Both the position numbers and the translations under genes were made by a program. This document shows positions 1 through 64,000 of a stretch of 64,000 nt of DNA, in pieces. The stretch comes from Paenibacillaceae bacterium (GTDB taxonomy: Bacteria; Bacillota; Bacilli; Paenibacillales; NBRC-103111): NCBI GenBank assembly GCA_029256185.1, contig JAQSYI010000037.1, positions 1 to 64,000 of the forward strand, given 5' to 3'. The number at the start of each line of letters is the position of its first letter. The stretch's first letter is position 1. The notes beneath the pieces were generated by a model that ran no database searches, was not told the DNA's origin, and saw nothing but the letters and a program-made list of their open reading frames with translations.

Positions 1-69
1 GCCTTAGACTACGTTTCGCCCGTCCAATTCGAGAACCACTATTACCAGCAGCTCCGTTTATTCTCTTAA
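1..69 (+). CDS. IS3-family transposase (OrfB), C-terminal fragment
   Basis: Frame 1 is open from the first base to the TAA at 67-69 and encodes 22 residues containing LDYVSPVQFEN. The pattern LxYxSPxxFE is typical of the extreme C-terminus of IS3-family integrase-type (rve) transposases, just after the last catalytic region. No catalytic residue of the DDE domain lies in the window. Identification rests on this short motif and on the IS-end-like sequence that follows, so it is good but not certain. Confidence 0.65.
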   Translation, partial: ALDYVSPVQFENHYYQQLRLFS

Positions 70-98
70 CAGGTGTCTACTTTCTTGACAGAGGTCCA
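1..98 (+). mobile_element. Right end of an IS3-family insertion sequence, cut by the window edge
   Basis: The first 69 bases are the 3' end of a transposase reading frame. About 17 bases after its stop comes TGACAGAGGTCCA (86-98), which resembles the terminal inverted repeat found at IS3-family right ends. A 52-bp tandem repeat begins at 101. The left end and most of the element lie outside the window, so neither completeness nor a target duplication can be judged. Confidence 0.65.
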
Positions 99-100
99 TA

Positions 101-323
101 TTGCTAGCTGTTGCGCCTTTGGAGCCCCACTCACCCGCCAACAGCTATCATATTGCTAGCTGTTGCGCCTTTGGAGCCCCACTCACCCGCCAACAGCTAT
201 CATTTTGCTAGCTGTTGCGCCTTTGGAGCCTCACTCACCCGCCAACAACTATCATTTTGCTAGCTGTTGCGCCTTTGGAGCCCCGCTCACCCGCCAACAG
301 CTATCATTTTGCTAGCTGTTGCC
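101..323. repeat. 52-bp palindromic tandem repeat, four units and a partial fifth
   Basis: Units start at 101, 153, 205 and 257, with a truncated fifth at 309-323. Each unit begins GCTAGCTGTTG and ends CAACAGCTATC, so each can fold as a hairpin. Units differ by only a few bases. There are no unique spacers, which excludes CRISPR. Diverged copies in the opposite orientation lie at 27580-27677. Confidence 0.9.
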
Positions 324-373
324 AATTTTGCCGCAGTAAGCTTAATCCAGAGGGGAATTTCTGCAACTCCAGG

Positions 374-1093
374 CTAGAACAGCTGCTGCTGCTCCGGCGG
401 AGCTTCCTGTTCCGGCCGTATGAAGGGGATGATCAGCTCGGGACCGTCGTTCTGGACCCTGCCCACTGCGGGGGAAACCGGATAGGCCTCCATCTCTTCG
501 GCCGGATAGGGAACGAGCAGCGCCTGGAGGAGCGCCTGGTCGAAGTGTTCCCGGTCCAGCCAAAGTCCGTGATCTTCCTGGCGGAGAATGACCGGCATCC
601 TGTGGTGAATCTCACCGGTCAGTTTATTGGGGGTTGTGGTAATTACCGCGCAGGTGCTTACCTTAGTCCCGTCAGGCGAAGTCCAGGTATCGTACAGTCC
701 GGCCATAGCAAATATGGACCGGTTTTTCAGCATAATCCGCATGGGCTGCTTGCTGCCGTCGGGCATGGTCCGCCATTCATAGTAGCTGTCAGCCAGAATC
801 AGGCAGCGCTTATGCTGGAACGGCTCCCGGAAAGTAGGCTTGTCCATCAGCGTCTCAGCCTTGGCATTAATGGGGGGCGATCCAGGTCTGGCTTCTTTGA
901 CCCACGAAGGAATAAGCCCCCACTGAAGCATTCCCATTCTCATCACTCCCCTAAGGGAGATGACCGCCGGCGCCAATTGGCCAGGGGCCAGATTGTACCG
1001 TTGAATCGCCTCCAGTCCTTCGGGATGCTCGCTAAAGGCGATATAATTCATCAGTTCCTCCAGTGTTGCTGCAAGCGTGAATCGGCCGCACAT
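374..1093 (-). CDS. SOS response-associated peptidase family protein (YedK/HMCES)
   Basis: The 239-residue product begins MCGRFTL. In this family the initiator Met is removed so that Cys2 becomes the catalytic N-terminal residue, which forms a thiazolidine crosslink with abasic sites in single-stranded DNA. The expected Asn (INAKAETL), Glu (YYEWR) and His (HHRMPVIL) regions are all visible in order, and the length is normal. The ATG follows CAGGAGGTGG on the minus strand. No LexA-type box was recognised upstream, so SOS control is not shown. A long opposite-strand frame covers the same stretch and is a shadow. Confidence 0.95.
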   Translation of the reverse strand: MCGRFTLAATLEELMNYIAFSEHPEGLEAIQRYNLAPGQLAPAVISLRGVMRMGMLQWGLIPSWVKEARPGSPPINAKAETLMDKPTFREPFQHKRCLILADSYYEWRTMPDGSKQPMRIMLKNRSIFAMAGLYDTWTSPDGTKVSTCAVITTTPNKLTGEIHHRMPVILRQEDHGLWLDREHFDQALLQALLVPYPAEEMEAYPVSPAVGRVQNDGPELIIPFIRPEQEAPPEQQQLF

Positions 1094-1315
1094 GGGATTG
1101 CTCCACCTCCTGTTCTATCTGGGACAATTTTACCTGGGGCAGCTTGCCGGGGGCGCTCTTCCCCCGGTGCTGTCCCGTCTGCCGCCGGAGCAAATCACCG
1201 CCGCGGCTGCTTTTTATGGGAATAATATCTAAGATGGTACATTCTCCATTATTTTCGCATATACTGCTTGATATCCGCAAACGAAACCGCCCGTTCCGGC
1301 GTTGGCGCGGTACCC

Positions 1316-1470
1316 GGAGTACGGCTCCATCAGGAGCTGTGGTGCCTGAGGAGGGCTCCGTTGCGTCAGGAGCAGGATAGCAGGGTATGACTCCATCAGG
1401 AGCTGCGGGATCGGGGAACGGCTTCGTCAAGAGCTGCGCTATCGGAGTATGGCTCCTGCCTTAGGGAGCC
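1316..1470. repeat. Degenerate 31-35 bp tandem repeat
   Basis: About five imperfect units share the pattern GGCTCCATCAGGAGCTG, which contains the small palindrome GCTCC...GGAGC. They fill most of the 400-base gap between the divergent genes at 1093 and 1495. The last unit runs almost into the ribosome binding site at 1481. No promoter was recognised with confidence in this gap. Confidence 0.6.
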
Positions 1471-1494
1471 GCAGCGTATGGGAGGAGAATGCCA

Positions 1495-1818
1495 ATGACC
1501 AAGCATATTAACCTGCCTGATGAACATGGACAAGTCTATTGCTGTCTGCGCAACCGCGTTGTCCGTTACGAGCAAGACCACTGCCGGAGGTTCTGCAGCG
1601 GCTGCAGAATGTTCGGCGGAGCCGCAGACGGCGGCGTTGTCTGCATCTGGGAGGAGAACCGCCCCGGCTGCCCGGAGGAAATCCGTGTAACCGATCCGGT
1701 GGAAGCATGGATGGGTAACCAGAAGAAGCGGGTTCAGACTCTGATTACACAATGGGAGGCTATGGGAAGAGGCCCGGTGTATGAGCCCTGCGGGGACAGC
1801 GAAGGCGCCGCAGTATAA
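1495..1818 (+). CDS. Small cysteine-rich hypothetical protein
   Basis: This encodes 107 residues with a Cys-rich N-terminal half: a CC pair, then CxxxCxxC in DHCRRFCSGC, followed by single Cys residues in VVCIW and PGCPE. The spacing suggests a metal-binding or disulfide-rich fold, but no named family is recognised. The second half is charged and probably helical. Two ATGs exist, at 1489 and 1495. The Shine-Dalgarno GGAGGAG at 1481-1487 is better spaced for 1495. The gene stands alone, convergent with the activator gene at 1919-3130. Confidence 0.7.
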   Translation: MTKHINLPDEHGQVYCCLRNRVVRYEQDHCRRFCSGCRMFGGAADGGVVCIWEENRPGCPEEIRVTDPVEAWMGNQKKRVQTLITQWEAMGRGPVYEPCGDSEGAAV

Positions 1819-1918
1819 TACCGCGGCGCCCCACAGGGGCAGCTTGCCCGGGCGGACTCTGCTCATCCAACCAAGCAGCCTTATTTCCTGCCTTGCCGTT
1901 ATGCCTTGCCGTTATGCT

Positions 1919-3130
1919 TCATCCCTCTCCCCTGATCTTCCTCCACATGGTGCTGCGGCCAATGCCAAGCCGCTTGGCTGCCTTGGACTGGTTCATGTTC
2001 TCCTCCCGCAGCACGAGCAGAATGATATCCCGGGTAATCCGCTCCAGATTTTGCTGCATATTAATCCCATAGACAGACCGCAAGGAGCGCTGGGCCTCCC
2101 TGCGGAGCATAGCCGCTACCTCCTCGCCCGTGACCTTCTCATGCTCGGTCCTCAGCACCAGCTGCTCCATGGCCCGCTTGAATTGCTCCAGATTATCCTC
2201 CCAATAAAATTGCTGCATGGCCCATACCGCGTCCTGCTCGAAGCCGGGGATGTTCTGCTTATAGATCCGCTGAAGCTCAAGACGGCATAAATCGATCAGC
2301 CGGGGAAGGTCCTCTCTCCGGCTCCGCAAGGTGGGCAGCTCCAGCTTCAGGCAGCCGAAATTGTTGGCGAACAGCCGGCCGTATTCATCCGGCTCCTTAT
2401 CGGAATTGGGACAGGAATAGGAGAAGATGATTTTGTTGCAGGCATAAATGGACCCGTCCTTGAAGAATTCATGGAGCTTCTTGATGAAAGGGACAGACAG
2501 CACCTCCACGTTCTTCATATAGATTACATGCCCGGTATCCATGAATTCGGAGTTGCTGCTCTCCAGCAGCCACCGCCACTTTTTCTCCGTCATCAGGATG
2601 CAGTCGATAATCATAAGGGGCCGCTGCCAGTCCGGCTGCTTCTTGTAAGCCAAGAAAGCTTTGTACAATTCGTTGGCCACAATGTTCTTGCCGGTTCCAA
2701 TCTCCCCCGCAATAAAGACAGGCGTCATATTCCGGCCGTACTGCCTGATCTGGCGCAGGACCTCCTCTATGGCAGCGCTGCCGTCAAACCAGATGGAATC
2801 CTTGGCCATCTTCCAGTCCTGCTCGTTCTCGAAGCGGATGGAATAATCATTGGGACGGGGAGCGGGGCCCATTCGCTCGAACAGAAATAAGGAGGATCCT
2901 GCTCCGGGCAGGTGCAGACCCCGGATCTCCCACAGGCTGCGCTGCAGCTTCAGCCGAAATTTAAGCTCACCGGCATGGGCCAGAGCAGGCAGCACTCCTC
3001 TCAATTCCCCCTCTGCAGCTTCATACAGATGGGGAGGCAGTGTAGATTGCTGCAAACCCCCGTCTGCACCAAAGACAACAAGCAGGCTCTTGTCGGCGGG
3101 TATTCTTTTGTCCGTTTCTTGGCCGCCCAA
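1919..3130 (-). CDS. Degenerate NtrC/PrpR-type transcriptional regulator
   Basis: The 403 residues comprise an N-terminal domain (about 1-115), an AAA+ domain of the sigma-54-activator class (about 120-340) and a Fis-type helix-turn-helix (about 360-400, with NQSKAAKRLGIGRSTMWRKI). Walker A is present (GEIGTGKN). The GAFTGA loop that contacts sigma-54 is absent, and the Walker B region reads GHVIYMKN instead of the usual acidic pair. It is therefore unlikely to activate sigma-54 holoenzyme and more likely works with sigma-A. It is divergent from the dapA-like gene, and the palindrome at 3163-3177 lies between them. The ligand is unknown. Confidence 0.85.
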   Translation of the reverse strand: MGGQETDKRIPADKSLLVVFGADGGLQQSTLPPHLYEAAEGELRGVLPALAHAGELKFRLKLQRSLWEIRGLHLPGAGSSLFLFERMGPAPRPNDYSIRFENEQDWKMAKDSIWFDGSAAIEEVLRQIRQYGRNMTPVFIAGEIGTGKNIVANELYKAFLAYKKQPDWQRPLMIIDCILMTEKKWRWLLESSNSEFMDTGHVIYMKNVEVLSVPFIKKLHEFFKDGSIYACNKIIFSYSCPNSDKEPDEYGRLFANNFGCLKLELPTLRSRREDLPRLIDLCRLELQRIYKQNIPGFEQDAVWAMQQFYWEDNLEQFKRAMEQLVLRTEHEKVTGEEVAAMLRREAQRSLRSVYGINMQQNLERITRDIILLVLREENMNQSKAAKRLGIGRSTMWRKIRGEG

Positions 3131-3162
3131 GTCTCATCCCTCCTTCGCCGTGCGTCCGCAGT

Positions 3163-3177
3163 GTTTCATAATGAAAC
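3163..3177. promoter_or_regulatory. Palindrome GTTTCATAATGAAAC, likely operator
   Basis: A 15-bp inverted repeat lies in the divergent gap between the regulator gene and the dapA-like gene. An almost identical palindrome, with the same arms and a different centre, lies at 4191-4205 in front of the transporter genes. Recurrence at both likely promoter regions of one locus suggests the binding site of the adjacent Fis-type regulator. The assignment is inferred. Confidence 0.6.
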
Positions 3178-3191
3178 TGTTTAACCCTTTA

Positions 3192-3221
3192 TTCCTATTG
3201 AATATATAGGAATACTATACT
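3192..3221 (+). promoter_or_regulatory. AT-rich inverted repeat and possible -10 box before the dapA-like gene
   Basis: TTCCTAT (3192-3198) and ATAGGAA (3206-3212) form a 7-bp inverted repeat, directly followed by TATACT (3216-3221), a good sigma-A -10 box. No good -35 box sits 17 bases upstream, which fits a promoter that needs an activator. No correctly spaced sigma-54 promoter was found. Confidence 0.4.
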
Positions 3222-3276
3222 AATCTTAAGTCAGAAATCAAGTCCCACATTTTGCAATCGTTTAGGAGGTCATACA

Positions 3277-4185
3277 ATGGCTAACCCGTCTTTTAAACTG
3301 GAGGGAATCGTGACGACGGTGCTTACTCCCTTCACCCCGGAGCTGAAGGTGGACTACGGCTCGCTGCAAAGGGAAATTCAGGCGGCGGTGGACGCCGGCT
3401 CCAGCGGCTTCCTGGTGCCCTGCCTGGCCAGCGAAATTGCCCATCTCACCTATGATGAACGCCGGGAGCTGGTGAGGGCTACAGCGGAGGTGGCCAAGGG
3501 CAAGGCTGCCATCATTGCCAGCATCAATGCTCCCACGGGCAAGGAACGCCTGACGCTGCTGGAGGATTTCCTGAAGAATGGAGCCGACGGCGCCAACGTG
3601 ATGCTGGATTATACAACGAACGACCAGTATTTGCGCGATATCAGGGAGATTGATGATACCCGGCCCCCCTTCCTGATTCTCCAGGATGTGGATGGCGCAG
3701 GCGACGGACTGAAGGATGAATTGCTGCTGGCCTGCTTCGATCAATTCGAGAGCGTCGTGGGGGTGAAGGTGGAGGTCAAGAACAACAATCCCAAGTATAC
3801 CAGACTGCTGGCAGCCACAGAGGGCAGGCTCAATATCTCCAGCGGAAAAGGCAACGAGCAGCTGATTGAGCTCCTGGACAGAGGCGTGCAGGTGGTCATG
3901 CCCTCGGGCTTGTTCGAGATATTCAACGGCATATATTCGCGTTACGCCTCGGGCAACAGGGATGGGGCCAAGCGCCTGTTCTACGCCGCCCTGCCGATTA
4001 TCGCCTATACCCGGCAGGATGGAACCATCAACCGGGCCTTTCACAAGCGGTATTTGCAGGAAACCGGTATTTTCCGAACGGCTCTTACCCGGGAAACCGC
4101 TTATTACGATGCCGTCAACGAAGCGTATACCAGAGAGCTGATCGATCTGGCCAGAAGCATTGCAGAGAACCTGGACCAATATTGA
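3277..4185 (+). CDS. DapA/NanA-family class I aldolase
   Basis: The 302-residue TIM-barrel protein has the expected length and begins with the family pattern GIVTTVLTPF. The Schiff-base lysine is in the VVGVKVE segment (about residue 163). The GTTGE motif of true dihydrodipicolinate synthases is replaced by CLASE, and the YNVP tyrosine region reads LQDVDGAG. Dihydrodipicolinate synthase activity is therefore unlikely, and a different 2-oxo-acid aldolase or lyase is expected. The ATG follows TTTAGGAGGT. It is the first gene after the divergent regulator and precedes an amino-acid type ABC transporter, so its substrate is probably what that system imports. Confidence 0.85.
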   Translation: MANPSFKLEGIVTTVLTPFTPELKVDYGSLQREIQAAVDAGSSGFLVPCLASEIAHLTYDERRELVRATAEVAKGKAAIIASINAPTGKERLTLLEDFLKNGADGANVMLDYTTNDQYLRDIREIDDTRPPFLILQDVDGAGDGLKDELLLACFDQFESVVGVKVEVKNNNPKYTRLLAATEGRLNISSGKGNEQLIELLDRGVQVVMPSGLFEIFNGIYSRYASGNRDGAKRLFYAALPIIAYTRQDGTINRAFHKRYLQETGIFRTALTRETAYYDAVNEAYTRELIDLARSIAENLDQY

Positions 4186-4190
4186 GAAGT

Positions 4191-4205
4191 GTTTCAAAGT
4201 GAAAC
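4191..4205. promoter_or_regulatory. Palindrome GTTTCAAAGTGAAAC, second likely operator
   Basis: It matches the arms of the palindrome at 3163-3177. It starts six bases after the dapA-like stop codon and about 20 bases upstream of the -35 box at 4226, a position typical of an activator site. Confidence 0.6.
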
Positions 4206-4225
4206 AATTTTGCGCGGGAAACGAG

Positions 4226-4253
4226 TTGATCTGTCCAGTCATTATGCTAAAAT
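4226..4253 (+). promoter_or_regulatory. Sigma-A promoter for the ABC transporter genes
   Basis: TTGATC (4226-4231), a 16-base spacer, and TAAAAT (4248-4253) preceded by TGC, which makes an extended -10. The start codon of the binding-protein gene is about 60 bases downstream. Confidence 0.6.
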
Positions 4254-4311
4254 AGTGGTCAATATCCGATAAAAATAATAAGAATAGTATGAATTAAAGG
4301 AGGGAGCTCTC

Positions 4312-5184
4312 ATGATGAAAAAGTTCTCCATAACGGTTATTCTTGCCGGATTGCTTCTGGCGGCTCTTGCAGGCTGCTCCCAGAATACAGAAACCCCGGC
4401 TTCCGCCGCCCAAGCCTCCGTTCCTGGAGCCGTCAAGCCGGCCACGCTCCTTGTGGGAACGGGAGGAACAACCAAGCCCTTCACGTTCAACAACGACAAT
4501 AACGAGCTGGACGGGTACGATATCGCCGTGCTGAAGGAAGTGGACAAGCTGCTGCCCCAGTACGAAATCAAATTCGAGCAGGTGAAATTCGACGGGATTT
4601 TCTCGGGAATTGATGCGGGACGCTATCAGATCGGGGCCAACAGCATCAGCAAAAAACCGGAGCGGGAGCAGAAATACCAGTTCATCTCCAAGCCTTACGG
4701 CTACGGAAGCAGCGTCATTGTCAAGAGAAAGGATGATGCCTCCATAAAAGGCCTGGGGGATCTGGGCGGCAAGCGGGCCATAGTCACCACCGACGGAAGC
4801 TCCAACGATATATTCATCGAGAATTTCAGCAAGGAGCACCCGGATAATCCCATCAAGATTACCTATGCGGATCTGGAGGACGTTCTGGTTTACCAGAGAA
4901 TCTCCGGCAACGAGCTTGACTTCAAGCTCCACGGTTTATCCTCCTACCGGGAAATTGTCAAGGAATTCGGGTTTACCAATTTGGAGGGAGTGGTTCTTTC
5001 TGTGGCGGAAGCCAAAAAAATCAGCGATCCCGGGGTCTACTTTATTTTCCCGAAGACGGACAAGGGCAAGGAAATCCAGACAGCCGTAGACGGTGCGCTG
5101 GATACGCTGAGAAAGGACGGGACCCTGTCCCGGCTGGCCATACAATATTTTGAAATGGATATCAGCGCCGACTCTGCCAACTGA
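4312..5184 (+). CDS. Polar amino-acid/cystine-type ABC transporter substrate-binding lipoprotein
   Basis: The 290-residue protein has a lipoprotein signal ending LAALAGC and a family 3 solute-binding fold (TLLVGTGGTTKPFTF, ELDGYDIAVLKEV, ANSISKKPEREQKY). It belongs to the FliY/TcyJ group that binds cystine, other polar amino acids or related compounds at the outer membrane face. It is the first gene of a binding protein-permease-ATPase set and follows GGAGGGAG. An ATG three bases downstream (4315) is equally possible. The exact ligand cannot be read from sequence. The OsmC and aldolase neighbours hint at a sulfur- or amino-acid-derived compound. Confidence 0.88.
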   Translation: MMKKFSITVILAGLLLAALAGCSQNTETPASAAQASVPGAVKPATLLVGTGGTTKPFTFNNDNNELDGYDIAVLKEVDKLLPQYEIKFEQVKFDGIFSGIDAGRYQIGANSISKKPEREQKYQFISKPYGYGSSVIVKRKDDASIKGLGDLGGKRAIVTTDGSSNDIFIENFSKEHPDNPIKITYADLEDVLVYQRISGNELDFKLHGLSSYREIVKEFGFTNLEGVVLSVAEAKKISDPGVYFIFPKTDKGKEIQTAVDGALDTLRKDGTLSRLAIQYFEMDISADSAN

Positions 5185-5221
5185 CGTTTACTGAGCCTGC
5201 CGCCTGAGAGGAGTCTGTGAG

Positions 5222-5962
5222 ATGCCGAATCTGTTTGATTTTGGCGAAGTGCTGGATATGCTTCCGAAGCTCGTCAAATACATTCCGATTACCTTCCAAA
5301 TTGTCATACTGTCTGTTCTCATCAGCTGGATTATCGGCTTCGCAGTCGCTCTGATCAACGTGAACCGGATTCCCGTTTTGCGGCAGCTGGCCGGTCTGTA
5401 TGTCTCCTTCATGCGGGGAACGCCCTTGATTGTGCAGCTCTATATCTCGTACTTCGGAGTTCCCATATTCCTGCAATATCTGGGCCATATGTACGGCACC
5501 AGCTACAATATCAACGGCATCAGTCCCATGGTATTCGTTGTGTTCGCCTTTGCTCTGAACGAGGGCGCCTATTGCTCGGAGACGATACGCGCCGGACTGC
5601 TGGCTGTAGACAAGGGGCAGACGGAGGCGGCATTGTCCATCGGCATGACGCCTGCGCAGGCCTTCTTCAAAATTGTGCTGCCGGAGGCGCTGATCGTTGC
5701 GCTGCCGTCACTGGGGAATGCTTTTATCGGCATGATCAAGAATACCTCGCTGGCCTTCACCTGCGCAGTGGTGGAGATGACGGCGGCAGCCAAGCTGCTG
5801 GCCTCCAAGAACTACCGCTTCTTCGAATCCTACGTGGCTCTTGCCATCATTTATTGGATCATAACCATTGTTGTGGCGCGTGTAATCAAATTGGCCGAGA
5901 AGAAACTGAGAGGCAACGAAAGACGGGTTGAATTCCATGATACAAGTTCACCGGCTTCATAA
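5222..5962 (+). CDS. Polar amino-acid ABC transporter permease
   Basis: The 246-residue membrane protein of the HisM/GlnP type has about five membrane segments. The EAA loop reads EAALSIGMTPAQAFFKIVLPEAL (in part EAALSIGMTPAQ, about residues 139-160), which docks to the ATPase. SFMRGTPLIVQLY is the usual family motif. The start follows GAGAGGAG. The gene overlaps the ATPase gene by 26 bases, indicating coupled translation. Confidence 0.93.
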   Translation: MPNLFDFGEVLDMLPKLVKYIPITFQIVILSVLISWIIGFAVALINVNRIPVLRQLAGLYVSFMRGTPLIVQLYISYFGVPIFLQYLGHMYGTSYNINGISPMVFVVFAFALNEGAYCSETIRAGLLAVDKGQTEAALSIGMTPAQAFFKIVLPEALIVALPSLGNAFIGMIKNTSLAFTCAVVEMTAAAKLLASKNYRFFESYVALAIIYWIITIVVARVIKLAEKKLRGNERRVEFHDTSSPAS

Positions 5963-6689
5963 GCAATTTCATAAGCACCAGGTGCTCAAGGACATTGGGC
6001 TGTCCGTGGAGGAGGGGCAGGTAGTGGCCATTATCGGACCCTCCGGCTCGGGAAAATCCACTCTGCTGCGCTGCCTGAATTATCTGGAGAAGCCGGATTC
6101 GGGCGCCATAGAGTTGGGCGGAAGAACCATTCAGCTGGAGAAAGCGGGCAAGGAGGATATCCTGTACCTCCGGCGCAACACGGCCATGGTCTTCCAGCAG
6201 TTCAACCTGTTCAAGCATAAGACGGCTCTGGAGAATGTGATGATCGGTCTGACGGATGTGCAGAAGAAAAGCAAGGCCGAGGCCAGGCAATTGGCCGATC
6301 ATTATCTGGACAAGGTGGGCTTGGCCAACCGGAGGGACTACTTCCCCAAGCATCTCTCGGGCGGCCAGCAGCAGCGGGTAGCCATCGCCAGGGCCATGGC
6401 CCTGAATCCCAAGGTAATTCTGCTGGATGAGCCTACCTCGGCGCTGGACCCGGAGGTGGTCAATGATGTGCTGAAGGTGATTCGGACGGCGGCGGGGGAA
6501 GGGCGCACCATGCTGATTGTGTCCCACGAAATGGGCTTTGTGTATGAGATTGCCGACAAGGTAATTTTCATGGATCAGGGCCGCATTGTGGAGCAGGGGA
6601 CGCCCCGGGAGCTATACAACACTCCGCAGCAGGAGAGAACCAGACAGTTTCTGTCCAAGGTCAATGTCGGCGATCATTATACGATCTGA
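5937..6689 (+). CDS. Polar amino-acid ABC transporter ATP-binding protein
   Basis: About 250 residues with Walker A (GPSGSGKST), signature LSGGQQQRVAIARA, Walker B (VILLDEPTSALDPE) and a switch His (SHEMGF). It is the GlnQ/TcyN type that energises the preceding permease. A TTG at 5928 would add three residues. The ATG at 5937 gives the usual MIQVHRLHKQF beginning and is preferred, although neither start has a strong ribosome binding site. Confidence 0.93.
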   Translation: MIQVHRLHKQFHKHQVLKDIGLSVEEGQVVAIIGPSGSGKSTLLRCLNYLEKPDSGAIELGGRTIQLEKAGKEDILYLRRNTAMVFQQFNLFKHKTALENVMIGLTDVQKKSKAEARQLADHYLDKVGLANRRDYFPKHLSGGQQQRVAIARAMALNPKVILLDEPTSALDPEVVNDVLKVIRTAAGEGRTMLIVSHEMGFVYEIADKVIFMDQGRIVEQGTPRELYNTPQQERTRQFLSKVNVGDHYTI

Positions 6690-6718
6690 CTATACAACTA
6701 TCAGGAGGAGAACATGCC

Positions 6719-7252
6719 ATGAGTACATTAAACGAGTATTTGCTGCAAAAACGGGAAGCGGGTCTGAAGCTGAAGGAGCTCACCGCACAAACCCCGGAAT
6801 ACAAGTCCCTGTCCGCCAAAGTCCGTGCCAAAGGGCGCAGCGGCGTCCGGGAAATCCGCATCCGCGACTTCCAGATCATAAGCGACAGTCCGGAGGATTA
6901 CGCGGGCTACAGTCTGGGGCCAAGCTCCCCGGAGATCCAGCTCGGGGTGCTGGGAAGCTGCCTGACCCACATCACGTTAATCCAAGCCTCCCTCCGAGGC
7001 GTCAGCCTGGAATCCCTTGAGGTGGAGGTCAGCGGCCAGCAGCATCCCCTGGCGGGAACGGAAGGGTATGAGGGCATTCCGATATATCCCCATAACATTA
7101 CCTACAAGCTGTACATTACCTCCAAGGAACCGCCGGAAACCATCGCCGCCCTGCATGAAGCGGTGGAGAAGGCCTGCCCGATCTACAATCTGCTGCTTAA
7201 TCCCCAGCAGATCAACGGAGAAGTGGTGCTGTCGGCTCCGCGGGAGGACTAA
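6719..7252 (+). CDS. OsmC/Ohr-family protein
   Basis: The 177-residue protein has the two conserved cysteines of the family, in LGSCLTHITLI and ACPIYNLL. These form the thiol pair that reduces organic hydroperoxides in Ohr/OsmC proteins, and some members act on other thiols. The start is fixed by AGGAGGAG at 6703-6710. An earlier ATG at 6714 hits a stop at once. It follows the ATPase by 29 bases and ends the operon before the terminator at 7288. Its place in a transport operon suggests it acts on the imported compound or on stress from it. Confidence 0.88.
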   Translation: MSTLNEYLLQKREAGLKLKELTAQTPEYKSLSAKVRAKGRSGVREIRIRDFQIISDSPEDYAGYSLGPSSPEIQLGVLGSCLTHITLIQASLRGVSLESLEVEVSGQQHPLAGTEGYEGIPIYPHNITYKLYITSKEPPETIAALHEAVEKACPIYNLLLNPQQINGEVVLSAPRED

Positions 7253-7287
7253 ACCGCTCTTAAGGAAGAAAGCAAAAGGAAGAAAGC

Positions 7288-7324
7288 AAAAAAGGCGCGG
7301 GCCTTGGGACCCGAACCTTTTTTT
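7288..7324 (+). terminator. Rho-independent terminator after the OsmC gene
   Basis: AAAAAAGG...GGG pairs with CCC...CCTTTTTTT, ending in a seven-T run, 36 bases after the OsmC stop. It closes the operon. Confidence 0.85.
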
Positions 7325-7346
7325 GCGCTTGGCGGCGGGATAAGAG

Positions 7347-7395
7347 ACTGGGAGGGGTGAATGAAAGTACCGCTTATTTCCTCGCAGCTCCTTAG
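7347..7395. repeat. Dispersed AAGTACCGC hairpin element, copy 1
   Basis: GACTG...AAAGTACCGCTTATTT...CTCGCAG resembles the elements at 22936-22973 (inverted) and 49352-49446. The left arm is degraded here. It lies between two converging genes. Confidence 0.55.
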
Positions 7396-7441
7396 CAGCT
7401 CTTAATTGTCCATGCCAGGTCGCCGCCGTCAATCCGCTGCT

Positions 7442-8254
7442 CTAGAAGAAGCGCTTCAGATATTGGATGGCATCCTGCATTTCCTCGGGCTTCACACTTT
7501 CCAGCGTTACATGGACATGGGGCTTGTATTGCTTGAGCAGGTCGGTGAACAGGGCATAATTCAAGGTCCCCTTGCCGGTGCAGGCCTCGCGGACAGCGCC
7601 GTCCCCGTCCACGTACAGATCCTTGGAGTGGGCGAGCACGACCCGGTCGCCCAGCAGCCGGAAGGCTTCGCGCATGGCCTCGTCCTGGCGGTGGAAGTCC
7701 TTGTCCCGCAGGATGTTGCACGGGTCGATAACCGCAGCCAAATGGGTGGAATTCACCTCATCGGCCAGCCTCCGCCAGTCCTGGGCCGTGCCGATGATAT
7801 GGGAGTTGGCCGGCTCCACCGCCACAATAACTCCCCATTTTTCCGCCTCTTCAAGCAATTCCTCAACCGTGCGCCGGGTCAGCTCCCACGCTTGCTCTTC
7901 GTTGTACTTGGCCGAGACATGTCCGGTTTCCGTATCCACTACAGCAGCGCCGAAGTGGCGGGCCATGCGGATATGCTCCTTGAACCGGTCGATGCCGTAC
8001 CGGCGGGCCTCCTCATTGGGGTCCACCATGTTGATATAACAGCCCAGCACAGGGATCTTCACGCTGTGCCGGTCGAATTCCTCCGCTATGGCGTTGGCCA
8101 ATCCCGGGCTGAGCTTGCCCAGGCTGGTATCCACATCGGATATGGCCTTAGCCAATGCCAACTGTACATAACCAAACCCCTGCTCGCCCACAAGCCGCGG
8201 CAGTTCCTTGTACGAATGCTGCCCCACACAATGCGCCAATAATCCGATTTCCAT
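7442..8254 (-). CDS. Sugar phosphate isomerase/epimerase-like TIM barrel protein
   Basis: Translation from the ATG at 8254 gives 270 residues and fits GGAGGTCTCT just upstream; the longer frame from 8326 is not supported. The fold is of the xylose isomerase-like (AP endonuclease 2) type, with candidate metal-ligand segments in DTETG, VAVEPAN (Glu), VIDPCN (Asp) and LAHSKD (His and Asp). Family members isomerise or epimerise ketoses or act on inositol derivatives. The substrate is not deducible. It is single and convergent with the OsmC operon. Confidence 0.87.
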   Translation of the reverse strand: MEIGLLAHCVGQHSYKELPRLVGEQGFGYVQLALAKAISDVDTSLGKLSPGLANAIAEEFDRHSVKIPVLGCYINMVDPNEEARRYGIDRFKEHIRMARHFGAAVVDTETGHVSAKYNEEQAWELTRRTVEELLEEAEKWGVIVAVEPANSHIIGTAQDWRRLADEVNSTHLAAVIDPCNILRDKDFHRQDEAMREAFRLLGDRVVLAHSKDLYVDGDGAVREACTGKGTLNYALFTDLLKQYKPHVHVTLESVKPEEMQDAIQYLKRFF

Positions 8255-8764
8255 TAGAGACCTCCTGAGAATGCCAAGGGATATATAACCATTATCATTG
8301 TACAATGCGCGGCGGAAGGTTGCCATCGTCAGCCCGTACAGATTTATCTGGAGGCGCCGGGGTGCCGGAGCTGCTGCTGACGGACAGGTAGAACTTCCGC
8401 TGACGGACAGGTGGAACTGCCACCGACGACAGCCGGAGCCGCTGTCAACGGAGAGTTGGGATTCACGAACCAGTCCGCGTCAGCGGGATTATTCTCCCAA
8501 GGACGAATCGGACATGCTATGCAGGGAGCAGCCTTGTTTGCTTTTCATTTCCCTTATTTTCTGCATAAGCCGTCATGCATACGGGTTATAAGAACCATTT
8601 TTATGTGAAAAAAGTTTCAATTTAGTCAAAATGCTGTGAACGATTTTTGACATTAAGAGGTAATGCGTCGACCAACAGAAGTGCGGTTGTTATATTGGAA
8701 ATGAAGAAAAACTATGCAAAAGAAGGCAGACAGATAAGCTGCAAACGGATGGGGATGGAGTCCT
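8255..8764. other. 510-base gap with a short tandem repeat
   Basis: A 26-bp unit, GCTGACGGACAGGTGGAACT with small changes, is repeated about twice at 8374-8425. The right part (8590-8700) is AT-rich and probably carries the promoter of the acyltransferase gene, including TTGACA near 8647, but no matching -10 box at normal distance was found. No gene is seen. Confidence 0.5.
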
Positions 8765-9811
8765 TTGAAGAAGACCGGCACCGGTATTCCGGGCGACACA
8801 TTTTTGATTAATACCCGATTTTTGCTTATTGTTTCGGTATTTCTGGGCAACATCATCGAGCCGCTGATCGGGCAGTTTGCGGAAGTAAAAGCGCTATATT
8901 TATGGATCTTCACGTTCCACATGCCGCTGTTCGTATTTGTAACCGGCTATTTCGCCCGTTATTCTCTCACAGGAGAGCAAGGGAAGAAGACGCTTCAGCT
9001 CATCGCCTTGCAATATTTCATCTTCCAATCGCTGTATTCCATTATGGACGTGACCGTCTTCCAGGTTCCGGGCATCGAGCATTCCTTCTTCATGCCTTAT
9101 CTGCTCTGCTGGTTTCTGATGGGACATATTATCTGGCGGCTGATGCTCCTGCTCTTTAAGTTCCTGAAGCTGCAGCACCCGGTGCTGGCTGCAACCGGGC
9201 TGGCGGTGCTCATCGGCTACGGCGGATTTGACGGCGGATTTCTGAGCATTACCCGGGCATTCGTTTTTCTGCCCTTTTTCGTGATTGGCTATTCCTTCGA
9301 TTATGCCAAATTCCAGGCATTCCTCTCCGGCTACCGGAGGGTTCTTGCCGGAGCGGTGTCGGTGGCGCTGTTCGCCGTGCTGCTTATTTATGCCGGTGAC
9401 ATCCATCCCCGCTGGCTGGTGGGGGCCATGAACTACATGCAAATGGGTCATTCCGAATGGTATGCGGGCTTGTACCGTTTGGGGCTGTATGCTCTTCAGC
9501 TCGCCGCCTCCGTGGGATTGTTAGCCTTGGTGCCTCGAGGTGAATCCATCATGACCGACTGGGGCAAACGCACGTTGTATGTGTTCCTTCTCCACGGCTT
9601 TGTCGTCCGGCTCGTGGTTGTATCCGGCGTCTTCAACCGGATCAATCATCCCTTGGAGATAACGGCGCTTCTTCTGTTTGCTGTTGGGGCAACGATTCTG
9701 CTGGCCCAGCCCTTCGTCAAGAAATGGACTCATCTGGTGATAGAACCGGATACCTCATGGATGAACCGTGTCGAGAAGAAGGCCCGGGGACTGCTGGGGG
9801 GAGCCAGGTAG
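8765..9811 (+). CDS. Membrane acyltransferase (acyltransferase 3 family)
   Basis: The 348-residue protein is largely hydrophobic with about nine or ten membrane segments. The motif FTFHMPLFVFVTGYF near residue 50 carries the family His, and FLLHGF lies near the C-terminus. Family members O-acetylate cell-surface sugars or peptidoglycan-linked polymers. The start is TTG at 8765, supported by GGAG at 8756-8759; no in-frame ATG lies close by. It is a single gene followed by a strong terminator. Confidence 0.85.
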   Translation: MKKTGTGIPGDTFLINTRFLLIVSVFLGNIIEPLIGQFAEVKALYLWIFTFHMPLFVFVTGYFARYSLTGEQGKKTLQLIALQYFIFQSLYSIMDVTVFQVPGIEHSFFMPYLLCWFLMGHIIWRLMLLLFKFLKLQHPVLAATGLAVLIGYGGFDGGFLSITRAFVFLPFFVIGYSFDYAKFQAFLSGYRRVLAGAVSVALFAVLLIYAGDIHPRWLVGAMNYMQMGHSEWYAGLYRLGLYALQLAASVGLLALVPRGESIMTDWGKRTLYVFLLHGFVVRLVVVSGVFNRINHPLEITALLLFAVGATILLAQPFVKKWTHLVIEPDTSWMNRVEKKARGLLGGAR

Positions 9812-9844
9812 GGGAAGCACGCTTCTTGTTTAAATTTTGCACAG

Positions 9845-9903
9845 AAAGGCCGTGGTCGAGTTTCGGTGTCTTAGGGCACCAAAGCTCATGGACACGGCTT
9901 TTT
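9845..9903 (+). terminator. Long hairpin terminator after the acyltransferase gene
   Basis: Outer arms AAAGGCCGTG and CACGGCTTTTT enclose a second stem, GAGTTTCGGTG with CACCAAAGCTC. A five-T run ends it, followed by more Ts. Confidence 0.75.
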
Positions 9904-10024
9904 CGATTTTTCGCTGATTCTGCTGAGGACATGCAGCTTATGGCGGCTGCCTGGTAATGGATATTCACAGTGAGCTATCTTGGCAGGTGCAGGCGATCTT
10001 TTTGCGTGCAAATGAACAGTGCTC

Positions 10025-10033
10025 TGGTATAAT
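10025..10033 (+). promoter_or_regulatory. Extended -10 promoter for the esterase/oxoprolinase operon
   Basis: TGGTATAAT gives a consensus -10 box (10028-10033) with the TGn extension. No clear -35 is visible, which extended -10 promoters tolerate. The start codon at 10064 is about 30 bases on. Confidence 0.6.
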
Positions 10034-10063
10034 GGGGAAAAACGAATTTTGGAGGAATTTGTT

Positions 10064-10873
10064 ATGCGGATCGAATTGTGGCCAGAAGGTGCGCCGTATG
10101 CCCACGGCAATGATAAAGAGGGTCTTCCGGCGATTACCCCGTATCTTGCCGAAGGGGCGGAGGGACCGGTTCCCGCTGTAGTGGTGCTGCCGGGGGGAGG
10201 GTACCATACCCGTGCTCCCCATGAAGGCGAGCCTATCGCCAAATGGTTGAATACGTTGGGAATCAGCGCCTTTGTGCTGGACTACCGGGTTGCGCCGTAC
10301 AAGCATCCGGTGCCCCTGAACGATGCCCAACGGGCCCTGAGGCATGTACGCTCCCAGGCAGAGGCTTGGAAGGTGGACCCTTCCCGGCTGGGGATACTGG
10401 GTTTTTCGGCGGGAGGCCATCTTGCGTCTACAGCCGGAACCCATTACGACAGGGGAGACAGCGCTTCCGCGGACCCGGTGGAGCGGTTTAGCTGCCGTCC
10501 CGATTTTATGGTGCTGTGTTATCCCGTCATCAGTCTGGGGGAATTCAGGCACGACGGCTCCCGGGTGAATCTTGTGGGTGAGGACGCGACGGAGGAGCTT
10601 GTACGGCTGCTGTCCAATGAGCTTCAGGTTACGGAGGATACCCCGCCTTCCTTCATCTGGCATACCTCGGACGACCCTGCTGTTCCGGTAGAGAACGCGC
10701 TGATGTTCGCCAGTGCGCTCAGCCGCAATAAGGTGCAATTCGAGCTTCATTCCTACATGACGGGACGTCACGGACTTGGGCTGGCTGCAGACCACCCCGA
10801 GGCTCAGACATGGCCTGATCTGTGCGCACGCTGGCTGAAGCGGCTGGGTCTGGTCCCCGCTTCTCATGAATGA
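10064..10873 (+). CDS. Alpha/beta hydrolase, acetylesterase/BD-FAE-type
   Basis: 269 residues from the ATG at 10064, which follows GGAGG; the frame open from 10019 would run through the promoter. The oxyanion motif PGGGYH, nucleophile elbow GFSAGG (Ser about 123), acid in TSDDPAVP and His in GRHGLG form a standard triad. Relatives are acetyl-xylan or feruloyl esterase-like intracellular enzymes (Aes/BD-FAE). No signal peptide is seen, so it acts inside the cell. Its stop overlaps the start of the next gene, so the two are co-translated, although a metabolic link to 5-oxoproline is not obvious. Confidence 0.88.
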   Translation: MRIELWPEGAPYAHGNDKEGLPAITPYLAEGAEGPVPAVVVLPGGGYHTRAPHEGEPIAKWLNTLGISAFVLDYRVAPYKHPVPLNDAQRALRHVRSQAEAWKVDPSRLGILGFSAGGHLASTAGTHYDRGDSASADPVERFSCRPDFMVLCYPVISLGEFRHDGSRVNLVGEDATEELVRLLSNELQVTEDTPPSFIWHTSDDPAVPVENALMFASALSRNKVQFELHSYMTGRHGLGLAADHPEAQTWPDLCARWLKRLGLVPASHE

Positions 10874-12902
10874 GAAGGCAGGCAAGGAGCCGGAAGCGGA
10901 GTTCAGTCCTCTTGGCGACACGGGAGTGATCGTCCGCTATGCGGGCTCCGGTGAGCCTGGGGATTATCCGGGGCGAATGGAGCAATTTGCCCGGGCAGTC
11001 CAAGCATCCCCGTTTCCCGGTTTGGTGGAGGTTGCCTCCGGTGAGGAACGGGCCGCTGTATTCTATGATGTTCATGAGTTATACAGGGGATTGGACAAGC
11101 TGGAGCGGATGTTTCCAATTCTGTCCGCGGCCGCAGCCGCAGCGGGCTCTGAGCCGCAAAGTCTGCAGGAAGCGGTCTGCCTGGTGCTTCAGCAGATCTG
11201 GCTCGGCTCGGACTCCGGCTTAAGCGCAGAGGTGCGGCTGGTGGAAATCCCCGTTGTTTACGGCGGAAAGGCTGGTCCCGATCTGGAAGAAGCCGCAGCG
11301 CTTGCCGGAGTGAGCGCGGAGGAACTGGTACAGCTTCACAGCGGTGGGGAATACAGGGTGCGGATGATCGGATTCGTACCCGGTTTCCCGTATTTGGCCG
11401 GACTCCCCCAGCAGTTGGTTATTCCGCGACTTGATACCCCACGGGTATCGGTTCCATCAGGCTCAGTTGCTTTGGGTGGAGGAATGACGGGCATTTATCC
11501 GCTGGAGGTGCCCGGAGGCTGGAGGGTGATCGGAAGAACGCCCCTGGCTCTCTTCAGGCCCGGCGAAGCGGAGCCCTGCCTGCTCCGGATAAGCGACCGG
11601 GTCAGATTCGTTCCGGTGAAGGAGAAGGATGCGGGCAGGTCCGTAACAGCGAGGGACAGAGATGTAGGCGAAGCGGGCAGGTCCGTATCAACCAGGGACA
11701 GAGGAGCAGGGGAGAAAAGCGGATCCGAATCAGCGATGGACAGAGATATAGGTGAAGCGGGCAGGTCCGTACCCTTGAAGGGCGGTAATGCTGACGAAAC
11801 GGCGTCCTGTGCCTCTGCTGCAGACAGCGCGGGGAAAAGCGCCGTTTCTATACACGCTGTGGAGGCTCCCGGGGTCAGGGTGCTGGCGCCGGGGCTGGCG
11901 TCGGCTGTCCAGGATCTGGGGCGGCTGGGCTGGCGCGCCTCCGGTGTGCCGGTGGGCGGCGCGGCCGACCCGCTGGCGCTGCGCTTGGCCAATCTGCTGG
12001 TGGGCAACTCCGAAGATGCGGCGGCGCTTGAGTTGACTCTCTTGGGACCGACTCTGGAGTTTACCGCAGAGTCGGTGGTTGCGCTGTGCGGCGCGCCCTT
12101 CGAGGCGTGGCTGGACGGAGCGGCGCTTGAGCCGCTCCGTCCCTATTACGCCCCGAAGGGCGCGGTGCTTGCGGTGCGGCGGGCGGTCCGCGGCTGCCGC
12201 GGGGTGTTGGCCATAGCGGGCGGCGTGGCGGTGCCCGCTGTGTTGGGCAGCCGCAGCACATATGTGCGCGGGCGGCTTGGGGGGGCAGCAGGCCGGCCGC
12301 TGGCGGCGGACGACCTGCTGCCCTTGGGGCCGCTCCCGCCGCAGGCTGAGCGGCTGCTCTCGCTGCTGCGCAGCAGGAGCGGCGGAGCGGGGCCTGCCCG
12401 CGGCCCGTTCGCCGCAGCGGCGGCGCTGTGCCCCCCGCTGCCGGAAGCCGCCGCCGGAGCACAGCCCGCTGTGCTCCGCGCCGTACCGGGCCGCGAAGCG
12501 CCTGGCTTCGCCCCCGCTGCGGCCGCCCGCTTCTGGAGCGAACCGTACACGGTTCGCCCCGAAGCGGACCGCATGGGCGCCCGGCTCTCCGGCCCGCCGC
12601 TGCCTGCAGCCCCGGACACCGCCTCCATTCCATCGGAGGCGGTGGTCCCCGGCACGGTCCAGGTGCCGCCGGACGGGCAGCCAATTGTGCTGCTTCCTGA
12701 TTGCGGCACCACCGGCGGCTACCCGCGCATCGCCCATGTAGCGGCGGTGGATCTGCCGCTGCTGGGGCAGCTTGGGCCAGGCGCCCGACTCCGCTTCCGG
12801 GAGATCGGCGTGGCCGAGGCCGAGCGGCTGTTTCTGGAGCGGGAGACGGCCCTTGCCCGTTTCCGGGCAGCTCTGCGGCAATGGCTGGGCTCACCGGATT
12901 AA
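10866..12902 (+). CDS. Fused 5-oxoprolinase subunits B and C (PxpB-PxpC, KipI-KipA)
   Basis: The 678 residues contain an N-terminal PxpB/KipI domain (about 1-245, with IGFVPGFPYLAGLP and IYPLEVPGGWRVIGRTP) and a C-terminal PxpC/KipA domain (about 330-678, with SAVQDLGRLGWRASGVP and LRLANLLVGN). Between them lies a linker (about 250-325) made of an imperfect repeat like AGRSVxxRDRDxGE. With PxpA the pair cleaves 5-oxoproline to glutamate using ATP. The subunits are separate proteins in Bacillus. The start overlaps the esterase stop and has a weak ribosome binding site. The second half has very high GC. Confidence 0.92.
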   Translation: MNEKAGKEPEAEFSPLGDTGVIVRYAGSGEPGDYPGRMEQFARAVQASPFPGLVEVASGEERAAVFYDVHELYRGLDKLERMFPILSAAAAAAGSEPQSLQEAVCLVLQQIWLGSDSGLSAEVRLVEIPVVYGGKAGPDLEEAAALAGVSAEELVQLHSGGEYRVRMIGFVPGFPYLAGLPQQLVIPRLDTPRVSVPSGSVALGGGMTGIYPLEVPGGWRVIGRTPLALFRPGEAEPCLLRISDRVRFVPVKEKDAGRSVTARDRDVGEAGRSVSTRDRGAGEKSGSESAMDRDIGEAGRSVPLKGGNADETASCASAADSAGKSAVSIHAVEAPGVRVLAPGLASAVQDLGRLGWRASGVPVGGAADPLALRLANLLVGNSEDAAALELTLLGPTLEFTAESVVALCGAPFEAWLDGAALEPLRPYYAPKGAVLAVRRAVRGCRGVLAIAGGVAVPAVLGSRSTYVRGRLGGAAGRPLAADDLLPLGPLPPQAERLLSLLRSRSGGAGPARGPFAAAAALCPPLPEAAAGAQPAVLRAVPGREAPGFAPAAAARFWSEPYTVRPEADRMGARLSGPPLPAAPDTASIPSEAVVPGTVQVPPDGQPIVLLPDCGTTGGYPRIAHVAAVDLPLLGQLGPGARLRFREIGVAEAERLFLERETALARFRAALRQWLGSPD

Positions 12903-13049
12903 GAGGAGCTTGGAGCTGTTTTACCGGGTGTATCCGCATTGCCATCAGTATTTTCTCGTACACACCTTGGCATTGATATTACGGCAGCAGGCATAGCGGC
13001 AATTAAACAGGGATGTTTCCTAACGGTTAGGGTTAAGGAGGACTTACGC

Positions 13050-13823
13050 GTGAATGCTTATGCGGCCAAAGGGCGAATCGATATGAACTGTGACTTGGGA
13101 GAAGGATACGGCGCTTATACAATCGGCCGGGATTCGGAGCTCCTGCCTTATGTAACCTCGGCCAACATTGCCTGCGGCTTCCACGCCGGAGATTCGGCGG
13201 TGATGAGACACACCGTCAGGCTTTGTCTGGAGCAAGAGGTTCAGATAGGCGCTCACCCCGGCCTGCCTGATCTTCAGGGCTTCGGCCGACGAGAGCTTGC
13301 GATTACTCCGGATGAGGCTTATGAGCTGACCCTTTACCAGATCGGAGCGCTTCACGCTTTTCTCCGCGCTGAAGGGGAGCGGCTTCACCATGTGAAGCCT
13401 CATGGTGCGCTTTACAATATGGCTGCGCGGGAGACGAAGCTGGCGCGGGCCATCGCGGCGGCCGTGCACCGCTTCGATCCCTCTCTCAAGCTGTACGGTC
13501 TTTCGGGAAGCGAGTTGATCAAGGCGGGGCAGCACTTCGGCCTTGAAACGGTGTCCGAGGTGTTCGCCGACCGCCATTACCGTTCCGACGGCTCTCTTGC
13601 TCCCCGGTCGGAGGAGGGGGCAGTCATTGCAAGCGAGGCGGTGGCGGTGGCACAGGTGCTGCAGATGGTATCCACAGGCACCGTAACCACCAAGGACAGC
13701 TCCATCATAATGCTTGAGGCAGAGACGGTGTGCATCCATGGGGACAGCCCTCATGCCGCAACACTGGCAGCGGCTCTCCGCAGCGCTTTGGAGGCAGCAA
13801 GGATCCGGGTCTCGGCTCCTTGA
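13050..13823 (+). CDS. pxpA: 5-oxoprolinase subunit A (PxpA, LamB/YcsF family)
   Basis: 257 residues from the GTG at 13050, which follows AAGGAGG at 13034-13040; the frame open from 12939 would add 37 residues unlike the family. Family motifs [38 protein letters not shown] and VKPHGALYN are present. It forms the 5-oxoprolinase complex with the fused PxpBC upstream. The 147-base gap to PxpBC has no terminator, so they are probably one transcript. No transporter gene, common in such operons, is present. Confidence 0.93.
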
Positions 13824-13898
13824 CGGAGTAAGCAGGCGTGCAGCGTCCGCCCCGCATTGGTTGGCGCAGCCACTGCGCCCATGCTTGGGATTGTTCAA

Positions 13899-14010
13899 TG
13901 CTTATGGCACTTCTCCCATGGCGGGGAGAACCAGATGCTTATGGCACTTCTCCCATGGCAGGGGAAACAGATGCTTATGGCACTTCTTGCCCCATAGCAG
14001 GGGAACCAAA
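13899..14010. repeat. 36-39 bp tandem repeat, three units
   Basis: Three units start with ATGCTTATGGCACTTCT and continue with CCCATGGC or CCCATAGC and a GGGGA run. CCCATGG is itself palindromic. The array lies about 75 bases after the pxpA stop. Small frames across it are artefacts. Confidence 0.8.
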
Positions 14011-14307
14011 GGCTGTGCACAGCCTCTGCACCAATGCCCGGCAGCCGCTCAAAGCGTCTGTCCGGCCCTGCGTTGTCCTGCCCCGGCCGCTTGCCCTCCT
14101 TATAGGTGCGGCGTAAAACCCCTTGCTTCAGCCATGGGGAGTCATCGCGGAAAGAATGCTTATACCGATTCCTTCCCTTGAACATGGATGCGAAAGTATG
14201 GCTTAATGAAGGAGCCGGCGAATCCTAGCGAAAGGAGCGTGATCAAGATATGATTACTTTCCACGAGGTGATTTCCGCCTAATCCGCGGAAGTCAGACGT
14301 AGAAAGG

Positions 14308-14334
14308 AAGAGGGGACCCGAAAGGTCCCCTCTT
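14308..14334. terminator. Strong 11-bp hairpin, possible terminator
   Basis: AAGAGGGGACC and GGTCCCCTCTT are perfect arms around CGAAA. The T-run after it is weak (CTTAA). In the reverse direction it reads into CTTTC. It is about 480 bases after pxpA with no clear gene just before it. A 10-codon frame at 14250 (MITFHEVISA) is too short and poorly spaced from its AAGGAG to call. Confidence 0.5.
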
Positions 14335-14340
14335 CTTAAC

Positions 14341-14425
14341 AAATCAGACTTTCATGCCGCTGTGCGGCACCACTGATGAATGAAATGGCAGGATTCTGTT
14401 ATTTTAGGGCAGAAAAGTAAATAAT
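14341..14425. repeat. Dispersed post-terminator element, copy 1
   Basis: CAGACTTTCATGCCGC, then CGGCACCACTGATG, ATGAAATG, CTGTTATTTT and AGGGCAGAAA. The same order of blocks occurs at 15856-15935. Both copies lie just after a hairpin that ends in CTTCTTAA or TTCTTAA. Confidence 0.75.
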
Positions 14426-14635
14426 TGCAAGGAAGGGAAGCTTTTCTTAAAGTCTCAGTAAGTATCAAAGGGGAAGCGGCCCGACTTCTTGACTAATGCG
14501 TCAGCGTCAAAAAGATGCCGTCCGGCGTTTTGCCTTGAGCGGCAGTCCCTTCTCATGGAAATCCCTGTGCTTTCGGTTTACTCGTGAACTCCACACTCCG
14601 GGCTTTCATTTACAGTCTATAATCGAGACCATATA

Positions 14636-14900
14636 GCGGAAAAAATTTCCGCTATCAGAAGATTTTTCGAGAATCTCCGAAATTTAACGGAAAAAATTTC
14701 CGTTAACTCCCTCAAAACCAGGTGAATATGCCTGTTTCGGGGAGTTCAGGAGGAGATAACGGAAAAAATTTCCGCTAAACGAACGAGTTAAGGAAGAATC
14801 CGCATGATAACGGAAAAAATTTCCGTTAACTCCCTCAAAACCAGGTGAACATGCCTGTTTCGGGGAGTTCAGGAGGAGATAACGGAAAAAATTTCTGCTA
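14636..14900. repeat. Cluster of AACGGAAAAAATTTCCGTT palindromes with a 123-bp direct repeat
   Basis: Five palindromes of the form GCGGAAAAAATTTCCGC or AACGGAAAAAATTTCCGTT start near 14637, 14686, 14758, 14809 and 14881. Two of the intervals are copies of each other: 14685-14777 and 14808-14900 are nearly identical and offset by 123 bases. A related half site occurs near 16449. No gene is seen in this stretch. Confidence 0.85.
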
Positions 14901-15163
14901 TCTATCACGAGGTCGGTTCGATAATGGCCGAGAGCAAACGAAAAAGTCTCCATTGGCAGGAAGCAGGGCGGGGCCGCTATCAGAAAAAAACGCTGCTCCT
15001 ATGGAATCGCAATAGGGACCTTGGCGCTGTTCTTTCAAGGCTTTATTGCCAATTTCTCATGAAATTGCGGGACAATCGCACGCCTGCTCGGAATTTTACG
15101 GTTCTCCGCTGCTGTGTCCGGCTTCACCGGCTCCAACAGCTGGAATTTTTAAGAAATCAGGGC

Positions 15164-15193
15164 TTGAAGTACATACCAGCAGTATTATATAAT
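15164..15193 (+). promoter_or_regulatory. Sigma-A promoter of the CD3324-family operon
   Basis: TTGAAG (15164-15169), an 18-base spacer, and a consensus TATAAT (15188-15193). It precedes the leader peptide at 15253 and the terminator at 15358. Confidence 0.65.
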
Positions 15194-15252
15194 GGTAACG
15201 ATCATACGCATTCCATGCGTGCGGTACATAAAATGAGAGGAGAGTGGCGAAG

Positions 15253-15303
15253 ATGATTAACGGTTTTGTGCGCACAATGAAGCAAGAGGTGTCTGTCAAC
15301 TGA
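15253..15303 (+). CDS. Putative 16-residue leader peptide
   Basis: MINGFVRTMKQEVSVN, with GAGAGGAGAG seven or more bases upstream. It lies between a good promoter and an intrinsic terminator, the usual place for a leader peptide. No amino acid is strongly over-represented, so classical amino-acid attenuation is not obvious. Coding is inferred from position and ribosome binding site only. Confidence 0.45.
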   Translation: MINGFVRTMKQEVSVN

Positions 15304-15317
15304 ATAGCTTGGCATCT

Positions 15318-15383
15318 ATAACCATCCCCCTGACAGGATATAGGACTGCAGCTCAGGCACGATGTGGTTATCGTGTTTTTTTT
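15318..15383 (+). promoter_or_regulatory. Putative attenuator: antiterminator and terminator pair
   Basis: CACGAT (15358-15363) and ATCGTG (15370-15375) around GTGGTT form a stem followed by eight Ts (15376-15383), a typical intrinsic terminator. Upstream ATAACCA (15318-15324) can pair with TGGTTAT (15365-15371), which would break that stem. The terminator lies before the structural genes, so readthrough must be controlled or partial. It does not match a riboswitch class that I recognise. Confidence 0.55.
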
Positions 15384-15437
15384 ATTGCCTTTTTTCGAAA
15401 AAATTACAAAATAAACCAAACTAAGGAGGTGTGTCAA

Positions 15438-15569
15438 ATGATAAAGCAGCTTGTGGCAGTATCGAAGCAAGGCGCCCGGCGTAACACCCGCTCAATCATT
15501 GAAATGACAATTAACCAGGAGGTATTATCAGATGAGTTACAAAAACGGAAGGGACGTTCTTCCCCCTAG
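15438..15569 (+). CDS. Small 43-residue hypothetical protein
   Basis: MIKQLVAVSKQGARRNTRSI is followed by a charged C-terminal part. The ATG has an excellent ribosome binding site (AAGGAGG, 15423-15429). The 3' end overlaps the CD3324-family gene by 38 bases in another frame, so it may serve for translational coupling. No family is recognised. It could alternatively be a leader peptide. Confidence 0.5.
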   Translation: MIKQLVAVSKQGARRNTRSIIEMTINQEVLSDELQKRKGRSSP

Positions 15570-15822
15570 CTTACTTAAACAATTGCAAGACTATATACAA
15601 GGCGAGATCATCTACATCCCCAAAAAGGAACAGAAGCGGGCCGGTTGGGGCGAGAACAACGGCACGCGGGTCATTATCGAGCAGCGCAACAAGGAGATCT
15701 ACGGCCTCTACAAGAGCGGCTCCACCATCTTCGAGCTGATCCAGATCTATCACCTGTCGGAGGACAGCATCCGCAAAATCATTGTGAAAACCAGGGACCT
15801 GGTCCTAAATGGTGCCCACTAG
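15532..15822 (+). CDS. CD3324-family small helix-turn-helix protein
   Basis: The 96-residue protein begins MSYKNGRDVLPPSLLKQLQ and contains GEIIYIPKKEQKRAGWGE, the hallmark of the CD3324 family common in Paenibacillus and Clostridium. The C-terminal half (about 50-90, LYKSGSTIFELIQIYHLSED) looks like a helix-turn-helix of the Mor/resolvase type, suggesting DNA binding. The ATG follows CCAGGAGG. Targets are unknown. It is the last gene of a short operon behind the attenuator. Confidence 0.85.
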   Translation: MSYKNGRDVLPPSLLKQLQDYIQGEIIYIPKKEQKRAGWGENNGTRVIIEQRNKEIYGLYKSGSTIFELIQIYHLSEDSIRKIIVKTRDLVLNGAH

Positions 15823-15849
15823 AGCAGAGACTTCGGTCTCTGCTCTTTT
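15821..15849 (+). terminator. Terminator after the CD3324-family gene
   Basis: AGAGCAGAGAC and GTCTCTGCTCT are perfect 11-bp arms around TTCG, followed by TTTCTT. It starts at the stop codon. Confidence 0.85.
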
Positions 15850-15855
15850 CTTAAA

Positions 15856-15935
15856 GTTTCAGACTTTCATGCCGCCTGGACGGCACCACTGATGGATGAA
15901 ATGACGGGACCCTGTTATTTCAGGGCAGAAAGGGT
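15856..15935. repeat. Dispersed post-terminator element, copy 2
   Basis: It matches 14341-14425 over about 75 bases. Here two short hairpins are intact: TGCCGC with GGCA, and CCCTG with CAGGG around TTATTT. It begins about seven bases after a terminator. Confidence 0.75.
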
Positions 15936-15944
15936 ACGGCCTTG

Positions 15945-16150
15945 GGAGATAAGGGAACTGTTTCTCCTCTATTGTCCTTCTCGTCGGCCGATTCCCTTGA
16001 ATAAGGGAACGTATTTTCCCTTATTCTCACTTTTGAAGCGCTTTCCTGGCAGTTTGGAAGGGAATAAGGGAAAAAGGAGAGTCTTATTTCCCGGAAATGA
16101 CCTCCTGTCTGGGCAATAGGGGAAAAACCGGGGCCTTATTTTCACGCCAT
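15945..16150. repeat. Cluster of GAATAAGGGAA / TTCCCTTATTC repeats
   Basis: Several copies of AATAAGGGAA and its complement, e.g. near 16000, 16016 and 16068, give inverted pairs. No gene is seen between 15850 and 16584. Confidence 0.6.
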
Positions 16151-16197
16151 CCTCTTGCTTGAGGCCCTTTTCCCTTGCTTGAGGCACTCCCTCCCTG

Positions 16198-16264
16198 GGA
16201 GTCTGTCCGACGGAGTGGTTTTGGTAATAAATATTCGCCGTTTTCCTTTCGTCGGACAGACTCC
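16198..16264. repeat. Perfect 15-bp inverted repeat, possible miniature element
   Basis: GGAGTCTGTCCGACG (16198-16212) and CGTCGGACAGACTCC (16250-16264) are perfect arms around a 37-base AT-rich centre. It could be a hairpin RNA or a tiny mobile element. No terminator-type T-run follows. Confidence 0.7.
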
Positions 16265-16584
16265 AGCGCGTGTTAGCAAGCCAACAAGGGATGGCTCATG
16301 CCGCGAGCCCAGTGAACGGGTGCCATCATCCAAGATGTATGCGAAAAATCGAATCCATTGGAGTAACGTTGGCAATAAAGGCGCACGTGGCGACATAGCG
16401 GAAAAATCTAAAATCTCCGCTAAACGAGCGGTTTTGAAGCTGCAGCGCCAATGAAAAAATTTCCGTTAGGAATAAGCGGGGCGGGAACGCCATAGGAAAA
16501 AGGCGTTACTCTTGTAAAAACGTAAAAAGGACCCGGCGGCGTCTTCCGCCAATTTTTCTTATTGTGTCCATTGACGGAGCCGCT

Positions 16585-17355
16585 TCAATAGAACTGGCTT
16601 AGTATGCGCTTTATTTCATCCGGATCGGTTACCTCGGGACCAAAACAGGCTCTGGAGCGGTTGGCGTCTGTCCATGGCTCCAATAATAAGGCATTTTCAA
16701 CCTTGGAATCTTTCCAGCCCAGCATGTTTTCGAAGGTAGTCGCCGTATTTTGACCATGAATGTGGTTGATCCAGACAGGCTCATTAATATTTATAAATTC
16801 CCGGGAAATTTTCAAGGCATCGCGCCAGGTGTGGCGGGGAGCTTGACCCTTTAAATAATCGTCAGCATTGAGGATGGTGGCTCCGTAACTGGGAAGCCAA
16901 AAAAAGAAGGCCCCCAATCTCCCCCGTACTGAATCATACGCATAACCATATTGGGGAATTAAAGCGACAGTTTCCCTTTGGGGCTTGTAAAGGTGGAGCT
17001 TTTTAATAAAGTCCTTGTGATACATGTCGTCACTGGAGAGATAAACCCGGTACATGCGGGATGTGTCACGGAGTTCGGATTTCAGAAGACTTTTATAGAG
17101 AACGGGAGTAACAAAGCGGATATTGGCTGGAAGAGGAGGGAACAGATCCAGGATTTTATGCACAACAGCTTCTGATTTGGGATCATACAGCGCATAGCAG
17201 CTAAAATCCTGGGAGGTCTGGAGCATCAGGCTTTTGAGCGTATAATTCATAAATAGGCCAAGCCGGTAAGAAATCCAATGTTCCGTTAACCGCTCAGGCG
17301 ATGATCCCCAGTTGTTAAAGAGCATTTCCACCACGATTTTCTTTTCCTGAACCAA
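16585..17355 (-). CDS. Putative glycosyltransferase (rhamnosyltransferase-like)
   Basis: The 256-residue cytosolic protein begins VEMLFNNWGSS and resembles the putative rhamnosyl transferase group, a GT-A-like fold. The segment YRVYLSSDDMYHKDF occupies the place of the usual metal-binding RLDSDD motif, and the C-terminus has PVWINHIHGQNT. The start is TTG at 17355, preceded on its strand by AAGGAGG. It stands alone, flanked by repeat-rich DNA, so its sugar acceptor is not known. Confidence 0.7.
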   Translation of the reverse strand: MVQEKKIVVEMLFNNWGSSPERLTEHWISYRLGLFMNYTLKSLMLQTSQDFSCYALYDPKSEAVVHKILDLFPPLPANIRFVTPVLYKSLLKSELRDTSRMYRVYLSSDDMYHKDFIKKLHLYKPQRETVALIPQYGYAYDSVRGRLGAFFFWLPSYGATILNADDYLKGQAPRHTWRDALKISREFININEPVWINHIHGQNTATTFENMLGWKDSKVENALLLEPWTDANRSRACFGPEVTDPDEIKRILSQFY

Positions 17356-17688
17356 ATGCTAAACCTCCTTTTGTTTCAACTAATTTCGCTTGATTAGAAA
17401 CAATGTATGCATGTCTATATAAGTAAGGATGGATAAAAAGCTCGGATGCGCAAAAAAGGCGGTTGACCGCTTTATCAGGAAAGGTTTCTCCGTTAAGGAC
17501 TAACATCATGGTTCATAAGTCCTACTAGGTTGTGTCTAACCTATGAATAATTATGCCGAAAGTTTGATAATCCTCCCTTTTTTCGGGATTTCCTCAAAAA
17601 AACTCTTCAGAAACAGCCAATAAAATTCGACAAACATGATATAATGCTATCAATTCCATTATTATTTCAGTTATAAGGAGATACCTTC
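17356..17688. other. 333-base divergent gap with a likely promoter
   Basis: An AT-rich gap between the glycosyltransferase (leftward) and the phosphorelay (rightward). TATAAT at 17640-17645 is a good -10 box about 45 bases before the response regulator ATG. No convincing -35 is present. GCGGT...ACCGC near 17450-17463 is a small hairpin. Confidence 0.45.
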
Positions 17689-18087
17689 ATGAATAAACGG
17701 ATTTTATTGGCAGATGACGAGGCGGCGCTGCGGTTTCTCCTTCATGAAACATTGTCCGATGAGGGATACCAGATCCGGGAGGCGGAGGACGGAGCCGAAG
17801 CGGTCAGGCATTTGGAGAGCGAAGGCTTCGATCTGGTGATTCTCGATTATATGATGCCGGAAAAAACCGGTGTGGAGGTTTGCCAATGGCTCCGTCAGGC
17901 GGGGGACAACCCCAACCGCAATATTCCCGTCATTCTTCTCACTGCCAAAGCGCTGGAGAAAGACCGGGATATTGCCCGGGCGTCAGGTGTCAGCACTTAT
18001 ATTGTCAAGCCCTTCAGTCCGTTTAAGCTGCTTGAGGCTGTAGAGGAGCTTATTTCCCTGCCTGGGCAGGAGGTCGGACCGCAATGA
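17689..18087 (+). CDS. Single-domain response regulator
   Basis: A 132-residue CheY-type receiver with acidic pocket DDE (about 9-11), phosphorylation site Asp about 53 (VILDYMMPE) and Lys about 107 in IVKPFSP. It has no output domain, so it is probably a phosphate relay or sink for the kinase whose gene overlaps it by four bases (ATGA). The start follows ATAAGGAG. Confidence 0.93.
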   Translation: MNKRILLADDEAALRFLLHETLSDEGYQIREAEDGAEAVRHLESEGFDLVILDYMMPEKTGVEVCQWLRQAGDNPNRNIPVILLTAKALEKDRDIARASGVSTYIVKPFSPFKLLEAVEELISLPGQEVGPQ

Positions 18088-21000
18088 ATCTGCCCCGCAA
18101 GCATGGCCTGGCAGCAAGCCTCTCTATCTGGATTACCGCCATTATCTCTGTTTCGACTCTGGTGCTGGTTGCCATCGGACTGCTTTTTAATATCCAAAAC
18201 AAAAATATCGGAGACGATATGGAGCTCCAGCTTAACGAGGTTCTTCACGTTCAGGAGGCTCACCGCAATTCCCAGTCCATTGTTTCCTCCTACCGCGGCT
18301 TTATCGCATACGGCCGCAACGAGTTTGCCGATAATGCGCTTCATGAGATTGAAGACCTGGTTGTCAAGCTGGGGCAGATACACAGTACCATGGTGCAGAG
18401 CAGCTTGGAGGAGCGGCGGCAGGCTGATACCATTGCCGATATCCAGGCTTCGTGGCGGGAGCTGTCCGGTCTCATGCAGACAGGGGTTGAATATAGGAAG
18501 AACGGCAATGTCCCTGCCGTTGAAAGCTTGTCCGAAAGCAGAGTAACTCCCTTGATCGACGGGATCAACACCCGGTTCGAAGATCTGATGAGGCTTCAAG
18601 AACAAAATATGCAGCGTCTGCTTGCGGACAACAAGATGTGGGGCAATTGGCTGCTGGGGATCCCGTTTACTATTATTGTGTTGTCCTCAGCCATGGGATA
18701 TTATCTGGTCCGTTATATGCGCAGAAGCGTGATTACCCCCGTACTATACATGAGCAAGACGGTTTCCCGGATTGCCGGCGGGGATTATGTGGAAGTGGAG
18801 GGAACAGAACGCAAGGATGAATTGGGCACTCTGCAGCAGGGAATCCAGCTCATGTCCGAAAAGCTGCGCAAATGGGTAACAGAGCTGGAGAGCTTCAACA
18901 AGGAACTGATCAACCAGCGGGACCTGCTTGAGGTACAAAACGAGGAGATCACGGCCCAGCAGGAAGAGCAACAGGAAACCCTGCTGAAGCTTACGGCGCG
19001 GGAGCGGGAATTGGAGCTGCTTACCTCCTATCAAGAGAAGCTTGCCGGCCATCTGGATCTCCAAGAATTCATGGAAGCGGCCATGCCTGCGCTGCTTCAG
19101 GTGCTGGCTGTTGATGCAGCGGCGATTGTTCTGAAGAAAGAGGGGGCGGAGGAGACGGCTGAATTGGTTTATAGCGCAGGCTATCCCCGTTCCCGCCAGA
19201 ACGACCGGGTGGTTTCCTTATTCGGACTTGCAGAGCGGATCTTCATCGAGAAGAAGGTGCTGGTGAAATCCCGTCAGCTCTCCGAAGCGGAGAAGGGGGC
19301 GCATGGCCTGTACGAGCGGGCTCTGGATCAATACATTCCGCTGCTCGGCAATAACCAGACCGTTTTTGGCTTTTTGCTTCTGACCTCATACGGGGGCGAC
19401 AATCTCACCGAGGATTCGGTACGGCCCAAGCGCGGCCTGGTTAATCAGTTCAGTGTCGCCATGCATGCGCAGGTATTGAATGCGGAGCGGTTGAACCAGT
19501 CGGTGCTGCTTGGCCGCCTGCATGAAGAGCTGCTCAAAGAGAAGCAATATATCCAGGAACAGCGGGATTTCTACACCAAGGTGAACGAATCCATCTACGA
19601 GGGAATGCTGATTGCCAGTCCCGACGGGCGCATCCAGTATGCCAACAGGCGCATGGACAGCTATTTCGGGTACAAGCCGGCTCCCGGGGACACGCTGGAT
19701 GATTTCAGCCGCCATCTGAACAAATTCACCAACGGGGGCTCCCTGTTTCTTGGTGATACGATCAGAAAGCTTGCCACGGAGGATAAGCTTAATTATCACG
19801 AGCGGTTCCGGGCTGAAGGGGAGCAAGGCACCCGGCATTACGAGTTGTACATGAATACCATGGTTGCTTCCGATCTGGTAGGCAAAAGCTATCTGTTCGT
19901 ATTCCGCGACCGGACTGACGAAGAGAAGGCCGATGAGATCAAGAATGAATTCGTCAGCATTGTCTCCCATGAACTGCGCACTCCCTTGTCCAGCGTACTG
20001 GGATTTATCGAAATTTTGCTGAACCGGCAGGTAACGCCCGAGAAGCAGCAGCGTTATCTGGAGACTATCCATAGTGAAGCGGGACGGCTGTCCACGTTGA
20101 TCAACGACTTCCTTGATCTGCAACGGATGGAAGCGGGCAAGCAGGTCTACCAGCCGGTTCCCTGCGAAATCTCCGGTCTGGTACAGCGGGTGATGGAGCA
20201 ATGGGAGGGTAAGAACCAGCATGCCATCCGTCTGCACACAGGAGAGGCTCCGCTCATGGCTTTGGCAGATGCGGACCGGATTACCCAAGTGCTCCATAAT
20301 TTGGTGAGCAACGCAATCAAGTATTCTCCCAAGTCCGATGTGATTGACATTATCTGCTCCTATGAGAACAACTTCATCCGCATCGATGTGCAGGATTACG
20401 GATTGGGGATTCCCGAAGATGCCAAGGCCAAGCTCTTCTCCAAATTCTACCGGGTGGACAATACGGACCGGCGGCAGATTGGAGGCACCGGGCTGGGATT
20501 GGCCATTGTCAAGGAAATCGTGGAAGCCCATAACGGCCGGCTCTCATTTGTGTCCGAGCTGGGACAAGGCTCCACCTTCTCCATATGGCTGCCTGTGTAT
20601 GAAGCCAAGGATTTATCAGGCAAGGTGGTTATTATCGAGGATGATGAGAATCTGGCCAAGCTGCTGACCGTTTCCTTCGAACGGCTGCAGGTGCCCACGT
20701 TGTGGATCAGCTCGGCTGAGGATGCGGTTTATTCCATGAACGTGTCCGCGGCGAGTCCGATCATCTGCATCGTGGATATCCAATTGAAGGGGGTTCAATC
20801 CGGCTGGGATTTCATCTCCACCCTGCTCAAGCATCCCTTGCACCGGGAGACGCCGATTATTGTCACAACCGTGCTGGAGCAGCCCAACCACTTCTATGAA
20901 ACCACCAAGGAGAAATACCTGCAGAAGCCCTTTAGCATTGAGCGGCTGCTGGAATTGGTCAAGCATCTGGTTTCGGGCAGCCAGAACCGCGCCCCCTTCG

Positions 21001-21131
21001 TCTTTCCCGTCCAGGATAAGCAGTTGATTACGGATTCCCTTCAACATAAAGGTTTTACCGTCAAGGAGATCAAAGTGAGATCGGATTTTATCGAGGTGAA
21101 TATTGAAAAAGATGACGACATCAGAGATTGA
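18084..21131 (+). CDS. Hybrid sensor histidine kinase with GAF and PAS domains
   Basis: The 1015 residues contain a membrane segment (about 10-32), an extracytoplasmic four-helix-like region, a second membrane segment (about 190-212), HAMP, coiled coil, GAF (about 310-475), PAS-like (about 500-620), HisKA with phospho-His about 629 (SIVSHELRTPLSS), HATPase (VSNAIKYSP, GTGLGLAIVKE) and a C-terminal receiver with Asp about 897 (CIVDIQLKG). The internal receiver needs an Hpt protein to pass phosphate on, and the next gene supplies one. It overlaps both neighbours, so the three are one translational unit. Confidence 0.93.
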   Translation: MNLPRKHGLAASLSIWITAIISVSTLVLVAIGLLFNIQNKNIGDDMELQLNEVLHVQEAHRNSQSIVSSYRGFIAYGRNEFADNALHEIEDLVVKLGQIHSTMVQSSLEERRQADTIADIQASWRELSGLMQTGVEYRKNGNVPAVESLSESRVTPLIDGINTRFEDLMRLQEQNMQRLLADNKMWGNWLLGIPFTIIVLSSAMGYYLVRYMRRSVITPVLYMSKTVSRIAGGDYVEVEGTERKDELGTLQQGIQLMSEKLRKWVTELESFNKELINQRDLLEVQNEEITAQQEEQQETLLKLTARERELELLTSYQEKLAGHLDLQEFMEAAMPALLQVLAVDAAAIVLKKEGAEETAELVYSAGYPRSRQNDRVVSLFGLAERIFIEKKVLVKSRQLSEAEKGAHGLYERALDQYIPLLGNNQTVFGFLLLTSYGGDNLTEDSVRPKRGLVNQFSVAMHAQVLNAERLNQSVLLGRLHEELLKEKQYIQEQRDFYTKVNESIYEGMLIASPDGRIQYANRRMDSYFGYKPAPGDTLDDFSRHLNKFTNGGSLFLGDTIRKLATEDKLNYHERFRAEGEQGTRHYELYMNTMVASDLVGKSYLFVFRDRTDEEKADEIKNEFVSIVSHELRTPLSSVLGFIEILLNRQVTPEKQQRYLETIHSEAGRLSTLINDFLDLQRMEAGKQVYQPVPCEISGLVQRVMEQWEGKNQHAIRLHTGEAPLMALADADRITQVLHNLVSNAIKYSPKSDVIDIICSYENNFIRIDVQDYGLGIPEDAKAKLFSKFYRVDNTDRRQIGGTGLGLAIVKEIVEAHNGRLSFVSELGQGSTFSIWLPVYEAKDLSGKVVIIEDDENLAKLLTVSFERLQVPTLWISSAEDAVYSMNVSAASPIICIVDIQLKGVQSGWDFISTLLKHPLHRETPIIVTTVLEQPNHFYETTKEKYLQKPFSIERLLELVKHLVSGSQNRAPFVFPVQDKQLITDSLQHKGFTVKEIKVRSDFIEVNIEKDDDIRD

Positions 21132-22839
21132 GCAGCTGCAGAGAAAAGATGACCGCCACACCCGCTTGATCATGGAGGGGCGGCGGAAGTATGTGGAAGA
21201 GCTGGGCCGGCAATTGCAGAGCATGGAGCTGTTGCTCCGTCAGGATGGGGGAAGCCGGGAAACCGCGCTCCAGCTTTATAATTTGCTGCATACGGTGAAG
21301 GGCAGCGCTCCTGTTTTTGGCTTGGTCCGGCTGGGTCAAGCTGCCCAGCACCACCTGCCCAAGTGGGAATGGGCGTTGGAGAAAGAGGCCGGACCCGAAG
21401 AGCCTTCTGCTCTACCCGCCTGTGAATGGATAGAGGAAGCCCGGGAGATTCTGCAGCAGCTGACCATGGAGCGGGAGATCAGTCTGCAGGAACTGAAGTG
21501 GGATGAGCATGGCCTAGACGGCATGTTTGCCGCCAGTCCGTTCAAGGGAAGCAGGATTCTGCTGATTGATGATGATCCCGTGCTCCGTGATTACCTGAAG
21601 AGAAGATTGTCCATTGCCGGCTATGTGGCCGACGAAGCCGACGGGGTGGCCCAGGCGCTGGAGCGGCTGCGGGAATTTCATTATGATCTGATCGTGCTTG
21701 ATCTGATGATGCGTCCTTTGTCGGGCTACGAGTTATTCGAGCAGATGAAGGAAGACCCCACGCTCAAGTGGATTCCTCTGATGGTGGTATCAGGGCGCAG
21801 CGATGTTGCCGACAAGGTGCGCTGCTTCTATCTGGGAGCAGATGACTACGTAACCAAGCCGTTTCATTATGAGGAATTGGAAGCCCGCATCCACAGCATA
21901 ATCAACCGGACCAAGACCTTCGAACAATTGGCTTTCCGCGATCCCCTCACCGGCATCAGCAACCGGCGGTATTTTGACAACCAGCTTGAGATGGAGTTCC
22001 AGCGGATTGTGCGCTGCCCGGCTCCCTTATCGCTCATTTTCATCGACATTGACAGGTTCAAGGCGATTAATGACACCTACGGTCATGCCAATGGGGATCG
22101 GGTGCTGCAGGGCTTGGCCTATCTGCTTCAGCAGTATTTGCGGCATTCTGATCTGCTGGCGCGTTTCGGCGGAGAAGAGTTCGTTGTAGTGATGCCGGGT
22201 GCTACCGCGGAGGAGGCCAAGCGGGCGATGGATCAGATTCTCATGAAGACCCGCTCCACCCCGGTAGCCAATAATGACGGTCATGCTTTCCATATCACTT
22301 TCTCAGCCGGCATCTCCCAGTGGAATCCCCACATAACCAAGGATGAGTGGATTGCCCAGGCGGACCAGGCCATGTATGCTGCCAAGCAGGAGGGCCGCAA
22401 CCGGGTGCTGGTGTATGAGGAGCGCATGTCTTCGAAGCAGGAGGAGGCAGTCATAGAGGAGAAAAGACGCAAGAAGCTTCTGATCGCCGACGACGACGGA
22501 ATTCTGCGTTCGATTCTGGTTGCGAAGTTCAAGAGCATGGATCTCGATGTTATCGAAGCCGATAATGGGGAGAGTGCCCTGCAGCTTATTCAGTCGGAAG
22601 CGCCGGATGTGGCGATTATTGACGGCATGATGCCCAGACTGGGGGGATTGGAGCTGCTTGCGGCTGTCCGTGAGGACAAGAAGAAGGCGAACAAGCTGAA
22701 GGTGCTGATGCTTTCCGGCAAAGGAAAGCGTCATGATATCCTGAAGGGCTTGAAGTCCGGAGCCGATGATTATATGGCCAAGCCCTTTTCCCTGCTGGAG
22801 TTGGAGCTGCGGGTGAAGCGGCTGCTTGAAATATACTGA
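21103..22839 (+). CDS. Hpt-REC-GGDEF-REC phosphorelay diguanylate cyclase
   Basis: The 578 residues contain Hpt (His about 63 in HTVKGSA), a receiver (about 147-265, VLDLMMRP), GGDEF (about 275-435) and a second receiver (about 460-578, IIDGMMPR). The active site GGEEF and the inhibitory RxxD site (RHSD, five residues before it) are intact, so active, product-inhibited cyclic di-GMP synthesis is expected. The start is TTG at 21103, with GAGGTGA just upstream; an ATG at 21112 is possible. It overlaps the kinase gene by 29 bases. A terminator follows. Confidence 0.93.
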   Translation: MKKMTTSEIEQLQRKDDRHTRLIMEGRRKYVEELGRQLQSMELLLRQDGGSRETALQLYNLLHTVKGSAPVFGLVRLGQAAQHHLPKWEWALEKEAGPEEPSALPACEWIEEAREILQQLTMEREISLQELKWDEHGLDGMFAASPFKGSRILLIDDDPVLRDYLKRRLSIAGYVADEADGVAQALERLREFHYDLIVLDLMMRPLSGYELFEQMKEDPTLKWIPLMVVSGRSDVADKVRCFYLGADDYVTKPFHYEELEARIHSIINRTKTFEQLAFRDPLTGISNRRYFDNQLEMEFQRIVRCPAPLSLIFIDIDRFKAINDTYGHANGDRVLQGLAYLLQQYLRHSDLLARFGGEEFVVVMPGATAEEAKRAMDQILMKTRSTPVANNDGHAFHITFSAGISQWNPHITKDEWIAQADQAMYAAKQEGRNRVLVYEERMSSKQEEAVIEEKRRKKLLIADDDGILRSILVAKFKSMDLDVIEADNGESALQLIQSEAPDVAIIDGMMPRLGGLELLAAVREDKKKANKLKVLMLSGKGKRHDILKGLKSGADDYMAKPFSLLELELRVKRLLEIY

Positions 22840-22844
22840 TTGAG

Positions 22845-22876
22845 AGGCTGTCCCCCAAATTTGGGGACAGCCTTTT
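22845..22876 (+). terminator. Terminator after the phosphorelay operon
   Basis: AGGCTGTCCCC and GGGGACAGCCT are perfect 11-bp arms followed by TTT, five bases after the stop codon. Confidence 0.88.
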
Positions 22877-22905
22877 CCATTGTGCGGAGCAGATATTGAC
22901 AGCCC

Positions 22906-22933
22906 CCTAGGCCGTGCTTGCAACACGCCCTAG
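22906..22933. repeat. Inverted repeat between converging genes
   Basis: CCTAGGCCGTG and CACGCCCTAGG form a near-perfect stem around CTTGCAA. It lies next to the hairpin element at 22936-22973. Confidence 0.6.
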
Positions 22934-22935
22934 GA

Positions 22936-22973
22936 ACTGCGAAGAAACTAGCGGTACTTTATTTCGTCGCAGT
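22936..22973. repeat. Dispersed AAGTACCGC hairpin element, copy 2
   Basis: ACTGCGAAGAAA and TTTCGTCGCAGT are 12-bp arms with one mismatch. On the minus strand the centre reads TAAAGTACCGCTAG, matching 7347-7395 and 49352-49446. It ends four bases from the lysR stop and may help end that transcript. Confidence 0.7.
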
Positions 22974-22976
22974 CCC

Positions 22977-23882
22977 TTAGCGGGGGTATGCACCGACAAA
23001 ATAGGACTGGGCTTTGGCGATGAAGCTGCGGATTGCAGTCTGCATGCAGGGATCCCGGTACAGGATGAGGCAGGTGGTCCGCTTGGCAGACCGGAGCTCC
23101 GGCAGATCCACCGCTGTCATCTCGCCGGCAAGCGCGGGCCGTCTGCCCAGATAGGAGGCCGGGAGCAGAGTGGCGCAGCCCAGGATGGACCCGAGCCGGA
23201 GAATGGCCTCGAAGGAATCAATCTCCATCTTCACATTAGGCTGGGTGGCATAGCGGTCGAACAACTCGTCCATCAACACGCGGTACCAGGTGCCTTTGGA
23301 AAAGAGGATCATGGGCAAATCGCCTAAATCCGCCATCTTCAGATTCTGCCGGAGGAGATAGGGATGCCCTGCGGGAAGCAACAGGCACAGATGATCATCG
23401 AATAAAGGATGGCATTCCAGGTCAGGCTGATCAATAAGGGAGGCAATTAATCCGAAATCGGCCTTTTTGTCGCGGACCAGACCTACGATTTCATGAGTCT
23501 TGCCGGTAATGGCCTTAATATCCGTATCGGGAAAATCCGCCGTGAACAGGGAGATGATCTCGGGAAAGGTGGATTGCAGAGTTGTGAGACTTGCTCCTAC
23601 CGTAATGCTTTTGGGGATGGAGTGGGTGACGAAGGGCAGGAGGCTTTCTTTGAAAGCCCCGGTTATTTCCCGCATTCTTGCGGCATATTCATAGCAGATG
23701 CGCCCGGCTCGGGTAAGCTCCAGCCGTTTCCCCTTCCGTTCAAATAAAGCTACGCCCAGTTCTTCCTCCAAATTCATAATTTTGCGGGAGAGGGCGGGCT
23801 GGGACAAGTTCAGGATCCGGGAGGCTTTGTTCAGGCTCTCCTGTTCTACGACAATGGCGAATACGTCCAGGTTGTTATGCAT
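22977..23882 (-). CDS. LysR-family transcriptional regulator
   Basis: 301 residues with an N-terminal winged helix (about 1-60, LNKASRILNLSQPALSRKI) and a type 2 periplasmic-binding-like effector domain (about 90-295). Length and layout are normal for the family. It is divergent from sdhCAB with a 287-base gap, so it may control succinate dehydrogenase or only itself. The effector is unknown. Confidence 0.92.
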   Translation of the reverse strand: MHNNLDVFAIVVEQESLNKASRILNLSQPALSRKIMNLEEELGVALFERKGKRLELTRAGRICYEYAARMREITGAFKESLLPFVTHSIPKSITVGASLTTLQSTFPEIISLFTADFPDTDIKAITGKTHEIVGLVRDKKADFGLIASLIDQPDLECHPLFDDHLCLLLPAGHPYLLRQNLKMADLGDLPMILFSKGTWYRVLMDELFDRYATQPNVKMEIDSFEAILRLGSILGCATLLPASYLGRRPALAGEMTAVDLPELRSAKRTTCLILYRDPCMQTAIRSFIAKAQSYFVGAYPR

Positions 23883-24096
23883 GAGAGATAAGCCTCATTT
23901 CTGCAGAACTTCAATAATAAGAATAGGATAAGCGGCTAAAAAAAGACGGGCATTTGCCTCATGCTCTATTATATCCCAGGGTGGAAAAACGTCCATAGGG
24001 GAAGTTGATAAGAACTGGAAAACAAATTCTGGGTAAAACATGCAATATGGACTTCCATAAAAAGCAATAAAGCGGTAACATTAGAGGAGACACGAA

Positions 24097-24144
24097 ATGT
24101 TCACATTTCTGCGCTGCTTTAGTACAGCAACAGGGTCGGAATAA
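24097..24144 (+). CDS. Possible 15-residue leader peptide before sdhC
   Basis: MFTFLRCFSTATGSE, with AGAGGAG about seven bases upstream. It ends 25 bases before the sdhC start. The ribosome binding site is good, but coding is not otherwise supported. Confidence 0.35.
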   Translation: MFTFLRCFSTATGSE

Positions 24145-24169
24145 CATCGCTGCTGAAAGGGGATTGGCT

Positions 24170-24844
24170 ATGAAGGGGAACTCGTATTTTTACCGGAAGC
24201 TGCATTCGCTGTTGGGAGTTATTCCAGTTGGCGCTTTTCTGGTCGAGCATCTGTTGACCAATTACAGCGCTTACCACGAGGGGCACGAGGGCTTCATCCG
24301 GCAGGTGGAGTGGCTGAACAGCTTGCCGCTTATCTTTTTCCTGGAGCTGTTCGGCATCTGGCTCCCCATTGCTTATCACGGGATCTACGGGCTGTATGTG
24401 GCTTATACGGCTCGCAATAATCCCAAGAGCTACGGCTTTCTCCGCAACTGGATGTTCACGCTGCAGAGAATTACAGGAGTCATTACCTTGCTGTTTATTG
24501 CCTGGCATGTATTTGATACCCGGGTTCAGGTAGCGCTTGGGAATGTAGCCCATGATGAACTGGGTGTGCGGATGCATAATATCATCACACAACCTTGGGC
24601 GTTTGTGATCTACGTGATCGCTGTTATATCCGTTTCTTTCCACTTTGCCAATGGTATGTGGTCCTTTTTGGTCAGTTGGGGGATCACAATCGGCCCCCGT
24701 TCCCAACGGATTTCTTTCATCATCTGGATGTGTGTATTTGTGGCCATGTCCATTTTGTTCATTTTGTCCCTTATTGCCTTTACCGGCGTTTCCTTCGAGG
24801 AGGTCCCTCATACTGCAGCGCTGTTGCTTCCCTTGCCGGGTTAA
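24170..24844 (+). CDS. sdhC: Succinate dehydrogenase cytochrome b558 subunit
   Basis: The 224-residue membrane anchor has five membrane segments and the conserved haem-ligand His residues in RKLHSLLG, VEHLLTNY, AYHGIYG and AWHVFDTRVQ. It is the single-subunit, di-haem type of Bacillus, which passes electrons from SdhB to menaquinone. The ATG at 24170, with AAAGGGG upstream, is preferred over a TTG at 24164. It is the first structural gene of sdhCAB. Confidence 0.95.
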   Translation: MKGNSYFYRKLHSLLGVIPVGAFLVEHLLTNYSAYHEGHEGFIRQVEWLNSLPLIFFLELFGIWLPIAYHGIYGLYVAYTARNNPKSYGFLRNWMFTLQRITGVITLLFIAWHVFDTRVQVALGNVAHDELGVRMHNIITQPWAFVIYVIAVISVSFHFANGMWSFLVSWGITIGPRSQRISFIIWMCVFVAMSILFILSLIAFTGVSFEEVPHTAALLLPLPG

Positions 24845-24852
24845 GCATGCGA

Positions 24853-24880
24853 AGCCCGTCCACTTGGGCGGGATAAAAAA
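24853..24880 (+). terminator. Hairpin after sdhC, possible partial terminator
   Basis: CCCGTCC and GGGCGGG around ACTT, followed by ATAAAAAA on the plus strand rather than Ts. It may limit 3' decay or readthrough into sdhA. Confidence 0.35.
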
Positions 24881-24885
24881 CCCTG

Positions 24886-24949
24886 CTGATGCTCCGAAGC
24901 CAGTTTTTCGCCATAACCGCTTCGCTTGGTTACAGAACTCAAAACTTTC
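24886..24949 (+). promoter_or_regulatory. Conserved leader element directly before the sdhA ribosome binding site
   Basis: ATGCTCCGAAGCCAG, TAACCGCTTCGCTT, TTACAGAACTCAAAAC follow each other and lead straight into TTTCAGGAGG. The same blocks occur at 49828-49885 and, partly, at 49933-50000 upstream of a permease gene. Position next to the start site suggests a role in the mRNA leader. No known class fits. Confidence 0.6.
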
Positions 24950-24962
24950 AGGAGGTACTCTC

Positions 24963-26723
24963 ATGGCTCAATCCCAAATCATCGTTGTTGGCGGGGGGCT
25001 CGCCGGTTTGATGGCCACTATTAAGGCAGCTGAAGCCGGAGTCCATGTGGATTTGTTCTCGCTTGTTCCTGTGAAACGCTCCCACTCCGTCTGCGCCCAA
25101 GGGGGTATCAACGGAGCGGTTAATACCAAGGGGGAAGGGGATTCGCCCTGGGAGCATTTTGACGATACGGTTTACGGCGGTGATTTTCTGGCCAATCAGC
25201 CGCCGGTCAAGGCCATGTGTGAGGCGGCCCCTGGCATCATTCACCTGATGGACCGGATGGGGGTCATGTTCAACCGCACGCCCGAAGGTTTTCTGGATTT
25301 CCGCCGGTTCGGGGGAACCAAGTATCACCGCACCGCCTTTGCCGGAGCAACTACCGGGCAGCAGCTGCTATATGCCTTGGATGAGCAGACGCGCCGCCAT
25401 GAAGTAGACGGGCTGGTCACCAAGCATGAGCATTGGGAGTTCCTCTCCGCCGTGATTGATGAACAGGGAGTATGCCGCGGCATTACGGCACAGGATTTGC
25501 GCACCATGGAAATCCACTCCTTCCCCGCCGATGCGGTTATTCTGGCTACCGGCGGCCCTGGAATCGTATTCGGCAAGACCACCAATTCGGTGATCAATAC
25601 GGGCACCGCCGCCTCTGCCGTCTACCAGCAGGGCGTGCATTATGCCAACGGCGAATTCATCCAGATCCATCCTACAGCTATTCCCGGAGATGATAAGCTG
25701 CGGCTGATGAGCGAATCGGCCAGAGGCGAGGGAGGCCGGATCTGGACGTACAAGGACGGCAAGCCCTGGTACTTTCTGGAGGAGAAGTATCCGGCCTACG
25801 GAAATCTGGTGCCCCGGGATATTGCGACCCGCGAGATTTTCCATGTCTGCGTGGACTTAAAGCTGGGCGTGAACGGCGAGAACATGGTGTATCTGGATCT
25901 GTCGCATAAGGACCCCAAGGAGTTGGATATCAAGCTTGGGGGGATTATTGAGATTTATGAGAAGTTCATGGGGGATGATCCCCGCAAGATCCCGATGAAA
26001 ATCTTCCCGGCGGTCCATTATTCCATGGGGGGACTGTGGTGCGACTATAACCAGATGACCAATATACCGGGCTTGTTCGCGGCAGGGGAATGCGATTACC
26101 AGTATCATGGAGCCAACCGGCTCGGGGCCAATTCCCTGCTGTCCTCAATCTTCGGCGGGATGGTCGCCGGACCCAAGGCGATTGAGTACGTCAAGGGGCT
26201 CGACAAGCATTCCGACGATGTGGCGTCTACCGTATACGAGAGAGAATTAAAGAAACAGACGGACCAATATGAGGGGCTTCTGAAGATGGATGGGATCGAG
26301 AACGCTTATGTTCTTCACAAGGAACTGGGAGATTGGATGAACAACAACATGACGGTGGTCCGCTACAACAAGAAGCTGGAGGAAACCATCGGCAAGATCA
26401 AGGAGCTGAAGCAGCGCTACGGGCGCATCAACATTAACGACAGCTCCCGCTGGAGCAACCAGAGCGTGGCCTTCACCCGGCAGCTGTGGAATATGCTGGA
26501 GCTGGCGGACGCCATGACGCTGGGAGCGCTGCTCCGCAACGAAAGCCGGGGGGCTCACTACAAGCCGGAATTCACCGAGCGCAACGACGAGCAGTTCCTC
26601 AAGACCACCATAGCCTCATACACCAAAGAAGGACCTGAGATCACTTATGAAGCCGTCGATACCTCATTGATTACGCCGAGAAAGCGGGATTATACCACCG
26701 ACAAGAAAAAAGGGGGGCACTGA
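24963..26723 (+). CDS. sdhA: Succinate dehydrogenase flavoprotein subunit
   Basis: 586 residues from the ATG at 24963 (AGGAGG upstream). The frame is open much further 5', into sdhC, which is a shadow. The N-terminal dinucleotide-binding motif VVGGGLAGLMA, the FAD-linking His in RSHSVCAQGGIN and the substrate-site segment HPTAIPGDDKL are present. It oxidises succinate to fumarate on the inner membrane face. The sdhB start is two bases after its stop. Confidence 0.96.
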   Translation: MAQSQIIVVGGGLAGLMATIKAAEAGVHVDLFSLVPVKRSHSVCAQGGINGAVNTKGEGDSPWEHFDDTVYGGDFLANQPPVKAMCEAAPGIIHLMDRMGVMFNRTPEGFLDFRRFGGTKYHRTAFAGATTGQQLLYALDEQTRRHEVDGLVTKHEHWEFLSAVIDEQGVCRGITAQDLRTMEIHSFPADAVILATGGPGIVFGKTTNSVINTGTAASAVYQQGVHYANGEFIQIHPTAIPGDDKLRLMSESARGEGGRIWTYKDGKPWYFLEEKYPAYGNLVPRDIATREIFHVCVDLKLGVNGENMVYLDLSHKDPKELDIKLGGIIEIYEKFMGDDPRKIPMKIFPAVHYSMGGLWCDYNQMTNIPGLFAAGECDYQYHGANRLGANSLLSSIFGGMVAGPKAIEYVKGLDKHSDDVASTVYERELKKQTDQYEGLLKMDGIENAYVLHKELGDWMNNNMTVVRYNKKLEETIGKIKELKQRYGRININDSSRWSNQSVAFTRQLWNMLELADAMTLGALLRNESRGAHYKPEFTERNDEQFLKTTIASYTKEGPEITYEAVDTSLITPRKRDYTTDKKKGGH

Positions 26724-26725
26724 GC

Positions 26726-27508
26726 ATGGCCGAAACTGCTGCAGCAAACCGCTTGATCAAGCTGGTCGTCACCCGTCAGGACAATACAGAAAGCGCGCCC
26801 TATATTGAGGAGTTCGAAATTCCGTACCGCCCCAATATGAACGTCATCTCGGCGCTGATGGAGGTTCAGCGCAACCCGGTTAATACCAAGGGAAGCAAAA
26901 CCTCTGCCGTCTGCTGGGAGTCCAACTGTCTGGAGGAGGTATGCGGCGCCTGTTCCATGGTCATCAACGGCAAACCCCGCCAGGCCTGCACGGCCTTGGT
27001 GGATAAGCTGGAGCAGCCCATCCGGATTGCGCCCATGTCCACCTTCCCGGTCGTCCGGGATCTGGTGATCGACCGGGGCCGCATGTTCAACGCCTTGAAG
27101 AAAGTCAAGGCCTGGATCCCCATCGACGGCACTTACGATCTGGGGCCAGGACCCCGGATGGCTGAGAACAAGCGCCGGTGGGCTTATGAGTTGTCCAAAT
27201 GCATGACCTGCGGCGTCTGTCTTGAAGCGTGCCCCAATGTGAATGACAGAGCCAGCTTCATTGGCCCCGCGGCCATCTCCCAGGTGCGCCTGTTCAATGC
27301 CCATCCAACAGGAGAAATGAACAAGGACGAGCGGCTGGATGCGCTGATGACCGACGGGGGAATCGAGGGCTGCGGCAACTCCCAGAACTGTGTGCGCTCC
27401 TGTCCCAAGGAAATCCCCCTCACCACCTCCATCGGGGCGATGAACGCCGACACCACCAAGCGGCTGTTCCGCAGATGGTTCGGAGCCCAGGAGGAAACTT
27501 ATCATTGA
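26726..27508 (+). CDS. sdhB: Succinate dehydrogenase iron-sulfur subunit
   Basis: 260 residues carrying ligands for three clusters: 2Fe-2S in NCLEEVCGACSM...QAC (about 68-90), and 4Fe-4S/3Fe-4S in CMTCGVCLEACP (about 158-169) and CGNSQNCVRSCPKEIP (about 217-232). It links SdhA to the cytochrome b subunit. Length is normal. It is the last gene of the operon. Confidence 0.96.
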   Translation: MAETAAANRLIKLVVTRQDNTESAPYIEEFEIPYRPNMNVISALMEVQRNPVNTKGSKTSAVCWESNCLEEVCGACSMVINGKPRQACTALVDKLEQPIRIAPMSTFPVVRDLVIDRGRMFNALKKVKAWIPIDGTYDLGPGPRMAENKRRWAYELSKCMTCGVCLEACPNVNDRASFIGPAAISQVRLFNAHPTGEMNKDERLDALMTDGGIEGCGNSQNCVRSCPKEIPLTTSIGAMNADTTKRLFRRWFGAQEETYH

Positions 27509-27519
27509 GTTTTTGTGAG

Positions 27520-27567
27520 AAAGCCGCCCTTATCCCGGAGCAAACCGGGAAGGGCGGCTTTTTTTCT
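27520..27567 (+). terminator. Terminator of sdhCAB
   Basis: AAAGCCGCCCTT pairs with AAGGGCGGCTTT, with an inner CCCGG/CCGGG stem, followed by seven Ts. Confidence 0.92.
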
Positions 27568-27579
27568 GCGGCAGCCAGA

Positions 27580-27677
27580 TTGATAGTTGTTGGCGGATGA
27601 GAGGGGAACCGGGGGCTCAACAGCTATCAAAATGATAGTTGTTGGCGGATGAGAGGGGAACCGGGGCTCAACAGCTT
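27580..27677. repeat. Two diverged units of the 52-bp palindromic repeat, reversed
   Basis: TGATAGTTGTTGGCGGATGAG...CTCAACAGCT occurs twice (27580-27630 and 27631-27677). It is the reverse complement type of the array at 101-323, about three quarters identical. Confidence 0.8.
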
Positions 27678-27688
27678 AGAAATCAATA

Positions 27689-27729
27689 CCCAATTCTTAC
27701 ACTGGAGCCGCAGCCTTGCAAGAATTGGG
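27689..27729. terminator. Inverted repeat CCCAATTCTT / AAGAATTGGG
   Basis: 10-bp perfect arms around a 21-base loop, followed by AGTCCTCTTTTT. It is terminator-like, but a strong terminator already lies upstream. Operator function for the AraC gene at 27818 is the alternative. Confidence 0.45.
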
Positions 27730-27817
27730 AGTCCTCTTTTTGGGGAATAGACCGTGTTCTCACAGACAAGTTCAGTTAGAATGGGGCTATAGACATGACG
27801 GCTGAGGAGAGAAGAGC

Positions 27818-30100
27818 ATGAGAAGCAAGCTGATGTATTCCATATCCATGAGGATGAAGTTTCTGGTTTATCTGGCGCTGCTGTCCAGTGTGCCCCTGGC
27901 GCTGATGGGATGGTTCGCCGCTTCGTACAGCAGCGGAACGATTACGAAGCTGACCTTCCAGAATAACGCCTCCATCCTGCGCAACCTGGAGAAGGAGATG
28001 AACGGGGAATTCAGGAAGATCGACAATCTGCTGCTGCAGTATTCCTATCAGAACTCGATTTTTAACCAGGTGGTAAAATCGGATCTGAATTATGTGAATT
28101 ATTCTATAATTTGGGACTTGCATAACGCCTTGATTAATCTTCGCAGCGGCTTGGATCATGTTGCGGAGATTAATTTCTATAATATTTCGTACGGCAAGGT
28201 TCTTACGGGAAACCATGGCATCCTGAGCGAGGAGGAGTTCGGGGATGATGTTGTGCTGCAGAACGCCCGCAATGCAGTAACCGGAACCTGGGTTAATACG
28301 CGAACTGCTATTAATGAACGTCTGCCGGGCCATCTGCTTGCTTATACCAGACCTGTTCAGAACAAGCAAACCTCGAAGATCGAAGGCGCGATTATCGTCT
28401 ATCTGGATGCGGAGTCCATCAGCAGAAGCATGCTTTATGCCAAGGATCCCCAAACCGAATATTTCGCTGTGGACCAAGATGGGATTATTCTGCTGGATTC
28501 CCGTGAAAGCAGGATTGGACAGCGTCTCGCGGCGCCTGGGCTGCTGGAGAAGCTGATATCCGACAATAGCCAGGAGGAATGGGAATTTGAGTTTAAGTTA
28601 AACGGCACCAGTTCTCTGATCAATGGGCAGTTCTCCCCTTACCGGAACTGGTTCTATGTCTCCGCTGTTCCGCTGGAGCTGTTGACCGAACCGTCGCAGC
28701 ATCTGAGAACCATCCTGCTGTCCATCAGTCTTGGGCTGATTGTCTTGGCTCTGGTTCTGGCTGTGGCGGCGAGCAAGAGTCTGTATTCGCCGATTCAGCG
28801 TCTGACCAAGCGGATCTTCAATAATGACAAGTCCCGGCAGGAGAAGGACGAGTTCCACTTGATCACCCATTATATTGAATCTGTGGAGCAGGATAACGAA
28901 AGTCTCCAGAGACGAATTGGCGCGTCTATGGAGGAGGTGCGGAATCATGCCTATTTCCAACTGCTGCTGGGCAATGTCAAGGATTCGCATTATCATGCGG
29001 AGCTTGATTTGGGCGAGGGGGATATCGCCCTGTTTTTGGTGGAACTGGACCAGTTCTACCTGGAACGCCAGTTTTCCCGGAGCGACCAGTTTCTGTATTA
29101 TTACGCCGTGCAGAATATTACGGAGGAGATACTGGGCGCGGAAGGGCACGTAAAAATCATCATGATCCGGCCGGGATTATTCGCGGTAATCCATGAGTTG
29201 GAGGGCATGCATGGAACTGCCGTGCTTCGGGAGCGGGCAACGACCGTGCTTAATGCCATCCGCACTTATCTGAAGCTTCCCTGCATGATCTCCGCGAGCC
29301 GTTCCTCCAGAGGGCTGAACGGGCTGAATGAGGCTTATTCCGAGGGCATTAAGGCGTTAAACTACAGCTTTATTTATGGTCATAACCAGGTTATTCTCTG
29401 CAACGAGTTGGACCCCTCCTTCTCGGCGGAAGCTGAGGAACTGGAGTCGTATGAGACGGCCATCATCCAGTCGCTGCTGGAAGATGCGATAGAGGCTGCC
29501 GAGCAAGACTTCCAACAGTTGGTGGAACTGATCCGCGACAATTATTCTCTGCTGCCAGAGGAGATGTTCGGTTACTTTGCCAGCTTGTCAGGGAGGATAT
29601 GGAGTGCTGCCGACAAGCATTATGGGCATGCCCTGGGAGAAACTCCGGTAAAGGAATGGATTCTCGATCTGGCCCAGCAGCGGACGCTGCAGGAGATGGA
29701 GACTTTCATCCGGGCAGGTCTATTCGGGCGGATTCGCGAAACGGACAAGGGCTGCAAGGCAAACAATGAAGAGCAGCTTATCGGACAAGTCACAGCATTT
29801 ATTCATAACCACTATGATGAGGATCTCTCCCTACAATTGTGCGCCGATGTTGTGCACCTGAACACATTCCAACTGAGCCGGATGTTCAAGAAGGTGATGG
29901 GAATTAATTTTGTTGATTATGTGATTGATTACAGAGTGGGCATTGCCAAGGAACTGCTGAAGAATCCGGAGCTGAAGGTGCTGGATATCTCCGACAAGCT
30001 GCGTTACGGCTCAGTGAAGAGTTTCATTCGCCTGTTCAAGAAGGTGACGGGGCTTACCCCGGGAAGCTACCGGAAACAATTATTGCAGCCAAAGGACTAA
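27818..30100 (+). CDS. Membrane-spanning AraC-family one-component regulator
   Basis: The 760 residues have a membrane segment near 13-35, an extracytoplasmic sensor domain (about 36-295), a second membrane segment (about 298-322), a cytoplasmic linker region and a C-terminal AraC double helix-turn-helix (about 655-755, LQLCADVVHLNTFQLSRMFKK, of which LSRMFKKVMG is typical). This architecture joins a YesM-like sensor to a YesN-like output without phosphorylation. It is directly upstream of an LplB-lipoprotein-CarB transporter, so it probably senses the transported oligosaccharide and activates those genes. The ATG follows GAGGAG. Confidence 0.92.
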   Translation: MRSKLMYSISMRMKFLVYLALLSSVPLALMGWFAASYSSGTITKLTFQNNASILRNLEKEMNGEFRKIDNLLLQYSYQNSIFNQVVKSDLNYVNYSIIWDLHNALINLRSGLDHVAEINFYNISYGKVLTGNHGILSEEEFGDDVVLQNARNAVTGTWVNTRTAINERLPGHLLAYTRPVQNKQTSKIEGAIIVYLDAESISRSMLYAKDPQTEYFAVDQDGIILLDSRESRIGQRLAAPGLLEKLISDNSQEEWEFEFKLNGTSSLINGQFSPYRNWFYVSAVPLELLTEPSQHLRTILLSISLGLIVLALVLAVAASKSLYSPIQRLTKRIFNNDKSRQEKDEFHLITHYIESVEQDNESLQRRIGASMEEVRNHAYFQLLLGNVKDSHYHAELDLGEGDIALFLVELDQFYLERQFSRSDQFLYYYAVQNITEEILGAEGHVKIIMIRPGLFAVIHELEGMHGTAVLRERATTVLNAIRTYLKLPCMISASRSSRGLNGLNEAYSEGIKALNYSFIYGHNQVILCNELDPSFSAEAEELESYETAIIQSLLEDAIEAAEQDFQQLVELIRDNYSLLPEEMFGYFASLSGRIWSAADKHYGHALGETPVKEWILDLAQQRTLQEMETFIRAGLFGRIRETDKGCKANNEEQLIGQVTAFIHNHYDEDLSLQLCADVVHLNTFQLSRMFKKVMGINFVDYVIDYRVGIAKELLKNPELKVLDISDKLRYGSVKSFIRLFKKVTGLTPGSYRKQLLQPKD

Positions 30101-30238
30101 CTGCAAAATAAGGGAGTTTGTTGGGCAAGGCCGAGCTCTCAAGGTATTCGTTTTTGCAAAAAGGCCTGACAAATATGGTGTATTGAGCTGCCTCCACTCC
30201 ATTCGGTACGATGAGTTCACAGAAGGGAGGGAGAAAAC

Positions 30239-31195
30239 ATGGAAGCGCAAAATCAGATCGGCCGTCTTGTCCGGCCCAAGGAGACAGGCAAAAGCACACG
30301 CCTGATGCAGCGTTTAGTGAAGGAGCGGTATCTGTGGCTGATGGCGTTGCCCGGCATCCTGTACTTGCTGATCTATAAGTACGTGCCCATGCTGGGAATA
30401 ATCATCGCATTCCAGAAGTATGTTCCGTCCAAAGGCTTTTTGCAGAGCGATTGGGTGGGACTGACACATTTCCGGCGTATTTTCGAGAGCCCGGATATCG
30501 GCCGCTATTTCATGAACACCATCATCATCAGCTTCTATCAGATTGTATTTGCCTTCACGATTCCGATTGTTATTGCAATCATGATCAACGAAATAGCCAG
30601 CCCGCTGATCAAACGATTCATTCAAACCGCCTTGTACCTGCCGCATTTTCTGTCCTGGGTGGTTGTGGGGGGCATCTTCTATCTGCTGTTCAAGAGCGAT
30701 GGCTCAGTTAATACGCTGCTTGCATCCTGGGGGATGGACCCGATCAACATTCTATCCAACAAAGACACCTTCAGGGGGATGCTGGTGCTGCAGGTCATCT
30801 GGAAGGAAGCGGGCTGGGGCACGATTATTTATCTGGCCGCCCTGACCGGGATTGACCCTGAGCTGTATGAGGCGGCGAAGATCGATGGAGCGGGACGGAT
30901 CAGGCAGATCTGGCACATCACGCTGCCTGGCATTAAATCGACGATTGTGATGCTGTTCATTCTGCGGCTGGGCAGTGTGCTGGATGTGGGCTTCGAGCAG
31001 GTATACCTGATGCTCAATTCTTCGGTATCCGAGGTGGGAGAGGTGCTGGAGACTTATGTCTACCGCGTGGGCGTTGTGAACGGCAACTTCAGCTTTACTA
31101 CGGCGGTGGGACTGTTGAAGGGCGTGGTGGGGATGGTCATGATTGTTTCGGCCAATTACCTGGCCCGGCGGCTTGGTGAGAAGGGCGTCTATTAA
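30239..31195 (+). CDS. ABC transporter permease, LplB type (sugar)
   Basis: The 318-residue protein has six membrane segments. The EAA loop ELYEAAKIDGAGRIRQIWHI (about 216-235) binds the ATPase, and YVPMLGIIIAFQKY is the typical N-terminal part. It is the first permease of a polysaccharide/oligosaccharide CUT1-type importer. The start follows GGGAGG. No ATPase gene exists anywhere in this cluster; a shared MsmX-type ATPase is expected. Confidence 0.92.
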   Translation: MEAQNQIGRLVRPKETGKSTRLMQRLVKERYLWLMALPGILYLLIYKYVPMLGIIIAFQKYVPSKGFLQSDWVGLTHFRRIFESPDIGRYFMNTIIISFYQIVFAFTIPIVIAIMINEIASPLIKRFIQTALYLPHFLSWVVVGGIFYLLFKSDGSVNTLLASWGMDPINILSNKDTFRGMLVLQVIWKEAGWGTIIYLAALTGIDPELYEAAKIDGAGRIRQIWHITLPGIKSTIVMLFILRLGSVLDVGFEQVYLMLNSSVSEVGEVLETYVYRVGVVNGNFSFTTAVGLLKGVVGMVMIVSANYLARRLGEKGVY

Positions 31196-31264
31196 CTGAA
31201 GTGGTGATTATAACCTAATCATGATTTTAACTGAAGGATAACCTAGTGAAAGCAGGTGTCTATT

Positions 31265-32830
31265 TTGCATAAAAAGTTAACGGCCGCACTCAGTGTGATC
31301 CTGTCTATGTCCCTGTTGTCCGCATGTTCCGGCAACAGCGAGCCCTCCGGCTCGTCTACGCTTTCTCCTGACGGCAAGTCCTCTCCCGCGGCGGAGAAAA
31401 AGCTGAAGATCCGGGCGATGAATATCCTCTATGGCGCAGCGCCCCCTGAGAACGGCTCCGGGAAAAAAGCGCTGGAAGAGCGTTATAACATCGAGTACGA
31501 ATACATCCCCGTGACGGCCGGGGAATACAATAACAAGCTGGGAGTAACGCTGGCTTCAGGAGATATTCCGGATACCCTGCTGTTCCCCAACTTGGACAAT
31601 ATCTTCTTTAATGCCATTGATAATGAACAGTTTATTCCCCTGGATAAATACTTGCAGGATACGAAGGAATATCCGAATTTCGCCAAAATACCGGAGGACC
31701 TCAAGAAGGTATTGACATACAACGGCCATATTTACGGCATTCCCCGGTTGAGGGGGACCCGCGGCCACACCATTGTTATGCGCAAGGACTGGCTGGATAA
31801 GCTGGGGCTCTCTGTTCCTACCACGTATGACGAGTTCTATGAAGTGATGAAGGCGTTCACGAAAAATGATCCTGACGGCAATGGAAAGGCGGACACCTAT
31901 GGTCTGGCCATCGGCATGAGCGATAGCGGCCTGATTGGGGTAAACGCAGTTACTGCAGGCATACAGGGCGGCTCGGGCGCGCTTGCCAACACTTGGACGG
32001 AGGACGGCCGGGGGGGCATTATCCCCATGGAATTTGCGCCGAAGGCCAAGGAAGCTTACGGCTTCTATGCCAAGCTGTACAAGGATGGCCTGATTGCCAA
32101 GGATTTCGCCATCAAGAAGGATCAGCAGCTGGAGGATGACTTTATTCTGGGAAAAGTCGGAGCCAACGGCAGCAGCGGTTCCACGTTCTACACAGCCGCC
32201 CGTTATGAGAAGGCAAGAGCCGTTGATCCCAAGTTCGAATTGGTAGCTTTGCCTCCGTTTAAGAATGCGGACGGCAGTCAAGGTTATATGAAGTTTCCCG
32301 GCTACTTCGGTGTATTCGCCATCTCTTCCCAAACGGCCAAGGATGAAGCGAAGGTGAAGAAGATTCTGAAGATGCTGGATGATATGATCGGGGATGAAGG
32401 AGCTACCTTCGTGCGCTGGGGAGTGGAAGGAACCCATCATAAAACCGAGAACGGTGTGAAGGCGCTCACCGACCTGGGCAAAACGGAGGGACCGAGCTTC
32501 TATTCCTTAACCAACCCTCCGATGGAGGGGGAGTGGATCTATAGCGGCACGGATACGCAGGAAATCCGCAAGATGAAGGACATCGTCTACAAGATCGCAC
32601 TGGAAGGAAAGCCCTATATGAACCAGATAGACGGTCTCTACTCCAAGACCATGTCGGACAAAGGCGCCGACCTGAACAAGTTCGTTGCCGACGGCGTTGC
32701 CAAGATCGTGATGGGGGAAGCGCCGGTGGACAGCATAGACAAGTTGTTCGAGGAATGGAAATCACGGGGCGGCAGCCAGGTGATGGAGGAATACACCGCA
32801 GCCTGGAAAGCCAGAAAGTCGGCAAAATAA
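31265..32830 (+). CDS. Sugar ABC transporter substrate-binding lipoprotein
   Basis: About 521 residues with a signal peptide ending SLLSACSG (lipid-anchored Cys) and a family 1 solute-binding fold (LEERYNIEYEYIPV, LASGDIPDTLLFPN, RKDWLDKLGLSVPTTYDEF, NDPDGNGKADTYG). It is an LplA/YtcQ-type receptor for oligosaccharides. A GTG at 31256 and a TTG at 31265 are possible starts; AGGTG at 31254-31258 is well spaced for the TTG. It sits between the two permease genes, a gene order unlike the other two transporter sets here. Confidence 0.9.
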   Translation: MHKKLTAALSVILSMSLLSACSGNSEPSGSSTLSPDGKSSPAAEKKLKIRAMNILYGAAPPENGSGKKALEERYNIEYEYIPVTAGEYNNKLGVTLASGDIPDTLLFPNLDNIFFNAIDNEQFIPLDKYLQDTKEYPNFAKIPEDLKKVLTYNGHIYGIPRLRGTRGHTIVMRKDWLDKLGLSVPTTYDEFYEVMKAFTKNDPDGNGKADTYGLAIGMSDSGLIGVNAVTAGIQGGSGALANTWTEDGRGGIIPMEFAPKAKEAYGFYAKLYKDGLIAKDFAIKKDQQLEDDFILGKVGANGSSGSTFYTAARYEKARAVDPKFELVALPPFKNADGSQGYMKFPGYFGVFAISSQTAKDEAKVKKILKMLDDMIGDEGATFVRWGVEGTHHKTENGVKALTDLGKTEGPSFYSLTNPPMEGEWIYSGTDTQEIRKMKDIVYKIALEGKPYMNQIDGLYSKTMSDKGADLNKFVADGVAKIVMGEAPVDSIDKLFEEWKSRGGSQVMEEYTAAWKARKSAK

Positions 32831-32914
32831 ACCAGAGCAAGAGAGGTATGGCAGGCGGAGCGGCCAATACGCGGCTTAGCCTGCCGAATCTTTCGGAAAG
32901 GCCGGGTGAGAGAG

Positions 32915-33787
32915 ATGTCACAATCCAGAAGGTTTGATCTGTTTTTCAATAGCTTTATCTATCTTGTGCTGGGATTCATCTCGCTCTTGACGCTGCTTCC
33001 GTTTGTCAATGTGGTTGCCCAATCCCTGGCAAGCATGGAGGAAGTGGTATCAGGCAGGCTGATACTTTGGCCCAGAACCTTTGATTTCTCATCGTACCGC
33101 TATATTTTTAATACGGGGATATTTTTCACCTCGTTGAAGAACACGGTTTGGATTACAGTAGTGGGAACGACGGTCAATATGATCGTCACCTCGCTGACGG
33201 CGTATGTGTGCTCCAGGGGAAATTTCAGCGGCAGGAAGGTGCTGCTTCTGATGATCCTGTTCACTATGCTGTTCTCCGGCGGGATGATTCCCACCTTTCT
33301 GGTAGTGAAAGAGACTGGGCTGATGAATTCTCTGTGGGCTTTAGTCATCCCCTCCGCGGCATCGGCCTTCAACATACTGGTGATGCGGGAATTCTTCGAA
33401 TCCATCCATGAGAGCATTATCGAATCGGCGACCATCGACGGCTGCAATGATTTTGGCATCTTTGTGCGGATTGTTCTGCCGCTGTCGCTGCCGGCGCTTG
33501 CCACCTTCACCCTGTTCTATGCGGTGGGCAACTGGAACCAGTATTTCGCCGCGATCCTCTACTTGAACAGATCGGGCCTGTGGCCATTGCAGATTCTGCT
33601 GCGCCAGGTTGTGCTGGTGGGACAGGCGGATATCTTCTCGGGGGTAGCCAGTGATGAGGTGATTCCCCAGCCGGTTACCATCCAGATGGCTACGGTGGTG
33701 CTGGCCTCTTTGCCGATTGTCATCTTGTACCCTTTCCTGCAAAAGTATTTTGTCAAAGGGCTGACCCTGGGCTCTGTGAAAGGGTGA
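32915..33787 (+). CDS. ABC transporter permease, YtcP/CarB type (sugar)
   Basis: About 290 residues, six membrane segments and the EAA loop ESIIESATIDGCNDFGIFVR (about 170-190). It ends VKGLTLGSVKG, the common tail of this permease type. It is the partner of the LplB-type permease at 30239. The ATG at 32915 or a GTG at 32906 (with GGAAAGG upstream) may be the start. Confidence 0.92.
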   Translation: MSQSRRFDLFFNSFIYLVLGFISLLTLLPFVNVVAQSLASMEEVVSGRLILWPRTFDFSSYRYIFNTGIFFTSLKNTVWITVVGTTVNMIVTSLTAYVCSRGNFSGRKVLLLMILFTMLFSGGMIPTFLVVKETGLMNSLWALVIPSAASAFNILVMREFFESIHESIIESATIDGCNDFGIFVRIVLPLSLPALATFTLFYAVGNWNQYFAAILYLNRSGLWPLQILLRQVVLVGQADIFSGVASDEVIPQPVTIQMATVVLASLPIVILYPFLQKYFVKGLTLGSVKG

Positions 33788-34106
33788 GCACAAAGCGCTG
33801 AGGAACTCTGCCCCATCTTGCGCTTGCGGAATGTGCAGGCACAGGCTGGGGCACATTTATGGCCGATATTATAAATAGGGTTGCCAATGAGCACTTGTTT
33901 CCGCGGGAAACAAAGTGCTCATTGGCATATGGGGACATCTGTGAGAGAGCGCTTGGTGCATTCCGGCCCATCTGTCGTTGTGTGTGCTGCCGGCTAAATA
34001 GCCAGTTCAGTGCGGATTGGGGGCAAGTCCGTCACGCTATTAACCAACTCGATTTTGCCAAATTGGAGGCCGAGTTTCCGCATCTTCAAAAATTAATAAA
34101 AGCTGC
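33788..34106. other. Gap with a 20-bp stem hairpin at 33883-33926
   Basis: GCCAATGAGCACTTGTTTCC pairs with GGAAACAAAGTGCTCATTGGC except for one bulged base; the loop is GCG. There is no T-run, so terminator action is uncertain. A short frame across 33859-34110 runs through the hairpin and is not credited. Confidence 0.7.
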
Positions 34107-34153
34107 TTGACAAAAGTAAGTTATATATCGTATTATACTTACATAAAGTAAGT
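34107..34153 (+). promoter_or_regulatory. Promoter with CatR/YodB-like operator before doxX
   Basis: TTGACA (34107-34112), an 18-base spacer, and TATTAT (34131-34136). The palindrome ACTTAC-N5-GTAAGT (34137-34153) follows directly, and a further GTAAGT half site (34116-34121) lies inside the spacer. The ACTTAC...GTAAGT pattern is that of HxlR/DUF24 repressors such as YodB and CatR, which sense quinones and disulfide stress. Repression by promoter occlusion is expected. Confidence 0.7.
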
Positions 34154-34190
34154 TAAATAAAAATAATTAGTTAATAAGGAGGACATAAAA

Positions 34191-34577
34191 ATGATGGATC
34201 TAGGATTGTTGATTATTCGCTTGGTGGTTGGGCTGACGCTGATGGGGCACGGCGCGCAAAAGCTGTTTGGCTGGTTCGGGGGCTATGGTCCCAAGGGAAC
34301 CGGCGGCTGGATGGAGTCCATCGGCATGAAGCCCGGGGTGCTGATGGCGGTGGCGGCCGGTTTGTCGGAGCTGCTGGGGGGGCTGTTGTTCGCTGCCGGC
34401 TTGTGGCTCCCGGTCGCCGCGGTGCTGATTATAGGCCCCATGCTGGTCGCTATTGTGAAGGTGCATGGTGCGAACGGCTATTGGTCAGACAAAGGCGGCT
34501 TCGAATATAATCTGGTATTGATCGCTGCGGCGTTGTCGATTGCCCTGATCGGTGCGGGGGCGTATTCAATCGGCTGA
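34191..34577 (+). CDS. DoxX-family membrane protein (CatD/MhqP-like)
   Basis: The 128-residue protein has four membrane segments; GHGAQKLFGWFGGYGPKGTGGW near the N-terminus is typical of the family (GHGAQKLFGWFG). In Bacillus, CatD and MhqP of this family are induced by catechol and quinones. The start follows AAGGAGG; a second ATG at 34194 is possible. It is a single gene with its own promoter and terminator. No catechol dioxygenase gene is adjacent, unlike the catDE pair. Confidence 0.92.
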   Translation: MMDLGLLIIRLVVGLTLMGHGAQKLFGWFGGYGPKGTGGWMESIGMKPGVLMAVAAGLSELLGGLLFAAGLWLPVAAVLIIGPMLVAIVKVHGANGYWSDKGGFEYNLVLIAAALSIALIGAGAYSIG

Positions 34578-34633
34578 TCTTGCGGAATGGATGGTTATAC
34601 GGATGCCCTTATATGACAAGTTCAATAAAAGGC

Positions 34634-34674
34634 AAAAGCCTCCGGGTACGCAAGAATCCGGTAGGCTTTTTTTT
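34634..34674 (+). terminator. Terminator after doxX
   Basis: AAAAGCCTCCGG and CCGGTAGGCTTTT arms, followed by a T-run of eight. Confidence 0.88.
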
Positions 34675-34790
34675 CTAAGACGGCACAATGAGCCAACAAC
34701 ACCGAGAGCGGTAATGGATGCTTGCCGTGATGATCCAGTCCAGGCATGAAAGAACACTGGAATCTTGAACGGCGCAATTCGGGCGGGGGA

Positions 34791-34834
34791 GAGCCTCATG
34801 CCATTCTGTATGAAATTTCGCATAGAATGGGCCG
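34791..34834. repeat. Dispersed TCTGTATGAAATTTC hairpin element, short copy
   Basis: CCATTCT (34801-34807) and AGAATGG (34824-34830) flank TCTGTATGAAATTTCGCATA. The same core occurs in the right arm of the large hairpin at 40851-40940. Confidence 0.6.
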
Positions 34835-34854
34835 GTAGGGCCGCCTTCTACCTT

Positions 34855-35670
34855 CTACAATCCATTGTCCGTCTCCAACAGCAGGATGGCACTGCCGACG
34901 ACAACCAAACACCGGGTTTCGGATAGCGGGATCACCTCTGCGCCTGAAATGGTTTTGTCGTCCACATGAAGAATAAATCGTAGATTTCCCTCCTGATCCA
35001 GACTGTGGACGCTCCCGCCGGTGGTGGAAATATACATATTCCCGGCCTTGTCGCTGACCAGCGTGGAATTGAACAGGGAATAGCCCATATTGCGCTCATG
35101 CTCCGGCAAGCTGTAGGTCCATAGCAGGTCACCGGTGTCAGGATCAATTCGGCTCACCGTCTCTTCTTCCTCTTCAGACACATAAGCGCTTCTCTCGGCA
35201 AAATAGGCTGGAGCAAAAAGCTTTATTTCTCCTTCCGATACCCGGTAAGCGGAACCGGAAATCAGAATGGTGCCATCCTCCAGAACCGCAGGGTAATACC
35301 GGCCAGGCTTGAGTGCCAGCAACTCGCCTGACTCATTTAACACCAACAAGCCATTGGCATAGGCCAAATACAGATTGTTCCGGCTATCCACCGCTCCCTT
35401 CCACAGCTTGTCCTGGGCGGAAAAGGAGGTTCCCGACGGAGTTGTCCACTCCTTGCGCATCCACAGGCGTTTGCCATCCGGGCCGTAAGCGGCCAAACCC
35501 TCTGAATCCACCAGGATCAAATTTCCCTTCAAGTCCAGCATGGCATTGACAAAGGTATAACTGTCGTCTCAGGCGGCGAACTCCCCGTACCCAAAGGCCC
35601 GCTAACAGTTCCTCCAAGGTATGGGTGTCCACATTCTCTAGCTTGTAATGACCGCCATGAGTGTCTTTCC
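34855..35670 (-). pseudogene. Decayed PQQ-like beta-propeller protein gene
   Basis: The intact 3' part (34855-35541) encodes 228 residues of beta-propeller repeats (GNLILVDSEGLAAYGPDGKR, IDPDTGDLLWTYSLPE, DKAGNMYISTTGGSVHSLD). Upstream of its ATG the same frame still reads propeller-like sequence (FGYGEFAA, DDSYTFVNAM) but is broken by stops at 35569-35571, 35602-35604 and 35638-35640; part of this stretch is open in another frame. The gene therefore seems to have lost its 5' end by frameshifts and stops. A short functional remnant is possible but unlikely. Confidence 0.65.
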
Positions 35671-35884
35671 CGTTCGGTGGTTCAACAAGCAGAGGCCTCC
35701 CCGGTTCGCAGTACGTGGGGCTTCTTTTGCAGGGAGCAGCGGCAGTGCCGGACAATATCAAAATTTTGTGCAACAAAGAGCTAAAATAAGTGCACGGATT
35801 AGTGATAATTTTATGTTACGCTTTCCTTGCAGAATCAAAAGAAACCGCTTCAACTGATGATTGCTTGCTAAAGGGAGGAACCGC

Positions 35885-36538
35885 ATGAAGGTGCTGGACC
35901 GAATTCAAGAACATTTTATCGTCGCCATTATCCGTGGAGCCGGGGCCGATGATGTCCTGCCCGCTGTCTCTGCCCTATATGAAGGAGGGATACGGGTACT
36001 GGAGTTGACCGTTACCACGCCGGGAGTATTGACGCTCATCGAGCAGGTGCGCTCGGCTATGCCGGAGGATCTGGTTGTAGGGGCAGGTACGGTGCTGGAC
36101 CCGGAGACTGCCAGGGCTGCGATTATGGCGGGTGCCCAATTTATTCTCTCTCCTACGATCAGACCGGAGACGATTGCTATAACTAAACGCTATGGCATCG
36201 TCAGCATCCCTGGCGCCATGACACCATCGGAAATCCTGACGGCATATGAATTGGGGGCGGATATTGTCAAGGTTTTCCCTGCGGGTTCACTTGGCCCCAA
36301 GTATATCAAGGATGTGAATGCGCCCCTTCCCCAGATTCCGCTCATGCCTACAGGCGGAGTCGGACTGGATAATATCGGCGCTTATGTCCGGGCCGGAGCG
36401 GTTGCCGCGGGACTGGGGAATTCATTGTATGCGCCTCCGCTGCAGGGTGGAGCCACCGACAGTTACTTCGCGGAACTGAAGGAGCGGGCTGTCCGGTTTG
36501 TGGAAGAGGTCCATAGGGCGAGGACGGCTCAAGGATAA
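35885..36538 (+). CDS. KDPG/KDPGal aldolase family protein
   Basis: 217-residue class I aldolase. The Schiff-base Lys is in DIVKVFPAGSLGPKYIK (about residue 125), and GAGTVLD and PTGGVGLDN are phosphate-binding segments. It splits 2-keto-3-deoxy-6-phospho-sugar acids to pyruvate and glyceraldehyde 3-phosphate. Next to a galactonate-dehydratase family gene, the galacto (DgoA) specificity is likely. The start follows GGGAGG; a longer frame from 35861 is not supported. No sugar-acid kinase gene is in the window. Confidence 0.9.
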   Translation: MKVLDRIQEHFIVAIIRGAGADDVLPAVSALYEGGIRVLELTVTTPGVLTLIEQVRSAMPEDLVVGAGTVLDPETARAAIMAGAQFILSPTIRPETIAITKRYGIVSIPGAMTPSEILTAYELGADIVKVFPAGSLGPKYIKDVNAPLPQIPLMPTGGVGLDNIGAYVRAGAVAAGLGNSLYAPPLQGGATDSYFAELKERAVRFVEEVHRARTAQG

Positions 36539-36583
36539 TAAGATGAAAAATTTCTTCAATACAGGAAGGAGCATGACTTAACT

Positions 36584-37732
36584 ATGAAAATTACTGATTA
36601 TACCCTGTACTTGGTACCTCCGCGCTGGCTGTTCCTGAAGATTGAGACCGACGAGGGAATCTCCGGCTGGGGGGAGCCAGTGGTGGAGGGCAAGGCCCAT
36701 ACGGTAGAGGCGGCTGTCCGTGAGATGATGGATGCTTTGGTGGGCAAGGACCCGCTGCGTATTGAGGATCACTGGCAGGTGATGTACCGCGCGGGCTTCT
36801 ACCGCGGCGGACCGATTCTTATGAGCGCCATTGCCGGGATCGACCAGGCGCTGTGGGATATTAAGGGCAAATTCTACAATGCTCCGGTCTATCAGCTGCT
36901 GGGAGGAGCCTGCCGCGAATCGATGAGGGTGTACTCGTGGATCGGAGGCGACCGTCCCGCCGATGTGGGGCTGGCTGCACTGGAGAAGAGGAACGCCGGC
37001 TTTACCGCCGTCAAGATGAATGCCACCGAGGAATTGCAATTCATTGATTCCCACGGCAAGATTGACCAGGTGCTGGAGCGGGTAGCCGCAATCCGGGAGG
37101 CTGTTGGTCCTGACTTCGGCATCGGGGTGGACTTCCACGGCCGCGTCCACAAGCCCATGGCCAAGGTGCTGGCCAAGGCGCTGGAGCCTTACCGCCTGAT
37201 GTTCATCGAGGAGCCGGTGCTGCCGGAGAATAACGAAGCGCTGCGGGATATCGCGACACATACGTCTACACCCATTGCTACAGGGGAGCGGATGTTTTCC
37301 CGCTGGGACTTCAAGCAGCTGCTGGCGGACGGCTATGTGGATATTATCCAGCCGGACTTGTCCCATGCGGGCGGCATAACGGAGTGCAAGAAGATATTCG
37401 CCATGGCGGAGGCCTATGATGTGGCGGTAGCACCCCACTGTCCTCTGGGGCCGATTGCACTGGCCGCATGCCTGCAGGTGGACGCTACTGCGTACAATGC
37501 CTTTATTCAGGAGCAGAGCCTGGGAATCCACTATAACAAGGGCAATGATCTGCTGGACTATCTGGTTGACTCCACGGTGTTCGATTACGGTGACGGGTAT
37601 GTGAAGATTCCGCAAGGCCCGGGGCTGGGAATAGAGATCAATGAGGAATATGTGCGGGAGCGGGCGGCGGAGGGCCACCGCTGGCGCAATCCGGTTTGGC
37701 GGCATAAGGACGGCTCCGTCGCGGAGTGGTAG
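36584..37732 (+). CDS. dgoD: Galactonate dehydratase family protein (enolase superfamily)
   Basis: The 382 residues begin [20 protein letters not shown] as in DgoD. Metal ligands and catalytic residues of the mandelate racemase-like group are visible: GVDFHGR (Asp plus His), IEEPVLPEN (Glu), [11 protein letters not shown] (Glu) and APHCPLGP (His). It dehydrates D-galactonate, or a close sugar acid, to the 2-keto-3-deoxy form used by the aldolase upstream. The genes are 45 bases apart and clearly cotranscribed. Exact substrate needs biochemistry. Confidence 0.9.
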
Positions 37733-37948
37733 GTTTATTAGCAGAGGGGCAACCGGGCTGCACAGAGGCATCAGGCAACCGGCAGAGAAGCAATCGGCAG
37801 GGCGGCAGCCGGAACCAGGCTGTAGGAGGTGCCAGGCAACCAGCAGGCTGGTTGCCAGCGTTGGCAGCTGGCTCTGTGCTGTTCGAAGCAAGGGAAGCTG
37901 TGCAGGTCTTCCCGGGAATGCATAGCCGACAAAGGAGAGGATCAGTTG
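37733..37948. other. 216-base gap with low-complexity CAGGCAACCGGC repeats
   Basis: Degenerate GGCAACCGGCAG-type units fill the gap between the dehydratase and dehydrogenase genes. No terminator is seen, so the operon may continue. Confidence 0.5.
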
Positions 37949-38929
37949 ATGGGCAAGCCGGTCGTGTTCATACCATCCAGAGTGCCGGAGGAAACAGTGC
38001 GCTACTTGTCCGCTGTAGCGGAAGTGGATTACCGGGATGAAGAGGAGATGCTGGACGAGGAAGTCTTTTATGAAGGAGCGGGCCGGGCCGACGGGCTGCT
38101 GATCTACTCCCGCAACAAAATCAAGTACGAGGTGCTGGAGCGGGCGCCCAAGCTAAGGGCGGTATGCAATATTGCCGTGGGTTATGACAACCTGGATCTG
38201 GAGGAGTTGACCCGGAGAGGGATTGCCGCCACCAATACACCGGATGTGCTTACAGAGACAACCGCCGATCTGGCCTTCGGCCTGCTGATGGCCGCCGCCC
38301 GCCGCATTCCTGAAGCCGACCATTATGTGAAGAGCGGCCAATGGTCCGGCTGGCTGCCCAGCCTCATGCTGGGCAAGGACGTCTACGGCGCCGCGCTGGG
38401 GATCGTCGGCTATGGCCGGATCGGCAGCGCCGTTGCCCGGCGGGCCCGGGGGTTCGGGATGAAGGTGCTGTACAGCAATCTGGAGCGGGCCATAGCGGAT
38501 GAACAGCAGCTGGGTCTGGAATATGCCTCCCTGGAGGAATTGCTGCGCCGTTCGGATTATGTGCTGCTGCAGGTGCCGCTAACCCCCAAGACCGTGGGCA
38601 TGATCGGGGAGAAGGAGCTGGCGCTGATGAAGAAGGATGCCTTCCTCATCAATTCGTCCAGAGGTGGGATAGTGGATGAGACGGCGCTGATCAAAGCGCT
38701 CAAGGAGCAATGGATTGCCGGAGCGGGGCTGGATGTGTTCGCCCAGGAGCCGCTGCCGGCAGGGCATCCGTTTCTGGCGATGAAGAATGTGGTGACCTTG
38801 CCCCATATCGGCAGCGCCACCAGGGAAACGCGGGCCGCCATGGCCATGAAGGCTGCGGTGAATATGGCTGCCATTCTGCGGGGAGAGCGGCCGGACAATC
38901 TGCTCAATCCTGCCGTTTGGAAGCAATAG
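37949..38929 (+). CDS. D-isomer specific 2-hydroxyacid dehydrogenase
   Basis: 326 residues from the ATG at 37949 (AAAGGAGAGG just upstream). The NAD-binding motif GIVGYGRIGSAVA (about 156-168) and catalytic Arg (NSSRGGIVDE), Glu (DVFAQEP) and His (LPHIGSAT) are all present. It resembles glyoxylate/hydroxypyruvate reductases. In a sugar-acid operon it may reduce or oxidise a 2-keto acid intermediate such as hydroxypyruvate. Confidence 0.92.
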   Translation: MGKPVVFIPSRVPEETVRYLSAVAEVDYRDEEEMLDEEVFYEGAGRADGLLIYSRNKIKYEVLERAPKLRAVCNIAVGYDNLDLEELTRRGIAATNTPDVLTETTADLAFGLLMAAARRIPEADHYVKSGQWSGWLPSLMLGKDVYGAALGIVGYGRIGSAVARRARGFGMKVLYSNLERAIADEQQLGLEYASLEELLRRSDYVLLQVPLTPKTVGMIGEKELALMKKDAFLINSSRGGIVDETALIKALKEQWIAGAGLDVFAQEPLPAGHPFLAMKNVVTLPHIGSATRETRAAMAMKAAVNMAAILRGERPDNLLNPAVWKQ

Positions 38930-39001
38930 GGAAGATGGAATGGTCCCTGAAGAAGGAACGGACGATACAAATTAAGGCTAAACAGAAGGAAGGGGAAGAT
39001 A

Positions 39002-40786
39002 GTGCAGGATTGGCGTAATATTATTCACGGCCATCATATTCCAAATGAGCATTATTGCGATCAGCCCTATGTGGCGGTAGCCAAGGACGGCAGCTGGGTC
39101 TGCGTGATGACCACCGGGCAAGGGGAGGAGGGCGAGCGGGATCAGCATATCGTTGCTACGATCAGCAAGGACCAGGGCAAAACCTGGTCGCCCCTGATCG
39201 ATATTGAACCCTCCGGTCCCCCCGAGGCTTCATGGGTTACGCCGTTTCTTGCCCCCAGCGGCCGCATCTATGCGTTCTACACCTATAACGGGGCTAATAT
39301 GGAGCGGGTGATTGCCCGGTATGAATGGGCGGCAAGACGGGTGGATACCTTGGGTGACTTTGCCTTCAAATATTCCGATGACGGAGGCTGGACCTGGTCG
39401 GAGCAGCGTTATACCATTCCGGTGCGCCGTTTTGAGATTGACCGGAACAATCCGTACCGGGGAGACGTGCAATTTTTCTGGAGCGTGTGCAAGCCTGTCG
39501 TCCATAAGGGCAGCCTGTATATCGGTCTGGCCAAGGTAGGCAGCTTCGGCGACGGGTTCATGGAATCGTCGGAAGGGGCATTCGTCCGCAGCGACAACCT
39601 GCTCACGGAGCAGGACCCTTCCCTGATCCGCTGGGAAACCCTTCCCGACGGGGATGTGGGACTGCGGGCACCGGCCAGCCCGGTAGCCGATGAGCATAAT
39701 CTGGCCAGCATGGAAGACGGCAGCCTGTACTGCACCTACCGGACTACAGAAGGCCATAATTGCCATGCGTACAGCCGGGATGACGGGCATACCTGGACTG
39801 CCCCCGCCCATGCGGTATACACTCCGGGAGGACGCAAGATCAAGCACCCGCGGGCAGCCAACTTCGTGCGGAAGTTCGCAAACGGCAATTATATTCTCTG
39901 GTTCCACAACCATGGCAAGAATTGGGCGGCGGATATGACACCGGAGAAGCAGGCGCAGCCCTATGAGCTGCGCAATCCCGTATGGCTCTCGGGCGGGGTG
40001 GAGCGGGATGGCTTCATGTACTGGTCCCAGCCGGAGATTGTGCTCTACGCGGATGATCCGGCGCTAAGAATCAGCTACCCGGATTTTATCGAGGATCAGG
40101 GACGTTATTTCATAACAGAGACCCAGAAGAAGATTGCCCGGGCCCATGAGATCAGCGGGGAACTGCTGGAGGGTATGTGGGAGCAGGCGGCGCGGTTGGC
40201 GAAGGGCGAAACCGGAGGGACGGCCGTCGCCGCGGAGGGGCTTGTGCTGGAGCTCTCCGGGGAAGCGTGCGCCAATGGAACAACGTCAGCTTGTCCGCTG
40301 TTTCCCGATCTGCTTAAGGGCGGGAGCTTCACCTTGGAGCTGCGGTTTGTGCTGGATAGTCTGACGCCGGGACAGATTCTGGCCGATTGCCGGGGAGCCG
40401 ATGGGGCAGGTGTGGTCTTGTACATCAACGCTGCCGGCAGCGTGGAACTGGAATTGAACGACGGGCGGACCCGATCCGTCTGGGATTGCGATCCCGGTCT
40501 GTTGTCGGTGGGGACGGAGCATTATGTTGCGGCGATTGTGGATGGAGGAGCGAAGATCATCAGCTTCGTGGCGGACGGGACGCTGTGCGACGGCGGAACG
40601 GCCCGGCAATTCGGCTTCGGCCGCTTCAATCCGTACATGCGCAGCGTGAACGGCTCCGGGCAGCTTGCCGCGGCCCCCTCTATGCAAGGCAGGCTGAGCA
40701 GTCTGCGGCTGTACAACCGCTATCTGACCGTCGCCGAAGCCGTAGGGAATTATCAGGCGGGTCTGCTGCAGCAGCCGCTTGGATAA
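39002..40786 (+). CDS. Leaderless sialidase-fold (BNR/Asp-box) protein with LamG-like C-terminus
   Basis: 594 residues. Three Asp boxes (SKDQGKTW, SDDGGWTW, SRDDGHTW) indicate a six-bladed sialidase-type propeller (about 1-390). A C-terminal part (about 410-590) resembles a LamG/concanavalin domain (GGSFTLELRFVL, GRLSSLRLYNRYLT). No signal peptide exists, so it acts inside the cell, perhaps on imported oligosaccharides. GH33- or GH93-like activity is possible, but the arginine triad was not verified. The start is GTG at 39002 after AAGGAAGGGGAAG. Confidence 0.8.
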   Translation: MQDWRNIIHGHHIPNEHYCDQPYVAVAKDGSWVCVMTTGQGEEGERDQHIVATISKDQGKTWSPLIDIEPSGPPEASWVTPFLAPSGRIYAFYTYNGANMERVIARYEWAARRVDTLGDFAFKYSDDGGWTWSEQRYTIPVRRFEIDRNNPYRGDVQFFWSVCKPVVHKGSLYIGLAKVGSFGDGFMESSEGAFVRSDNLLTEQDPSLIRWETLPDGDVGLRAPASPVADEHNLASMEDGSLYCTYRTTEGHNCHAYSRDDGHTWTAPAHAVYTPGGRKIKHPRAANFVRKFANGNYILWFHNHGKNWAADMTPEKQAQPYELRNPVWLSGGVERDGFMYWSQPEIVLYADDPALRISYPDFIEDQGRYFITETQKKIARAHEISGELLEGMWEQAARLAKGETGGTAVAAEGLVLELSGEACANGTTSACPLFPDLLKGGSFTLELRFVLDSLTPGQILADCRGADGAGVVLYINAAGSVELELNDGRTRSVWDCDPGLLSVGTEHYVAAIVDGGAKIISFVADGTLCDGGTARQFGFGRFNPYMRSVNGSGQLAAAPSMQGRLSSLRLYNRYLTVAEAVGNYQAGLLQQPLG

Positions 40787-40815
40787 AAGGCTTACCCGGC
40801 GATTGCCGGGTAAGC
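40786..40815 (-). terminator. Bidirectional hairpin between converging genes
   Basis: GGCTTACCCGGC and GCCGGGTAAGCC around GATT. On the minus strand it is followed by TTTTA, so it best serves the araC gene coming from the right. On the plus strand it follows the sialidase-fold gene stop at once. Confidence 0.75.
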
Positions 40816-40850
40816 CCTGAGTCATCATAAGTGTGGACGCTGCCAGTCGG

Positions 40851-40940
40851 AGAGCCATTCTACTCGAAATATCATACAGATTCGTACGGTCACTTCCCCA
40901 AATAGATCAATCTGTATGAAATTTCATATAGGATGGCTCT
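40851..40940. repeat. 32-bp imperfect inverted repeat (large hairpin element)
   Basis: Left arm 40851-40882 starts AGAGCCATTCTACTCGAAAT, and right arm 40909-40940 ends ATATAGGATGGCTCT. About 27 of 32 positions pair. The core TCTGTATGAAATTTC also occurs at 34805-34819. Confidence 0.75.
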
Positions 40941-41077
40941 TTTCCCGGCAGATATCCAATATATACTCGAAAAAACATACAGATACCCGCCGCAGCGTCA
41001 GGAACCGCATGGGTGTCGTCCGCAGATATTCGCCACAGCGTCAGTCAGGAAACCGTATGGGTGTCCGCCGCCTGCCC

Positions 41078-41965
41078 TCAGGCCCGGGGTTTGTGCTCCT
41101 TGCGGTAAGAGGCGGGGGACATCTGCTCCAGGCGCTTGAAGGTTTTGTTGAAATAGGTATGATGGTTGAAGCCGCATTGATAGGCAATGTCAGTGACGGA
41201 CAAGGTGGTTTCGCGCAGCAGCTTCTTGGCGTAGTGAATCCGCTTCACGGCAATGAACCGGGTCAGGGTCAGTCCCATGTGCTTGTGAAACAGGGTGCTG
41301 AGATAAGACGGGTTCATATGCACCAAGCTGCCCAGCGTTTCCAGAGGAAGCTCACTCTGAAAGTGATTGCTGATATATTGCACCAGATAGGAAATATCCT
41401 CAGGCAATTCCTCCGAAGGCGGTGCAGACTGCTCCTGGCCGCCGCTCTGCCAGCTCCGGTGAGCAAGCAGCAGCAGTTCCTTGATCAGGCAGCGGATCAC
41501 AGACAGATAACCCGGCTTCCGTCCGCCCCATTCTTCATGCAGGCTCCGGTAGATGCCCCGGATTCGCTCCTGCAGCTCAGGCTCGAACTGGATGCGGCAG
41601 CAATCCGCGGGCATGTCATCCAGCGGGAACGGCTCATGGGATGGCCAATCCTCCCGGAGCAGCTCCTCCTTCCACATGAGCACGCTGCGGCAGATGTTCA
41701 TATGCGTGTCTGTTTGCAGCACCTTGTGCAGAGTGAAGGGTCTGATGATCATCAGGGTCCCGGGCTGCAGGGGATAGGTTTTGTCGCCAGCCAGATACAA
41801 TCCCTGGCCGCTCTCGATATAGTACATCTCAATCCCGTTGTGGCTCTGGAATCCCGGATAGGGAGCAACCGAGTCCAGCCTGTGATAGAGCAGCACAGGA
41901 ATATCCTGGAATACCGATTCAACTGCCAAGCTCAAGTCCTCTGCTGTCTGGAATGCAACCTGCAT
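41078..41965 (-). CDS. AraC-family regulator with cupin sensor domain
   Basis: 295 residues with an N-terminal cupin (about 20-110, IEMYYIESGQGLYLAG) and a C-terminal double helix-turn-helix (about 190-290, LETLGSLVHMNPSYLSTLFHK and VTDIAYQCGFNHHTYFNKTFKR in part). It is a soluble one-component sugar-responsive type without receiver. It converges on the sugar-acid operon and may regulate it. Its ATG follows GGAGGG at a rather long distance. Confidence 0.92.
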   Translation of the reverse strand: MQVAFQTAEDLSLAVESVFQDIPVLLYHRLDSVAPYPGFQSHNGIEMYYIESGQGLYLAGDKTYPLQPGTLMIIRPFTLHKVLQTDTHMNICRSVLMWKEELLREDWPSHEPFPLDDMPADCCRIQFEPELQERIRGIYRSLHEEWGGRKPGYLSVIRCLIKELLLLAHRSWQSGGQEQSAPPSEELPEDISYLVQYISNHFQSELPLETLGSLVHMNPSYLSTLFHKHMGLTLTRFIAVKRIHYAKKLLRETTLSVTDIAYQCGFNHHTYFNKTFKRLEQMSPASYRKEHKPRA

Positions 41966-42020
41966 CTTTTGCTCAGCCCTCCCCGCTCATTTTTTGCGTA
42001 TCTCCAGTCGTTCCCGTAGT

Positions 42021-42140
42021 CGTCCCGAACTTTCCGCCCTTCTCGAGCTGTTGCGTTTGCCGCCCCAAACTTCTTGCAGCTTCTCAAGCCATTGCTTGTG
42101 TCGCCCCAAACTTCTTGCAGCTTCTCGAGCCTGCCTTTGG
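42021..42140. repeat. 40-bp tandem repeat, three units
   Basis: CGCCCCAAACTTCTTGCAGC followed by TTCTC(A/G)AGCC, twice near-identical (from 42060 and 42101) with a weaker unit before. It lies just upstream of the araC start and could carry its control region. Confidence 0.7.
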
Positions 42141-42297
42141 CCCCCATGAGTGCTCGCGATTTAGGACGTATACTTAGTACATCATGTTGTAAAATCGTTC
42201 CCTACAGGACAAGAACCCGGAAGGGCTAAAAACACAGCGAGCACAAAAGGGTACCGACTCTATCGGAGCAGTTTGGCGATGAAGAGTCATCGCTTTA

Positions 42298-42457
42298 GGG
42301 CGTGTCTGAACCTTTGAGGGGACAGATAATACCCATACTATCAATTCTGGCCAGGCACTTTCGGGCAGGCGTACCGGGGTACCTCAAGCGAAAGTAACGA
42401 TAGCTCGGGGCGATAAGGCGGTGAAAGCTGCCCTCAAGTGGTTGTTCAGACACGCCC
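42298..42457. mobile_element. 160-bp element with terminal inverted repeats, candidate MITE
   Basis: GGGCGTGTCTGAAC (42298-42311) and GTTCAGACACGCCC (42444-42457) are perfect 14-bp ends. TGAGGG and CCCTCA add a further inner match. There is no coding sequence inside. The size and perfect ends suit a miniature inverted-repeat element mobilised by a transposase elsewhere. No target duplication is visible. Confidence 0.6.
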
Positions 42458-42953
42458 CAGGTTGTAAACGGACCTGAGCGCCCTTATTCGGTCAAAAACC
42501 GGGGGTTTGGAATCGTAACGGACTCGAGCGCTCTTATTGAACTATTTTGCCCCCATCCAGAGGGATATTGGCCCCGATAAGGTCTTACCAGTCCGTTAGC
42601 CGCGCCAACCCCCGCTTTTCCCGCGATAGCGTCTCTCAGGTCCGTTGCAAGCCGGGAAGGCCCGACCTCAAGAATGAGGAACGAATTTATGAGACGTTAT
42701 ACTAGTCATTATACCATGTACCGGCTTGGTGAACAGACGTTCAAGTTAAGCTTTTGCCCCCTTATAATAAGGGCCTGCCGGTTATCCCCCTGTCTGCGGA
42801 GCGTCTTGGGCCTGTACCATCTGCTCCCCCCCGGAGGTTTCAAACACGCCCTAACTAACCCCCCGCAAACATAACGGGATTCCTGTGTCCCGACCACCAC
42901 GGTTCCTGTATAATAAATATGTTTAAGTGCCTTCAGCAAAAGGAGGTAGCCCC
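42458..42953. other. Gap with degenerate repeats and a -10 box for the YesN gene
   Basis: AACGGACCTGAGCGCCCTTATT (in part AACGGACCTGAGCG) recurs as AACGGACTCGAGCGCTCTTATT near 42519, and inverted forms follow near 42579 and 42640. TATAAT at 42909-42914 may be the promoter of the regulator gene. A 66-codon frame at 42674-42874 shows no family features and is not credited. Confidence 0.5.
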
Positions 42954-44534
42954 ATGAGCGGATTAATAGATATTTTGCTGGTTGAGGATGAGGCTGAGGT
43001 TCTGGAGGGCATGCGCTGCGCCATTGCGCAGGCTCCCCTTCCCTGGGGCCATATTTATGCGGTGGGCAATGCCGAGGATGCGGAGGACATTATGATGTCC
43101 CGGCGGCCGCACATCATTGTAACCGATATTGTGCTGCCCCGCAGATCGGGGCTGGAGCTGTTGGAGACTGCCGCGGGGCTCGGGCAGTATGAGCCCAAGA
43201 TGATTGTGGTAAGCAGCTACAACGAGTTTGATTATGCCCGGCGCAGCCTCCAGCTGGGAGCGCTGGATTATGTGCTGAAGCCGTTTCATATCGGGGATTT
43301 CATCGGCAAGCTGAAGGATATCGTCCGGATGATCCAGGAGGAGGCCAGGAGCGAAACGGAGCATCAGCTGCATGTGGAGCATGCCCGCATCGGCAATAAG
43401 CTCCTGATGGATCAGCATATACTGGGCTATTGCACCAAGAAAACCGTGCTTCAGGAGCATATCTACCACAAGCTCCAGCTGTGGGGACTGACCTGGCTGA
43501 CCACTTCGGCCTACCACGTGATCGCCTTCTGCGCAGCGGGAGATATGCCGGATCATGATACAGAGGTGGAGCTGCAGCTGTTCTCGGTGGGCAATATTGC
43601 CGAGGAAACTCTGCGGGAGCAGGAGCAAGCCTATCTGGTCCGCAATGTGCACAACCGCTGGATCATCATAACGGGTGCGCGGGATACGGAGGCGCTTATC
43701 GCCCAAGTCAGAGACAATGTGAAGAGGTATCAGAAGCTGGATCTGCAGTTCGGCATAAGCTGTGCCATGCATGCGTTCCAATCTCTGGCCGAGGCCTACG
43801 ACCAGGCGCTCACCGCGCTGCGCTGGGCTGCCGTGAACGATCAGACAACTGCAGATTATCGGGAGCTGCAGGTTCCGGCGGATGGGGCCGTCTCCGGCGA
43901 TCTCAACGAGTATTGCGTGATGGCGCTGATTCATGCGGAGGTCGATGAGCTGCGGTCGGCAGTGAACGCCAAGGTGGAGCAACTGGTGCGCAGCAACGCC
44001 CTTCACCATCGGCGCCAGCTGGGGCAGGCCTGTCTGGACTGGATTGTGGAGATTCAGTCGGTTGTGCATGAACGCACGGGCATTGCCACGGATCAGATTC
44101 CCCTTTCTCTATGGGAGCGGCTGGACCGTTACGACACGGTGGAATCGGTGAAGCGGGAGCTGCATGCCTATTTTCTGGAGCTGTCCCGCAGCCTGTCTCC
44201 GCAGATCACCAGGATGGGCAATGCCTGGATCGAGCAGGCCAAGAAGGTGATTGAGGAGCTGGCGGGGGAGAATGCCACTCTGCAGGGAGTGGCGGCGCGT
44301 CTGTCCATTCATCCCGTCTGGCTCAGCCAGCTGTTCAAGAAGGAGACGGGGCAGACCTTCTCCGATTATATGATCGACTGGAGAATCACCCGGGCCAAGG
44401 CCCTGCTGCGGGAATCCGGCTGCAAAATTTATGAGATCGCCGCTATGGTGGGCTATCAGGATCTTCAGTATTTCGGCAAGCTGTTCAAGAAACGTACGGG
44501 AATGTCGCCCAAGGAATACCGGTACGGCAAATAG
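42954..44534 (+). CDS. AraC-type response regulator, YesN family
   Basis: 526 residues from the ATG at 42954 (AAAGGAGG at 42939-42946). The receiver (1-120) has the acidic pair EDE, phospho-Asp about 55 (IVTDIVLPRRSG) and Lys in VLKPFH. A middle helical region follows, then a C-terminal AraC domain (about 425-525, LQGVAARLSIHPVWLSQLF in part). It is the output partner of the YesM-type kinase 48 bases downstream and probably activates the transporter and xylanase genes to the right. Confidence 0.94.
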   Translation: MSGLIDILLVEDEAEVLEGMRCAIAQAPLPWGHIYAVGNAEDAEDIMMSRRPHIIVTDIVLPRRSGLELLETAAGLGQYEPKMIVVSSYNEFDYARRSLQLGALDYVLKPFHIGDFIGKLKDIVRMIQEEARSETEHQLHVEHARIGNKLLMDQHILGYCTKKTVLQEHIYHKLQLWGLTWLTTSAYHVIAFCAAGDMPDHDTEVELQLFSVGNIAEETLREQEQAYLVRNVHNRWIIITGARDTEALIAQVRDNVKRYQKLDLQFGISCAMHAFQSLAEAYDQALTALRWAAVNDQTTADYRELQVPADGAVSGDLNEYCVMALIHAEVDELRSAVNAKVEQLVRSNALHHRRQLGQACLDWIVEIQSVVHERTGIATDQIPLSLWERLDRYDTVESVKRELHAYFLELSRSLSPQITRMGNAWIEQAKKVIEELAGENATLQGVAARLSIHPVWLSQLFKKETGQTFSDYMIDWRITRAKALLRESGCKIYEIAAMVGYQDLQYFGKLFKKRTGMSPKEYRYGK

Positions 44535-44582
44535 GCCGCCGGGCGGTTCCGGACGGCGAATGCTATTTCTGGGGGTGCAGCG

Positions 44583-46349
44583 ATGAAAGGACTCAATCTC
44601 TACGCCAAGATCAGCCTGATGCTCCTGGTGGTGGTCACCATTCCCACTGTTTTACTGGGCTATCTGTCCTACACCAAATCCTATGAGCAGCTGCAAACAG
44701 TGACGGACGCCTTCATGCAGGACAATCTGCTGCATAATGCGGAGCGGATGAACGCCATGATGGAGCAGATCAGGCGCCAATCCGAGAAGATTCTGGAATC
44801 CGAGAAGCTGAAGGCCCTGCTGCGGGAGCCTGTTCCCCAGGACAAGCTGGCCGAATATGATTTTGTCCGTCAGATGAACCCCCTGATCAGTGAACTGAAA
44901 GGGGATTTTGAGCTGAGCATCTATCCCCTTAAGCCTCCCGCTTATCCCAATTATTCCGAAGGAGTCACGGGGGAGGAGGAGTGGTTCCGCCAGGCGCTTG
45001 CGTTGGAGGGCCAGGGCTTCTGGACCACTGTTCCCGGCCGCGCGGCGGATATGGCCGATGAGCTGTGGTTCGTGAGAGCGATCAGGGATTTTCCCATATT
45101 GAAGCCCCTGGGGGTAATTGCCTTCCGGATTCCCAGCTATGTGCTGGCCAATCAGCTGGTTATCCCCGAGCGGCTGGAGAAGGTCAGCTTCTATGTGATC
45201 GATGAGCTGGGGCGGACGATTATCTCCAAGAATACGTTGGAGCCTGCAGTGGCCCCCTTTGGGAAGCTTCCCCCCTGGGATACTCTGAAGCCGGGAACCA
45301 TACGGCTTACGGGTACTGATGGTCAAAGCTATTATACGGCCTTCAGAACCCTGAATAATGAAGGCTGGGGGCTGATGGAAGCCGTTCCCGCTGCTGTGCT
45401 GACGGGACCGGTGGAGAATATCAAGCGGTTTACCCTGATTTCGGTGGTTACGGGGCTTACGGTAATGGCTGTGCTGCTGCTGGTCATCGTGCGGATGGTC
45501 ACCATCCCCCTGAAGTCGCTGTCCCGCCATATGCGCCGCATGATGGGAGGCGAGCTGGTCTATTACGAGCAGGACCTGGAGCGCAAGGACGAGATCGGCT
45601 TGCTGGTCCGGGGCTACAATGCCATGATCACAGGCATGGCGGAGCATATCGGCACCATCCGCCAGATCGAGGAGGAGAAGCGCCGGCTGGAGATTAGGAC
45701 GCTGATCCATCAGATCAATCCCCACTTTCTGTACAATACCATGAACGCCATCAAATGGAGGGCGGAGAAGGCGGGAGAAGGGGGAATAGCCAGCATGGTC
45801 ACGTCCCTTGCGGAATTGCTGCGCTTCAGCATCCACAGCGGCGAAGAACTGACCACCCTGGAACGGGAGCTGACCCATGTGAAAAATTATCTCAGCATCG
45901 AGCAGCAGCGGACATCCGAATCGTTCTCGGTATTCGTCCAGGTCCAGCCGGCCGTCCTCCGCCTTCCGTATATGAAGCTGACCATCCAGCCCATTGTGGA
46001 AAATGCAGTCAAGCATGCCATGAAGCGTCAGGAGGGGGACGGCAGCGGCAAGATCATGATTTCCGTCAGCCGGACAGCAGCGGGACTTGTCTGTGCGGTG
46101 GAGGATAACGGTACCGGCAGCAGCGTGAGTCTGACCGAGCACTTCGCCCGTCTGGAGCGGGAAGGGGAGTCCGGAGAGCAGGGCGTGGGACTGTACAATG
46201 TGGACCGGAGGCTGAAGCTGCGCTTTGGCTCTCTTTACGGCATCGCCATGGAGAACCGGCCCGAGGGAGGGTGCCGGGTCACCCTCTTGCATCCGGTATT
46301 GAATGAACAGGGAGAAGTGCTGCAGGAACCCCCTCAAAACGTTAACTGA
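44583..46349 (+). CDS. Sensor histidine kinase, YesM/LytS-like family
   Basis: 588 residues: membrane segment (about 8-30), extracytoplasmic sensor (31-280), second membrane segment (about 285-307), HAMP, His_kinase motif with His about 376 (LIHQINPHFLYNTM) and HATPase (ENAVKHAMK, GVGLYNVDRRL). It phosphorylates the YesN protein upstream. The next gene encodes a membrane-anchored solute-binding protein that may present the ligand to it. Confidence 0.94.
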   Translation: MKGLNLYAKISLMLLVVVTIPTVLLGYLSYTKSYEQLQTVTDAFMQDNLLHNAERMNAMMEQIRRQSEKILESEKLKALLREPVPQDKLAEYDFVRQMNPLISELKGDFELSIYPLKPPAYPNYSEGVTGEEEWFRQALALEGQGFWTTVPGRAADMADELWFVRAIRDFPILKPLGVIAFRIPSYVLANQLVIPERLEKVSFYVIDELGRTIISKNTLEPAVAPFGKLPPWDTLKPGTIRLTGTDGQSYYTAFRTLNNEGWGLMEAVPAAVLTGPVENIKRFTLISVVTGLTVMAVLLLVIVRMVTIPLKSLSRHMRRMMGGELVYYEQDLERKDEIGLLVRGYNAMITGMAEHIGTIRQIEEEKRRLEIRTLIHQINPHFLYNTMNAIKWRAEKAGEGGIASMVTSLAELLRFSIHSGEELTTLERELTHVKNYLSIEQQRTSESFSVFVQVQPAVLRLPYMKLTIQPIVENAVKHAMKRQEGDGSGKIMISVSRTAAGLVCAVEDNGTGSSVSLTEHFARLEREGESGEQGVGLYNVDRRLKLRFGSLYGIAMENRPEGGCRVTLLHPVLNEQGEVLQEPPQNVN

Positions 46350-46405
46350 ACCCTGTTTTACCGGAGTGACCAAAACCTTATGATGGAAGAAGAGGTGCTG
46401 CTGCC

Positions 46406-47959
46406 TTGAGCGAGAAGCAAAGGACGGGGATCATGGGCAAGAAGGGATGGATAGCTGCTGCACTGGCCGTCTGCTGCGCAGGGATGATTCTGTGGCTCCG
46501 GCCTGAGCGGACCGGGGTGGAAGCGGCGCAGCGCGATCATCTGACCATCATGAAGCCGCTGTATTCCGGCCACATCTATTACCCGGACTCCGAGCTGGAG
46601 CGGCTGCTGGAGGAGAAAGCGGGAGTGGAGGTTACATACGAGACCCCGCCAAGCTTCGAATACCGCAACAGGCTGATGGTGCGGATTGCGGGAGGGGACA
46701 TTCCCGATATTATCAACACCTACAGCCCCAATGAAGCGGAGCATAACGCCCTGATCTCCCAGGGGGTGTTTCTGCCTCTTGATGATCTGCTTCCCCGGTT
46801 TCCCCGGCTGGTCCAGGCCTTCAGCCCGCAAACCTGGGAATATATGAGGAACCCCGCCGACGGCAAAATATACGGGGTTCCCTGGATGAGGGACCGGGGC
46901 GGCCAGGGCATGCTGATTCGAAGGGACTGGCTGGACCGTCTGGGCCTTGCGCCTCCGTCCACTCTGGAGGAGCTGACGGAGGTGCTCATTGCCTTCCGGG
47001 ACCGGGACCCGGACGGGAACGGGCGCAAGGATACCATCCCCCTGACCTTCAAGGATCATCAGGTGTGGAGTCTGCAGCCCTTCTTTACCTTGTTCGGACT
47101 CAACCCCAACTGGCATCCCTCAGAGGAGGCTGCGGACCGGCTGGTGTACGGCTGGGTCGAGCCGGAGGCTGTTCAGGTGCTGGAATTGCTGCGCTCCTTC
47201 CGGGAGCAGGGGCTGCTGGACCCGGATTTTCTCGTCGGCAAGATGCTGGGCAATGACAAGTTCCAATTGGGGAATGTAGGAGTGCTGGTATTCAATATCG
47301 GCGATTATCATTATTTTGCCGGCCAGCCGGAGCTGCAGGCGGAAATTCTGGACCCGATCAGCCATAAGGGGCATTACTGGAGTCTGGTGCTGCCCTCTGT
47401 TCCCATCACACGGACCAACCAGATCTCCGCGGATTCCCCTCATCCCGAGGCGGCGCTGCGCTATCTGGAGTATCAGATTACGGAAGGCTTCGATCTGATT
47501 CAGTATGGAGTGGAAGGAAAGACGTATATGGTGGAGGATGGAGTGAAGGTCCCCCTGCCCTCTGGTAAACGCGATGCCCGTTACAATACCAATCTGGGCT
47601 TGGAGCTGCTCCAGCCCGAATGGCTGTACAGCGCTCCGGAGAAGTACACCAAGTTCATGAACCGGCAGGAAACGGATTATCTGATGGAGAAGCTGAACCG
47701 TTACGAGCAGCACATCATGTATGATTATCTCCGAGGCAACGTATTGCTCCCCTTCCGGGAGGAGAACTGGAGCCAGCTTAGGGCGATTGTGGAGGAAGGC
47801 TACGCCTCCATGCTGCTGCAGCCGGATGTGGATATCCCCACCGCCTTCACCCGCATGCTCTCCCAATACAAACAAGCGGGAGGGGTTGAACTGGAGGAGG
47901 AGATCAACAGGCTGCAGCTTGATAAATCCATGCCCGGGTATACGTATATGAACCGGTAA
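46406..47959 (+). CDS. Membrane-anchored solute-binding protein beside a kinase
   Basis: The 517-residue protein is a clear paralogue of the lipoprotein at 52033 (shared ITYETPPS-like core, GGDIPDIINT, EAEHNALI, VPWMRDRGG, RYNTNLGLELLQPEWLY). Its N-terminus differs: a hydrophobic segment (about 14-30, WIAAALAVCCAGMILWL) flanked by charges, with no acceptable lipobox because the residue before each Cys is Val or Cys. It looks like a signal anchor. Lying 56 bases after the YesM gene, it is probably a ligand-binding co-receptor rather than a transport component. The start is TTG at 46406 after AGAGGTG. Confidence 0.85.
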   Translation: MSEKQRTGIMGKKGWIAAALAVCCAGMILWLRPERTGVEAAQRDHLTIMKPLYSGHIYYPDSELERLLEEKAGVEVTYETPPSFEYRNRLMVRIAGGDIPDIINTYSPNEAEHNALISQGVFLPLDDLLPRFPRLVQAFSPQTWEYMRNPADGKIYGVPWMRDRGGQGMLIRRDWLDRLGLAPPSTLEELTEVLIAFRDRDPDGNGRKDTIPLTFKDHQVWSLQPFFTLFGLNPNWHPSEEAADRLVYGWVEPEAVQVLELLRSFREQGLLDPDFLVGKMLGNDKFQLGNVGVLVFNIGDYHYFAGQPELQAEILDPISHKGHYWSLVLPSVPITRTNQISADSPHPEAALRYLEYQITEGFDLIQYGVEGKTYMVEDGVKVPLPSGKRDARYNTNLGLELLQPEWLYSAPEKYTKFMNRQETDYLMEKLNRYEQHIMYDYLRGNVLLPFREENWSQLRAIVEEGYASMLLQPDVDIPTAFTRMLSQYKQAGGVELEEEINRLQLDKSMPGYTYMNR

Positions 47960-48063
47960 CTTATGAACCGATAAACCTATGAGCTAATGGGCTAATAAGC
48001 CGATGAGCCGGTGAACCAAAGAGCCAAAGAGCCGATTAGACGAGGATGAGAGGAGAATGAAGC

Positions 48064-49311
48064 ATGAGCAGCAGAGAAACGCCTGCTCCCGTGGAGGAAT
48101 GGATGAAAAGCCGGCCGGATATCACCGTATATATCCCTCCGGAGGATGAGTACACTGGGGATAACGAGCATTTTCTCGTTTTTCAGGCTCCAACTGGAGG
48201 CTGGTTGGCCCTGTGGACCCAGAGCTCGGTGGAGGGCTTCGGGGACAACCACTTGGTGCTTGCCCGCAGCCGGGACCAACTGCAATGGTCCGAGCCCCAG
48301 GTCATAGCGGGCACACCCCGTGGACAGCGTGGCGGTCAGGCCAGTTGGGGTTTCCCGGTAGTATCCAGGCAGGGAAGAATCTATGTTTTCTATACCAAGG
48401 ATGTGGGCGTATACGATCTGGACAAACAAACCTGCGGCGCCATGGGTGTGCTCTACTCCGACGACGACGGTGTAACATGGACCCACGGAGAGGATATTCC
48501 CATTCCCCGCAACCGCTTCGACCATCCCGATTCCCGGGTGCCGCGGAACTGGATCGTCTGGCAGAAGCCCATCCGGGACAGCCGCAACCGCCTGATTGCC
48601 GGCTGCACCCAGTGGAGCAGTCCGGCCGTATCGCCTCCGCCTCCGGCAGGCTGGTACAGCAAGGACTCCCGCTGCCTGTTCATCCGCTTCGACAATATTG
48701 ACGAAGCCCCCGATCCGCAGCGGCTTGCCGTTACCTGGCTGCCGTCGCAAGGGGAAGGGCTTGCGGTTGCCTACCCGGGACGCTCCGATCTATCTGTAGC
48801 CCAGGAGCCCTCCCTTGTGCTGCTTCCCGACGGCAGGCTCTTCTGTGTGATGCGCACATTTACTGGTAAAATATGGTTCACTTTGTCCGATGACGATGGA
48901 GATAGCTGGAGCGAGCCAAGAATGCTCCGTTACCGGGACGGAGGAGAGCCTGTGCTGCAGCCCATCGCCTCCTGTCCGCTCTATCCGCTGGATGACGGGC
49001 GTTATGTGCTGGTGTTCCACAACAATGACGGACACGTCGGTCCCTACGGCCCGCAGGATGCGCTCTATAACCGCCATCCCGCTTATCTGAGCATCGCCCG
49101 CTATGTGGAGGGAGCCGAGCAGCCCCTATGGTTTAGTCCGCCCAAGCTGTTCCTGGATAACGGCGGTCAGCCCACAGGCCCCAAGGGCACGAATGAAATT
49201 GCCACTTATCCCAGTCTTACGCAGTGGAACGGCAAGACGATTCTCTGGTACCCTGACCGCAAATACTATCTCCTGGGCAAAATAATTCCGGCAGCCTGGC
49301 TGGAGGAATAG
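48064..49311 (+). CDS. Leaderless sialidase-fold (BNR/Asp-box) protein
   Basis: 415 residues with two clear Asp boxes (SDDDGVTW about 137, SDDDGDSW about 278) and repeated beta-strand patterns of a six-bladed propeller (HFLVFQAPTGGWLALW, GRIYVFYTKD, GRLFCVMRTF, YVLVFHNNDGH). It lacks a signal peptide and a LamG domain, unlike its cousin at 39002. It is cytosolic, probably a glycosidase-like or sugar-processing protein. The start follows GAGGAGA. It lies between the sensor module and the transporter. Confidence 0.8.
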   Translation: MSSRETPAPVEEWMKSRPDITVYIPPEDEYTGDNEHFLVFQAPTGGWLALWTQSSVEGFGDNHLVLARSRDQLQWSEPQVIAGTPRGQRGGQASWGFPVVSRQGRIYVFYTKDVGVYDLDKQTCGAMGVLYSDDDGVTWTHGEDIPIPRNRFDHPDSRVPRNWIVWQKPIRDSRNRLIAGCTQWSSPAVSPPPPAGWYSKDSRCLFIRFDNIDEAPDPQRLAVTWLPSQGEGLAVAYPGRSDLSVAQEPSLVLLPDGRLFCVMRTFTGKIWFTLSDDDGDSWSEPRMLRYRDGGEPVLQPIASCPLYPLDDGRYVLVFHNNDGHVGPYGPQDALYNRHPAYLSIARYVEGAEQPLWFSPPKLFLDNGGQPTGPKGTNEIATYPSLTQWNGKTILWYPDRKYYLLGKIIPAAWLEE

Positions 49312-49351
49312 AGGCGATCCGACCTGGACGGTCAAGCGGATAAGGTAAGAG

Positions 49352-49446
49352 ACTGCGGCGAAATAAAGTACCGCTAATTTGTTGATAAAAACCCAAAAAA
49401 ACGTGGAGATTTTGTCAACAAAAGCGGGTGCTAATTTTCTTGCAGT
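49352..49446. repeat. Dispersed AAGTACCGC hairpin element, expanded copy 3
   Basis: Outer arms ACTGC and GCAGT enclose GGCGAAATAAAGTACCGCTA, and an inner stem TTTGTTGA/TCAACAAA has been inserted between the halves. It lies 40 bases after the sialidase-fold gene stop. Confidence 0.65.
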
Positions 49447-49592
49447 TCTAAGTCTTGAGCGTAACGAGCGGACGTTTATAAAGGTTAAGCTTGTTCGCAC
49501 ACAGTGGACGTTTTGAGAAAATTGTCCGTAGGAAAGTGGACATTGAAACATATGTCAGGCAGGAAACGAATGGATGTAATTAACCCGTACAT

Positions 49593-49755
49593 CTAGTATG
49601 GAATTTAAGATAAACCACTAGATATAGGAGCGATGACCTGCATGCGTGGAAGGAGTGAACCTTCTGTCCGTGTCCACGCTCTGAAAGACAAAACGCATAA
49701 AATGTACTCTGATAAAGGACATACAAGGAGAAGTACCATGCTGGTTTCATCCTAA
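49593..49755 (+). other. Structured leader region with a five-codon frame
   Basis: Hairpins ATCTAGT/ACTAGAT (49593-49623) and GCGTGGA/TCCACGC (49644-49679) are followed by AAGGAG and a tiny frame encoding MLVSS (49738-49755). The frame has good Shine-Dalgarno spacing, but its translation is unproven. The region lies about 260 bases before the permease start. Confidence 0.4.
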
Positions 49756-49769
49756 GAAAGCCAGCGCTG

Positions 49770-50005
49770 CTGCCGAGGCGAGTTTTCTACTCATTCGGCT
49801 GCACTTTACCGACAACGAAAAGCTCAAACGAATGCCTCCGAAGCCAGCTTCACGTATAACCGCTTCGCTTAAGTTATACAACTCAAAAACTAAGCGGATG
49901 CTTCCGTAACCGGCCAATGCTCGCGCAAAAACAATAAGTGTATGCTTTCGATGCCAGTTTTCCGCTTATGCCGGATAAATCGGCAACCTTACTCAAAACG
50001 ATAAG
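49770..50005 (+). promoter_or_regulatory. Tandem leader elements before a permease gene
   Basis: Degenerate 55-60 bp units start near 49775, 49828, 49886 and 49933. They share ATGCnTCCGAAGCCAG, an interrupted CCGCTT block and ACTCAAAAC; the last leads into GATAAGAGGAGG and the start codon. The unit at 49828 matches the sdhA leader element at 24886 along about 60 bases. Confidence 0.6.
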
Positions 50006-50018
50006 AGGAGGAGCAAAA

Positions 50019-50978
50019 ATGCATAAAAACGCCGTTTCCGGCATACCCCCGACAGCAGCAGTACGTCGGACAGCCGGCGGGATCACCTGGAAAAGAATCA
50101 AGCGCTGCAAATGGCTTTATGTGCTGCTTTTTCCCACCATTATTTATTTCGTCATGTTCAGCATTGTCCCCTATTATGGCCTGTCCATTGCCTTCAAGGA
50201 TTTCAGCCCGTTCCGGGGAATCGCCGACAGCCCCTGGGTGGGGATGAAGCACTTCAGCCGTTTGTTCAGCAATGAGGATTTTTATCGGCTGCTGAAGAAT
50301 ACCGTGCTGATTCATCTATACAAGCTGTTCTTCGGCTTCCCTATTCCCATTATCTTCGCGCTGCTGCTAAATGAGGTGCGCAAGATCTGGTTCAAGCGGG
50401 CGGTTCAGACCGTAACCTATTTTCCCCACTTTCTCTCCTGGGTGGTTTATGGCGGGATCGTGGCCACCTTTCTTACCCCCACCGGAGTGATCAACGGGGT
50501 GCTCAAGGCCATGGAGCTGGACCCGGTGAACTTCCTGACCGACTCCCGCTTTTTCCGTCCCATTCTGGTGGTGACAGGGATTATGAAGGATTTCGGCTGG
50601 GGGGCGATTATCTACCTGGCTGCGCTGGCCGGGGTCAATCCCGAGCTGTACGACTCGGCCAAGGTCGATGGGGCGACACGGTTCAAGCAGCTTATCTATG
50701 TAACCCTCCCCGGCATCATGCCCACCATCTCTCTGATGCTGATCATCAACATCAGCAATATTCTGGATGCGGGCTTCGAGCAGGTGTTCGTGCTGATGAA
50801 CCCCACTGTCTATTCGGTAGGGGATATTATTGATACCTACGTGTACCGCATGGGGCTGGAGCGGGGCCAGTTCAGTCTGGCCACGGCGGTGGGCTTATTC
50901 AAGGGAATTATCGGTTTTATTCTGGTGATGAGCGCCAATGGTCTGCTGCGCAGGCTGGACCAGCGGTCCATCTGGTAG
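50019..50978 (+). CDS. ABC transporter permease, LplB type (sugar)
   Basis: 319 residues from the ATG at 50019 (AGAGGAGGAG upstream). The frame is open from 49938, but that part is leader repeat. Six membrane segments, FSIVPYYGLSIAFKDF near the N-terminus and the EAA-type loop ELYDSAKVDGATRFKQLIY (about 216-234) are visible. It partners the CarB-type permease 12 bases downstream. The ATPase is not encoded here. Confidence 0.92.
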   Translation: MHKNAVSGIPPTAAVRRTAGGITWKRIKRCKWLYVLLFPTIIYFVMFSIVPYYGLSIAFKDFSPFRGIADSPWVGMKHFSRLFSNEDFYRLLKNTVLIHLYKLFFGFPIPIIFALLLNEVRKIWFKRAVQTVTYFPHFLSWVVYGGIVATFLTPTGVINGVLKAMELDPVNFLTDSRFFRPILVVTGIMKDFGWGAIIYLAALAGVNPELYDSAKVDGATRFKQLIYVTLPGIMPTISLMLIINISNILDAGFEQVFVLMNPTVYSVGDIIDTYVYRMGLERGQFSLATAVGLFKGIIGFILVMSANGLLRRLDQRSIW

Positions 50979-50990
50979 GAGGAGAATCTT

Positions 50991-51851
50991 ATGAACAAAC
51001 CCAATGCGGCGGATGCCGTCATTCATATTCTGCTGGTGCTGGCCGGTGTAATCACGCTGGTGCCCGTTATTCATGTTCTGTCCGTGTCCTTCAGCGATCC
51101 CCGTGCCGTCCACAGCTCCACCTTGATGCTCTACCCCAAGGAGCTTACACTGGCCGCCTATGACTATATCTTCGCCACACCTGCACTGATCCGGGCCTTT
51201 GCCATTACCGTTACCATCACCGTGCTGGGCACAGCGCTGAACCTGCTGTTTACCATTACCGGGGCCTATGCCTTGTCCAAAAGATACCTGCCCGGCCTCT
51301 CCTTCTTCATGGTGCTGGTGATCGTGGTCATGAACTTCAGCGCCGGACTGATTCCCGGCTATCTGAACATCAAGAATCTGGGACTCCTGAACAGCATCTG
51401 GGCCATGATCATTCCCGGTGCGGTGAGCGCCTTCAACCTGATCCTGATGCGCAACTTCTTCATGGATATGCCCGAGGAGATCGAGGAATCCGCCAAGATT
51501 GACGGCTGCAATGAGCTGTCCATCGTCGCCCGTATTGTGATTCCCCTGTCGCTTCCCGCTATCGCCACCATCGGTCTGTTCTACGGAGTCGGGCACTGGA
51601 ACGAATTCTTCAAGGGAATCTTCTACATTACCGATGCCAGAAAATGGCCGCTGCAGGTGCTGCTGAAGTCCATTGTCTTCGACGGCAATTTCACCAATCT
51701 GGCCGGGGCGGATACGGACAGCATCAAGATTGAGCCTGCGAATGTACAGGCGGCAGCGATCATTTTTGCCACAGTGCCCATTGTACTGGTGTATCCGTTC
51801 CTCCAGAAGCATTTCGTCAAGGGCATTGTCATGGGAGCGGTCAAGGGCTGA
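50991..51851 (+). CDS. ABC transporter permease, YtcP/CarB type (sugar)
   Basis: 286 residues, six membrane segments, EAA loop EIEESAKIDGCNELSIVAR (about 164-182) and the tail VKGIVMGAVKG. The start follows AGGAGGAG. Spacing to the LplB-type gene shows they form one transcript. Confidence 0.93.
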   Translation: MNKPNAADAVIHILLVLAGVITLVPVIHVLSVSFSDPRAVHSSTLMLYPKELTLAAYDYIFATPALIRAFAITVTITVLGTALNLLFTITGAYALSKRYLPGLSFFMVLVIVVMNFSAGLIPGYLNIKNLGLLNSIWAMIIPGAVSAFNLILMRNFFMDMPEEIEESAKIDGCNELSIVARIVIPLSLPAIATIGLFYGVGHWNEFFKGIFYITDARKWPLQVLLKSIVFDGNFTNLAGADTDSIKIEPANVQAAAIIFATVPIVLVYPFLQKHFVKGIVMGAVKG

Positions 51852-51897
51852 AGAAAACACCCTAAAACATTAAATCAGTCACCTATTTCCTTGCAAA

Positions 51898-51911
51898 AGA
51901 AAGCGGTATCA
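51898..51911 (+). promoter_or_regulatory. Candidate CcpA operator (cre)
   Basis: AGAAAGCGGTATCA differs from the cre consensus TGWNANCGNTNWCA only at the first base. It lies between the permease gene and the lipoprotein gene, about 120 bases before the latter, so it may adjust lipoprotein and xylanase expression by carbon catabolite control. Confidence 0.4.
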
Positions 51912-52032
51912 TTAAAGCTGCAGGGTACCTTGCCCCACAGGCCGCCGGAACTTTGTGCCACGAGGTTCGGGGAAATCGCCTGACGGCTGTAAGCTTGCAC
52001 CTTGGTTCACCATAAAAAGGAGGTTGCGATTT

Positions 52033-53619
52033 ATGAAAAGAAAGCTTGGATTCTGGCTCATCACCGCCGCATTGGCATCCGGCAGCATCGCCGGTTGCGC
52101 TTCAGACAAGGAGGATGCCGCAGGAACGGAGGCTGCGGCAGCACCCCAGGGGAGCGCTTCATCCGCCCAGTCCGCTGCTCCGGCTGCACCGCCCGCCAAG
52201 ATTACGGTCATCAAGCCGCTGTACGCGGGACATGTATACTTCGCCGATTCGGAGCTGGAGAAGCTGGTGGAGAAGGGAGCCAATGTGGAGGTAACGTATG
52301 AGACGCCACCCAGCGCGGAATACAAGAATGTGCTGAACGTGAAGCTGGCGGGAGGAGATATCCCCGATATTATCAACACCTTCAGCCCCAATGACGCCGA
52401 ACACAACGCCCTTATAGACCAGGGGGTATTCCTGGCTCTGGACGATCTCCTGCCCAAGTTCCCCAAGCTGAAGGCCAGCTTCAGTGATGAAATCTGGAAT
52501 ATGATGAGAAATCCTACGGACGGCAAAATTTACGGTGTTCCGTGGCTGCGTGACAGGGGGGGCACAGGCATCTTTATCCGCAAGGACTGGCTGGAGAAGC
52601 TGAATCTGCAGGAGCCCAAAACCTTGGATGAGTTCACCGCTATCCTGAAGGCGTTCCGGGACAACGATCCTGACGGGAACGGGCAGAAGGATACCATTCC
52701 CCTGGCCTTCAAGGATAACAATATTTCGTACACCCAGAGCTTCGCTACGCTGTTTGGCACCAATCCCGGCTGGAGCCCCGATGCCGCCGACAGCTCCAAG
52801 CTTACTAACGGCCAGCTCCAGCCGGGCATGAAGGAGGCGCTCACGTATCTGCGGGGCTTACGGGAGGACGGTCTGCTTGATCCCGATTATCTGATCGGCA
52901 AGACCACCGGCTTCGATAAGTTCAAATCCGGCAAGGTAGGTGTGGTCATCGCCGGATTGGGGGATTTCCGCCAGGTTGCCGTGCTGAAGGAGATGAAGGC
53001 GGAGATTCTTGATCCCATCAAGCACGGGAACAACATCTGGCAGCTGCTCATGCCCTCCCTGCCTATCTCCCGGGTCAACCAGATCGCCAAGAAGTCCAAA
53101 AACCCGGAAGCAGCCCTGCGTTTCCTGGAGTACCAGATTACCGACGGCTATGACTATATCCAGTATGGCGTGGAGGGTAAAACCTACAGTGTGGTGAACG
53201 GCGTCAAAACTCCGTTTGAAGCGGACAAAAAAGACAACCAGTACAATACCAACGTGGGATTGGAGCTGCTGCAGCCGGAATGGCTCTTCTCGGATACGGA
53301 GAAGTATACCAAGTTCGTGTCCAAGGAAACGGCGGAATACATCATCGCCAAGATGGATCTCTATGAGCGCAATATTGCCTTCGACTATATCCGCTCCAAC
53401 ATCGTCTTCCCTTACCGCAATGAAACCTCGGCACAGCTGGGCCAGGTTATTACCGAAGGATTCAGCAAGATCCTTCTGGACAACAAGACCGATCCGGCCA
53501 AGCTGTTCGATGAGACGGTGGCCAAGTGGAAGAAGGACGGCGGGGACAAGGTGACAGAGGAAATTAACAAGCTGCAGACCGATAAATCCCAGCCCCAATA
53601 CAAGTTTATGAAAAAGTAG
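52033..53619 (+). CDS. Sugar ABC transporter substrate-binding lipoprotein
   Basis: 528 residues from the ATG at 52033 (AAAAGGAGG upstream). The signal peptide ends SIAGCAS with a proper lipobox. The fold is of the solute-binding family 1, LplA/YtcQ type. It is the closest relative in the window of the anchored protein at 46406, differing mainly at the N-terminus. It serves the LplB-CarB pair just upstream, and its position directly before a xylanase gene suggests xylo-oligosaccharide ligands. Confidence 0.92.
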   Translation: MKRKLGFWLITAALASGSIAGCASDKEDAAGTEAAAAPQGSASSAQSAAPAAPPAKITVIKPLYAGHVYFADSELEKLVEKGANVEVTYETPPSAEYKNVLNVKLAGGDIPDIINTFSPNDAEHNALIDQGVFLALDDLLPKFPKLKASFSDEIWNMMRNPTDGKIYGVPWLRDRGGTGIFIRKDWLEKLNLQEPKTLDEFTAILKAFRDNDPDGNGQKDTIPLAFKDNNISYTQSFATLFGTNPGWSPDAADSSKLTNGQLQPGMKEALTYLRGLREDGLLDPDYLIGKTTGFDKFKSGKVGVVIAGLGDFRQVAVLKEMKAEILDPIKHGNNIWQLLMPSLPISRVNQIAKKSKNPEAALRFLEYQITDGYDYIQYGVEGKTYSVVNGVKTPFEADKKDNQYNTNVGLELLQPEWLFSDTEKYTKFVSKETAEYIIAKMDLYERNIAFDYIRSNIVFPYRNETSAQLGQVITEGFSKILLDNKTDPAKLFDETVAKWKKDGGDKVTEEINKLQTDKSQPQYKFMKK

Positions 53620-53630
53620 GGAGGGTGTCT

Positions 53631-56162
53631 ATGCAACGTGCAATGCACATCGGGATCAGTAAGATTCTCATCGTTGTTTTGCTTGTGGTTGGATGGCTTG
53701 GCGGATCTATCCCGCCGGAGAAAATCTTAGCCTCCGGAGCGGTACAGCCGGAAGGAAGAACGGCAGCCGTACAGGTATTTGGCGAGGATTTCGAATCATA
53801 TGCCGCAGGAGCGGTCCCCGCCAACTGGGTGCTTCCTGCCGCTGCCAACGGTTATGCCCAGGTGGTGGATAAGACGGGGTTTAGCGGGGAGAAAGCTCTG
53901 AAGCTGGTTAAGCATGAAGACTCTTCGGCATTCACGGAATTCATGCGGGTTTTTCCTGCACAAACGCAAGTTTTTACCGTAGAATACGAATTTCGGCTGG
54001 ATACCTCCACCCAGAAGGATCTATGGGCAGATGTGGATAATACCCAACCCTTTCCCTATGGACTGGGGCTGATTGCGTACAAAACAGCCTCATCCAATAT
54101 GAAGTCCTTCCAGGGCGGCACCCTTACTGAGCTGCCTGACAGCAAGCTGGTGGCCGGAGCATGGTATTCGGTGAGGCTGGAGATTGATCCGGCTGCCAGA
54201 AGCTATGACCTTTATCTGGATGGCAGGAAGCTGGCGGACAGCTTCACCTTCCGCAATGAAACCAAATCCATGCTGGATAGAATCACCTTCTGGTTCGATG
54301 CAGCCGCAGCCAGCGGCATCGCCTACATTGATGATCTGCGGGTGTACGCCGGGCAGCTTCCCCAGCCCGAGCCGCTGACAGTATATGAGGCTACTTATGA
54401 ATGGCCTGCTGGGGGAATCTATATCACATCCCCGTCAGACCCTGCGTCGTTCACGCTGATGGGCGATCATATGGAGATGGGGCAGATCAGCGTGGTTCCT
54501 GCTGTATATGGATTGCCGTTCTCCTCTATGCTGCGGGCAGAGACGGTGGAATATCCCCCGACCACCTATGATACACAGGTGGTTCTCCCTAGTCTGACGA
54601 GAATTGAACAGGGGGACACCCTGGTTGTCCGGTTCTACGTCAGGAGTGAGGGAGGGTCGGGCCGGACTCAGGCGCTCATTGAGAAGAATGGGAATCCATA
54701 CACCAAATCTCTGATGCAGCAGGTTAGAGTGAAAGAGGAGTGGCAGCTCATTCAATTCTCCGCCCGTTCTCTGGAGAGCTATGAGCCTGGAGAGGCCAAG
54801 TTTATTTTCCGGCTGGGCTATCAGCCGCAAATTCTGTATTTTGGGGGCGTGGAGGTCAGGAACTACGGGCAGGCATTGAAGCCGGAGCAGTTTGCCAATT
54901 ACGGAATTTATCAGGATAAGAGCATCCCCGCTTATGAAGGAGCGGAGGCGGACGCAGCATGGAGAGCCGATGCGGCGGATCGCATAGAGCAATACCGGAA
55001 GGGAGCGCTGCAGGTTGCGGTAACGGATGGAGACGGCGCTCCCTTGGCCCAAGCACAGGTAGAGGTGCGGATGACCAAGCATGCCTTTTCCTTCGGCACT
55101 TCCATTAACGATGATTTCCTGAACGGGATGGCCAAGGACACAGCCGATGCGGCGCGGTACAGGCAGGAGGTGGAACGCCTGTTCAATACCGCTGTGATTG
55201 AGAACAATATGAAGGGGCACCGCTACGGACTGGCGGGCAAGGCGGAGCAGGTGGCCAAGGAGCTGGATTGGCTTGATGATATCGGCATTAAGGTCAGAGG
55301 CCATAATCTGATCTGGCAGGAGTGGAAATGGTCCCCTCCCTCCTTCGAGGCGGCGAAGAATAATCCGGCACTGCTGCGGCAGACGGCAAGGGATTACGTA
55401 ACCGATACGGCGACTCTATTCCGCGGGAAGGTGTTCGAATGGGATGTCATCAATGAACCGATTGACCATCATGTGATGGAGGACATTGTCGGAGCGGAGG
55501 AGAAATACGAATGGATCAGGCTGGCCCGCGAGGCGGACCCGGATGCGCTGGTATATATCAACGAGTTCGATATTCTGGAGGAGCCTATCAATATACACAA
55601 TTGGGAGGAGAAACAGGATAAGATGGCAGCCATTCTGGAGGAAGCCAGCCAGCGGGGAACTCCGGTGGACGGGCTGGGCTTGCAGAATCACTTCAGGGAG
55701 AACCTGACGCCTCCGGCCCAGGTGTACGAGATTGTGGACCGCTATGCTCAATTGGTGCCCTTCATCAAATCCACAGAGCTGGACATCAACATTCAAGATG
55801 AAGAGGTGCAGGGCCGGTATATGCGGGATTTTATGACGGTCATGTTCAGTCATCCCCAGGTGGACGGCATTCTGGTGTGGGGGTTCTGGGACGGGATGCA
55901 CTATGCAAGCAATGCCCCAATCTTCCGCAAGGACTGGAGTCTGAAGCCCTCCGGCCAGGCTTACATGGACCTGGTGTTTGACCAATGGTGGTCGGATGCT
56001 GATGGATGGACGGATGCCTCCGGAGCTTATGAGACAAGGGGCTTCCTGGGCGAGTATGAAATCACGGTGACTGTGGGGAACGAAACCCGTACAGTGAACG
56101 TGTCTTTGCCCGCCGAAGGGGCAGCGGTTGCCATTCAATTGAATGCAACGCCGGCTCCCTGA
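53631..56162 (+). CDS. Secreted multidomain GH10 endo-1,4-beta-xylanase
   Basis: 843 residues from the ATG at 53631 (GGGAGGG upstream). Signal peptide (about 1-35); a concanavalin/LamG-like domain (about 50-245); a CBM4/9-like module (about 255-425); GH10 catalytic domain (about 450-785) with acid/base Glu about 606 (WDVINEPIDHH) and nucleophile Glu about 716 (STELDIN); C-terminal beta-rich tail (TRGFLGEYEITVTVGNE). No SLH domains or sortase signal, so it is released or held by its binding modules. It starts 11 bases after the lipoprotein stop, linking xylan cutting to uptake. Confidence 0.92.
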   Translation: MQRAMHIGISKILIVVLLVVGWLGGSIPPEKILASGAVQPEGRTAAVQVFGEDFESYAAGAVPANWVLPAAANGYAQVVDKTGFSGEKALKLVKHEDSSAFTEFMRVFPAQTQVFTVEYEFRLDTSTQKDLWADVDNTQPFPYGLGLIAYKTASSNMKSFQGGTLTELPDSKLVAGAWYSVRLEIDPAARSYDLYLDGRKLADSFTFRNETKSMLDRITFWFDAAAASGIAYIDDLRVYAGQLPQPEPLTVYEATYEWPAGGIYITSPSDPASFTLMGDHMEMGQISVVPAVYGLPFSSMLRAETVEYPPTTYDTQVVLPSLTRIEQGDTLVVRFYVRSEGGSGRTQALIEKNGNPYTKSLMQQVRVKEEWQLIQFSARSLESYEPGEAKFIFRLGYQPQILYFGGVEVRNYGQALKPEQFANYGIYQDKSIPAYEGAEADAAWRADAADRIEQYRKGALQVAVTDGDGAPLAQAQVEVRMTKHAFSFGTSINDDFLNGMAKDTADAARYRQEVERLFNTAVIENNMKGHRYGLAGKAEQVAKELDWLDDIGIKVRGHNLIWQEWKWSPPSFEAAKNNPALLRQTARDYVTDTATLFRGKVFEWDVINEPIDHHVMEDIVGAEEKYEWIRLAREADPDALVYINEFDILEEPINIHNWEEKQDKMAAILEEASQRGTPVDGLGLQNHFRENLTPPAQVYEIVDRYAQLVPFIKSTELDINIQDEEVQGRYMRDFMTVMFSHPQVDGILVWGFWDGMHYASNAPIFRKDWSLKPSGQAYMDLVFDQWWSDADGWTDASGAYETRGFLGEYEITVTVGNETRTVNVSLPAEGAAVAIQLNATPAP

Positions 56163-56180
56163 GCCTGATTGATTAACGAA

Positions 56181-56227
56181 GGTCCCAAGCCGTTTCCTCT
56201 TCTGTACGGGGAAAAGGGCTTGGGACC
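56181..56227 (+). terminator. Hairpin after the xylanase gene
   Basis: GGTCCCAAGCC and GGCTTGGGACC arms with an inner TTTCC/GGGGAAA match. Only a weak T-run follows (TTCC). Confidence 0.7.
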
Positions 56228-56467
56228 TTCCAAGTTTGCGCATATGGACGGACCTGGCGCAGCCCGGCCTGGCCGTTACTTCGATCCGATCCTGATCATG
56301 AAATCTCCGCGGATGGCGTAAAGCCCGCCGGAGGTCAGCTGTGAGCCGATGGCTGAACAAGTTATCAACGCATAAGAGAAGTAATCAAATGCTCGTAGCC
56401 GGGCTCTCGCCCGCGGGACTATAATAAGGCCAGAAGCACATTATTGATCATCCCGGGGGGAATTAGC

Positions 56468-58147
56468 ATGAGAGCTTTATTCAACAAAACAGCGGCAACA
56501 GCATTGGCCGGCTGTCTCGCATTATCGCTGGCCGCAGGCTGCAGCAGCAAGGAGGAAGGAACCGCTGCCACCCAGAGTCCGGCGGCAACGTCTGCACCGC
56601 AGCAGAGTCCGGCCAATCTTCCCGCCACCTCCTTCAATCCGCCGATTGAAGTGACTACCGCCAAGCAAATGTACAACGCCGCCAAATTTGTCGATGGCCA
56701 GACCAACGACAAGAACGTATGGACCGATCTGTTCGAGAAGGAATTGGGCATCAAGCTGAAGTACGCCTGGACCACCCCAGAAGGAACAGATTACAAGACC
56801 AAGGTGAATGTAACCATCGCCTCCAACGCCCTGCCTGACTTCATGCAGGTGAATGACAGCCAGTTCGGCCAACTGGCCGATAACAAGCTGATTGCCGATC
56901 TGACGGATGTATATGAGAAATACGCTTCTGCCGATCTGAAGAAAATTATGAATGAGGCGGGCAACGCCCTGAAGATGGCCACCATCAACGGCAAGCTGAT
57001 GGCGCTGCCTCTGCCGGCCGCTTCCGTGGATCAGGCCCAACTGGTGTGGATTCGCGCGGATTGGCTGAAGGCGCTGAACCTGCCCGAGCCCAAGACTATG
57101 TCGGACCTGTATGCTATTTCCGAAGCCTTCACTGCCAAGGACCCGGACGGCAACGGCAAAGCGGACACCTACGGCATTTCTTTGTACAAATCCTTCAATA
57201 CCAACAACGCCAGCCTGATGGGCTTTGTCAACGGCTTCCATGCTTACTATGACCAATGGATAGCGGACAGCACAGGCAATCTGGTATACAGCTCCGTCCA
57301 ACCGGAGATGAAGGCGGCTCTGCTGAAGCTGAAGGAAATGTACAAGGCGGGCCAGATTGATAAGGAATTCGCCGTCAAGGACCGGACCAAAGCCATTCAG
57401 GATCTGTCCGCAGGCAAAAACGGGATCAACTTTGCCACCTTCTCCTCGCCTACCACCACCTATCAGGCGGGATACGATCTTGACCCCAAGGTGGATTGGA
57501 AGCCGTATCCGCTGCTGTCGGTGGACAGCCAGCCGGTCAAGGCGCAAATAACCGCCGATGCAGCAGGCTATTTCGTAGTCAGCGGCAAGTCCCAGCATCC
57601 CGAAGCGCTGATTCTGCTGGCCAACAAGGTTGTGGAGAGGTACAAGAATATTCAGACCAAGGATGACCCGTATTTCTTCTCCACCAACAACTATCACCTG
57701 TATACCGATGTGGGCAGCTTCATTCCCACTACCCGCAATCTGGAGAAGTACAAGGCGATCAGCGAGGCGGTGAAATCGAAGGATTCCACCAAGCTGGTAG
57801 GCGATCAGCTTACGGATTACAACAACATTCAGAGCTTCCTGAAGGGCGAAGCCCCCAAAATGTGGAGTGTGAACAAGCTGTATGGGGAAGGGGGGGCGTT
57901 CTCCGTCAATCAGCACTATTACGACAACAAGCTGTACAGCAGATCCCTGTTCTACGGGGCGCCCACAGCCAGCATCATTGAGAAGAAGGCTTCGCTGGAT
58001 ACGCTGCAGAGCACCGTCTTCACCAAGATCATCATGGGAGATGACGCTCACGACGAATTCGAGAAATTCGTCAGCGACTGGAACAAACTGGGCGGCGAGC
58101 AAATTACCAAGGAAGTTAATGAATGGTATAAGAATACGAAAAAATAA
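56468..58147 (+). CDS. Sugar ABC transporter substrate-binding lipoprotein
   Basis: 559 residues from the ATG at 56468 (GGGGGGA upstream). The signal peptide ends LSLAAGCSS with a good lipobox, followed by a Ser/Ala/Pro-rich linker and a family 1 solute-binding fold (LEKELGIKLKYAW-like start, WIRADWLKALNLPEPKTM, KDPDGNGKADTYG). It is a distant relative of the proteins at 31265 and 52033. It is the first gene of the third transporter. Confidence 0.92.
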   Translation: MRALFNKTAATALAGCLALSLAAGCSSKEEGTAATQSPAATSAPQQSPANLPATSFNPPIEVTTAKQMYNAAKFVDGQTNDKNVWTDLFEKELGIKLKYAWTTPEGTDYKTKVNVTIASNALPDFMQVNDSQFGQLADNKLIADLTDVYEKYASADLKKIMNEAGNALKMATINGKLMALPLPAASVDQAQLVWIRADWLKALNLPEPKTMSDLYAISEAFTAKDPDGNGKADTYGISLYKSFNTNNASLMGFVNGFHAYYDQWIADSTGNLVYSSVQPEMKAALLKLKEMYKAGQIDKEFAVKDRTKAIQDLSAGKNGINFATFSSPTTTYQAGYDLDPKVDWKPYPLLSVDSQPVKAQITADAAGYFVVSGKSQHPEALILLANKVVERYKNIQTKDDPYFFSTNNYHLYTDVGSFIPTTRNLEKYKAISEAVKSKDSTKLVGDQLTDYNNIQSFLKGEAPKMWSVNKLYGEGGAFSVNQHYYDNKLYSRSLFYGAPTASIIEKKASLDTLQSTVFTKIIMGDDAHDEFEKFVSDWNKLGGEQITKEVNEWYKNTKK

Positions 58148-58160
58148 AGAGAAACCGGAT

Positions 58161-58247
58161 GTACACCCGGGAGCGGCGGGCCAGCCAGAACAGGCTAAGC
58201 GGCGGGCAAGCTCCGTACAGCGGCTACCGGCCTAAGCCCGGGTGTGC
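58161..58247 (+). other. Intergenic inverted repeat between lipoprotein and permease genes
   Basis: ACACCCGGG (58163-58171) pairs with CCCGGGTGT (58237-58245). Such hairpins after binding-protein genes often stabilise the upstream mRNA part and give more binding protein than permease. No T-run follows. Confidence 0.5.
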
Positions 58248-58272
58248 ACCCGAAAATGGAAAGGAGTGCGCC

Positions 58273-59172
58273 ATGCTTGCCAAAACCAGAAATTCCACAT
58301 TGCCTCTGCATCTTATGCTGCTGCCCGGGCTGGTCATTCTGCTCATCTATCAATATACGCCTATGGGAGGGATCGTGATTGCCTTCGAGAAGTTCCAGGC
58401 GGCCAAAGGGATCTTCCGCTCCGATTGGATCGGCTGGGGCAACTTCGAATATGTGTTCCAGCTGCCCAACTTCATCCAGGTGCTGTGGAACACCATATCC
58501 ATCGCTTTCATGAAAATTGTCGTGGGACTGCTGGTCCCCATTGCCGTCTCCCTGCTGTTGAATGAAATCCGCGTGGTCTGGTTCAAGCGGACGGTGCAGA
58601 CCCTGGTCTACCTGCCCCACTTCCTCTCCTGGGTTATCCTGGGAGGCATTCTGATCGATGTGCTGTCTCCCTCCCGTGGCATTGTCAATCAGGCCCTGCA
58701 GGGGCTGGGGCTTGAGCCGGTGTTCTTCCTGGGAGACAACCGCTGGTTCCCCTATGTGCTGGTTGCCACCAACGAATGGAAGGAATTCGGCTTCGCCACC
58801 ATCGTCTATCTGGCGGCACTTACCAACATCGACCCGTCCCTGTATGAAGCGGCTGCTCTGGACGGCGCCTCCCGTCTGCGTCAAACCTGGCATGTGACTC
58901 TGCCCGGCATGGCCCCCATCATCATTCTGATGGCGACCTTGGCCATGGGACAGGTATTGAACGCCGGCTTCGAGCAGGTGTTCAACCTGTATAATCCCGC
59001 AGTTTACGAAAGCGGGGATATTATCGACACCTTCGTTTACCGGATCGGCATCCAGGAGGCGCAATACGGCGTGGCTACCGCCATCGGACTGTTCAAGTCG
59101 GCGGTGTCCTTCCTGTTCATCTCCTGCTCCTATTACCTGGCGTACAGGTTTGCCAACTACCGGATTTTCTAA
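58273..59172 (+). CDS. ABC transporter permease, LplB type (sugar)
   Basis: 299 residues from the ATG at 58273 (AAAGGAG upstream); the frame from 58159 covers the hairpin and is not used. Six membrane segments, IYQYTPMGGIVIAFEKF near the N-terminus and the EAA-type loop SLYEAAALDGASRLRQTWH (about 193-211). First permease of the third transporter. Confidence 0.92.
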   Translation: MLAKTRNSTLPLHLMLLPGLVILLIYQYTPMGGIVIAFEKFQAAKGIFRSDWIGWGNFEYVFQLPNFIQVLWNTISIAFMKIVVGLLVPIAVSLLLNEIRVVWFKRTVQTLVYLPHFLSWVILGGILIDVLSPSRGIVNQALQGLGLEPVFFLGDNRWFPYVLVATNEWKEFGFATIVYLAALTNIDPSLYEAAALDGASRLRQTWHVTLPGMAPIIILMATLAMGQVLNAGFEQVFNLYNPAVYESGDIIDTFVYRIGIQEAQYGVATAIGLFKSAVSFLFISCSYYLAYRFANYRIF

Positions 59173-59193
59173 TCGAAGGGGGAAGGGAACTAT

Positions 59194-60069
59194 ATGGTTG
59201 AACGCATTTCTTTATCCCGCAAGCTGTTTCTCGGAGGTACTTATGGTCTGCTGTCCCTGCTGTCCCTGTTGTGCATGATGCCGATTATTCATATTCTGGC
59301 GGTATCCTTCAGCGGCAGCGCACCTGCTACGGCAGGGCTGGTGAAGTTCTGGCCCGTCCAATTTACCTTAAGCTCCTATGAATATGTGCTGAACAAGCCG
59401 GAATTTTTCCGCGCCTTCGGAGTTTCCCTGCAGAGGATCGGGCTGGGAGTAACCCTGAATATTTTCCTGGCCATCATTATCGCCTATCCTCTGTCCAAGG
59501 AGGTGACGATTTTCAAGGCCCGGACCGTATATACCTGGATCTTCGTCTTCACCATGCTGTTCAGCGGGGGACTCATCCCCACCTTCTTGACCATCAAGGC
59601 CACAGGCCTGCTGGACACCATCTGGGCCCTGGTTATTCCGGGAGCGGTTCCCATCTTTCTGGTGATTCTGCTGCTGAACTTCTTCCGGGGAATTCCCCGG
59701 GAGCTGGAGGAAGCGGCCTTCATGGACGGAGCGGGCCACTGGATTACGCTGTGGCGGATTTTTGTACCGCTGTCATTGCCGTCCCTGGCCACCATTACCC
59801 TGTTCTCTACGGTCAACCATTGGAATGCCTGGTTCGACGGCTTCATCTACATGAACCGGCCGGAGCATATGCCCCTCCAGACGTATCTCCGCTCTGTGGT
59901 CATTGACCGGGATACGACATTGCAGAATTTGCCGGAGCTTCAGGAGGTGACGGACCGGACCTCGATTGCGGCTCAGGTATTTCTGGGTGCGCTGCCGATT
60001 CTGCTGGTTTACCCGTTTCTGCAGCGCTTCTTCATAAAGGGGATGGTGCTGGGAAGCGTGAAAGGGTAG
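59194..60069 (+). CDS. ABC transporter permease, YtcP/CarB type (sugar)
   Basis: 291 residues, six membrane segments, EAA loop ELEEAAFMDGAGHWITLWR (about 170-188), tail IKGMVLGSVKG. It follows its partner by 21 bases and precedes the kinase gene by 36, so transporter and sensor may share a transcript. Confidence 0.93.
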   Translation: MVERISLSRKLFLGGTYGLLSLLSLLCMMPIIHILAVSFSGSAPATAGLVKFWPVQFTLSSYEYVLNKPEFFRAFGVSLQRIGLGVTLNIFLAIIIAYPLSKEVTIFKARTVYTWIFVFTMLFSGGLIPTFLTIKATGLLDTIWALVIPGAVPIFLVILLLNFFRGIPRELEEAAFMDGAGHWITLWRIFVPLSLPSLATITLFSTVNHWNAWFDGFIYMNRPEHMPLQTYLRSVVIDRDTTLQNLPELQEVTDRTSIAAQVFLGALPILLVYPFLQRFFIKGMVLGSVKG

Positions 60070-60105
60070 AATGGTTGTATCTATTGCCCCGGGAGGGAGC
60101 CAACC

Positions 60106-61908
60106 TTGTTCAAGGGACATTTCCAGCAGCTGAGCCTGTCAATTTTTCCGAAAATCATCATGATGTTTCTGCTTCTTCTCCTTCCGCTTTATACGGCGGG
60201 CCTGCTTGTCAATCAGCGGGGAGAGAATAATGTGCGCAGGGAGATAGCAGGGTCGGTGCAAGCCCGGGTCCAGTATTTCAACCGTTCTTTGGAGCGGGAG
60301 ATCGAACGTATGGTGCAGCTCCAGCAGCAATATGTCAATGACAAGAACCTGCTTGATCTAAGTGTTTCCTCCGCCATTCTGAGCGACTTCCAGAAATCGC
60401 AGGCGATTAACGCCCTCTATGATAATTTGCTGCTGCTGAAGTCTTCCAGCCCTTATGTGCAAAATGTCAGTGTTCATCTGTCGGCCATGGGCAAGACCAT
60501 CACCACCCAGGGCTTCGTGCTGCCTCTGGAGGAGGAGAAATTCGCTTTTCTGAAGCTGTCCGCCTCCCAGTCGTCGGGTCCGCTTATTGTCTGGTCGAAC
60601 CGTCTGTTTGTGCGGAGTGTCTACCCCGACCGGGTCTATGATGCCAGCCGGAGCCGCAATCCCCTGTATATTCTGGAGATTGAACTGTCCATCGGCGAGC
60701 TGAAGGAGGAGCTGGGCCATATTCTGGAGCCGAACAACGGGGCCGTATTGCTGCAGAACGACAGCTGGCTGCTGACAAGCTCAACGGCTCCGGCGCTTGC
60801 GGAGGAATTGCAGCAGTATGCCGACGGGAGCGCCGGAGCGGAGCGGGAGGCGAATACAGCTTCCGTGGAATCACTGCGGCTTGCCAGCGGTGATTTCCTC
60901 ATTGCCCGGGCATCCTCCCCTCTTCTCGGAACACGCCTCATGATTGCCATGCCGGAGCGGGAAATATTCGGGCCGTTGCAGACATACCGGCAGATGTTCT
61001 GGGTGCTGCTCCTGCTGTCCATTGTCGCGGTGGTTATCTTTGCCCTCTGGATATTCCGCTATATTCACCGCCCGCTGCTCCGTCTCATGAAGGTATTCAG
61101 GCAGATGGAGAACGGCAACCTGGAGCTGGAGATTTTCCACCGGGCCAAGGATGAGTTTCATACCCTGTACACCCAGTTCAACACCATGGTCCGCAAGCTG
61201 AAGGCAGCCATTGACGAGCTGTATGAGCAGAAACTCCATACTCAGAAGGCGGAGCTCAAGCAGCTGCAATCCAATATCCATCCCCACTTTTTGTACAACA
61301 CCTTCTATATTATCTACCGCATGGCCAAGGTAGAAGACTTGGACAGCGTCCGCAAGCTGGCACGCCATCTGGGAGATTACTTCCGCTTCATCGCCCGCAA
61401 TGCCGGAGATGAGGTGCCCTTGTCCTTGGAGGTGGAGCATGCGCGCAATTACATGGATATTCAGGCTTTCCGCTTTGGCAACCGGATCAAGATGAGCTTC
61501 GGAGAAATTCCGCCAGGCTGCGGGCACATACAGGTGCCCAAGCTGATTTTGCAGCCGCTGATCGAGAACGCCTTTCACTATGGACTGGAGCATAAGGGCC
61601 AGGAGGGCAGGCTTGAAGTGGAAATGGAGCTGAAGGAGGGGGTTCTTGTCCTATCCGTCCACGATAACGGGACAGCTCCCGAGGCGGCTGCTTTGGCGGC
61701 ATGGAATGAGCGTCTGGACCACAGAGAGCCCTTATTGGAGGTCACGGGCACGATGAATGTGCACCGCAGACTCCGCATGAAGTTCGGACCTGACAGCGGC
61801 ATGGAGATATATGAGAATGAATGGGGCGGCGTAAGCGTGAGGCTGCTGATTCCTATAGATGAACGGAGACAGGGGGAACATCATGTACCGGATTCTGGTC
61901 GTGGATGA
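60106..61908 (+). CDS. Sensor histidine kinase, YesM family
   Basis: 600 residues: membrane segment (about 15-35), extracytoplasmic sensor, second membrane segment (about 293-315), HAMP, His_kinase motif with two adjacent His (SNIHPHFLYNTFY, about 391) where most relatives have INPHF, and HATPase (ENAFHYGLE). The start is TTG at 60106 with GGGAGGG well placed. It pairs with the overlapping YesN gene. Confidence 0.93.
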   Translation: MFKGHFQQLSLSIFPKIIMMFLLLLLPLYTAGLLVNQRGENNVRREIAGSVQARVQYFNRSLEREIERMVQLQQQYVNDKNLLDLSVSSAILSDFQKSQAINALYDNLLLLKSSSPYVQNVSVHLSAMGKTITTQGFVLPLEEEKFAFLKLSASQSSGPLIVWSNRLFVRSVYPDRVYDASRSRNPLYILEIELSIGELKEELGHILEPNNGAVLLQNDSWLLTSSTAPALAEELQQYADGSAGAEREANTASVESLRLASGDFLIARASSPLLGTRLMIAMPEREIFGPLQTYRQMFWVLLLLSIVAVVIFALWIFRYIHRPLLRLMKVFRQMENGNLELEIFHRAKDEFHTLYTQFNTMVRKLKAAIDELYEQKLHTQKAELKQLQSNIHPHFLYNTFYIIYRMAKVEDLDSVRKLARHLGDYFRFIARNAGDEVPLSLEVEHARNYMDIQAFRFGNRIKMSFGEIPPGCGHIQVPKLILQPLIENAFHYGLEHKGQEGRLEVEMELKEGVLVLSVHDNGTAPEAAALAAWNERLDHREPLLEVTGTMNVHRRLRMKFGPDSGMEIYENEWGGVSVRLLIPIDERRQGEHHVPDSGRG

Positions 61909-63634
61909 CGAGCCGTATGTAGTGGACAGCCTGGAGGAGATGCTGGCGGATGCGTACAGCGGCAGGCTGGATGTATGCAAGGCTTATTCGGTGGAGGACG
62001 CCATTGCTTTGCTCGACCGTTCCAAAGCAGATATTGTTATCTCCGATGTCCGCATGCCGGGAATGGGCGGACTTGCACTGCACAGGGAAATCAGGAAGAG
62101 GTGGCCGGCCTGCAAGGTGATTTTTCTTACAGGCTATGATGACTTCGGCTATATTCAGGACTCGCTGCGTACCGGCGGCGTGGTGGATTTCATTCTGAAG
62201 ATGGAGGAGGATGAAAGGGTTCTGGCGGCGGTGAACAAAGCCATCGGGGAGATCGAGGCTCAGACGGACCACAGCCGCGCCCTGAGCCAGGCCCGTTACA
62301 GGCTCAAGGAGGCTGTCCCCCTGCTGCAGCAGGAATACTGGCTGCATCTGTTAAGGGAGCCCCCGGACAGTCTGGCAGCCATTGACCGACAATTTGCAGC
62401 ACTTGATATTCCCTTCAGCGGGGAGGAACCGGTGCTTGTAATTGCGGGCAAGGTGGACCGCTGGCAGGAGGATGTGACCTGGTCGGACAAGTCGCTTCTG
62501 CTGTACGCCATTGCCAATATCGCCCAGGAGCTGCTGGGAACGGAGGTCCGGTTCGCCCAGGCCAATTGGGATTACAACAGCCTGGTGTGGTTTTTGCAGC
62601 CGGGAGACCGGAGAAAGCAGGGGACAGGGACGGAGCCGGGCGGCACTGCAGATCCGGTGGAGAACAAGCAGACGGAGCCCGACGGTGAAACCCATCCCGC
62701 TCATACCTGGGGCATGCTGCGGGCATATGCTTGGGGTATGCTGGAGGCGATTCAAACCGCCTGCAGCCGGTTTCTGAAGCTGTCTGTGTCAGCGGCTGCC
62801 GCAAGCGAGCCCTGCTCCTGGTCCGGAGTAGGGGAGAAAGCAGACTCCCTTAAGTTCATACTCAGCAGTGAAGACGGCAGCGGGGCAGAGATGGTCCTGA
62901 TCGATGAACGGGAGCTATACGCACCGAAGACCGGAGACAGCGCGCCCGATCCGGCTTATCCGGCACCCGCTTATGAACAGCGCTTCAGATACAAGATGAA
63001 GGGACTGGGGCTGTTGGAGTCTTATCTGGAGCGGGGAGAGGAAGCTGCGTTCCTGGCCCAGTTCCACGAGTTGGCCCAGACAATGGAGGGGGCTCCCGCT
63101 ACATTGCGGCTGGAATTTTTCTGTTCCTTGTCAGTACTGCTCCTCTCCTGCATCAACAGGAGGGACGCGGCTGTACTGGCGCCGGCCGGCATCAGCCTGG
63201 ATAAGCTCACCGATCTGAAGCTGCATGCTTCCTGGAAGGAGGCGATCCATTATTTTGCCTATGTAGCCGGGCAGCTGTTCCGGTTGCAGGAGGGGGAGCA
63301 GAACCGCAGCCAGGACCATCTGATTGAACGGCTGCACGATCATATTAACCAACATCTTTGCGATGATCTGTCATTGACAAGGCTGGCGTCACTTGTGCAT
63401 CTTCATCCGTTTTATCTGTCGCGGCTGTATGTCCGTCTTACCGGCATCAGCTTGTCCGATTATATCACCCAGGCCCGAATGGCCAAGGCCAAGGAGCTGC
63501 TTGCCGCAAACGTTCTGAAAATCCATGAGATTTCTTCTGCGGTAGGCTATGAGTTTGCTCCGTCCTTCAGCCGCATTTTCAAGAAACTCTGGGGAATGAC
63601 GCCCCAGGAATTCCGGGATCAAAGCAATAGGTGA
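61883..63634 (+). CDS. AraC-type response regulator, YesN family
   Basis: 583 residues from the ATG at 61883 (AGGGGGA upstream), overlapping the kinase gene by 26 bases. Receiver with acidic pair in VVDDEP and phospho-Asp about 54 (IVISDVRMPGMGG); the usual receiver Lys is present but reads LKMEED instead of LKP. C-terminal AraC domain (about 490-583, LTRLASLVHLHPFYLSRLY in part). It likely activates the third transporter and the gene that follows. Confidence 0.93.
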   Translation: MYRILVVDDEPYVVDSLEEMLADAYSGRLDVCKAYSVEDAIALLDRSKADIVISDVRMPGMGGLALHREIRKRWPACKVIFLTGYDDFGYIQDSLRTGGVVDFILKMEEDERVLAAVNKAIGEIEAQTDHSRALSQARYRLKEAVPLLQQEYWLHLLREPPDSLAAIDRQFAALDIPFSGEEPVLVIAGKVDRWQEDVTWSDKSLLLYAIANIAQELLGTEVRFAQANWDYNSLVWFLQPGDRRKQGTGTEPGGTADPVENKQTEPDGETHPAHTWGMLRAYAWGMLEAIQTACSRFLKLSVSAAAASEPCSWSGVGEKADSLKFILSSEDGSGAEMVLIDERELYAPKTGDSAPDPAYPAPAYEQRFRYKMKGLGLLESYLERGEEAAFLAQFHELAQTMEGAPATLRLEFFCSLSVLLLSCINRRDAAVLAPAGISLDKLTDLKLHASWKEAIHYFAYVAGQLFRLQEGEQNRSQDHLIERLHDHINQHLCDDLSLTRLASLVHLHPFYLSRLYVRLTGISLSDYITQARMAKAKELLAANVLKIHEISSAVGYEFAPSFSRIFKKLWGMTPQEFRDQSNR

Positions 63635-63659
63635 AAATCTAATCATAAGGGAAGTGGAT

Positions 63660-64000
63660 ATGATGAACCGGATTAAACGCTATCTTTTTTTGTTTGTTGC
63701 CATATTGCTATTTTCAAGCGCAATACCTGCATTTCCCGCCAAGGCAGCCGTTTCCGTGAGGCTGTCCTTTGACAATGCGGCCAGTGTGACGGAGGCGAAC
63801 CTGGCTGCGGGAGGGGGACAATCCCAAATCTCCCTGGATAGCACCCTGTACTATGGAACCGCTTCCGCGGGGAAGAGTGTCAAGCTGGCGGACCGGCAGA
63901 GCATGTATTACCGGCTGAAAATCATGAATGCTTTTGACGGGCTGGATTTGGCTCCGGGCCAAATCTATACCATATCCGCCCGGGTCAGAGTCAACAGCGC
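63660..64000 (+). CDS. Secreted protein, N-terminal part with a carbohydrate-binding-like domain
   Basis: The frame is open to the window end (113 codons). A signal peptide (about 1-28, LFLFVAILLFSSAIPAFPAKA in part) precedes a beta-rich segment (VSVRLSFDNAASV, YRLKIMNAF, YTISARVRVNS) of the CBM4/9-like type. A secreted glycoside hydrolase or polysaccharide lyase is likely, but the catalytic part is outside the window. ATGs at 63660 and 63663 are both possible, with AAGGGAAG upstream. Confidence 0.75.
   Translation, partial: MMNRIKRYLFLFVAILLFSSAIPAFPAKAAVSVRLSFDNAASVTEANLAAGGGQSQISLDSTLYYGTASAGKSVKLADRQSMYYRLKIMNAFDGLDLAPGQIYTISARVRVNS

Follow-up and report, generated by a model that had tools for sequence, protein, structure and literature searches.

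A bacterial gene that stands behind both a good promoter and an intrinsic terminator raises the question of how, and in response to what, it is expressed. Such a gene, encoding a protein of the CD3324 family, lies in the stretch of Paenibacillaceae DNA analyzed here, whose full 64,000 nt we call the window. A preliminary description of the window had noted a promoter, a leader peptide with its ribosome binding site and a terminator in front of this gene, and had proposed an attenuator-like leader in which the RNA adopts one of two exclusive folds. We asked which of these elements are conserved among relatives, which pairings covary, and which mode of control they point to.

Anatomy and distribution of the leader

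The elements of the leader are listed in Table 1.

Table 1. Features of the CD3324 leader region, with positions in the window.
Feature	Positions	Strand	Basis
Sigma-A promoter, TTGAAG-18-TATAAT	15164-15193	+	consensus match 10/12
uORF1 Shine-Dalgarno (SD), 5' arm of P1 (anti-antiterminator)	15237-15247	+	covariation of P1
uORF1, leader peptide MINGFVRTMKQEVSVN followed by stop, 16 aa	15253-15303	+	ATG at 15253, TGA at 15303
Conserved ACTGAATA motif containing the uORF1 stop	15299-15306	+	alignment of leaders
ATAACCA, candidate antiterminator strand	15318-15324	+	clade-limited support
Box, 3' arm of P1, anti-SD mimic	15322-15331	+	CCATCCCCCT in the window, CCGTCACCT in most relatives
CCTGA, candidate inner part of the antiterminator (partner TCAGG, 15353-15357)	15329-15333	+	folding
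TCAGG and intrinsic terminator CACGAT-loop-ATCGTG-T8	15353-15383	+	stem sequence almost invariant in family
TGGTTAT, partner of ATAACCA, in terminator loop and 3' arm	15365-15371	+	complementarity
uORF2, 43-aa frame overlapping the CD3324 start	15438-15569	+	RBS AAGGAGGTG
CD3324-family gene, Mor-like helix-turn-helix protein, 96 aa	15532-15822	+	NF040785, PF08765, AlphaFold
Intrinsic terminator 3' of the CD3324 gene; gene stands alone	15821-15846	+	

The promoter, the leader ORF and the terminator of the preliminary description were all recovered, with GAGGAGAG as the ribosome binding site of uORF1. Judged by folding alone, the terminator CACGAT-GTGGTT-ATCGTG-T8 (15358-15383) reaches -10.3 kcal/mol (z -3.9), a value equalled by none of 200 shuffles. 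The leader of the window as a whole shows no surplus stability over shuffled sequences (z +1.05), and its overall folding energy was for that reason not used as evidence. Upstream of the leader, the near-palindrome CGGAAAAAATTTCCG occurs five times, once with a mismatch, in the intergenic DNA at 14637-14897, where chance would predict no copy. Further upstream, a long ORF of 678 aa (10866-13823) presumably encodes a fused PxpB/PxpC (KipI/KipA) protein, and a LamB/YcsF (PxpA) gene lies 3' of it.

The CD3324 gene family is present in 133 of 149 relatives, and a DNA search with the leader of the window matched 46 of the 149, mainly through the block 15354-15395. For comparison, the upstream regions of about 90 CD3324 homologs were retrieved. 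In the window's family, almost every member has the same order of elements, namely promoter, SD, short uORF, ACTGAATA with the stop codon, NNATAACCGTCACCTGA, a variable hairpin, CAGGCACGAT, a loop, ATCGTG, a tract of 7-8 T, uORF2 and CD3324. A covariance search across CD3324 loci had been suggested in the preliminary description, and our model of the leader part 3' of the uORF (R1) found matches in 82 of 149 Paenibacillales genomes (E 8e-15 to 4e-3), with a single copy in each and, in every case compared, at the position of the CD3324 ortholog. Carriers include Paenibacillus sp. YN15, the nearest named one (protein identity 91%), P. alginolyticus, P. elgii, P. chitinolyticus and many more; degenerate leaders occur in genomes of one genus (g8). 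When R1 was used to look for other genes under the same leader, the one copy per genome gave no evidence for a regulon. Three loci (L073, L075 and L076) have an apparent tandem leader, in which an extra uORF ending in MEVASA within a hairpin, together with a strong terminator, precedes the main leader.

In an Rfam search of the window, no cis-regulator family exceeded its gathering score for the leader; weak matches to sbrA (on the downstream terminator), mir-363 and sR44 were at chance level and were discarded. RNAalifold, applied to the region 3' of the uORF, found the terminator alone with almost no covariation, because the terminator sequence is frozen. The literature searched yielded no paper on the CD3324 family and, as the preliminary description had supposed, no account of its regulation. 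The leader is a new family of translated leader RNA in front of an uncharacterized regulator family.

A near-consensus promoter (9-11 of 12 positions) lies 33-72 nt 5' of the uORF ATG in 23 of 25 leaders, and the top candidates in the interval between terminator and gene score 6-9 of 12; none comparable to the upstream promoter was found there. The distance from the T-tract to the start of uORF2 is short, with a minimum of 23 nt, a median of 65 nt and at most 65 nt in half of the leaders. Judged from these scores and distances, expression of CD3324 must pass the terminator. Transcription starting downstream of the terminator, which the preliminary description had named as a finding that would speak against attenuation, is not indicated by the promoter scores, and the attenuator-like leader it proposed is well supported by conservation and by a promoter that lies solely upstream.

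The leader could also be read as a stand-alone small RNA, perhaps with a dual function through its 16-aa peptide, which ends at its own terminator and has CD3324 as a mere neighbor that receives basal readthrough. We regard this as unlikely: a terminator stem that is near-invariant instead of drifting, the strong default termination that is predicted and the one copy per genome would all suit a small RNA, but the leader co-occurs with the CD3324 ortholog, CD3324 has no other promoter, and the different uORF leaders of distant homologs (see below) are positioned to control the terminator or the SD of the gene. In the R1 search, two genomes (G011 and G051) had neither the ortholog nor the leader, and two others (G004 and G025) had remote CD3324 homologs only and no leader.

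RNA pairings and translation of the leader

The SD region of the uORF can pair with a box that lies 3' of the uORF stop codon; we call this helix P1. Over 36 distinct leaders, cognate arms pair more stably than swapped partners (-11.7 vs -10.7 kcal/mol, p = 0.00015), and the difference is still significant with one leader per genus (p = 0.001). Most leaders carry AGGTGAAAGG/CCGTCACCT, and compensatory changes give GAGGGGAGATGG/CCATCCCCC in L033 and AGGAG/CTCCT in L082. Folding predicts that P1 is formed in most free leaders, and its 3' arm overlaps the candidate antiterminator strand at CCA (15322-15324). On these alignments, P1, and not ATAACCA/TGGTTAT, appears as the best-supported element of an RNA switch, and as the best covariation of the leader it ties the switch to ribosome binding.

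This tie speaks against a terminator controlled by a protein or a ligand, in which the uORF would be secondary and CD3324 might bind its own leader or the leader might be a riboswitch. In favor of such control, the stem GGCACGAT/ATCGTG is conserved in sequence and so are the unpaired-looking motifs ACTGAATA and ACATA; with the best covariation in the SD:box pairing and no riboswitch match in Rfam, we give this explanation roughly one chance in ten.

The two exclusive folds of the preliminary description had been based on ATAACCA upstream and TGGTTAT within the terminator. ATAACC:GGTTAT and CCTGA:TCAGG can combine into a nested antiterminator in which CACGAT is unpaired. Over the 36 leaders, ATAACC:GGTTAT is better than swapped partners (p = 0.0006), being strong in the clade of the window and in some other genera, and absent or weak in several genera; a changed pair of this type, ATATCCG/CGGGTAT, occurs in L061. 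With one leader per genus, the cognate strands of the nested antiterminator show no advantage over swapped ones (p = 0.24), and despite the lower p value over all 36 leaders we rejected ATAACCA/TGGTTAT as a family-wide switch. What stands of the earlier proposal is a possible pairing that is near-isoenergetic with the terminator in the clade of the window: antiterminator and terminator are predicted at -13.5 vs -15.1 kcal/mol in the window, a gap of 1.6 kcal/mol, and at -14.5 vs -13.8 kcal/mol in its nearest relative. ATAACCA/TGGTTAT together with CCTGA/TCAGG is thus a plausible antiterminator for this clade.

For most Paenibacillus leaders, equilibrium folding gives the terminator as the dominant structure, and masking the SD does not change this. 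The antiterminator would therefore have to win kinetically, during transcription, and this is the weakest link of the switch proposed below. Such dominance is also what a constitutive partial terminator would give, one that only keeps CD3324 at a low basal level and for which the pairings are incidental, but the conservation of P1 with compensatory change and the conservation of the uORF make this reading improbable.

A uORF is present in every leader examined and has 12-23 codons in the tabulated set. Its N-terminal part varies freely. At position -5 from the stop, 61 of the 64 distinct peptides have E or G, in most cases with V or F as the next residue. The stop codon occurs in three registers relative to the ACTGAATA motif, and the E or G at -5 tracks the stop codon, not the nucleotide motif, which is evidence that translation near the end of the uORF is under selection. 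No recognized drug-stalling motif was found in the uORF of the window. The conserved residues are close to the stop, and a single ribosome stalled there would leave the SD uncovered. An amino-acid starvation attenuator of the trp/ilv type, whose uORF senses the charging of certain tRNAs, shares the order of uORF and terminator, but it is very unlikely given uORFs that are highly variable except for (E/G)(V/F) by the stop, the lack of any run of one repeated regulatory codon and a controlled gene that is a putative regulator and not biosynthetic.

Downstream of the terminator, 57 of 71 leaders have an equivalent of uORF2 with a good SD, running out of frame over the CD3324 start. Among the rows displayed, its end nearly always lies 38 nt within the CD3324 gene. 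Part of this constancy reflects conservation of the CD3324 coding sequence itself, but uORF2 also retains its start, SD and frame, which supports the translational coupling to CD3324 that had been suggested earlier from the 43-residue overlapping frame of the window.

The CD3324 protein and its relatives in other Bacillota

The product of the gene scores 108.5 bits against NCBIfam NF040785 (cut-off 65) and 31.4 bits against the Mor family PF08765 (gathering cut-off 24.9). Its AlphaFold model (pLDDT 82) has a confident C-terminal helix-turn-helix, which over residues 40-93 resembles the bacteriophage Mu activators Mor (Z 6.3) and C (Z 7.5) with 22-26% identity in Foldseek and VIA, at Z values similar to those of other helix-turn-helix proteins in the same list. 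Unlike this part, the N-terminal half had no structural match by either tool. A sequence search of the PDB with a protein alignment (A2, whose second row is a composite of two proteins of the family f11) returned no full-length relative, and a phage match, sought for one member of the family, was not found. The modeled structure is consistent with DNA binding. The genome of the window has a second CD3324-family gene (L191, G000:C82:151250-152500), which lacks this leader; the ORF directly 5' of it shows weak similarity to the nucleotidyltransferase that other CD3324 genes have on their 3' side.

Most CD3324 genes of other Bacillota also have uORF leaders, of other designs. In another Bacillota class, folding with a free SD gives P1 plus terminator in L169, L171, L284 and L285 (terminator probability 0.66-1.0), and masking the SD gives the antiterminator (probability 0.85-1.0); four of the five leaders of this class thus switch in the computation, and L181 shows no switch. 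The uORF of L171 starts with MSFIFVISVIR and contains IFVI, which we take to be the motif of the ErmC leader peptide.

Family members in Bacillus relatives have a highly conserved translation attenuator, with GCAAAGCC in a uORF encoding ...HAKP..., followed by CTTTGCATG and by GGCTTTGC, which leads into an SD-sequestering stem. It is found at L286-L291, L294-L297, L299, L308, L311 and L162, mostly in front of CD3324-FusB gene pairs, and GGCGAT/ATCGCC shows covariation with GGCAAT/ATTGCC and GGCGTA/TACGCC in related loci. Among about 60 such loci, the gene directly 3' of CD3324 is a FusB-type gene for an EF-G-binding protein in 13, an ABC-F gene in 2, a nucleotidyltransferase-domain gene in 4 (L301, L303, L307 and L310) and an rRNA-methyltransferase-like gene in 1 (L292). 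For FusB, ABC-F and the methyltransferase, the matches hold at the family level and score under the curated NCBIfam cut-offs of named members; the FusB-type protein is above the Pfam cut-offs for EF-G-binding domains. The nucleotidyltransferase-domain and methyltransferase-like genes are possible further resistance-type partners.

A further leader type is found in other Paenibacillales families, mostly f11 (L117, L118, L165, L298, L304, L115, L113 and L120), and consists of a 10-aa uORF (MISVYEVVSV or alike), a strong hairpin whose loop contains the uORF stop codon, and then a GC-rich terminator; no antiterminator was seen when the MISVYEVVSV leaders of the f11 clade were folded.

Proposed mechanism and comparison with known leaders

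We consider it probable that this leader attenuates transcription of the gene for the solitary, Mor-like CD3324 regulator in a uORF-dependent way, and that readthrough is induced by ribosome stalling in a vmlR- and WhiB7-like manner. By default, the free SD of the uORF and the box would form P1, which acts as an anti-antiterminator by occupying the antiterminator strand, and RNA polymerase would halt at the CACGAT/ATCGTG-T8 terminator. Ribosomes held on the uORF would cover the SD and block P1, either because the leading ribosome stalls and another waits behind it at the start site, or because an initiation complex is stalled. The freed box region could then pair in the antiterminator ATAACC:GGTTAT plus CCTGA:TCAGG, with the CACGAT 5' arm in an internal loop, and transcription would continue into uORF2 and CD3324. 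Slowed translation would be the likely signal, with ribosome-targeting antibiotics as one possible cause, and the CD3324 product would then tune the transcription of resistance or recovery genes. In the family of the window the CD3324 gene is solitary, and the link to antibiotics comes only from the neighborhoods of its homologs.

More tentatively, and with somewhat less than even confidence, CD3324 may be a Bacillota-wide counterpart of WhiB7: a group of Mor-like regulators behind uORF attenuators that sense stalled ribosomes, built in several independent leader designs and controlling ribosome-rescue and antibiotic-protection genes of the FusB and ABC-F type. In such a scheme, transcription attenuation would be used in Paenibacillus and in the further Bacillota class, and translation attenuation in the relatives of Bacillus. 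If the proposed control of CD3324 is right, it would give a widespread family of small putative regulators a mode of regulation and a testable role, and would define new families of translated leader RNAs without a match in Rfam. It would also suggest that Bacillota such as Paenibacillus and the Bacillus relatives own a dedicated stalling-induced regulator comparable to WhiB7, with a connection to intrinsic resistance against ribosome-targeting drugs.

By its anatomy, the leader resembles those of vmlR, whiB7 and fusB. In the B. subtilis vmlR leader, a ribosome stalled on the uORF (MIN) prevents the anti-antiterminator (PMC9226507). Like it, the leader of the window combines a uORF, an anti-antiterminator, a candidate antiterminator and a terminator in front of a gene that would serve under translation stress; we also count as shared that the vmlR uORF sits inside the anti-antiterminator helix and that its antiterminator has an apical hairpin. 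The vmlR leader differs in its 3-codon uORF and in preceding a gene that directly encodes an ABC-F resistance protein, whereas leaders of the window's type have a uORF of 12-23 codons, use the SD itself as an arm of P1 and precede the gene of a putative regulator. In this last respect they are closer to the actinobacterial whiB7/wblC leaders, in which a uORF and an attenuator likewise precede the gene of a transcription factor (putative for CD3324) and which are induced by stalling on the uORF (PMC13236596), as we propose by analogy for CD3324; WhiB7 belongs to a protein family unrelated to the Mor-like CD3324. The fusB gene of pUB101 is controlled by translational attenuation (PMC12008383): there, as would be the case here, translation of a leader senses a translation inhibitor, and FusB-type genes adjoin CD3324 in other Bacilli, but the fusB attenuator acts on the SD of fusB and not on a terminator, and the CD3324 gene of the window has no adjoining FusB gene.
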